In this document: piece by piece, positions 1-36,583 of the stretch
How the letters are laid out: each line of letters begins with the position of its first letter
Position numbering within the stretch: position 1 is the stretch's first letter
From: Methanoregula sp.
GTDB taxonomy: Archaea; Halobacteriota; Methanomicrobia; Methanomicrobiales; Methanospirillaceae
NCBI GenBank assembly: GCA_026394655.1
Contig: JAPKXU010000058.1
Coordinates: 1-36,583, forward strand
DNA: 36,583 nt
Direction: 5' to 3'
Notes under the pieces: model-generated
Database searches by the model: none
Seen by the model: only the letters and a program-made list of their open reading frames with translations
Told to the model about the DNA's origin: nothing
Made by a program: the position numbers and the translations under genes

Positions 1-391
1 TCGGGGGTTCTTAAGAAACGTACGTAATTCCCATCTGGATACAGGCATGAAAAATGATAATGCCCGGGGATTTTCACAGGGACTGTCTCGCACATTTTCA
101 TCACGTATGGTTGTGGCATCTTCGTGTTCATTAGAGGTTCCGATGTAGAAAGGGCAGAGTTGGTGCGGCACGTGAATTTGCCCATTTTTCCGATGAAGAG
201 TGATTCAACAATCCTGCGAACAGATTGATGGTCACACCGGCACTTGCTTGTGAAAAAAAGGTGAACTGGCACGCCGCTGGAATCACTTGGTTTTCGTGAC
301 ATAACCGTGTTGCAACACATCAGGAAAATGATTTAAAATTCCCGCCACGCTTTTATGGGTAAAACGATCATACAAGAACCGGAGAATTGTT

Positions 392-802
392 ATGAAACTC
401 AGCCATATCCTTGCCGGCATTCTTGTGCTTGTGATCTGTGTCTTTATCTACGACTCTGCCGGCGCGTTGTATTCCCAGAGCGTTGACCTCGCGAATGCGG
501 GAAAATATTCTGCGGCATTGAAGGCAGCTGATCAGGCTCTGGCACTGAACGCAAGTTCGCTCAACCCTATTATCCAGGCAAACCGTGCTGGTATCCTTGT
601 GATGCTAGGAAGGAACGAGGATGCGATCACAGCGGCTGATGCAGCACTCGGGGCGCAGGGCAACCTGACTACAACATACTCTATTGCGTACTTCAACAAG
701 GGTAACGCACTCCGGAACCTTGGCAGGACCGATGAAGCGAAGGCAGCCTATACAAAAGCTGCCGAACTCGACCCAACGCTCGTAAACCCGTACAAAACCT
801 GA
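392..802 (+). CDS. TPR-repeat protein with N-terminal membrane anchor/signal
   Basis: 136-aa ORF with a hydrophobic N-terminus (ILAGILVLVICVFIY) and TPR-like helices (AYFNKGNALRNLGRTDEAKAAYTKAAELDP). TATA-like gatttaaaattc lies upstream. Confidence 0.8.
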   Translation: MKLSHILAGILVLVICVFIYDSAGALYSQSVDLANAGKYSAALKAADQALALNASSLNPIIQANRAGILVMLGRNEDAITAADAALGAQGNLTTTYSIAYFNKGNALRNLGRTDEAKAAYTKAAELDPTLVNPYKT

Positions 803-1076
803 TGTTCCTGTTGAGTTCCCCCAACCCCCGCACGTTTTTAATGAAAACTGGCATGCCGGTTTCACGGGATTTGGGTGTGTGAATGGTTTGGGCATAATGT
901 AAGATTTTTATCATTGTTTTTTGTCATTGCTATTCCGCACGATCGTGTGGAAGGGACCGTTACCGTTGATTAGAACCGGCTTTTTGTGATCTAACATATC
1001 CGCGATTTCAGAAACCGGGAGAATACTATTATATAATAATCGTATCGCTATATCCACTGTTAAGAGGTAAAGTCAT

Positions 1077-2888
1077 ATGTCCGTGGCAAAGTGTATTCCG
1101 TTATGTGTTGCAGGAATTCTCCTCATCACCTGCATGACACCCCCAGTCTCTGCCTGGTCCAACCAGATATTCGCCCCGTTTGTGGATGTAGGGTCATACC
1201 CGACCCTTGCACTTGACAATATATCCGATACAACCGGCGTGCAGTTCTTTACTCTTGCCTTTATCATTGCGGACCAGTCAGGGAATCCCTCGTGGGATGG
1301 TGTAATCCCGGTCGGTGACCGCCCCTATCTCAATGAAGTGAACCGGATCCGGGCTAAAGGAGGGAATGTCCTTGTCTCGTTCGGAGGAGCTTCCGGGACC
1401 GAACTTGCCGTTGTAGTCCCCGATGCAACTACACTCCAGGCACGATACCAGTCGGTGATTGACACGTATAACGCAACGTGGATAGATTTTGATATCGAAG
1501 GAGGAGCATGTGCAGACCTCCTCTCAATCGACCGCAGGAATAAGGCGATTGCCGGGCTCGAGGTTGTAAATCCAAACCTTCGTGTCAGTTATACCCTGCC
1601 CGTTGAGACGGATGGGCTGACAGAGAATGGACTTAACATCCTCCGGAATGCGAAGGCAAACGGAGCCCGTGTCGATATCGTGAATGTCATGACCATGGAC
1701 TTCGGCTCCTATTATGCACCGGATCCGGAAGGCAGAATGGGAGAGTATGCAATCCAGTCAGCAGAGAGCCTGAAAGGACAACTGCTGGCGCTGTACCCGG
1801 ATAAATCTGCTGGCAGCATCTACGCGATGATTGGCATCACTCCCATGATTGGACAGAACGATGTCAAAGCAGAGGTTTTCCGGCTCATTGATGCGGAAAA
1901 GATTCTTGAGTATGCCAGGAGCAAAGGCATCGGGTTCATCGCCATGTGGTCTCTTGGGAGGGACAATGGATCCGGTGGGAACAATCCTTGGGCATCACCG
2001 ACATTCAGTGGGATCGTCCAGGAACCGTTTGCATTCTCCCGCATATTTGGCAACTTTGCCTTGTCCCAGCCGGTAGTCACTCCTACGCCGGTTATCACTG
2101 TTACACCGGTAGTCACACCCAACCCGGCTCCCACGGTCATCCCGACGGTAACGCCATCGCCCGTTCCCACGCAGACGGTCACCCCGCCCGAATGGTCCGC
2201 GGACACGATTTACCTCCGCGGAGACCAGGTAATGTACCATCTGTCATGCTATATTGCACAGTGGTGGACAAAGAACGATGTCCCCGGAAAGTCGATGGTC
2301 TGGAAGCTGGTTGGTAGTGGTATTCCTGTACCAACCGCATGGGAACCGGCAGTGGCATACACAGCTGGAGAACAGGTAATCTGGAACGGGTCGGTCTATG
2401 ATGCCAAGTGGTGGACGCAGGGGGATGTGCCGGGTACCGCCAGCGTCTGGAAACTGGTGAGCACGGGTATTGCAACCCCTACCCCAACCCCGACCAGCCC
2501 GGTGCCTACACCCACCATCACGGTCACCCTGACAGTTACGCCAACAGCCATCCTGACACCCACTATCACCTCTTCACCGGTTCCAACACAACCGGGCACT
2601 CCGGCTGAATGGTCCACCGATACCGTGTATCTTGGCGGAGACCAGGTTATGTACCATGGATCAGGCTACACTGCACAATGGTGGACAAAGAACGACGTCC
2701 CTGGAAAGTCGACGGTCTGGAAAGTGGTCGTTACAGGAGTTCCCATACCAACCGCGTGGGAACCGGCAGTAGCATACATAGCGGGAGAACAGGTAATCTG
2801 GAACGGGTCGGTCTATGATGCCAAGTGGTGGACGCAGGGGGATGTGCCGGGTTCTGCCAGCGTCTGGAAACTGGTTACCGGGAGATAA
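1077..2888 (+). CDS. Secreted GH18 chitinase-like protein with four C-terminal CBM5/12-like chitin-binding modules
   Basis: Signal peptide; GH18 DxxDxDxE-type motif (TWIDFDIEGG); Pro/Thr-rich linkers; four modules of the form W..xxxY..GdqVxyxgxxYxAxWWTxxdvPG..sVWKlV. Confidence 0.88.
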   Translation: MSVAKCIPLCVAGILLITCMTPPVSAWSNQIFAPFVDVGSYPTLALDNISDTTGVQFFTLAFIIADQSGNPSWDGVIPVGDRPYLNEVNRIRAKGGNVLVSFGGASGTELAVVVPDATTLQARYQSVIDTYNATWIDFDIEGGACADLLSIDRRNKAIAGLEVVNPNLRVSYTLPVETDGLTENGLNILRNAKANGARVDIVNVMTMDFGSYYAPDPEGRMGEYAIQSAESLKGQLLALYPDKSAGSIYAMIGITPMIGQNDVKAEVFRLIDAEKILEYARSKGIGFIAMWSLGRDNGSGGNNPWASPTFSGIVQEPFAFSRIFGNFALSQPVVTPTPVITVTPVVTPNPAPTVIPTVTPSPVPTQTVTPPEWSADTIYLRGDQVMYHLSCYIAQWWTKNDVPGKSMVWKLVGSGIPVPTAWEPAVAYTAGEQVIWNGSVYDAKWWTQGDVPGTASVWKLVSTGIATPTPTPTSPVPTPTITVTLTVTPTAILTPTITSSPVPTQPGTPAEWSTDTVYLGGDQVMYHGSGYTAQWWTKNDVPGKSTVWKVVVTGVPIPTAWEPAVAYIAGEQVIWNGSVYDAKWWTQGDVPGSASVWKLVTGR

Positions 2889-3021
2889 AGTAACCTTGAA
2901 CAGATGAAACCCCTTGTAGGTCCGCATCTTTTTTTTTATAATCACTCATTGACACGTTTTCAGTCATACGATCCCGCCCTCACCTCAATATTGATGTGAA
3001 GAACCCACCCATCATCTAATC

Positions 3022-4176
3022 ATGCGGAGCATCGCAGTTGCTGTCGTTACTGGCATCCTGCTCATTGCCATCGTCTTCTGCACCGGGTGCATCGTCGCAA
3101 AGAATCCTTTTTCGGCGTCCCCGCCAACAACCACGCCGGCACCTTCCCCCACCCTCTCCTTATCTCCATCCCCATCTCCCGCAATGGTGCCGGTAACGGA
3201 GTCAACACTATCAGCACCGGTGGCGAATCAAGCACTCGCGAGTAGCATGGGCATTGACACCCTCCACGTCTACCAGGATCTGAATGTCCCGCAGACAGGC
3301 ACGAACAAAACCGTCACCCGCACGTTCGATTTCGTGTACCGGGAAGATAACTATTCATTTGAAGTTCCGGTCGACACCTCGCTCTACACTGCGGCACAAA
3401 CCTCCCCAAATAAACAACTCACGTTCACCAGCAGCGAACAGGGCGAGTTCTACCGGCAGATGATGACCGATCCTGCGATGGATGCATTCTACACCGATCT
3501 TGTAAAAGAACTCAGGCGCGAACGCTATAACAAAGGGCTGAACCTTACTGACGATGAGTATCTCGAGATGCTCATCTCGTTTGTACAGCAGATCAAGTAT
3601 GACAACACAACGAGCGGCAACCCACGGTATCCTGTAGAAGTGATCTACGACAAGATGGGCGACTGCGATGAGAAAGCCATTCTTTTAAATGGCATCCTCT
3701 CCCGCGAAGGATACGATGTCGCACTTCTTGTCTTTCCGACAATGAAACACGCGACGAGCGGAATCCGCATTCACCTCCCGACAAACAAACCCTCGTTCCG
3801 GGTGTTCTCGGATGGCCAACGGGATTACGTGTACATCGAGACAACCCGCACGCGGCTCATCGGGTTTTATAGTGACGAGTATGAAACCGTACCGGAACCG
3901 CTTGTGGTACCCGTCGGGAACGGCACACTCCATTACGGGAAGATCAATTATGTCATGACAATATTTGCTGATGTAAAAGCGATCGAGCGGCAACTCAGGA
4001 TCCTTGAAGCGAAAGCAGGACCTTCACGCACGCTATCACAGGATGATTACAACGCGGCAATGTCATATATCAAAACGTATAATTTTGTGGGAAATACCAA
4101 TGACCGGGAAGCCGCGATGATGACAATCCGGAACAGCGAGTTGCGCCACAATTCGGTCTGTCTCTCATGCGGGTAA
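3022..4176 (+). CDS. Transglutaminase-like lipoprotein
   Basis: Lipobox-like VFCTGC followed by a Ser/Pro/Thr-rich linker; transglutaminase-like core with GDCDEKAILLNGILSREGYDVALLVFP and a downstream H (KHATSGIRIHLP). Confidence 0.7.
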   Translation: MRSIAVAVVTGILLIAIVFCTGCIVAKNPFSASPPTTTPAPSPTLSLSPSPSPAMVPVTESTLSAPVANQALASSMGIDTLHVYQDLNVPQTGTNKTVTRTFDFVYREDNYSFEVPVDTSLYTAAQTSPNKQLTFTSSEQGEFYRQMMTDPAMDAFYTDLVKELRRERYNKGLNLTDDEYLEMLISFVQQIKYDNTTSGNPRYPVEVIYDKMGDCDEKAILLNGILSREGYDVALLVFPTMKHATSGIRIHLPTNKPSFRVFSDGQRDYVYIETTRTRLIGFYSDEYETVPEPLVVPVGNGTLHYGKINYVMTIFADVKAIERQLRILEAKAGPSRTLSQDDYNAAMSYIKTYNFVGNTNDREAAMMTIRNSELRHNSVCLSCG

Positions 4177-4235
4177 TGCAGCAGTCAACGACTATAGCTT
4201 GAATATCTCCCGCCCAAAATAACTTAAATGGAATT

Positions 4236-5021
4236 ATGGAAGGGGCTTGTAGTGTTTTTGCCGGTGAATATCAGGGTGCTACCCTCACGGTACCTGATCG
4301 CGATCCCCAGAGCCCGGCATGGATCGTCACGTCGGGCGGAGCGTGGTGCCGGCTGCTCTTTTTATCCGGTGCATTGACAGAAGTTATTGATACCGGGGAT
4401 GTGCTCCGCTGCCGGCTTGCCGATCCAACCGGGGCGTTTGATATTGTGATCAGCAGCAGACGGAGTGTGGTTGCTGACACCCTCCGGGAGATCCCGGTGC
4501 CGTCATTTGTGACCGTATCAGGCACCGCCCAGTGCTACCGGCGAAATGAAGGGATTGTTGTCACGGTGCGCCCCGATCACATCCAGCCGGTTGACCGCCC
4601 AATCAGGGACGCATGGGTGCTTGAGACTGCAGAACAGACCCTTGTCCGGGTGGAACAGCTCCTCTGTGCCATCAATGGAACGTCCCAGGACGAACGCACT
4701 CTTGTTCCCCTCCGGCACTATGCCCTGACACAGGAGCAGCTGAAGGAACAGGTGGCGATAGTTGAGCGTGCGGTGCAGAGCGTTTTGGCAGTTGCACCTG
4801 CACCAGCTGCCGGGATTGATACAACTGGCATCGATACACGACAGATCGTGATGGAGATCATGCGGACGGAAAACAACCCACGTGGGATCGCGGTCGATGA
4901 AATCATTGAAAAGGCGAAAACACGGGGGATAACACCGGAACAAACCCTCGCCTCAATACGCTCCCTCATTGAGGATGACGAGTGCTACCAGCCCCAGAAG
5001 GGCTATGTCAAACCATTATGA
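4236..5021 (+). CDS. RPA-associated OB-fold protein (COG3390-like)
   Basis: 261-aa ORF with an OB-fold-like N-terminus and C-terminal winged-helix-like region (MEIMRTENNPRGIAVDEIIEKAKTRGITPEQTLASIRSLIEDDECYQPQKGYVKPL). Stop overlaps the next start (ATGA). Confidence 0.7.
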   Translation: MEGACSVFAGEYQGATLTVPDRDPQSPAWIVTSGGAWCRLLFLSGALTEVIDTGDVLRCRLADPTGAFDIVISSRRSVVADTLREIPVPSFVTVSGTAQCYRRNEGIVVTVRPDHIQPVDRPIRDAWVLETAEQTLVRVEQLLCAINGTSQDERTLVPLRHYALTQEQLKEQVAIVERAVQSVLAVAPAPAAGIDTTGIDTRQIVMEIMRTENNPRGIAVDEIIEKAKTRGITPEQTLASIRSLIEDDECYQPQKGYVKPL

Positions 5022-5773
5022 AACTTGAATTCATTGGAGACGGTCCCGCACTTGTAATCGAGAGCAGGGAAAGAATACTCGTCGTTGCCGACCTTCATTT
5101 TGGTATTGAAGCCGATCTTGCCACCCACGGGTTGCACTTTAAAAGCCACAGCACTGAACGGTTAGTACGGCTTCTCGCAACCATTGACGCAACCGAACCG
5201 GACCGGCTTATCCTTCTCGGCGATGTCAAACACAGCATCCCGTCACTCACCCGTCAGGAGTTTGTAGAACTACCGACGATCCTTGACGCGATCCGGAGCC
5301 GGATCCCGTTCCTGGTCTTTCCCGGTAACCACGACATCGGGATCGAACGGTTCCTCCGCGATGGCGAGTGTGCACCGAAAAATGGGGCGGTTATTGATGG
5401 CACCGGGTACCTCCACGGGCATATGTACCCGGCACCGGAACTTTCCGGGCACCTGATTATCTGCGGGCACCATCACCCGATGGCGTGCCTGCATGACGAT
5501 GTCGGGTGTTCGCTCCAGTCACCGGCATACCTCCGGGCAGGGATTGACACGGCAGCGCTGGGGTTGCCTGAACCGGAGGACAGCGGATACACCTCCCGCG
5601 TCCTCTTCATGCCCGCTTTCAACGAGATAGCGGGATACGATATCCTGAAGATCACCCGCGATCCGTTCTCCCCGCTCTCCCGCTGCATGAAAACCGGGGA
5701 TGCTGAAATTATCCTTGCCGATGGGACATACATTGGTCCATTATCTTTACTCGAACATGACGACTCCGGTTGA
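5018..5773 (+). CDS. Metallophosphoesterase (COG1407 / calcineurin-like, Rpe-type)
   Basis: Motifs VADLHFGIEADL, LLGDVKHS, FPGNHD, CGHHHP. Start placed at ATG 5018, overlapping the upstream stop. Confidence 0.88.
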   Translation: MKLEFIGDGPALVIESRERILVVADLHFGIEADLATHGLHFKSHSTERLVRLLATIDATEPDRLILLGDVKHSIPSLTRQEFVELPTILDAIRSRIPFLVFPGNHDIGIERFLRDGECAPKNGAVIDGTGYLHGHMYPAPELSGHLIICGHHHPMACLHDDVGCSLQSPAYLRAGIDTAALGLPEPEDSGYTSRVLFMPAFNEIAGYDILKITRDPFSPLSRCMKTGDAEIILADGTYIGPLSLLEHDDSG

Positions 5774-8456
5774 CCACCTTGACCCACGGGTGCAGGCATG
5801 CATAAAAAAGCGGGGTTTTTTGACGCTCTCCGAAGCTCAGGTACAGGCGATTCCACTCGTCCTCGCGAAGAAAAATATCGTCCTTATCGCACCGACAGGC
5901 ACCGGAAAGACCGAGAGTGCAATGTTTCCGGTCTTTCACGCGCTTGTATCAATGCCCCCCGGTGGCGGGATCAAGGCGCTATATGTCACTCCCCTGCGCT
6001 CGTTGAACCGGGACATCCTGTCGCGGATGGAGTGGTGGTGCCACGAGCTCGGGCTCACGGTGGGCGTCCGGCACGGTGACACGTCAATGGGGGAGCGGCG
6101 TAAGCAGGCGCTTTCGCCACCGGATCTTCTCATCACTACGCCAGAGACTCTCCAGGCACTCTTCATGGGCAAACGGTTGAGAAAGCATCTCGAACAGGTC
6201 AGGTTTGTCATTATCGATGAGATCCATGAACTTGCGGGGAGCAAGCGCGGCGCACAACTGGCAGTGGCGCTCGAACGACTCCATGTCTACGCGGGCAACT
6301 TCCAGCGTATCGGGCTCTCCGCAACGGTGGGAAACCCTGATGAGATCGCCCGGTTTTTATGCGGAGAACGACCGTGCTCGATCGTGCAGGTGCCGGTGGC
6401 AAAACATCTCGATATCCGCGTGAAGTTTGTCGGAGATGATTTCAAGCGGCAGGCTGAAGCGCTGGGGCACGCGCTGGAACGGGAGGGATCGACACTCGTT
6501 TTTGTCAACACCCGCGTAACGGCTGAAGCGCTGGGGCACGCGCTCTTTGAGCGGGGGGACGTGGAGGTGCACCACGGTTCGCTCTCAAAGGAGATCCGGA
6601 TTGATGCGGAGGAACGGTTCAAACGCGGAGAACTCCGGACGCTGATCTGTACATCCTCAATGGAGCTCGGCATCGATATCGGGCGCGTAGATCATGTGAT
6701 CCAGTTCGGTTCCCCCCGTGTCGTGGCGCGGCTCGTGCAGCGCGTGGGAAGGGCGGGGCATCAGCTGAACACCATCTCCCGTGGCACGATCTTTGCGACA
6801 GGATTTGATGACCTTCTCGAATCGCTCGTGATTGCCCGGCAGGCAAAGGCAAACGAGATCGAGCCGGTGGTGCTGCACGAGAACGCCGGTGATGTGCTAG
6901 CAAACCAGGTGGCGGCGATGGCGGTGGAGTACGGGGAGATTGAGCGCTCCCGTGTCCGGGAGATCATCGAACGAAGCGCAATATTTGCAAAGAGCGGGAC
7001 ACTCCTTGATGACGTTTGCCGGCAACTGGAAGAGCACCGGATTATCCGGATCGACGACACCCGTATCATCACTACTGCACGGGCGCGACGCTACCTTTCC
7101 GGGAACCTCTCGATGATCCATGATGAAAAGAAGGTGCCTATCTTCGATATGGTCTCGCGCCGGACCGTGGGCACACTCGATGAGTCGTTTGTTGTTGGCT
7201 GGGTACACACGGGCGTTGTCTTTATCACAAAAGGACAGCTCTGGCGTGTGCTTGAGCTGAATGAAGGGCGACTGACGGTCGAGCCGGCAAAAAAAGCAAT
7301 TGGAGAATTACCCTCATGGGAAGGCGAGCAGATCCCGGTGCCCTATGCGGTAGCGCATGAAGTCGGGGCGATCCGGCGGCAGCAGAATGTCGCGGATTAC
7401 ACCCACGAGAAGGAGGGGATCGCGTTCGCGGGGCATTTCCTCTTAGAGATGGAGAAGAACCGGTCGTTAATCCCTACCGACCAGTTCATCACGCTCGAAA
7501 ACTCTGAAGACGGGGTGGTCTGCAACGTCTGTGCGGGGCATAAGGCAAACGAGGCACTTGGACGGGTGATCTCGATACTTATCTCCGCCCGTTGGGGGAC
7601 GACCGTTGGAATCGAGCTGGACGCGTACCGGTTCCTGCTGCGGTTACCATCTGATATCCGGGCATCGGATGTCCGTGATATCTTTGTTGGGCTTGATCCG
7701 AACCACCTCTCCGGCATCCTGCGCCTCGCGCTGAAACGGACGGCGCTCTTTAAGTGGAAACTCGTCCAGATCGCAAAGAAGTTCGGGGCGATTGATCCGG
7801 ATGCAGACTATGAACGGATCAGCATCCAGCGCCTGCTCGAGTATTTTGACGATACGGTGGTCCAGCAGGAAGCCTACCGTGAGCTGCTGTCGGAGTACAT
7901 GGATGTGGATGGTGCCTCCGCGATCGTCAGCCGGGTGAGGAGTGGGGAGATCAAGGTAGCGATTGGGCAGAAGTCCTTAATCGGTGCCGGGGGACTCCTT
8001 TCATCCCGTGATCAGATCCCACCTCCCACGGCAGATCAGGCAGTAATAGCAACCCTGAAGCGGAGGTTGTTTGAAGCTGACGTGGTCCTCGCGTGCATGA
8101 ACTGTCGGGACTGGAAGAGCCACACGGTAGTCTCCCGCGTGCCCGATCAGCCGCAATGCCCGAAATGCGGGGCACGGCTCATTGCCGCGCTCAAACCCTA
8201 CGAGGAGGAGGCGTATGCCACAGTAAAAAAGAAAAAGAAGAACGAGGAGGAGCGGGCAATCGAGTCGCGGCTGTTAAAGAATGCCAACATCGTCCTCTCA
8301 TCCGGGAAAAAAGCGGTTATTGCTTTGTCCGGACGCGGGGTTGGACCGGAAAATGCGTCCCGGATTCTTCTTACGCTGGCAACAGAGGACGCGTTTTACC
8401 GGGAGATCCTGAAAGCAGAGCGGTCATTCATCCAGACGCACCGGTACTGGGCATAA
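5757..8456 (+). CDS. Lhr-type DEAD/DEAH-box superfamily 2 helicase
   Basis: Walker A APTGTGKTES, DEIHEL, LSATVGNP, RLVQRVGRAGH; C-terminal zinc-binding segment CMNCRDW...CPKCGARL. Start at ATG 5757 (MTTPVDHLDPRV). Confidence 0.92.
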   Translation: MTTPVDHLDPRVQACIKKRGFLTLSEAQVQAIPLVLAKKNIVLIAPTGTGKTESAMFPVFHALVSMPPGGGIKALYVTPLRSLNRDILSRMEWWCHELGLTVGVRHGDTSMGERRKQALSPPDLLITTPETLQALFMGKRLRKHLEQVRFVIIDEIHELAGSKRGAQLAVALERLHVYAGNFQRIGLSATVGNPDEIARFLCGERPCSIVQVPVAKHLDIRVKFVGDDFKRQAEALGHALEREGSTLVFVNTRVTAEALGHALFERGDVEVHHGSLSKEIRIDAEERFKRGELRTLICTSSMELGIDIGRVDHVIQFGSPRVVARLVQRVGRAGHQLNTISRGTIFATGFDDLLESLVIARQAKANEIEPVVLHENAGDVLANQVAAMAVEYGEIERSRVREIIERSAIFAKSGTLLDDVCRQLEEHRIIRIDDTRIITTARARRYLSGNLSMIHDEKKVPIFDMVSRRTVGTLDESFVVGWVHTGVVFITKGQLWRVLELNEGRLTVEPAKKAIGELPSWEGEQIPVPYAVAHEVGAIRRQQNVADYTHEKEGIAFAGHFLLEMEKNRSLIPTDQFITLENSEDGVVCNVCAGHKANEALGRVISILISARWGTTVGIELDAYRFLLRLPSDIRASDVRDIFVGLDPNHLSGILRLALKRTALFKWKLVQIAKKFGAIDPDADYERISIQRLLEYFDDTVVQQEAYRELLSEYMDVDGASAIVSRVRSGEIKVAIGQKSLIGAGGLLSSRDQIPPPTADQAVIATLKRRLFEADVVLACMNCRDWKSHTVVSRVPDQPQCPKCGARLIAALKPYEEEAYATVKKKKKNEEERAIESRLLKNANIVLSSGKKAVIALSGRGVGPENASRILLTLATEDAFYREILKAERSFIQTHRYWA

Positions 8457-8517
8457 CACCAGATAAACAAAAAAGATTTTTTTTGGAATTTTTGAATTAT
8501 TTTTAGATTTTTGTCAT

Positions 8518-9072
8518 TTACATAATGCTTTCGAGTTTCTGCTCCAAAAAGTCCAGTCCTTTCTTGATATCTTCAAGATTCTTTCCACCCGTCAGGATGA
8601 TCTTACCGGATGAGAAGAGGAGCGCGACGATCTTCGGGTCCTTGATCCGGTAGACGAGTCCCGGAAACTGTTCGGGTTCGTACTCGATATTCTCAAGGTT
8701 GAGAGTGACGACGACTTTGTTTAAATTGATGTATTTGCCGATATCATACGAGCAGACGATGTTGGTGATTGCAACGCGGGGCGTCTTGAGTACGTCCACA
8801 CCCGCTTCTTTAAGAGATTTGATGATGATTGCAAGTCCGTCTTTTAACGCCTTGTCGTCACGGATGCCGGTCAGGACGACCTTTCCTGAAGAGAAGATCA
8901 AAGACGCGATCTTCGGGTTCTCGATCCGGTAAACCGCGCCGGGGAACCGTTTCGTGTTGAGTTCGCAGCTCTTGATCTTGGATGAGACCATGTTGAGATC
9001 AATAGACTCTGCGATGACGCCGGATGCAACGACATTCTCAATCTTTAATGAAGCATACTTCTTATCAGCCAT
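8518..9072 (-). CDS. tbp: TATA-box-binding protein (paralog 1)
   Basis: Two imperfect repeats containing FPGAVYRIENPKIASLIFSSGKVVLTG and FPGLVYRIKDPKIVALLFSSGKIILTG. Confidence 0.95.
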   Translation of the reverse strand: MADKKYASLKIENVVASGVIAESIDLNMVSSKIKSCELNTKRFPGAVYRIENPKIASLIFSSGKVVLTGIRDDKALKDGLAIIIKSLKEAGVDVLKTPRVAITNIVCSYDIGKYINLNKVVVTLNLENIEYEPEQFPGLVYRIKDPKIVALLFSSGKIILTGGKNLEDIKKGLDFLEQKLESIM

Positions 9073-9272
9073 TGGTATACTATACAGTTTGTCGTATCAT
9101 AATACTAATGGAGAATCTTTATGTCACCATGGGGTGTGAGTGCGAGTGTGGCAGATAAGGGGGGTGGATTCCCGCGTATTTACGCGACTCACCGGCATCT
9201 TGTTCTCAACAGCTATCGCGGACAATTTCATACCGGTCAACTTAAAATAGGAAAAAAACAGATTTTTCAGGC

Positions 9273-10940
9273 ATGATCTCCACCGATCACAATATGCCCG
9301 ATTACGGAACAATGTACAAAAATTTCCGGATCGAAGTGCCTGAGTACTTTAACTTCGGTTTCGATGTGATCGATGCATGGGCAAAAAAAGACCGTAACAA
9401 ACTCGCCATGATCTGGGTGAGCCAGAAATGCGAGGAAAAAAAATACAGCTTCTTTGACCTCGCGAACCTGTCAAACCAGGCAGCAAATGTTCTCTTAAAA
9501 TACGGGATCAACAAGGGTGACCGTGTCCTTGTCATGCTCCCCCGCGTCCCCGAATGGTGGATTTTCGCTATCGCGCTCATCAAACTCGGTGCAATCTTCT
9601 GTCCCTGCCCCACAATGCTCACACCACGTGATATCAAGTACCGGGTGAACAAAGGCAAATTCCGGATGATTATCACGGATCTCGAAAATTCCAGGAAAGT
9701 GGAAGAGATCTGCAACGAGTGCCCGACGCTCACGTGCCGGTTTGTTGTGGATGCGGAGCTGGACGGGTGGGCGAGCTGGCCCTACGAACTGCTCTACCCG
9801 GCACCGGTATCACACCATTCTGTGAGTATCCCGGACGAGCACCGGACGAAATCCACCGATCCGATGCTCATCTATTTCACCTCCGGCACTGCGGGCGAAC
9901 CCAAGCAGGTGCTCCACGACAACAGTTACCCGCTTGGGCATATTGTCACCGCCCGGTTCTGGCAGGACATCCGGCACAATGACCTTCACTTCACCGTTTC
10001 TGACACGGGTTGGGCGAAATGTGCGTGGGGAAAGATCTTCGGTCAATGGATCGAAGGTGCGTGCATATTCGTTTACAATTTCAACGGGAAGTTTAAGGCA
10101 ACCGAAGTACTGCCTCTCCTTGAAAAGTACGAGGTCACGACGTTCTGTTGCCCCCCCACCATTTATCGCATGTTGATCCTCGCCGATCTCGACCGGTTTG
10201 ATCTATCGTCGCTGCGCCACTGTACGAGCGTGGGAGAACCGTTGAATCCTGAAGTGATCCGGGTCTGGAAAGAAGGGACGGGGCTGACAATCTGCGAAGG
10301 TTACGGGCAGACTGAGACAGCGTGCTGTGTTGGGGCGTTTCCCTGCCTCGAATCCCGTCCGGGCTCGATGGGCAAACCGTCGCCCGGCTGGGATGTGCAG
10401 ATCCATGATGAGGGGGGGAAGCCCGTCGGTGTGCGGGAAGAGGGCAGGCTTGCGATCTCCTGCAACCCGCGCCCACCCGGTCTGATCATCGAGTATCTCG
10501 ACAACCCGGATGAGAACAAGAAATCGTTTGTGAATGGCTGGTATTACACTGGTGACAAGGCGTACCGCGACGAGGATGGGTTCTACTGGTTCATCGGCAG
10601 GGACGATGACGTGATCAAGAGTTCAGGGTACCGGATCGGTCCGTTTGAAGTCGAGAGTGCGCTCATCGAGCATCCGGCGGTTCAGGAAGCCGCAGTGGTT
10701 GGTTCACCGGACCGGATCCGTGGGTTGATCGTGAAGGCGTTTGTTGTACTGAACACAGGCTATGAACCGTCCGAAGCGCTCGTCCGAGAGATCAAGAAGT
10801 ACGTGAAGCACACGACCGCACCGTACAAGTACCCGAGAGCGATTGAGTTTATGCCAGAATTACCAAAGACGCTGTCCGGGAAGATCAAACGGAACGAACT
10901 CCGTTTGCAGGAAGAGCAGAAGTACAATGACCGGAAATGA
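9273..10940 (+). CDS. AMP-forming acyl-CoA synthetase (acetyl/medium-chain acyl-CoA synthetase-like)
   Basis: AMP-binding motif YFTSGTAGEPK, GYGQTE, YTGDKAYRDEDGFYWFIGRDDDVIKSSGYRIGPFEVES, KTLSGKIKR. Confidence 0.92.
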   Translation: MISTDHNMPDYGTMYKNFRIEVPEYFNFGFDVIDAWAKKDRNKLAMIWVSQKCEEKKYSFFDLANLSNQAANVLLKYGINKGDRVLVMLPRVPEWWIFAIALIKLGAIFCPCPTMLTPRDIKYRVNKGKFRMIITDLENSRKVEEICNECPTLTCRFVVDAELDGWASWPYELLYPAPVSHHSVSIPDEHRTKSTDPMLIYFTSGTAGEPKQVLHDNSYPLGHIVTARFWQDIRHNDLHFTVSDTGWAKCAWGKIFGQWIEGACIFVYNFNGKFKATEVLPLLEKYEVTTFCCPPTIYRMLILADLDRFDLSSLRHCTSVGEPLNPEVIRVWKEGTGLTICEGYGQTETACCVGAFPCLESRPGSMGKPSPGWDVQIHDEGGKPVGVREEGRLAISCNPRPPGLIIEYLDNPDENKKSFVNGWYYTGDKAYRDEDGFYWFIGRDDDVIKSSGYRIGPFEVESALIEHPAVQEAAVVGSPDRIRGLIVKAFVVLNTGYEPSEALVREIKKYVKHTTAPYKYPRAIEFMPELPKTLSGKIKRNELRLQEEQKYNDRK

Positions 10941-11254
10941 CCGGAGATAATTTTCACCGGTTCTTTTTTATTTAGAATGTATATGCCGGCAAAAGATGGT
11001 GCGGTTCCTATGAAAAGCACCATGTCTTTTCCCGGTCTTTAGACTGCAAACGCCTAAGCGTTCCTATGCATTTTTCATCTGCCGGTAAATGGCGTACTAT
11101 CTCCCCTTGCGGTTCTCCGGATAGTGAATATCCGATCTTTTTTTGGCTGTGTTGTCGCCACTCTATCAAAAAAATTTCTTTACGGCAGTTCTCCCCATGT
11201 GCATAATCACGCATTGCACCAATGCCGCTACTACTCCTGAATTAATTCCACACT

Positions 11255-11266
11255 ATGGTGCACCAT
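11255..11266. promoter_or_regulatory. Perfect 12-bp palindrome ATGGTGCACCAT, candidate operator
   Basis: Self-complementary sequence 43 bp before the probable start ATG at 11309; related half-sites at 11212-11224, 11289-11294 and 11310-11315. Confidence 0.5.
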
Positions 11267-13171
11267 CCAATCATAACTCTCATATCACGCACCACCAAAC
11301 GATTAGATATGGTGCGATACTCTGTTACCATGGACGACACACTGACAGAAACTATTGACAGATCCTGCGAGCGACGCAAGATATCCCGATCAGACTGGAT
11401 CAACGAAGCCTGCACCACACAACTTGGAGGGACGGACAAACTCACCACGATTGGTGCACCGACGCTCCATACTACCGGCACACCCCCTGCGCTTGACCTG
11501 CACAATATGCCGGACTACGAAACAATGTACAAAAAATTCCGGATTGAAGTACCGGAGTACTTTAACTTCGGTTTCGATGTGATCGATGCATGGGCACACA
11601 AGGACCGGAACAAACTGGCAATGATCTGGGTGAACCAGAACGGAGTTGAAAAGAAGTTTACGTTCTGGGATCTGATGCGGAAGTCAAACCAGATTGTCAA
11701 CATGTTCATCAAGTACGGGTTGAACAAGGGTGATCGCGTTCTCATCATGCTGCCCCGTGTTCCCGAATGGTGGATGTCCACTATCGCTATCATCAAGCGG
11801 GGAGCTGTCTACTGTCCTGTCCCAACGATGCTGACGCTAAAAGACCTGAAGTACCGGATCAATGCAGCGGACATCAAGATGGTGATTACTGATGAAGAAC
11901 AGGCAGACAAGATCGATGCTATAGCAAAGGAATGCCCCACACTTTCCTGCAAACTTTTAATCGATGGCAAGCGTCCGGGCTGGATTAGTTACCCGGTCGA
12001 ACTGGACTACCCGGCACCAGTCTCTGTAAAACTTGTCACCCTTCCCATGATGAAGAAGACAAAAGCGACCGATCCGCTCGTCATCTTCTTCACCTCCGGC
12101 ACCACGGGCGAACCCAAGATGGTGCTCCATGACCAGAGTTACGCGCTCGGGCACATCGTTACTGCACGGTTCTGGCATGACATCCGGAAGAACGACCTCC
12201 ACTTCACCCTCTCCGACACCGGCTGGGCAAAGAGTGCGTGGGGCAAACTGTACGGGCAGTGGTTCGAAGGCGCTGCGATCTTCGTTTACGATATCCGGAG
12301 CAAGTTCAATTCGACCGAGATCCTGCCGCTCATCGAGGAGTACGGAATCACCACATTCTGCTGCCCCCCTACGATCTACCGGATGCTGATCCTCGCCGAT
12401 CTCGACAAGTTCGACTTTACCGAACTCCGTCACTGCACGAGTGCGGGAGAACCGCTGAACCCGGAAGTTATCAAGGCATGGAAGGATGCCACCGGGATTA
12501 CGATCTACGAGGGTTACGGGCAGACTGAGACCGTTCTCTGCATCGGGACGTTTCAAGGTATGACCCCCAAGTTCGGCTCCATGGGCAGACCATCTCCGGG
12601 CTGGGTAATCGAGCTTCACGACGATAATGGTAAACCTGTCACACTTCACGAAGAGGGCAGGATCGCGATCAAGACTGATCCACGCCCGGTAGGGTTATTT
12701 TCAGAGTACCTGAACAACGATGAGGAGAACCGGCACTCGTTTGTCAACGGTTGGTACTATACCGGAGACAAGGCATACAAGGACGAGGACGGGTATCTCT
12801 GGTTTGTTGGCAGGGACGACGACGTGATCAAGGCGTCCGGTTACCGGATTGGACCATTCGAAGTTGAGAGCGCCATCCTTGAGCACCCTGCCGTGCAGGA
12901 AGCTGCGGTTATTGGTTCACCGGATGATATCCGGGGGTTGATCGTCAAGGCGTTTGTAATCTTAAAACCCGGGTACAAACCATCCGATGGATTGGTGCGG
13001 GAGATCCAGACATACGTGAAGAAGGTGACTGCACCGTACAAGTACCCCCGTGCAATCGAATTTGTTGAATCCCTGCCTAAGACGATTTCAGGAAAGATAA
13101 AAAGAGGCGAGTTGCGCGAGCGGGATCAGAAGAAGTATATGACCGGCAATAATGGGCAAAAGAAGGCGTGA
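11255..13171 (+). CDS. Ribbon-helix-helix domain fused to AMP-forming acyl-CoA synthetase
   Basis: N-terminal MVRYSVTMDDTLTETIDRSCERRKISRSDWINEACTTQL is a typical RHH/CopG-type domain. It continues in frame into the synthetase (FFTSGTTGEPK, GYGQTE, GRDDDVIKASGYRIG, KTISGKIKR). An alternative start is ATG 11309. Confidence 0.9.
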   Translation: MVHHPIITLISRTTKRLDMVRYSVTMDDTLTETIDRSCERRKISRSDWINEACTTQLGGTDKLTTIGAPTLHTTGTPPALDLHNMPDYETMYKKFRIEVPEYFNFGFDVIDAWAHKDRNKLAMIWVNQNGVEKKFTFWDLMRKSNQIVNMFIKYGLNKGDRVLIMLPRVPEWWMSTIAIIKRGAVYCPVPTMLTLKDLKYRINAADIKMVITDEEQADKIDAIAKECPTLSCKLLIDGKRPGWISYPVELDYPAPVSVKLVTLPMMKKTKATDPLVIFFTSGTTGEPKMVLHDQSYALGHIVTARFWHDIRKNDLHFTLSDTGWAKSAWGKLYGQWFEGAAIFVYDIRSKFNSTEILPLIEEYGITTFCCPPTIYRMLILADLDKFDFTELRHCTSAGEPLNPEVIKAWKDATGITIYEGYGQTETVLCIGTFQGMTPKFGSMGRPSPGWVIELHDDNGKPVTLHEEGRIAIKTDPRPVGLFSEYLNNDEENRHSFVNGWYYTGDKAYKDEDGYLWFVGRDDDVIKASGYRIGPFEVESAILEHPAVQEAAVIGSPDDIRGLIVKAFVILKPGYKPSDGLVREIQTYVKKVTAPYKYPRAIEFVESLPKTISGKIKRGELRERDQKKYMTGNNGQKKA

Positions 13172-13221
13172 TCTTCAATTTCCCTTACATTTATTAGAGC
13201 ATGAACGTAATCTATAAAGGC

Positions 13222-13306
13222 GCGAGGGTAGCCAAGCCAGGTCAACGGCGCTAGGTTCAGGGCCTAGTCTCGCAGGAGTTCTTGGGTTCGAATCCCATCC
13301 CTCGCA
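13222..13306 (+). tRNA. tRNA-Leu (anticodon CAG)
   Basis: 85-nt cloverleaf: acceptor GCGAGGG/CCCTCGC, anticodon stem CTAGG-TTCAGGG-CCTAG, long variable arm, TTC in GGGTTCGAATCCC. CCA is not encoded. Confidence 0.96.
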
Positions 13307-13399
13307 TTCTTTTTTATTTTCCGACCCTTTCAAAAAGATCGCTCAAAAATTCAATCGAACACAGGTTTGATAATCCTGCAGGAGTAAAAGTGTGTTATC

Positions 13400-13549
13400 A
13401 TGCCCGAGCTTATCAAAAGTAAATGCAAAAATCCTGATGCGTATCTGGACGAGCAGGATTTAAAAGACATAGCCGAGGCTGAAGAGGATATCCGGCAGGG
13501 ACGGGTTTACACTACAGAAGAATTGCGGGCAAAACTCGGGATCCAATGA
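13400..13549 (+). CDS. RelB-like antitoxin
   Basis: 49-aa ORF (below the track size cutoff): MPELIKSKCKNPDAYLDEQDLKDIAEAEEDIRQGRVYTTEELRAKLGIQ. Overlaps the downstream toxin start by ATGA. Confidence 0.7.
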   Translation: MPELIKSKCKNPDAYLDEQDLKDIAEAEEDIRQGRVYTTEELRAKLGIQ

Positions 13550-13798
13550 GTTATTCTTTTTTCGGACAGATCGCTCCCGTAAAGATTTGGAGAAATTGCC
13601 CGGGCACATCTCAAAACGAATTACCGATAAAGTCGTGTCGTTGTCAGAAAACCCTTATCGTACGGTTGAACGATGCGAAGGTTACCCGTACTATCATCAG
13701 CGTATCGGAGCCTACGCGCTGTTCTTAAAATTGACGATTCCACAATGTTGATCACTGTTGTTAAAGTAGGTCTCAGAAAAAAAGTATATGATCGGTGA
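13546..13798 (+). pseudogene. RelE/ParE-like toxin, disrupted by two apparent 1-nt deletions
   Basis: Adding one T to the T6 run (13557-13562) and one nt after 13715 restores MSYSFFRTDRSRKDLEKLPGHISKRITDKVVSLSENPYRTVERCEGYPYYHQRIGAYRAVLKIDDSTMLITVVKVGLRKKVYDR*. Confidence 0.75.
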
Positions 13799-13949
13799 TC
13801 TCTCCTATCCCTAAAACCCTCTCTTTTCTCACTTGCCGCTATTCTTCGCATCGATCGTGAAAACTGCCAAAAAGCATCCCGGCAGGGTTCGTTATTATCA
13901 CCCCGGATCTGGGACGCCACATCGTCACAAAAAGATCCGCGTTCGTGCA

Positions 13950-14168
13950 TCAGACAATACCCTTCCGGCGCAGCATGAGCCCGATGCCGCCATAGACTAC
14001 ACCAGCGGCGAAGATACCGGCTACGAGCATAACGAGAGCGTCATAATTGCCTGACAGGATCGCTTGCACCAGGTTGTATACAACAAGAAAGACGGCTATT
14101 GCTATGCATACAATTCCCGCATACACGATGCCTACTGCAATCGTGCCAGTAACAATCAGGTCATCCAT
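13950..14168 (-). CDS. Small membrane protein with two predicted transmembrane helices
   Basis: 72-aa hydrophobic ORF, 12 bp downstream of the glycosyltransferase ORF on the same strand. Confidence 0.55.
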   Translation of the reverse strand: MDDLIVTGTIAVGIVYAGIVCIAIAVFLVVYNLVQAILSGNYDALVMLVAGIFAAGVVYGGIGLMLRRKGIV

Positions 14169-14180
14169 GATCAGACCCTC

Positions 14181-15269
14181 TCATTCAAGATACCCGGCGA
14201 GCACTTCACGATAGAGTCGCTTCACATTTTCTTCAGTCTTTGGCATGGGCGGGAACCCGGCATATGTGCGTGCCGTGGCAAGATCTCGCGGAAGATCCAG
14301 CTGGTACTGGTTCCGGGAATGGAACCAGCCGTTCTGTTCATAGTACCATGACAGGTATTCCTGTTCGGTCTGTCCCGGTGTGGGAATGAAACACGCGTAT
14401 CGCTTGTCCAGATCCGCCAGCTCCATCATGGAGGTATATCCCGACCGGCACACTATGCACTTCGCCCGGTTCATTAGTTCGACTTTCTCGGCAGTCGAAG
14501 CATACCCGATTACCATGCAATTGGGAGTGATTTGGCGTGTTCCCTCTCGCCCGGGGCTTCCCAGCAGAACAACAGTGCTGCCCGGTAACGAAGTAACCTG
14601 CGGGAGCAGGATCTCTTCGAGCCGGGTGCGCTGTGGTTCGGGACCGGAGATGAGGATCAACTGGTCGAGATCCTGTGGCACACTCATCTTTCTGGTACTT
14701 GCAAGAATGCCGGCAAAGAAGACACGTTGCCGGGTCGCATCCACAGCAGGTCGGGATAATTTGCCTGCGAGGGAAGCAGGTCCGGGGGGGTTGTCCGGCA
14801 CGACAACACGGTCAAACTTTTCATGGAGATACCCATTCACGGGTAATGCGAGAAGTTCCACGGGATAAAGATACAGGGGAAAATGAAAATGGAGTTGATG
14901 AGTAATAAAAACAGACGGGATCTTTGCGGAATAGACCCCGGGCCGGTTGTCGCTGATGACAAGCTCGTACTTGGTGCGGGAGAGGATCCGGTCAAGCATC
15001 CTCCGCTCATCTGCGAGAGATCGCAGGAGCGAAGGAAAAGATGCAACGAGTTTCGGCAGGAAGAACCGGCTCGAACTGTAGGGTGCCGGGTAATCGGGAA
15101 ATTCGATGAAGTGTGCGCTAGGGAACTCCTGTTTTGCCACCAGAAGGGCATTGCCGAACGCTGCAACGGTGACCTCATGACCGTGTTCGATAAGAGCCCG
15201 GATGATCGGAATGTCGCGCGTCGCATGTCCGAGCCCCCAGTTTAACGGTGAGATGAGAACGTGCGACAT
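14181..15269 (-). CDS. Glycosyltransferase, COG1819 / MJ1255-like family
   Basis: N-terminal SPLNWGLGHATRDIPIIRALIEHGHEV; C-terminal CRSGYTSMMELADLDKRYACFIPTPGQTEQEYL. Confidence 0.82.
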   Translation of the reverse strand: MSHVLISPLNWGLGHATRDIPIIRALIEHGHEVTVAAFGNALLVAKQEFPSAHFIEFPDYPAPYSSSRFFLPKLVASFPSLLRSLADERRMLDRILSRTKYELVISDNRPGVYSAKIPSVFITHQLHFHFPLYLYPVELLALPVNGYLHEKFDRVVVPDNPPGPASLAGKLSRPAVDATRQRVFFAGILASTRKMSVPQDLDQLILISGPEPQRTRLEEILLPQVTSLPGSTVVLLGSPGREGTRQITPNCMVIGYASTAEKVELMNRAKCIVCRSGYTSMMELADLDKRYACFIPTPGQTEQEYLSWYYEQNGWFHSRNQYQLDLPRDLATARTYAGFPPMPKTEENVKRLYREVLAGYLE

Positions 15270-15475
15270 GGTGGAATTCCTGCATCAGTTACACCAGATA
15301 TTATCCCGACGTATATTGAATGATTCGCAAATATTCTCCTTTTCCGGGCATAATAGAAAACCATAATACGGCATTAAAATGAGTAAATCCCTGTCAGGAA
15401 CTCCAATGACATGGAAAGATTGAGCGAGCAGTGATCTCCCCAACTATGGGCAGGACTCCGCTTGTCTCACGTTCC

Positions 15476-16312
15476 TCACGTTACAACCGCTTTCTCGAAC
15501 CTCCATCGTGCGAACAGGTACATGATCACCGCAAACAGAAGGAGCCCGGCGAATGAGAGACAGATGGCTGTTACCGAGTACGTATACGATACCCCCATCG
15601 CGATAAAATCGGGACCGATTGCAAAGTACCGTATCCCGTTAATAAGGAGCGTCATCGGGTTGTATGTGGAGATGACGCGCAGGACTTCGGGGAACGCATC
15701 GATTGGGTAGAGCGCGTTCGAGGCAAAGAAGATCGGCATGGTAAGGAGCGTCATGATGCCCTGCATCCCCTCTGGTGTCTCCATGGAGATCGCAATCCCC
15801 GCAGAGAGGAAGAGGAACCCCAGCGAGAAGACACCGACAAAGAGGAGGATCCCAAGAACGGCAAGCACAATCCGGGCCGGGTCATATCCGACAAAGAAAC
15901 TGGCACCGATTGCTATCCCAAAGACCATGATGATCAACGACTGGATGAATGATTTGGTCATACCCGACAGTCCGATCCCGATGATCACGTGATCGCGCGG
16001 CATCGGGCTTGCAAGGATCTCCCGCATAAGTCCCCAGTTCTTGTCAAAGAGGATGATCATCCCGCCAAAGAGGCTGGTAAACAGCGTCGTCATCGCAATG
16101 ATCCCGGCTGCCATAAAGGTGAGGTAGCCGACCGCGTGCACGCCCGGAGGCACCGGGACACCTGCCATCAGCTGATCGAAACTCGACGACATTGCGATGC
16201 CGAAGAATGCGAGCCAGAGCGCCGGTTGAAGGAGCGATGAGAAGAGCATTGTCCGGAACCGGACGAACCGGATCATGTCGCGCCAGTAGATGTTCAGAAA
16301 GCCGAGGTTCAT
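15476..16312 (-). CDS. ABC-2 type transporter permease (DrrB-like)
   Basis: Multiple TM segments; begins MNLGFLNIYWRDMIRFVRFRTML; downstream of the ATPase gene in the same orientation. Confidence 0.88.
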   Translation of the reverse strand: MNLGFLNIYWRDMIRFVRFRTMLFSSLLQPALWLAFFGIAMSSSFDQLMAGVPVPPGVHAVGYLTFMAAGIIAMTTLFTSLFGGMIILFDKNWGLMREILASPMPRDHVIIGIGLSGMTKSFIQSLIIMVFGIAIGASFFVGYDPARIVLAVLGILLFVGVFSLGFLFLSAGIAISMETPEGMQGIMTLLTMPIFFASNALYPIDAFPEVLRVISTYNPMTLLINGIRYFAIGPDFIAMGVSYTYSVTAICLSFAGLLLFAVIMYLFARWRFEKAVVT

Positions 16313-16313
16313 C

Positions 16314-17321
16314 CTAATTCCCTCCCGGGCGGAGCGAAAGTATCGAAGTCTTCCCAGTTGGTTCGTCGCGGATCTCTTTACCCGTGTAGTGCAGGAAGAC
16401 GTCATCCATTGAGGGTTTCTTTAAATTCACGGTTGCGATGGTAATCCCCGCATTCCGCAGTGTTTCCATGATGACCGGGAGCACTTTTGTCCCGTCATCG
16501 TTAATCATGACAAGAACGCCCTTTGACTTCTGCGTAATATCCTTCACTGACAAGAGTCCCCGCAGCGCTTCTGCTGCCAAGATATTGTTGCTCGTTTCAA
16601 GATAGACCAGATCCTGCCCCAGCGTGTTCTTGAGCTCCCACGATGTGCCGGTGATGATAATCTTTCCATGGTCGATGATGCTGATCCGGTCAGACAACTG
16701 GTCGGCTTCGTCCATGTAATGGGTAGTGAGAAAGATGGTTGTGCCCGTTTTATTGACATTTTTTATGTAGTCCCACATCCGCATCCGGGTCTGTGGGTCA
16801 AGCCCGATCGTAGGCTCGTCCAAAAAAAGCACCTTCGGGCGCGTCATCAGACCACGGGCAATCTCAAGCCGACGCTTCATGCCACCGGAGAGGTGCTTTG
16901 TCCGCACATCCCGTTTCCCCTCCAGTTGGACAAGCGTGAGAAGTTCCTCGATGCGGGCACGGCGTTCGGCGTGGGGCATCGAGTAGAGTTTTCCGTGGAA
17001 TTCGAGGATCTCCCAGACGGTCATGTCACGGTCGAGCGTTATCTCCTGGAAGACGATCCCGATCGATTCCCGCACCTGTTGTGCCTCGCGGGTGACATCA
17101 AAACCGGCAACTTTCGCTTCCCCTTTCTGGAGGGCAAGGAGCGTGATGAGGACATTGATCGCGGTACTTTTCCCGGCGCCGTTTGGACCAAGAAATGAAA
17201 ATATTTCTCCTTTTTTTACGGTAAAACTGATCCCTTCGACCGCTTTTGCGTCACCGTAGGCATGTTCGAGATTTTTTACGAAGATGATACCCTGATCCTC
17301 TGTTGTCTGTGTGCCTGCCAT
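16314..17321 (-). CDS. ABC transporter ATP-binding protein (DrrA/daunorubicin-resistance-like)
   Basis: Walker A GPNGAGKST, signature LSGGMKRRLEIARGL, Walker B VLFLDEPTIGLD. Start taken at MAGTQTTEDQ; the ORF can extend to 17360. Confidence 0.92.
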   Translation of the reverse strand: MAGTQTTEDQGIIFVKNLEHAYGDAKAVEGISFTVKKGEIFSFLGPNGAGKSTAINVLITLLALQKGEAKVAGFDVTREAQQVRESIGIVFQEITLDRDMTVWEILEFHGKLYSMPHAERRARIEELLTLVQLEGKRDVRTKHLSGGMKRRLEIARGLMTRPKVLFLDEPTIGLDPQTRMRMWDYIKNVNKTGTTIFLTTHYMDEADQLSDRISIIDHGKIIITGTSWELKNTLGQDLVYLETSNNILAAEALRGLLSVKDITQKSKGVLVMINDDGTKVLPVIMETLRNAGITIATVNLKKPSMDDVFLHYTGKEIRDEPTGKTSILSLRPGGN

Positions 17322-17322
17322 C

Positions 17323-17955
17323 TTATCTCTCCTGTGCCATTGAACCGGTGGCTGCATCATTGTCCTCGCGTTTCCCTCTTTTTATCTCACCGTCTCCCAC
17401 ATGGTTGTGCAACTCTGTCATGAAACCTGCCACCCATTCCCGCTCAGTCTGTAAGTGGGCGAGCGAACGATCGAAGAGCGCGATGACGTAAAACGGTTTT
17501 CTTTCTTTTGTCTTTGTTACGCGCATCGATTGCATGTGGAGGATCACTTCATCAATGACCCTGAGTCGTTCGGCAAGGCATGTATGGATCTCATCGCACG
17601 AGAGCAACGTCCCGTTTGCAATCCCGAGACTGAACGGGGAGCGCATTGGCGTGAACTGCGAGAGGAAGGAACGGACTGCCTCCGTCAATGCAGTCCTCCC
17701 GGCGTCTGTGATCGTGTACACGTTCCGCGATGGTCTGGTATCCGGTTGCTCCGAGGTACTCGTGATCAGGTGCTGCTGTTCGAGCCTTTTTAAGACATAA
17801 TAAATTGAAGAGAAGCCGATCTCCGTCCAATGTCGCATGCCGCGCTCTTCAATAATTTTCTCGATGGTGTACCCGTAGAGCGGGCGCTCAGAGAGGAGTC
17901 CCAAGACTGCGGATTCCCGTTCGCTGGTACCCGTGGTCCGATTTTTCATTCTCAA
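17323..17955 (-). CDS. PadR-family transcriptional regulator
   Basis: VLGLLSERPLYGYTIEKIIEERGMRHWTEIGFSSIYYVLKRLEQQHLI is a classic PadR winged helix; first gene of the ABC operon. Confidence 0.9.
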   Translation of the reverse strand: MRMKNRTTGTSERESAVLGLLSERPLYGYTIEKIIEERGMRHWTEIGFSSIYYVLKRLEQQHLITSTSEQPDTRPSRNVYTITDAGRTALTEAVRSFLSQFTPMRSPFSLGIANGTLLSCDEIHTCLAERLRVIDEVILHMQSMRVTKTKERKPFYVIALFDRSLAHLQTEREWVAGFMTELHNHVGDGEIKRGKREDNDAATGSMAQER

Positions 17956-18172
17956 AGTATTCTCACATTAGAATATATGAAGATAGGGATATGGGCACGG
18001 GATCTTCAGGAAAGAAAAGGCTGTGGAACGGAGAACGATGTGTACCATATTGGTTCACCCGCACCAACTGGATTTGATTAAGCAGGGAACGTGTTGACGG
18101 CGGCTATACCCGCCTTATATGCCGGATGCAAGGTTAGAGTTCAGGGCAGTCGATCCGGTGTTAAATAATGCC

Positions 18173-18478
18173 TTATCCTTTCGTGCAGAAGTGACCGATA
18201 TTGAGATGATCTTTTGTAAATAACTCACATGCCGGACAATAGCAGGCAGATGATCGTGCATTTTCTGCAGTTGATGATTTTCCTCGTGCACAGAATAGTG
18301 CCTGTGGGGGGAATTTTTCTAATTTATTCGTCTTGAATGTCGGGCAGGCTCCACAAAACCTTTTGCAAGTCTCTAAGTTTGTTTCATTATCCTCCACTGT
18401 TGTCCCGGTTGTTATCATGACGAGGTACTCCATCTGGAAATTACATAAATCTATGCAAGCCTCCCGTGTTGACTTCAT
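18173..18478 (-). CDS. Cysteine-rich DUF2769-like protein
   Basis: VEDNETNLETCKRFCGACPTFKTNKLEKFPPQALFCARGKSS...CYCPACELF. The true start is probably an internal Met. Confidence 0.65.
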   Translation of the reverse strand: MKSTREACIDLCNFQMEYLVMITTGTTVEDNETNLETCKRFCGACPTFKTNKLEKFPPQALFCARGKSSTAENARSSACYCPACELFTKDHLNIGHFCTKG

Positions 18479-18626
18479 GCAGGTGGATGACCGTGTGTTG
18501 CAGATGGGAAAAACGGGTTTTTCCCCTATCGTTCCTCTGGCGCATTTTGCACGCGCAGGGGAATATCGGCAATAATCAGGACAACCGCGATAAATTTAAT
18601 CAACTGCAAACCAAAGAGATTCTGAA

Positions 18627-19019
18627 ATGCCGAAAACACCCCAAAAAGAGAACATACTCAAGCCAGAACCATTTTTTAAGTACAAACAGTGCCTCATCGT
18701 CCGTGACGACGTGAAGATGAGTTGCGGCAAAAAATGCGCACAGGCAGCGCATGCATCCATCGGGGCGTTCGACAACGCGGACAAGACCGTACGGAAGGCA
18801 TGGCAGGTAGAGGGGCAGAAGAAGGTTGTCTTAAAAGCAAAGGATGAGCGGACGCTCTACGAACTGAAAGTGATCGCTGAACGGGGTGGCATCTCCACCT
18901 CGCTTATACAGGATGCGGGCATGACCGAGATTCCGCCCGGCACCATCACCGCTCTGGGACTCGGACCGGCAAAGTCTGAAGAGCTTGACAAGATCACCGG
19001 TAACCTTCCCCTCTTATGA
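18627..19019 (+). CDS. pth2: Peptidyl-tRNA hydrolase, Pth2 family
   Basis: KYKQCLIVRDDVKMSCGKKCAQAAHASIGAF; TEIPPGTITALGLGPAKSEELDKITGNLPLL. Confidence 0.95.
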   Translation: MPKTPQKENILKPEPFFKYKQCLIVRDDVKMSCGKKCAQAAHASIGAFDNADKTVRKAWQVEGQKKVVLKAKDERTLYELKVIAERGGISTSLIQDAGMTEIPPGTITALGLGPAKSEELDKITGNLPLL

Positions 19020-20287
19020 GACTGAGCACGTTCCCGCTTGAACGCGAACTCGGGATGCAGTATTACGCGAGTGAGGCAGACGGGATTGGCGGCAGGCTCC
19101 GGGTAACTCCTGAGGACTTCATTGTCCATGAAATTCCGACAAAGGACTGGAGCACGACTACTGGTCCCTACCTCATCTGCCGGCTGACAAAGACCAACTG
19201 GGAACTACAGCACGCGATAAAAGAGATCGCCCGGCGCCTTGCCATCAGTCACCGCCGGATTGGGTGGGCGGGGACAAAGGACAAGAACGCGGTGACGACC
19301 CAGCTCATCTCCATTTATGATGTGACACCCGATGCTGTGACGGCAGTACAGTTAAAAGATATTCATCTGGAGATTGTTGGGCAGGCAAACGAACAACTTT
19401 CGCTTGGTGATCTCGCAGGCAACCGGTTTGACCTTTTAATACGGGAGGTAAAAGCACATGAACTGCAATGTCGGGTTGATGAGATATCCGCCATCGCAAA
19501 AAAAGCCCTTCCCAACTATTTCGGTCTCCAGCGGTTCGGAGTCATCCGTCCGCTCACGCACCGTATCGGCGAATGCATGTTACACGGTGATTATGAACGT
19601 GCCGTTGTCATGTACGTCGGTGAAGCATTCCCTCACGAACGTGAAGACATCCAAAAAATCAGGACTGCATACAAAGACACCGGGGACGCATACGAAGCAC
19701 TGCGGAATTTCCCCCAATCCTTCGCATTCGAACGGGCGATGCTCCACCATCTCTACACGCACCCGGGCGACCATACCGGTGCGCTCCAGCAACTCCCGCC
19801 CAAGCTGCTTTCGATGTTCGTATCGGCGTTCCAGTCCTATCTCTTCAACTGTGCGCTCTCGCGCCGCATTGAGGACGGTAACACGCTCACCGTGCCGGTG
19901 CCGGGCGATCGTTTGCTTTTCACCAATGGTCGGACAGATGTAGTAACGGCACAGAACATTCCTGCAGTTACCTTACACATCGCACGGAACCGGTGCAGCA
20001 TCGCGCTCTTCATGCCGGGTAAAGACCCGGCTGATACCATAACGGCAAATGATGCAATGACCGGAATTCTCAATGCTCACCAGATCACGCACGAAGATTT
20101 CCGGAGGGCAGCGACATTTGTAAAAACAAAATTTGATGGTGCGTGGCGCCCTATTGCGCTCTCAACTGTCATAGAAACAGAAATAAAAGATGATACCGTC
20201 CGTTGCCGGTTCACCCTACCCCCGGGGCACTATGCAACGACAGTCTGCCGGGAGTTTATGAAAGCAGATCCCCTGCAGATGGTTTAG
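19016..20287 (+). CDS. truD: tRNA pseudouridine(13) synthase TruD
   Basis: RIGWAGTKDKNAVTTQLISIYD, NYFGLQRFGVIRPLTHRIGE; ATGA overlap with pth2. Confidence 0.95.
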   Translation: MRLSTFPLERELGMQYYASEADGIGGRLRVTPEDFIVHEIPTKDWSTTTGPYLICRLTKTNWELQHAIKEIARRLAISHRRIGWAGTKDKNAVTTQLISIYDVTPDAVTAVQLKDIHLEIVGQANEQLSLGDLAGNRFDLLIREVKAHELQCRVDEISAIAKKALPNYFGLQRFGVIRPLTHRIGECMLHGDYERAVVMYVGEAFPHEREDIQKIRTAYKDTGDAYEALRNFPQSFAFERAMLHHLYTHPGDHTGALQQLPPKLLSMFVSAFQSYLFNCALSRRIEDGNTLTVPVPGDRLLFTNGRTDVVTAQNIPAVTLHIARNRCSIALFMPGKDPADTITANDAMTGILNAHQITHEDFRRAATFVKTKFDGAWRPIALSTVIETEIKDDTVRCRFTLPPGHYATTVCREFMKADPLQMV

Positions 20288-21081
20288 CCCCGCTTTTCGG
20301 CAAGTGTCTTTGCGCCATCGATTGCATCGTTCAGGTTGCCGAGTTCGTCGACGACGTTGATCTTCACTGCATCAGCGCCACGGATTACCCTGCCGTCATC
20401 AATATCTGATCGTGCGATCATCCGTTGCGCCGTCACATCGGAAATGAACGTCTCGAAACTCTCGTTTACGATCTTCTGCGCATATCCCCGTTCATCCTGA
20501 CTGATCGGGCGGGATGTCGATCCCATATCCTTCTTCGTACCGGACTTGACGATCGAAATATTGTACCCCTCCCGGTCGTTCCAGCTACTGATATCCGAAA
20601 AAGTCCAGATCACGCCGACTCCGGCAGTAAATGTATCGGGGTTTGCATAGATTTTGTCTGCATGGGCACTGACATAATATGCGGCAGAGGTTGCCATGTC
20701 GCCCATAGAGACAACAACGGGCTTTTTGGTCTTTGCATATTCGAGATCCCGGATAATCTCCTGCGCCGCAGCGGGAGTGCCACCGGGACTATTTACCCGG
20801 AGCACGATTGCTTTTGCCATCGGGTCATCTGCGGCATCCCGGAGCTCCCTGCCCACATGTTCACTGCCGATTGCGTCAATATCCGAGAAGTCCCCGGTCA
20901 TCATGGTGCCTTCCATCCGTACCACAGAGACCCCCCTTTCGTTCGAGTGTCCGAGAAAAAGGATTACAATAAAGGACCCGATGATAATCAAAAGGCAGAC
21001 AATTATCACGAGGAACCATTTCAGTCCCGAGCCTGAATGACTGCTGGCAGGTGTAACCTGCGGTTCAAGTGCTGTTGCCAT
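20284..21081 (-). CDS. sppA: Signal peptide peptidase SppA
   Basis: N-terminal TM; IVLRVNSPGGTPAAAQEI, SMGDMATSAAYYVSAHADKIYANPDTFTAGVGVI (catalytic Ser/Lys-type S49 motifs). Confidence 0.92.
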   Translation of the reverse strand: MATALEPQVTPASSHSGSGLKWFLVIIVCLLIIIGSFIVILFLGHSNERGVSVVRMEGTMMTGDFSDIDAIGSEHVGRELRDAADDPMAKAIVLRVNSPGGTPAAAQEIIRDLEYAKTKKPVVVSMGDMATSAAYYVSAHADKIYANPDTFTAGVGVIWTFSDISSWNDREGYNISIVKSGTKKDMGSTSRPISQDERGYAQKIVNESFETFISDVTAQRMIARSDIDDGRVIRGADAVKINVVDELGNLNDAIDGAKTLAEKRG

Positions 21082-21092
21082 TGCAGTACCAG

Positions 21093-21779
21093 TTACCCTT
21101 CGCGGTACAGCACATCGAATTCAGATACCAGGTTGCTGCCGCACATGTAGAATTTTTTTAAGTTCAGCCGAATCATCTCATCTTCCGTATTGATGTGCAT
21201 GCCACCGACAAGTGATGGCGTGTCAGAACCGCCGACAATAAACGGCAGGTGAATGAGCCGGATCTCGTCGACCAGTTGATCGTGGAGCATATGCCAGTTC
21301 AGGGTTGGTCCTCCTTCGATCATCAGTTTGTTCACTCCGAACTGCTCCTTTAAAATTTTTAAGAGGAGCGGGAGTTCCACATGCTTTTTCCCGGCATAAA
21401 CCACATGCACACCCTTCGCCTTGATCGCGTCAACACGTTCCTTTGGTGCAGCCTCGCAGACGCCGATTACTGTTGGTGCGTCTCTGCCCAGTACATTTGC
21501 ATCGGGCGGGATATCCGCCATGCTGCACGGGATGACCCGGAGCGGGCTCTTGCCCGGCACCAGCCGTACGGTCAGAAACGAGTTGTCGATCCTGATCGTG
21601 TTTGCGCCGACCATGATCGCGTCATATGCAGCACGGGTTTCGTGGAGCAGGATCTCTGTCTCGTGCGCCATATACTTCATCAGGATCTTGCTTGATGCTC
21701 CCCGTTTCAGGGTGAGCTTGCCGTCCGCGGTGATCTCGGACATCATAAGGACGTGCGGACGTGCCGTATTCTCTGCCAT
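21093..21779 (-). CDS. 2,5-diamino-6-ribosylamino-4(3H)-pyrimidinone 5'-phosphate reductase (RibD C-terminal-like)
   Basis: MAENTARPHVLMMSEITADGKL...AIMVGANTIRIDNS...MIEGGPTLNWHML. The track ORF to 22481 is an antisense extension; start placed at ATG 21779. Confidence 0.88.
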   Translation of the reverse strand: MAENTARPHVLMMSEITADGKLTLKRGASSKILMKYMAHETEILLHETRAAYDAIMVGANTIRIDNSFLTVRLVPGKSPLRVIPCSMADIPPDANVLGRDAPTVIGVCEAAPKERVDAIKAKGVHVVYAGKKHVELPLLLKILKEQFGVNKLMIEGGPTLNWHMLHDQLVDEIRLIHLPFIVGGSDTPSLVGGMHINTEDEMIRLNLKKFYMCGSNLVSEFDVLYREG

Positions 21780-21912
21780 CACGACTTCACTCTCCGGTAC
21801 ATTAGTTGCGGTATGTGAAGAATATAATGATAGTTGAGATTGTGGATTTCCTGGGCGGGTGGTCGGGAAGCGTCCGCAACTATTAATGGTTCGCGTACCC
21901 ATGAATTGAGTT

Positions 21913-22545
21913 ATGAACATTACTGCACTCCGACCAAGGTTCATGAAATACCTTGAGCCGGTAGCAGGGATCTTTGTCCGGTGCCATATCACCCCCAACC
22001 AGATCTCAGTGCTTTCCCTTCTTGCCGGTATCGCATGTGCGATCCTGTTCTTTGAACGCCAGTTCCTCTGGGGGAGCCTTGCTCTCTTCCTGTCGGCGAT
22101 CCTTGACCTTGTTGACGGCAGCGTTGCCCGTATGACTGACCGGCACACCCGGTTCGGTGCGGTTTTTGACTGGATTGTCGATAAATACGTGGATGCACTT
22201 GTACTTCTTGGTATAGGTCTCTCCGGCACAGCCATCATCAGCCAGTATGTTGCCGTACCGGTAATTTCCGACTTTGCGATTGTCGCATTCGCGATCATTG
22301 GTTCGTTGATGAACACGTTCATCAAGCCGGTGGTATATGCAGAGATCGGGTACCGGGAAAAAGTTGAGGGCAAGATTGATGACCCGCTCGAAGGGGTTGG
22401 GTTCTTTGGGAGACCTGAGACATTTCTTGTGTTGATCCTCGGCGGGGTATCCGGCTTTATCGGCATTGCCGTGATCATCATCGCGGTCTGTACTAACCTT
22501 TCGGCGATTCAGCGGATCGTATATCTTTACCAAACCCTTTCCTGA
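21913..22545 (+). CDS. CDP-alcohol phosphatidyltransferase (archaetidylinositol-phosphate synthase-like)
   Basis: Motif DGSVARMTDRHTRFGAVFDWIVDKYVD (DGxxAR...GxxxDxxxD); multiple TM helices. Confidence 0.9.
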   Translation: MNITALRPRFMKYLEPVAGIFVRCHITPNQISVLSLLAGIACAILFFERQFLWGSLALFLSAILDLVDGSVARMTDRHTRFGAVFDWIVDKYVDALVLLGIGLSGTAIISQYVAVPVISDFAIVAFAIIGSLMNTFIKPVVYAEIGYREKVEGKIDDPLEGVGFFGRPETFLVLILGGVSGFIGIAVIIIAVCTNLSAIQRIVYLYQTLS

Positions 22546-22699
22546 AACCAGTCAGGGATGATTTTTGGGTTTATTTGCCGGAAACAAACAACTGCAATCT
22601 TTTCAAAATTCCTTTTTTTTGGCTTGCCGTCATTTTGTATGAGTACGTTTTGGATAATCGATACGTGCGGGCTGCCGCCCCCATACCATTTCGCGGGAT

Positions 22700-22743
22700 A
22701 ACTCCCCCCCGCTGATGTGGGTCGCGCCCGGGCAAGGAGTTTT
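22700..22743 (+). repeat. GC-rich dispersed intergenic element, copy A
   Basis: AACTCCCCCCCGCTGATGTGGGTCGCGCCCGGGCAAGGAGTTTT; ends AACTCC/GGAGTT are complementary. Confidence 0.45.
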
Positions 22744-22810
22744 GCCGTCTGTTACTTGGAGATACAACACTCCTATTTTCCCTTTTTGTGATAATTGATT
22801 GGATTTCTAT

Positions 22811-22887
22811 CATTACAAAAAATTTTCTTGCCGCGCCGTGACCCGAAGGGACCCCGGGGTGGGGAGCACCCCCAAATATTTGTAATG
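22811..22887 (-). repeat. GC-rich dispersed intergenic element, copy D, bounded by a 9-bp inverted repeat
   Basis: Minus strand GTGCTCCCCACCCCGGGGTCCCTTCGGGTCACGGCGCGGCAAG; flanked by CATTACAAA (22811-22819) and TTTGTAATG (22879-22887). Confidence 0.5.
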
Positions 22888-23001
22888 CCTTGTATTATCG
22901 TATCGTGCGTGATCGAAGCGTTATGTCGATAGTATCCGGGTATAACAATTTCATGTAATCAAGTGTGAGAATTAATCGTTCAATTCAACCCAGACTCTTT
23001 A

Positions 23002-23130
23002 TCAAAAATCATTCTTTTTGGTCTCGTCGTAATGGATTTGATGCAGTTTGCCAGTATGACTCCCCGTTTTTGGAATAATCAAAAAGAGACCAAAGGCAAT
23101 GACGATAACGATGTTGGTGGTGAGAGTCCG
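23002..23130 (-). pseudogene. C-terminal remnant of an archaeosortase gene
   Basis: Minus-strand translation LTTNIVIVIAFGLFLIIPKTGSHTGKLHQIHYDETKKNDF* parallels LVALIILVVIAFGLFSIIPKLGSYADELYRLYYGEVKREFSKEK* of the intact neighbor. Confidence 0.75.
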
Positions 23131-23179
23131 GTATTAAATCAAATCGCGGTCAATACGAACCATCCAACAACCCGTTGGA

Positions 23180-24004
23180 TCATTTTTCTTTTGAAAACTC
23201 CCGTTTGACTTCACCATAATAAAGCCGGTATAATTCGTCAGCATAACTTCCCAGCTTTGGAATGATCGAAAAGAGTCCAAACGCGATGACAACAAGGATG
23301 ATAAGGGCGACCAGTTCAGCAATGACATTGTGCGCCCAGAAGAAGCTCTCGTACCCGATCTCGCCATTACTGGCAATCTCCGGCATATAGGGGAACAGCT
23401 GTTCGGTGTAGGAGATAATCACAAAGACGTTCCTGAACAAATTCAGGATATAGATCGTTGGGGCGACGGCAAGAAACGCGAATATCTTCTGGCGTGTAGT
23501 TGTCGGCACTGCCGCGGCGACGCCGAGAAGGATGGCGATGCTCTGGATACCCGTGCATGCAAGGATAATCTCAACCCGGAACCCGTGTCGGGTGATGATG
23601 TTCCAGTCCGCAAGGGAGACCGGGTAATGGAAAACGCCAAGCAGCCAGACAACTTGTGCGACAACGATATCGATGAGCCAGTTACCCAGCACCGGGATGT
23701 ATTCAAAGGGAGCGTAGATCAAAAATGCCACTGCTGCCGCCCGCGAGAGGTTCATCACGCGGAGATCTTCGATGAGCAGGTACTTGATCGTAATATACAA
23801 AAACGGCACGGAAAGGACTGCTATTACCGGGTAGAGGAAGTTATTGATGGAGAAATAGTAAGGCAGTTCCGCAAAGAGGAAAAGAACGATAAAAATCCAG
23901 CCGATAATAGCCGCGTACTTTCTATGACGACCGGGAATGAGAAATGCCAGAAATCCGAGACAGGAGATCAGCACCAGATACTCGATCATTATAGACTTAT
24001 CCAC
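23180..24004 (-). CDS. artA: Archaeosortase (exosortase-family transpeptidase, ArtA-like)
   Basis: Polytopic membrane protein with Cys (ACTGIQS), Arg (LNLFRNVFV) and His (FFWAHNV) motifs in the exosortase/archaeosortase order. Confidence 0.87.
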   Translation of the reverse strand: MDKSIMIEYLVLISCLGFLAFLIPGRHRKYAAIIGWIFIVLFLFAELPYYFSINNFLYPVIAVLSVPFLYITIKYLLIEDLRVMNLSRAAAVAFLIYAPFEYIPVLGNWLIDIVVAQVVWLLGVFHYPVSLADWNIITRHGFRVEIILACTGIQSIAILLGVAAAVPTTTRQKIFAFLAVAPTIYILNLFRNVFVIISYTEQLFPYMPEIASNGEIGYESFFWAHNVIAELVALIILVVIAFGLFSIIPKLGSYADELYRLYYGEVKREFSKEK

Positions 24005-24363
24005 GTAAAGACAAAAAAAGGCATCTCTTGTGCTAATCCATAAGAGTGGTTTGTGATGTGAAATTATAGAGAAATGAGCTGGAAAAACACTGTGATATCA
24101 GTGATTTCTGTCCCATGGTTGAAGATCGCCAATGCAATTTTATGCCAGCTGCCCGTGAGCTGATGCCGTCATACGCATACGTGATGAAAACGCCACGAAG
24201 CATTTTCTAACGAACCGTGAATCGGCTGTGAGCATGTGACGATACTGCGATGAAAAATACGGACGTGAACATGACGCCCTTGTTTTTATTTGGAAAATAT
24301 GACCACGGATTTTCATTTATCCTGATAAGAGGATTAATCATCTTTCGTAATGCATATTATTCG

Positions 24364-24684
24364 ATGTTTTGTCCTGAGTGCAAGAGTATGTTAATGTCGT
24401 CGGGTGGGCAGCTCAAATGCCGTAAGTGCGGGTATATACGGAAGATCGCTGACACCGACCAGAAGCAGATGACGCGCACAGTAGATCGCAAGGAGAAGAC
24501 GATCACCATTGTCGATGATGAAGAAGAAGACCAAAAGACTATGCCCACTATCCAGATCAAGTGCCCAAAGTGTGGCAACAACCTTGCGATCTGGTGGCTT
24601 CGCCAGCTCCGTGCTGCGGATGAGAGCGAAGTCCGGTTCTTCCGCTGCACAAAATGCAATCACACGTGGCGGCAATACGATTAA
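24364..24684 (+). CDS. tfs: Transcription factor S (TFIIS-like / RPB9-like zinc-ribbon protein)
   Basis: N-terminal MFCPECKSMLMSSGGQLKCRKCG; C-terminal IKCPKCGNNLAIWWLRQLRAADESEVRFFRCTKCNHTWRQYD. Confidence 0.92.
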   Translation: MFCPECKSMLMSSGGQLKCRKCGYIRKIADTDQKQMTRTVDRKEKTITIVDDEEEDQKTMPTIQIKCPKCGNNLAIWWLRQLRAADESEVRFFRCTKCNHTWRQYD

Positions 24685-25012
24685 AAAATCGTTTTTTTTA
24701 AAATCTATCTCTCCCACGTTTTTTAATTCTTGATTTTAGTTCTCCGGCACTCTGGCGGTGAAGCTTTTCATCGCTGTGGTGCGAAGTCGGGGGCTTCATA
24801 CTGGCTAAAAAAACCATACGAACGAGGTTTCCGCTGCACCTGAAGAGGTGTACCCCGGCGGTTCGGTGCAATCTTGTTTATAAGGCACTTGCCGCAATCG
24901 ATTTGCCCATCATGGACGAGGAAGAGGTAAAATCTTCATTGTCCGTAGAATCAAGTGCATAATCTGAGTACTAACAGACCGGGATATCCGCACATCCGGT
25001 TAAAAAAAGTGA

Positions 25013-27076
25013 TTACAGGAGTCCTGGGGCTTTCACCCGGAACTTCTGCCAAAGTACCCTGCCCATCACCCGGAATGTGAAGTCCAGTTCCTCGAAACTT
25101 GGGATACTGTTTTCTTTTAACATCTCTCTTCCGACGTTCATCGAGTCTCCGCCAAGGAGTGTCGCGATGAGCCGGTTGGACGTCATTCCCGAGAAATGGA
25201 GGATCTGTTTTGCGAGATGCTCAGAACTCAGGACGAGGTTCGGGAACCCGATAATAAACGCCATGTCCCAAAGTTCTTCATGCCGTGCCAGCACCGCAAA
25301 CGTCTTCTCGAATCGCTTCTCACTCGCATCGCCAAGGAGATCAATGGGGTTGCCCTTGTTCCAGAAGTCGGGAAGGAACTCGTTCAACTCCTCAATCACT
25401 TCCTGCGGCAGATCGACCAGTTCGATACCATACCTCTCTGCATAATCGGATGAGAGCACCGCAAACCCACCGGCATTTGTTATTACAACTGCACGCTTGC
25501 CTTTCGGGTACCGTTTCGGGTGAGCGAGCATCTGGGCAGCTAAAAAAGCACCGGTAAGCGTGTGGACTGATACGACCCCGGACTTCCTGAATGCTTCCAT
25601 ATAGACCTCGTATGAGCCGGAGAGCGATCCGGTATGGGAAGATGCTGCTGCCTGTCCTCGTCGGGAAGAGCCGGATTTGATTGCAATGACCGGTTTTACC
25701 TTTGCAACTTCGGACACGACTTCCATGAAGGTCTTGCCATCAGTTATCTGTTCGATATAGAGGATGATCGCCTTTGTCTTGTCATCCTTCTGCACGTAGC
25801 GGAGGTAATCCAGGAAATCAAGGTCTGCCTGGTTGCCTACAGAGATGACGTTCGAGAAACCTATGTTCTTTGCAAGACTCCAGTCGACTACCGTATTGAT
25901 GATAGCGCCGCTCTGGGAAAGAAACGCGATGTTACCTGACTTTGGGGACTGGTGGACGTATGTGGTATCGATGCCTCGCGGTGGGACGATCAGCCCGAGA
26001 CAGTTTGGTCCGATGATACGGGTTCCGTGCCCCCGGGCAATCGCCACGATCCTCTCTTCGAGTGCCCTGCCCTGTTCACCCATCTCCTTGAAGCCGGCGG
26101 TGATGATGACGACCATGGGGACTTTCTTCTGTCCGCATTCCTCGACCACTGCCGGCACATGGATTGCCGGCACCGTGATCACCGCAAGATCGACTGGTGC
26201 AGGGATTGAAGTAATATTGGAATATGCCTTGAGTCCCTGGATCTCGGAACGCTTGTTATTTACCGGGTAGAGTTGACCGGGGAAGTGGAGCAGGTTGTGC
26301 ATAATCGCATATCCCATTTTAGATGAGTCCTGTGATGCACCGATCACGGCAATGGAACGCGGCGTGAAGTATTCGATCGGGACTGGGATGCGCTCCTTCG
26401 GCTTTACTTCAGCGACCGTATCTGAAACGATCACACGTGCATCGACGGCACAGGCGCCTTTTTCGTAGAGGCGGAGGGGGTTTACATCGAATTCAACAAT
26501 GTGGGTATTCTCCTGGAAAAACCGGCTGATGTTGCCGATGATCTTTACAAGCGTTTCCTCATCTTTCGGTTTTGCGCCACGGTATCCAGCTATCAGCGGG
26601 TATGAGTTGATCTCTTTGACCATCTGGCGGATCTCTTCCTCGCTGACCGGCAGGATGCGGAGCGTAACATCCTTCATCAGCTCGACCAGTGTGCCGCCAA
26701 TACCGAAGGTGATCACTTTGCCAAAAGCCGGGTCTGTTCTGCCCCCAATGATCAGTTCGAGTCCGGGCTCTGCCTGTTGCTCAACGATAACCCCGTCGAT
26801 CTCGGCATTGGGATTATACGCTTTTGCACCGTCGATAATTTTCGTAAATGCACTCAGCGCTGCTTTTTTGCCGCCAATACCAACGATCACACCGCCGGCA
26901 TCGCTCTTATGCACAATCTGCGGAGAGATGATTTTCATGACGACGGGGCAGCCCATCTTCTCGGCTGCCGCTGCCGCGTCCTCACCATTCTTGACGATCT
27001 GGAATTTGGGGACCGGGATGTCATATTTTCGTAGAATCTCATATCCTTCTGCTTCAGAGAGCATTTTCTGGGTCAT
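25013..27076 (-). CDS. acd: ADP-forming acetate/acyl-CoA ligase, fused beta (ATP-grasp) and alpha (CoA-binding) subunits
   Basis: N-terminal ATP-grasp (GCPVVMKIISPQIVHKSDAGGV) then CoA-binding/ligase domains (RSIAVIGASQD, GPNCLGL, ASSHTGSLSGS active-site His). Confidence 0.93.
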   Translation of the reverse strand: MTQKMLSEAEGYEILRKYDIPVPKFQIVKNGEDAAAAAEKMGCPVVMKIISPQIVHKSDAGGVIVGIGGKKAALSAFTKIIDGAKAYNPNAEIDGVIVEQQAEPGLELIIGGRTDPAFGKVITFGIGGTLVELMKDVTLRILPVSEEEIRQMVKEINSYPLIAGYRGAKPKDEETLVKIIGNISRFFQENTHIVEFDVNPLRLYEKGACAVDARVIVSDTVAEVKPKERIPVPIEYFTPRSIAVIGASQDSSKMGYAIMHNLLHFPGQLYPVNNKRSEIQGLKAYSNITSIPAPVDLAVITVPAIHVPAVVEECGQKKVPMVVIITAGFKEMGEQGRALEERIVAIARGHGTRIIGPNCLGLIVPPRGIDTTYVHQSPKSGNIAFLSQSGAIINTVVDWSLAKNIGFSNVISVGNQADLDFLDYLRYVQKDDKTKAIILYIEQITDGKTFMEVVSEVAKVKPVIAIKSGSSRRGQAAASSHTGSLSGSYEVYMEAFRKSGVVSVHTLTGAFLAAQMLAHPKRYPKGKRAVVITNAGGFAVLSSDYAERYGIELVDLPQEVIEELNEFLPDFWNKGNPIDLLGDASEKRFEKTFAVLARHEELWDMAFIIGFPNLVLSSEHLAKQILHFSGMTSNRLIATLLGGDSMNVGREMLKENSIPSFEELDFTFRVMGRVLWQKFRVKAPGLL

Positions 27077-27330
27077 TCAATCACCTCAATATTGGTTCCG
27101 GGAATCATTCCTGAAAACCGGCTGTTTTTTTGCACGAGAAGAATTGTTCACGATACACGTGAACATGCATCTGGATCGGATTTCGAATTGCGGTTTTTGC
27201 TTTCGTTTCTAAGAGTTTGAAGTTGCTCAATTTAAATTTGCTGAAATGTGTATATCGCGCGCTATAATGAAAAAGGGGGAGAATCTGAACGATTTTTCAA
27301 ATTTCAACCGCAAGATTAATTTGAATTCAT

Positions 27331-27344
27331 CATTATTGATAATG
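27331..27344. promoter_or_regulatory. Inverted repeat CATTAT-TG-ATAATG upstream of acs, candidate operator
   Basis: Perfect 6+2+6 inverted repeat ending 17 bp before the acs ATG. Confidence 0.35.
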
Positions 27345-27361
27345 TAGAATAGGAGTGCTGA

Positions 27362-29257
27362 ATGGAAGAAAGCGCACAATCGCTGCCAGTGGCGAAATAT
27401 TACACACCAAACCCCTCCTTGCGGACACACAGTTGGATGGGTGATTACACCTGGACGTATAATGAATTTTTAAAAGATCCTGAACAGTTCTGGGACAAGA
27501 TCGCGGGACAACTTTATTGGTCCTCACCGTGGGACAAGGTGCGGGAATGGAACTACCCGTATGCAAAATGGTTTGTCAATGCAAAGACGAATATCACCTA
27601 CAATTGCCTTGACCGGCATGTGCTCGGTGAGCGCAGGAACAAGGTGGCGCTCATCTGGAAGGGTGAGAGCGATGATGAAGAACGGATTTTCACCTACCGA
27701 CAGCTCTACCGTGAAGTGATGCGGTTTGCCAACGGGCTGAAGAAGTTGGGTGTGACAAAGGGAGACCGGGTCTGCATCTATATGCCGGTTATTCCGGAGC
27801 AGATCATCGCTATGCTCGCTTGTGCCCGCATCGGTGCGATACACAGTGTCGTGTTTGGCGGATATGGTGCGGCAGCACTTAACCAGCGGATTGTCGGTGC
27901 CGGTGCCAAAGTTGTCATTACCGCGGATAAAGCGATCCGACGGGGAAAATCAATCCCTCTCAAGCACGTAATTGAGGAGGCAATCATCGATGCTCCCTCA
28001 GTCGAGCACCTCATTATCCTCCGGAGGGACACGCGAACTCCGGTTGAGATCCACAGCGAGATGGAGGTCGATTTCTACGAACTCTTAAAGGATGTGGAGT
28101 GGGATTGTCCTGCCGAAATGATGGACTCGGAAGACCCCCTGTTTATTCTCTACACGAGTGGAACAACCGGCGCACCGAAAGGGATCGTCCATACGTGCGG
28201 TGGGTACATGGTTGGCGCATATTACACGACCAAATACATCTTCGACTTAAAGGAGAGCGATGTGTACTGGTGTACCGCCGATCCCGGCTGGATCACCGGA
28301 CATTCATATGTGGTCTATGGACCGCTTTCTGTGGGCGGAACGATCCTCATCTCTGAGGTGACTCCCGATTACCCGGATCCGGGTATCTGGTGGAAGATAG
28401 TAGAAGAGTACGGCGTGAGCATCCTGTATACTGCGCCGACTGCCATCCGCATGTTCATGAAAATGGGAGAGGAATGGCCCAACAAGTACAATCTATCTTC
28501 GCTGCGTGTTCTTGGGTCTGTTGGTGAACCGTTAAATCCGGAAGCGTTTGAGTGGTTCTACCACGTGATTGGGAAGGACAAGTGTCCCATCGTTGATACC
28601 TGGTGGCAGACCGAGACCGGTATGCACATGGTAACGACGGTTCTTGGGGAACCAATGCGTCCCGGGTTTGTCGGAAAATCGATTCCCGGGGTTGTCGCGG
28701 ATGTGGTGGACAAGAACGGAACCAGCCTTCCACCGAATAAAAGTGGATTTTTAGTTATTCGGGAACCATGGCCGTCAATGATGCGAACGGTCTACAATAA
28801 TGACGAACGGTACCGGAAGTACTGGGAGACTGTGCCGGGTTGTTACCTTGTGGGTGATCTCGCGGTGAAATGCGATGACGGGTACATCATGGTGATCGGC
28901 AGATCCGATGACCTGATCATCGTGGCGGGGCACAACATCGGCACCGCAGAAGTCGAAAGTGCACTGGTCTCCCACAAAGCCGTTGCGGAAGCTGCCGTTA
29001 TCGGCAAACCAGATCCCGTTAAGGGGAACACCATAAAGGCATTCGTGACACTCCGTGTCGGTCATGCACCAAGCGACCGGTTGAAGAATGAACTGATCTA
29101 CCATGTCCGGATCACGCTCGGACCAATCGCTATGCCATCCGAGATCGAGTTTATGGACACGCTCCCGAAGACCCGGAGCGGCAAGATTGTCCGGCGGGTC
29201 TTAAAAGCAAAAGAGATGGGAATGGACCCGGGTGATATCTCCACACTTGACGAGTGA
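27362..29257 (+). CDS. acs: Acetyl-CoA synthetase, AMP-forming
   Basis: YTSGTTGAPKGIVHTCGGY, DPGWITGHSYVVYGPL, DTWWQTETGMHM, GRSDDLIIVAGHNIGTAEVES, PKTRSGKIVRRVLKA. Confidence 0.95.
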   Translation: MEESAQSLPVAKYYTPNPSLRTHSWMGDYTWTYNEFLKDPEQFWDKIAGQLYWSSPWDKVREWNYPYAKWFVNAKTNITYNCLDRHVLGERRNKVALIWKGESDDEERIFTYRQLYREVMRFANGLKKLGVTKGDRVCIYMPVIPEQIIAMLACARIGAIHSVVFGGYGAAALNQRIVGAGAKVVITADKAIRRGKSIPLKHVIEEAIIDAPSVEHLIILRRDTRTPVEIHSEMEVDFYELLKDVEWDCPAEMMDSEDPLFILYTSGTTGAPKGIVHTCGGYMVGAYYTTKYIFDLKESDVYWCTADPGWITGHSYVVYGPLSVGGTILISEVTPDYPDPGIWWKIVEEYGVSILYTAPTAIRMFMKMGEEWPNKYNLSSLRVLGSVGEPLNPEAFEWFYHVIGKDKCPIVDTWWQTETGMHMVTTVLGEPMRPGFVGKSIPGVVADVVDKNGTSLPPNKSGFLVIREPWPSMMRTVYNNDERYRKYWETVPGCYLVGDLAVKCDDGYIMVIGRSDDLIIVAGHNIGTAEVESALVSHKAVAEAAVIGKPDPVKGNTIKAFVTLRVGHAPSDRLKNELIYHVRITLGPIAMPSEIEFMDTLPKTRSGKIVRRVLKAKEMGMDPGDISTLDE

Positions 29258-29282
29258 CCGGATTACCTGTCACTAATCCAAC

Positions 29283-29292
29283 TTTTTAAATA
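29283..29292 (+). promoter_or_regulatory. TATA box for TBP paralog 2, placing the transcript start at or near the ATG
   Basis: TTTTTAAATAC-like element about 23-32 bp before ATG 29315. Confidence 0.5.
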
Positions 29293-29314
29293 CTGTTTTG
29301 TGGTACTTATAAAT

Positions 29315-29878
29315 ATGAAGGTCAGACCAGAGGACTCCCTCAAAATTGAAAATATCGTTGCCTCAGCGAAGGTTTGCGATTATCTGGATCTCCCCGACAT
29401 TTCTTCACGGATTAAGGATGCTGAATATGACAAGAAGCGTTTCCCGGGTGTTGTTCTCAGGATGCAGAATCCTAAGATTGCAGCTCTGGTCTTTGGTTCC
29501 GGCAAAGTCGTGCTTACCGGTGCAAAGAGTGTCAGCAGCCTCTCCAAGGGATTGAATATCCTTGGCGACATGCTCCGCAGTTTTGGCATCGATATCCCGA
29601 AAAATCTGACCTACAAGATACAGAATATTGTCACATCTGCTGATCTCGCCACTCCCATTAACTTAAACAAAATTGCGGTCGGTTTCAATCTTGACCGTAT
29701 TGAATATGAGCCGGAACAGTTCCCGGGTCTTGTCTACCGGCTGGAAGATCCAAAAGTGGTTGTCCTCCTCTTTGGCTCCGGCAAACTGATCATCACCGGT
29801 GGCAAAGAACCTGAAGACGCAAAAAAAGCGGTTATTAAAATTCTTGCTGACCTTAAGCATCTTGGATTAATGCAATAA
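29315..29878 (+). CDS. tbp: TATA-box-binding protein (paralog 2)
   Basis: Direct repeats FPGVVLRMQNPKIAALVFGSGKVVLTG and FPGLVYRLEDPKVVVLLFGSGKLIITG. Confidence 0.95.
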   Translation: MKVRPEDSLKIENIVASAKVCDYLDLPDISSRIKDAEYDKKRFPGVVLRMQNPKIAALVFGSGKVVLTGAKSVSSLSKGLNILGDMLRSFGIDIPKNLTYKIQNIVTSADLATPINLNKIAVGFNLDRIEYEPEQFPGLVYRLEDPKVVVLLFGSGKLIITGGKEPEDAKKAVIKILADLKHLGLMQ

Positions 29879-30205
29879 CCGATCCTGCAGGTTAAAAGCA
29901 CGAATGATGAACTGGTCATTTTAATGGGCTCTTTATCGGATTCGACAAAGAATTTATTGCTGATGTCCCATGCGGATTGAGGAGTTTGCCTTCAAATCCT
30001 GACTGCCAATGAGTCTGCGGCTTCCAAAGGAATGCCGCTGTAACAGCTTTTTTACCGTGTCTATACATGGAAAGATTCAGTATATGGCTTTCCATCTCGT
30101 TTTAAATTCAACATTTTTCTGGTTCACCATGGTTTTAAGCAGGTAAATCTGGTGTACGGCATACAAACTTATGGAGAGTGTTACCCTCGAATCTCTGCAT
30201 TGGGA

Positions 30206-30254
30206 GGGTCCCCACTCCCGGAAGGGAGGCGTGCACAGCCAGGCAAGGCGGTTT
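30206..30254 (+). repeat. GC-rich dispersed intergenic element, copy C
   Basis: GGGTCCCCACTCCCGGAAGGGAGGCGTGCACAGCCAGGCAAGGCGGTTT; contains hairpin CTCCC-GGAA-GGGAG. Confidence 0.45.
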
Positions 30255-30443
30255 AAGTGATTGAAGGTGAGCGGAATCACTCGTTCATCTTACCAACAGA
30301 TTTTGACGAAGAGTCATTTTCCAGATACGCAGCAGGGAACCCAGCAATTCCTTTTTGTTTTATGTTATTTTAGATGCAAGGTTTAACATTTTACAGATAC
30401 AGTGTAGGCAAATAAGTGGAAAAATTATCTATAAATATATAAA

Positions 30444-30491
30444 TTAAACCCTCATCGACAAACAATACCATATTGTATATATGGGGTTTAA
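30444..30491. promoter_or_regulatory. Nested inverted repeats upstream of an HTH regulator gene
   Basis: Outer TTAAACCC (30444-30451) / GGGTTTAA (30484-30491); inner CCATAT (30468-30473) / ATATGG (30479-30484). An A/T-rich TATA region lies immediately upstream. Confidence 0.45.
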
Positions 30492-30539
30492 GATATTTAT
30501 CAATGGTAAATTGGATTAGTAATATTTCGGACGTGATGC

Positions 30540-30914
30540 ATGAGAACTGAAAATGTGATGTATTTCACTGAAAAGGAGGAGGAATTTGCAAACCTTCTCA
30601 TCGAGATCGGAACCAAGCGGAACGTGGCAAAGGTACTCGTATTTCTCGCAAATACACCTGAAGCAACCTCCCGTGCAATTGAACGCGGTACGGATCTTCG
30701 GCAGCCTGAAGTGAGTATTGCCATGCGGTACCTGCTTGACGAGAACTGGATCTCCAGCCGCGAAAGCAAAGCAGAGAGCAAGGGACGCCCGGTCAAAATC
30801 TATGAACTGGCAAAACCCATTGGCGAGATCATGGACAGTATCGAGAAAGTAAAAAAGAAAGAGGCAAACAACCAGCTCGCCAAGATACAGAAATTACGGG
30901 ATTACATCAAGTAA
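30540..30914 (+). CDS. Predicted winged-helix transcriptional regulator
   Basis: KRNVAKVLVFLANTPEATSRAIERGTDLRQPEVSIAMRYLLDENWISSRESKAESKGRPVKIYELAKP: wHTH with recognition helix and wing. Confidence 0.82.
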   Translation: MRTENVMYFTEKEEEFANLLIEIGTKRNVAKVLVFLANTPEATSRAIERGTDLRQPEVSIAMRYLLDENWISSRESKAESKGRPVKIYELAKPIGEIMDSIEKVKKKEANNQLAKIQKLRDYIK

Positions 30915-31602
30915 TTACCCGGCACTTTTTTTCGTTGCCGACAATCACGGTTGTCTTGTCGGTAAATCCGGTGAACAGTCCACTTTCAACGACGCCCGGG
31001 ACCATTGCGATCAGCGCTTCGAGTTCAGTCGGATTATCGATCTCGTCAAACCGGCAGTCTACAATAAAGTTCCCATTATCCGTGATAACCGGTCCATCTT
31101 TTTTTGTGCCATCGCGGAGGCGCGGAACACCTCCAAAGCTGCGGAGCTGATTCATCACCGGTGTTGCTGCAAACGGGATGCACTCGATGGGGACCATCCC
31201 GCTTAACCTCTTTACGATCTTTGCCTCATCAACAACAACGATGAGCTGGAATGCCGCTGCTGCCACGCATTTCTCCCGAGTATGGGCAGCACCCCTTCCT
31301 TTGATCAGGCAGCGAGCGGGATCAACCTGATCAGCGCCATCAATGGCAAGATCCAGCATGGGATTATCATCAAGTGTTGTTAATGGGATATTATTTTCCC
31401 GTGCCCGTATCGCAGTCTGGTAAGACGTTGGAACTCCGGAAACAGAGAGCCCGTCACGGATTCTGCCCGACAGGCGCTCCATCATGTAAAAAACCGTCGA
31501 ACCAGTGCCCATCCCGAGCACCATCCCGTCCTCCACCATATCCGCTGCATGGTAACCGGCTGCACGTTTTGCCGCATTAATCGCTTCAGAATGTTCTGCC
31601 AT
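30907..31602 (-). CDS. rpiA: Ribose-5-phosphate isomerase A
   Basis: VLGMGTGSTVFYMMERL, TTLDDNPMLDLAIDGADQVDP, LIKGRGAAHTREK. Confidence 0.95.
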   Translation of the reverse strand: MAEHSEAINAAKRAAGYHAADMVEDGMVLGMGTGSTVFYMMERLSGRIRDGLSVSGVPTSYQTAIRARENNIPLTTLDDNPMLDLAIDGADQVDPARCLIKGRGAAHTREKCVAAAAFQLIVVVDEAKIVKRLSGMVPIECIPFAATPVMNQLRSFGGVPRLRDGTKKDGPVITDNGNFIVDCRFDEIDNPTELEALIAMVPGVVESGLFTGFTDKTTVIVGNEKKCRVIT

Positions 31603-31906
31603 CTGGATGAGAGATATCTTTTTTAGGCTAATTAAAACTGGTGACAGGTGAACCTGTGGTTTAACCGTGTACCGGTATCAGCTTGCCAGACAAATGATCT
31701 CATGACTGTCTGGCTATGCAGCTGCATGCCGGAAACGTCGCACACTGTTATGCCGTATCCGAGTATCGTGCCGTAGAGTGTCTTTAAAAAAACTGCATGA
31801 AGCAGATTTATTTCACACCAACGCAATAAAAAATAGCATTTTGCCCCAGTTTCAGTCGAATAATCTATCTTACGCAGATTTTAAGAGGTTTATGAAAAAA
31901 TGTGGA

Positions 31907-31958
31907 GAGTCCCCCCACCTCATGGCACCTTCGGGGCATGGCGGGGCAAGGAGGTTCT
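31907..31958 (+). repeat. GC-rich dispersed intergenic element, copy B
   Basis: AGTCCCCCCACCTCATGGCACCTTCGGGGCATGGCGGGGCAAGGAGGTTCTC. Confidence 0.5.
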
Positions 31959-32109
31959 CATTGTATCAATCGGCGATCCGCCACGGGAGCACTTCTTCGG
32001 ATGCTGCGGCATGCATCGCAATTATAAAAGTCAGCCACCGTTGCTCATCGATCAATTTTTAGTTTTTATAGTCTATTGTCAGCAGGTTTCAAATTTTAAT
32101 AAAAAAAAA

Positions 32110-32892
32110 TCAGTTGATGAAGATCTTCTTTGTCTCATCATCAGCGGCATGAGCCGTGCAGTCAAGCGTGATCGGCGTCACTGATATGTTTCCCTTCCGG
32201 ATTGCATGGACATCTGTTCCCTCTTCAGCATCCTCGATGAGCGGACCATTGATCCAGAAGTAGGGTCTCCCACGGGGGTCTAGTCGTTTCTCAACACCGG
32301 TATGGAAGAGTTTTCGCGCGAGCCGGGTCACTTCATACCCTCCTTTGATCTCGGACGGAATGTTGACATTGATCACATCCGCGTGCGGGCAGAACCCGTT
32401 CTTAAGTACCCGCTCCACAACATCCCGCACCACGCGTTTTGCCGCTTCAAAATCCTGTACAGGTTTACTCGGGTCATCGAATTTTTCGCCCTGGTCTTCG
32501 ACCTGCAACGAGAATGCAATCCCTTTGGTTCGCTGGTTGGAGGCTTCAAGCGCAGCACCTACGGTGCCTGAGGTCATGATGGACTCAAACGAGAGATTCT
32601 CCCCGATATTGATCCCGGAAACAACGAGCGTTGGGTTGAGGTTAAGCGCATACAACCCGATAATGACAGCATCAGTGGGTTTGCCGGCAACTGCCCATGC
32701 CCGGATCCCGTTTATCGTGATCTGGTTCGCCCGTATTGGTTCAAAGATCGAGATAGACCTGCCGACAGCGCTCTGCTGTGTTGCCGGTCCGACAACAGTG
32801 ATATCTGCAATGGGTGAGAGCGCATCGTAAGCCGCCCGGATCCCCAGAGAGTTTACACCGTCATCATTTGTCAGCAGGATAGAGGGTTTCAT
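32110..32892 (-). CDS. surE: 5'/3'-nucleotidase SurE
   Basis: MKPSILLTNDDGVNSLGIRAAYDAL, VVGPATQQSAVGRSIS, VSGINIGENL. Confidence 0.95.
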   Translation of the reverse strand: MKPSILLTNDDGVNSLGIRAAYDALSPIADITVVGPATQQSAVGRSISIFEPIRANQITINGIRAWAVAGKPTDAVIIGLYALNLNPTLVVSGINIGENLSFESIMTSGTVGAALEASNQRTKGIAFSLQVEDQGEKFDDPSKPVQDFEAAKRVVRDVVERVLKNGFCPHADVINVNIPSEIKGGYEVTRLARKLFHTGVEKRLDPRGRPYFWINGPLIEDAEEGTDVHAIRKGNISVTPITLDCTAHAADDETKKIFIN

Positions 32893-33171
32893 GGTCATGT
32901 ACCCCTTTTACGCCCACCCACAAATAACTCACCGATCTGACCGGTTAATTGACCGGGACTATTTATGATCCATTGGTTGTCACCGGCAGACAAATGAAAC
33001 ATACCGGAGTCTTTCCGGAATACACGAAAGCCGGATACAACACCAACTGCTGTTTTCATTGGAACCGCCAATGTGCCGATTATAGCACAGCAATAGGAAA
33101 TAAAACCGGCGCGAGCTGTAGTCATGTGAAATTCCGCAAGACATTTTCCTACCGGGGTGTATAGATGTTGG

Positions 33172-34059
33172 ATGAAAGTCCTCTTGGCTGAATATGCAAC
33201 CGCCCATGCACCGGCACTCGCGCCCGAAGGTGCGGCAATGCTTGAGGTGTTGAAAAACAGTTTCACCCGGTGTGGTTATAGTGTTGAGTTGCCCGGAACC
33301 GGGGACTTTGGCGCCGAGATTGAACGTCTTGCTCCGGAATGCGACATGGGGCTTGTGATCGCGCCGGACAATGTGCTCTCCCGGTACACCATGATCCTTG
33401 AGCAGCACACGCATAACCTTGGCTGCGGCGCGATGAATGCCGCACTCGCAGCGAACAAGGTAAGGACTGCACAGATCCTGCGCAGCCATGGCATTCCGGT
33501 ACCTGCCGATGCTGTAGCAGGGGAGCGCGTAATAAAACCCGTGCATGGCTGCGGTGCCGAGGGTGTGCGGCTCTCCACTGATGCTCCGGGAACCGGGGAG
33601 TTCTCGCAGGAATATATTCGCGGGGAGAGTTTCTCCGTGAGCCTTGTTGGAAGCCGGATTGTCGGGGATGCGTGCCTGTATTTCTCAGGGAACCCCCCGC
33701 TCCCGCTTGCAGTCAACCGGCAGCTTATCAACATTGATGCGGAGGGCAGGTTCCGGTACCGTGGCGGCGAAACGCCGGTTCATCCCCCGCGCGAACAGGA
33801 GATCCTTCTTGTGGCTGCGAAAACTCTCGCGGTTCTCGGCTGCCAGGGATATTGCGGGGTTGACGTGGTTGTAGCTGATAAGGTCTATGTGGTGGATGTG
33901 AACCCGCGCATCACGACAAGTCTTGTCGGCATCACTGCCTGCATGAAAGAAGAGATCGCCCAAATCCTCGTTGATGCATCGCAGGGAAAACCGACGCCCC
34001 CGGTACATCTTACGGGAAAAGTACAGTTCGATACAAGCGGGAGGATCAGCCCGGCATGA
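33172..34059 (+). CDS. mfnD: ATP-grasp enzyme, MfnD-like (tyramine-L-glutamate ligase, methanofuran biosynthesis)
   Basis: ATP-grasp features (ERVIKPVHGCGAEGVRLS, VDVVVADKVYVVDVNPRITTSLVGI); ATGA overlap with the MfnF-like gene. Confidence 0.8.
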   Translation: MKVLLAEYATAHAPALAPEGAAMLEVLKNSFTRCGYSVELPGTGDFGAEIERLAPECDMGLVIAPDNVLSRYTMILEQHTHNLGCGAMNAALAANKVRTAQILRSHGIPVPADAVAGERVIKPVHGCGAEGVRLSTDAPGTGEFSQEYIRGESFSVSLVGSRIVGDACLYFSGNPPLPLAVNRQLINIDAEGRFRYRGGETPVHPPREQEILLVAAKTLAVLGCQGYCGVDVVVADKVYVVDVNPRITTSLVGITACMKEEIAQILVDASQGKPTPPVHLTGKVQFDTSGRISPA

Positions 34060-35018
34060 TCGGCATCGATGTCGGCGGCGCGAACACAAAGCTGGTGGAC
34101 GACAACGGCGTCCATATCCATTACTGTCCTCTCTGGGAAGGTGCGCCGCTCGCATCCATTCTCCGCCAGTACAAAAGTGCCGGGCAGGACGTAGCAGCGG
34201 TAGTGATGAGCGGGGAACTTGCCGATTGTTTCGGGAATAAGCTGCAGGGGATTGCCTTTATTGTTGACGCAGTGCGGGAAGTATTTCCGGATGCATTGTT
34301 CTATGGTACCGATGCAGCATTTCATCGCGTACCGGTGCCGCAGCTGGCAGCGGCAAACTGGCTTGCTGCAGCTGATCTCTTACGGGAAAGGTATCCTAAC
34401 GCAGTGCTTGTTGATGTCGGAAGCACAACCGCAGATATCATTCCCCTTGCACGGTTCAATGATTTACGCGGACTTACGGATCTCCGCCGCCTCCAGAAAG
34501 GGCATCTCATATACACCGGTATGCTGCGGACAAATATTGTCACCCTGCTATCCTCTGTGAACATTCACGGCATTGATACTCCCGTGAGTGCAGAATATTT
34601 CGCTACGAGTGCCGACGTCCATCTCGTCCTTAACCATATTTACCCTGAAGGATATTCCTGCGATACGCCGGATAAAAAAGAGAAGACAAAAGAGGCTGCC
34701 CTGCGACGGCTCGCGCGGGTTGTCTGCGCTGACCTTGAGGAGATTGGAGAAGACGGAGCAATGCAGGTTGCCGGGCAGTTCTGGGAACGGCAGCGGACGC
34801 TTATTGTCGAAGGGATACAGCGCGTTGTCAGAGACACGCAGGCAACAAGTGTCATCGTTGCGGGCATCGGTGCGCCACTCTTTGCACAGGAATGCGGGGG
34901 CATTGTCCTGTCAGATAAACTGGGCGCAGTTGCCGACGCACTGCCGGCATACGCGGTAAGAGAAATTGCATGTCGGGACGGGAGTATTCCCGGTTTACCG
35001 GTTGACAGGTGTGGGTGA
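34056..35018 (+). CDS. mfnF: MfnF-like / H4MPT-linked C1-transfer pathway protein (ASKHA-fold, methanofuran biosynthesis)
   Basis: MIGIDVGGANTKLVDDNG, VLVDVGSTTADIIPL, GMLRTNIVTLL. Confidence 0.82.
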   Translation: MIGIDVGGANTKLVDDNGVHIHYCPLWEGAPLASILRQYKSAGQDVAAVVMSGELADCFGNKLQGIAFIVDAVREVFPDALFYGTDAAFHRVPVPQLAAANWLAAADLLRERYPNAVLVDVGSTTADIIPLARFNDLRGLTDLRRLQKGHLIYTGMLRTNIVTLLSSVNIHGIDTPVSAEYFATSADVHLVLNHIYPEGYSCDTPDKKEKTKEAALRRLARVVCADLEEIGEDGAMQVAGQFWERQRTLIVEGIQRVVRDTQATSVIVAGIGAPLFAQECGGIVLSDKLGAVADALPAYAVREIACRDGSIPGLPVDRCG

Positions 35019-35022
35019 ACAG

Positions 35023-35274
35023 ATGAAGGCGTGGCACTTGAGCGTTCTCCTTCTTATTGGATCACTCCTCCTTACCGTCATTATGTGGCTCGCGCACCTG
35101 CAGTTCTTCTTTTTGTTCCTGTTCGTCCCGCTCATTCCCTTCTTTTCCCGGAAACAGCGGATGAAGCGGTGCCCGGTATGTGGATGGGAAACCACAGGCA
35201 GCGAGAACTTCTGCCCCTTCGATGCGACTCCCCTCACCAGCCTGGGTGACGAGATTAAAGAGGTTGAACACTGA
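35023..35274 (+). CDS. Small membrane protein with C-terminal zinc ribbon
   Basis: Two TM segments then CPVCGWETTGSENFCPFDATPL. Start ATG lies 4 nt after the mfnF stop. Confidence 0.7.
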   Translation: MKAWHLSVLLLIGSLLLTVIMWLAHLQFFFLFLFVPLIPFFSRKQRMKRCPVCGWETTGSENFCPFDATPLTSLGDEIKEVEH

Positions 35275-35742
35275 CATTGGGATCCGTATCCCAAACACAT
35301 CCGTTGTCGGAATGGCAGGAAATGTTCGTTTCGCATAGAGGCGACAGGTTGTACGATCGATAACAATTCCCAGCGCTGCAAGGTACGTTGCCACACGGTT
35401 TGGGGGGATTGTTGCCGAGATCGTGATACCCATATCAACGACCGGTGAACCGATGCGAGTACCCGGATAAAATGGTTCGTGAGCGTAACAGAGCTGGTGA
35501 CAGGAATAGCAGTAAAACCGTTTTACATAGACATACAGGGATCGCTGCATGTCTCTTTCAATAACAACGGCAAACCGTTTCTTTTTCGTGTCATATCCCC
35601 GGAGCGAACCACCACATTTCGGACATGCAGCACATCCGGTAAACAGGACGCCGTCAACTGCTGACAATGAGGCTGACACGATTGTTGCCAGCATCGGATG
35701 GATGCGGGGGGGTCGCATAATACTCTTCTCAATTCTCTGCAC
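35062..35742 (-). CDS. Uncharacterized zinc-finger protein, possibly transposase-related; 3' end uncertain
   Basis: CPKCGGSLRGYDTKKKRFAVVIERD...VKRFYCYSCHQLCYAHEPFYPGTRIGSPVVD. The last 71 codons overlap the zinc-ribbon gene on the other strand. Confidence 0.55.
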   Translation of the reverse strand: MQRIEKSIMRPPRIHPMLATIVSASLSAVDGVLFTGCAACPKCGGSLRGYDTKKKRFAVVIERDMQRSLYVYVKRFYCYSCHQLCYAHEPFYPGTRIGSPVVDMGITISATIPPNRVATYLAALGIVIDRTTCRLYAKRTFPAIPTTDVFGIRIPMSVFNLFNLVTQAGEGSRIEGAEVLAACGFPSTYRAPLHPLFPGKEGNERDEQEQKEELQVREPHNDGKEE

Positions 35743-35881
35743 AAATGCAGCGATCGATTGGTGCTGCCGCTATTTACTCATATAAAATAATTAATTTTTT
35801 TACATAGTACAAAAAGAGTGTTTACACCGTGGGAATAAATACCCACCGTTATTCATCAATTTTTGCCGATATTCCAGTGCC

Positions 35882-35889
35882 TTTAAATA
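35882..35889 (+). promoter_or_regulatory. TATA box of the formate dehydrogenase gene
   Basis: TTTAAATA about 38-45 bp upstream of ATG 35927. Confidence 0.5.
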
Positions 35890-35926
35890 TTGTCAGTATA
35901 GACTTGAATCTGTTCGAGGTTAGAAC

Positions 35927-36583
35927 ATGGAATTTAGCTACGTACCAACCACCTGTCCGTACTGCGGAACAGGCTGTGGATTCAACCTTGTCGTAAAAGA
36001 CAAGAAGGTTGTCGGTGTTGCACCCTGGCACCGGTCCCCGGTAAACGAGGGTAAGCTCTGCCCTAAGGGAACATATGCATGGGAGTTCGTAAACAGTCCC
36101 GACCGGCTGACCAAACCGCTCATCAAGAAGGATGGCAAGTTTGTCGAAGCAAGCTGGGATGAGGCATACAAACTCATTGTCTCCAAGTTCAAGTCGTACA
36201 AGGGTGAAGAGATGGCATGCCTCTCATCAGCCCGTGTATCGAACGAAGAGAACTACCTGATGCAGAAGTTCGCCCGCGCTGTATTAAAGACCCCAAACAT
36301 TGACCACTGCGCCCGGCTCTGCCACGCATCCACGGTCGTCGGGCTTGCGGGTGCATTTGGATCCGGTGCAATGACCCAGTCAATTGCAGACATTGCCGAA
36401 TCAAAATGCCTCCTCGTCATCGGCACCAACACATTCGAGCAGCACCCGCTGATCGGGCGCCGCATTATGCAGGCAAAGGCGAATGGCGCAAAGATCATTT
36501 ATGCCGACCCACGGCTGACGCCGACCGGGAAAATTGCCGACCTGCACCTGCAGTTCTACTCCGGTACCGATGTTGCACTCATG
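35927..36583 (+). CDS. fdhA: Formate dehydrogenase alpha subunit, N-terminal part (runs off the window)
   Basis: [16 protein letters not shown]...[14 protein letters not shown] (4Fe-4S motif); [24 protein letters not shown] (catalytic Cys position). Confidence 0.9.

What the first reader, a model, noticed from the sequence alone, without database searches (positions are those of the whole stretch)
1077..2888. Secreted multi-modular chitinase-like enzyme in a methanogen
The protein has a signal peptide, a GH18 catalytic motif (WIDFDIEGG) and four CBM5/12-like modules on Pro/Thr linkers. Methanogens are not expected to hydrolyze chitin, so this suggests horizontal acquisition, attachment to chitinous or GlcNAc-containing surfaces, or attack on other cells.
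Basis: partly seen in the sequence, partly recalled or inferred. Interest (0 to 1): 0.6.

Follow-up and report, generated by a model that had tools for sequence, protein, structure and literature searches.

The report
Secreted chitinase in a methane-making archaeon
A wetland-type methane-producing archaeon (genus Methanoregula) carries one intact, secreted chitin-cutting enzyme with four chitin-binding modules although the standard genes for feeding on the released sugar were not found in it, so it probably helps or anchors to chitin-feeding neighbours rather than eating chitin itself; the enzyme is of a known kind, its owner is the unusual part.

Summary
Window 1077-2888(+) encodes a 603-aa protein: Sec-type leader, a GH18 catalytic domain with an intact DxDxE motif (D137, D139, E141), and two Pro/Thr-linked pairs of CBM5/12 modules. 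Pfam's GH18 model scores just under its cut-off (29.2 vs 29.6 bits), but membership is clear: AlphaFold pLDDT 94.7, TM 0.94 to Streptomyces venezuelae chitinase 1 and 0.90 to Pyrococcus furiosus chitinase domain 2. The host genus is almost certainly Methanoregula: two complete genus-mates have the M. boonei and M. formicica chromosome lengths, and mcrA is in 28 of 39 genus genomes (not found in this 82%-complete bin). The gene occurs in 3 of 39 genus and 9 of 232 order genomes. Here it is a single-gene insert at a locus that lacks it in eight relatives; M. boonei keeps one stray CBM. GH20, GH35 and NagB were found in none of the chitinase-bearing methanogens tested; PIG-L deacetylase is absent from the Methanoregula ones. 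Best reading: a patchily gained and lost extracellular chitinase that releases chitooligosaccharides for neighbouring fermenters and/or anchors to chitin. The enzyme is known; the physiology is open. New member of a known kind.

The parts
1029..1036 (+). TATA-box-like element TTATATAA about 40 bp before the start codon
   Evidence: read by eye from the sequence; not tested
1064..1068 (+). Shine-Dalgarno-like GAGGT
   Evidence: read by eye from the sequence
1077..2888 (+). secreted GH18-(CBM5/12)4 chitinase gene, 603 aa
1077..1154 (+). Sec-type signal peptide, residues 1-26 (ends PPVSA, then W27)
   Evidence: hydropathy scan; no transmembrane-length stretch near the C-terminus
1155..2057 (+). 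GH18 catalytic domain, residues 27-327
   Evidence: 9buf E=1e-70; 2dsk E=7e-49; pLDDT 94.7; TM 0.94 / 0.90
1485..1499 (+). catalytic motif D137-F-D139-I-E141 (DxDxE); E141 = general acid by homology
   Evidence: invariant in 40 homologues; aligned with 2dsk/3a4w
2067..2189 (+). Pro/Thr-rich linker 1
   Evidence: translation
2190..2303 (+). CBM5/12 module 1
   Evidence: PF02839 over cut-off
2337..2453 (+). CBM5/12 module 2
   Evidence: PF02839 over cut-off
2466..2603 (+). Pro/Thr-rich linker 2
   Evidence: translation
2607..2723 (+). CBM5/12 module 3 (copy of module 1)
   Evidence: PF02839 over cut-off; 86% DNA identity of pair 1-2 to pair 3-4
2754..2870 (+). CBM5/12 module 4 (copy of module 2)
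   Evidence: PF02839 over cut-off
2929..2937 (+). run of nine T after the stop codon, archaeal-terminator-like; gene looks monocistronic
   Evidence: read by eye from the sequence
392..802 (+). left border of the insert: small TPR-repeat protein conserved at this place in genus-mates
3022..4176 (+). right border: exported protein with a weak transglutaminase-core match; directly after the TPR gene, without chitinase, in three relatives
   Evidence: (PF01841 E=0.08, below cut-off)

Best explanation
An intact, exported GH18 chitinase held by a few Methanoregula species as a single-gene, patchily gained and lost accessory trait. Shown: gene intact, catalytic residues present, chitinase fold, four chitin-binding-type modules, purifying selection, insert at a locus that lacks it in relatives, and no match in the carriers to GH20, GH35 or NagB. 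Inferred: the enzyme leaves the cell, binds chitin through its CBM pairs, and cuts it by the GH18 substrate-assisted retaining mechanism (E141 as acid, the substrate's N-acetyl group as nucleophile, D139 positioning it) to short chitooligosaccharides. Inferred further: the methanogen cannot use these by a recognised route, so the gain is indirect. Neighbouring fermenters take up the sugars and give back H2, formate and acetate, which Methanoregulaceae use; the CBMs may also keep the enzyme or cell at the chitin particle. I give about 0.85 to 'active secreted chitinase' and about 0.5 to the indirect cross-feeding or attachment benefit.
For: Domain and fold. dN/dS (NG86) about 0.16 against G193 and G195, 0.11 between those two (dS saturated). 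Presence 3/39 genus, 9/232 order, 14/394 phylum sample. Carriers G193 and G195 are near-finished genomes (1-2 contigs), so not a binning artefact. Empty site: TPR followed by the OB-nuclease/phosphoesterase/helicase block without chitinase in eight Methanoregula genomes, including G193 and G195 whose chitinases lie elsewhere. No GH20, NagB or GH35 in ten genomes tested, eight of them carriers; no PIG-L deacetylase in the three Methanoregula carriers. Literature: related P. furiosus PF1233 / T. kodakarensis domain B is an endochitinase (PMC3575233); about 60% of chitin breakdown in anoxic lake sediment was attributed to the methanogenic network (PMC6715849); Methanoregulaceae made up 44% of mcrA reads in a fen where N-acetylglucosamine breakdown was studied, and cultured members need acetate (PMC11670324).
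Against: No activity, secretion or expression data. The own bin is 82% complete, so absence of downstream genes is firm only through its near-complete relatives. Thermococcal-type glucosamine deaminase (a SIS-domain protein) cannot be told from GlmS by family and was not tested; an unrecognised uptake route remains possible. Secreted public goods also benefit non-producers, so the benefit is not obvious without attachment.
Confidence: 0.68

Rival explanations
1. Direct nutrition: the methanogen takes up chitooligosaccharides or GlcNAc itself, for carbon and nitrogen assimilation rather than energy.
For: A chitinase under purifying selection; chitin is an amino-sugar source; Thermococcales use a related enzyme with a deacetylase/glucosaminidase route and an engineered P. 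furiosus grows on chitin (PMC3575233). PIG-L family members do occur in G116 and G121.
Against: No GH20, GH35 or NagB in any carrier tested, no PIG-L in Methanoregula carriers; no sugar catabolism genes recognised beside any of the three Methanoregula copies.
Confidence: 0.15
2. Mainly an adhesin: the CBM pairs fix the enzyme or cell to chitinous particles, fungi or arthropod remains, and catalysis is secondary.
For: Four to six CBM modules multiplied as pairs; no sugar-use pathway.
Against: All catalytic residues kept and the catalytic domain is under purifying selection; no membrane anchor or sorting tail was seen at the C-terminus of the window protein, so it would hold the enzyme, not clearly the cell.
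Confidence: 0.15
3. Attack on other cells (lysis of fungal or bacterial walls).
For: GH18 enzymes act on GlcNAc polymers; fungal walls contain chitin (established knowledge).
Against: Closest characterised relatives are chitinases; no lysin, toxin or secretion genes recognised beside the gene.
Confidence: 0.04
4. Contaminating contig in a metagenome bin, i.e. not a methanogen gene.
For: The bin is draft, 322 contigs, and mcrA was not found in it.
Against: The same contig carries archaeal TBP genes and archaeosortase A and is syntenic with complete Methanoregula genomes right beside the chitinase; two near-finished genus-mates carry their own copies.
Confidence: 0.02

Closest known systems
Chitinase 1 of Streptomyces venezuelae, GH18 domain (PDB 9buf, molecule name Exochitinase 1)
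   Same: Catalytic domain 42% identical, TM 0.94 over the whole domain, DxDxE motif.
   Different: Bacterial; only the hydrolase domain is in the entry; its accessory modules were not compared here.
Pyrococcus furiosus PF1233 / Thermococcus kodakarensis ChiA catalytic domain B (PDB 2dsk, 3a4w)
   Same: Archaeal GH18 of the same subgroup, TM 0.90, same catalytic Glu, also joined to chitin-binding domains (PMC3575233).
   Different: Hyperthermophilic heterotrophs with chitinolytic pathway genes near by (PMC3512248); the methanogen has one catalytic domain, CBM5/12 pairs and no such pathway found.
Haloarchaeal GH18 chitinases (L065-L068, L072-L074 here; Halobacterium ChiN1 is the studied kind)
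   Same: GH18 of the same group with a CBM5/12-like module by eye.
   Different: The module lies before the catalytic domain with PKD-like stretches between (by eye); some haloarchaea grow on chitin (PMC4569967); separate clade.
Clostridial chitinases of Ruminiclostridium cellobioparum and Clostridiaceae ES-bin-163 (L001-L003)
   Same: Nearest non-methanogen catalytic domains, 52-54% identity, in the sister group in the tree.
   Different: Larger open frames with the GH18 domain far from the N-terminus; bacterial owners.
Tandem-GH18 and dockerin-bearing chitinases of other Methanomicrobiales (genomes G111, G112, G116, G120, G121)
   Same: Same order of methanogens, same GH18 group; the tandem type also has four CBM5/12.
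   Different: Two catalytic domains, or one with a dockerin-type tail; the copies of the order are not one clade.

Membership tests
Glycoside hydrolase family 18 | sequence homology to GH18 catalytic domain | tested here: met
   phmmer to GH18 chitinase structures E 1e-70 to 7e-49; PF00704 E 9.7e-7, just below curated cut-off
Glycoside hydrolase family 18 | (beta/alpha)8 barrel | tested here: met
   AlphaFold pLDDT 94.7; TM 0.94/0.90 to solved GH18 barrels
Glycoside hydrolase family 18 | DxDxE motif with catalytic Glu | tested here: met
   D137-x-D139-x-E141, invariant in 40 homologues, aligned with the Glu mutated in 3a4w
Glycoside hydrolase family 18 | retaining hydrolysis of beta-1,4-GlcNAc polymers | not testable with these tools
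   needs enzyme assay
Carbohydrate-binding module family 5/12 | PF02839 match above cut-off | tested here: met
   four modules over cut-off
Carbohydrate-binding module family 5/12 | chitin binding | not testable with these tools
   needs pull-down with purified modules
Thermococcales-type chitinolytic pathway (ChiA, Dac, GlmA, GlmD) | deacetylase and exo-glucosaminidase present with chitinase | tested here: not met
   no PIG-L in Methanoregula carriers, no GH35 in any carrier tested; GlmD not testable by family
Bacterial-type chitin catabolism (GH20, NagB) | GH20 hexosaminidase and NagB deaminase present | tested here: not met
   absent in ten genomes, eight of them carriers; controls positive
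Methanogen (host) | mcrA present | tested here: inconclusive
   not found in the own 82%-complete bin; present in 28/39 genomes of the genus, including both other carriers

The most novel reading that the evidence does not exclude
A hydrogenotrophic methanogen that secretes a polymer-degrading enzyme it cannot live from, so as to make neighbouring fermenters release H2, formate and acetate: a methanogen acting at the hydrolysis step of anaerobic chitin breakdown instead of only at its end.
Probability: 0.3. Interest if true: 0.65.

Novelty: new member of a known kind. Interest (0 to 1): 0.4.

Why it matters
Polymer hydrolysis in anoxic wetlands is usually assigned to bacteria and fungi, and methanogens to the last step. 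A set of Methanomicrobiales with intact, selected, exported chitinases and none of the standard sugar-catabolism genes tested would blur that division and gives a directly testable case, since carriers include near-finished genomes, some of what look like cultured species. It also shows a practical gap: this GH18 subgroup scores below, or out of reach of, Pfam's GH18 model, so profile surveys undercount it in archaea.

Tried and rejected
1) PF00704 search of the own genome gave no hit at 1e-3, which would have refuted GH18; not taken as refutation because the single-protein scan, PDB search and fold agree. 2) Idea that the insertion had cut off the C-terminal tail of the TPR gene: dropped, because the relatives in L125, L128, L129 and L130 naturally end at the same place. 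3) Synteny of the three Methanoregula chitinase loci: none between the window and the others; G193 and G195 share neighbourhood genes in rearranged order. 4) Phage origin: no match in 50,697 phage records. 7) Literature for a methanogen chitinase: none found in the held library; only Thermococcales and haloarchaea are named as archaeal holders in PMC3512248. Absence from that library is not proof of novelty.

Full report
WHAT IS THERE. The ORF at 1077-2888(+) encodes 603 residues. Its N-terminus is a hydrophobic leader that ends in VSA just before W27. A TATA-like TTATATAA, a GAGGT ribosome site and a nine-T run after the stop are visible (by eye), so the gene looks like a single transcription unit. 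Residues 27-327 are a GH18 catalytic domain. Pfam's model is just under its cut-off (29.2 against 29.6 bits), and a whole-genome search with that model reported nothing. The PDB search finds two chitinases across the whole domain, 9buf at E=1.2e-70 and 2dsk at 7e-49. The AlphaFold model, from 40 homologues, has pLDDT 94.7 and pTM 0.93. Its best matches are 9buf, described as the hydrolase domain of chitinase 1 of Streptomyces venezuelae (TM 0.94, rmsd 1.4 A), and the P. furiosus chitinase domain 2 (TM 0.90). D137, D139 and E141 are invariant. The rest of the protein is two Pro/Thr linkers and four CBM5/12 modules, which are two copies of one pair, 86% identical in DNA. G193 has four modules and G195 six, so the pairs keep being multiplied.

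WHO CARRIES IT. The own genome is a draft of 2.26 Mb, 322 contigs, 82% complete. Two complete genomes of its genus are 2,542,943 and 2,820,858 bp long; from my own knowledge these are Methanoregula boonei 6A8 and M. formicica SMSP, and 2.8 Mb for the latter agrees with PMC4155587. mcrA is missing in the own bin but present in 28 of 39 genus genomes, including both other chitinase carriers. A related catalytic domain is found in 3 of 39 genus genomes and 9 of 232 order genomes, and in 14 of 394 sampled genomes of the phylum; the carriers outside the order look haloarchaeal by protein make-up and architecture. Among the other carriers, G112 has a contig of 2,843,290 bp, which I recall as Methanoplanus (Methanolacinia) petrolearius. 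These searches used one protein as query, so the counts are lower bounds.

HOW IT GOT THERE. In eight Methanoregula genomes the TPR gene is followed by the OB-nuclease, phosphoesterase and helicase block with no chitinase; in G186, G187 and G188 the transglutaminase-like gene stands directly after the TPR gene. In the window the chitinase stands between the TPR gene and the palindromic TCAATATTGA element that precedes the transglutaminase-like gene there and in relatives. In G193 and G195 that locus is empty and the chitinase is elsewhere. M. boonei keeps one CBM5/12 module, up to 75% identical to those of G195, in a 66-residue open frame with no GH18 within the 12 kb fetched. So the trait is being moved and lost within the genus. 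In the tree the three Methanoregula domains form one clade (100/98), next to clostridial domains plus the Methanoplanus-like copies (92/88), with the tandem Methanolacinia-type copies apart. One clade for all Methanomicrobiales copies is rejected in the full set (AU p=0.00036) and after removing long branches (p=0.00009). Uniting Methanoregula with the tandem type is not rejected (p=0.36). So transfer between bacteria and methanogens happened at least once, but donor and direction for the Methanoregula copies are open. The bacterial sample came from one pattern-based scan and is biased to close relatives of the query.

WHAT IT LIKELY DOES. dN/dS near 0.16 and 0.11 shows selection on the catalytic domain (dS is saturated, so the ratio is rough). 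Chitin catabolism genes were not found: GH20, NagB and GH35 in none of ten genomes, eight of them carriers; a PIG-L deacetylase in none of the three Methanoregula carriers. This argues that the products are not used by the usual routes. Known context fits an indirect benefit: chitin in anoxic freshwater sediment is broken down largely through the methanogenic network (PMC6715849), and Methanoregulaceae are abundant in a fen where GlcNAc fermentation was followed, use H2 or formate (M. boonei not formate) and need acetate (PMC11670324). The mechanism I commit to is an exported, CBM-tethered chitinase feeding nearby fermenters. Steps shown: gene, fold, residues, selection, insert, missing pathway genes. 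Steps inferred: secretion, activity, substrate, benefit.

VERDICT. Observation confirmed; interpretation partly supported. The enzyme is an ordinary GH18-CBM5/12 chitinase; an intact one in a hydrogenotrophic methanogen that lacks the tested sugar-use genes is unusual and, as far as the held library shows, not described.

Noticed in passing
L111 6239-6373 (-) = G158:C1 about 1464239-1464372: M. boonei genome holds a lone CBM5/12 module in a 66-residue open frame, up to 75% identical to G195 chitinase modules, no GH18 nearby: probable relic of a lost chitinase.
   Followed up: partly
L059, L061 (and L058, L060): Methanoplanus-like methanogen chitinases end in a dockerin type I domain (over cut-off in L059, just under in L061), with a cohesin-like stretch before it by eye: possible cellulosome-like parts in a methanogen.
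   Followed up: partly
L043/L058 (G121) and L046/L063 (G113): One GH18 copy in each genome has an in-frame TAA, so these copies may be decaying or carry a sequencing error.
   Followed up: no
L057, L062, L064: Methanolacinia-type chitinases have two GH18 domains in tandem plus four CBM5/12 modules, about 970-990 aa.
   Followed up: yes
window 23180-24004 (-): Archaeosortase A (TIGR04125, 301 bits); the chitinase has no matching C-terminal sorting tail by eye.
   Followed up: partly
window 8518-9072 (-) and 29300-29878 (+): Two different TATA-binding protein genes in one 36-kb window.
   Followed up: no
window 2985-2994: Palindrome TCAATATTGA in front of the transglutaminase-like gene, conserved in G186 and G188 and seen in the G184 and G187 sequences: likely operator or promoter element.
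   Followed up: partly
PF00704 model against window 1077-2888, L055, L059: This GH18 subgroup scores below Pfam's cut-off or not at all, so profile surveys of archaea miss it.
   Followed up: yes
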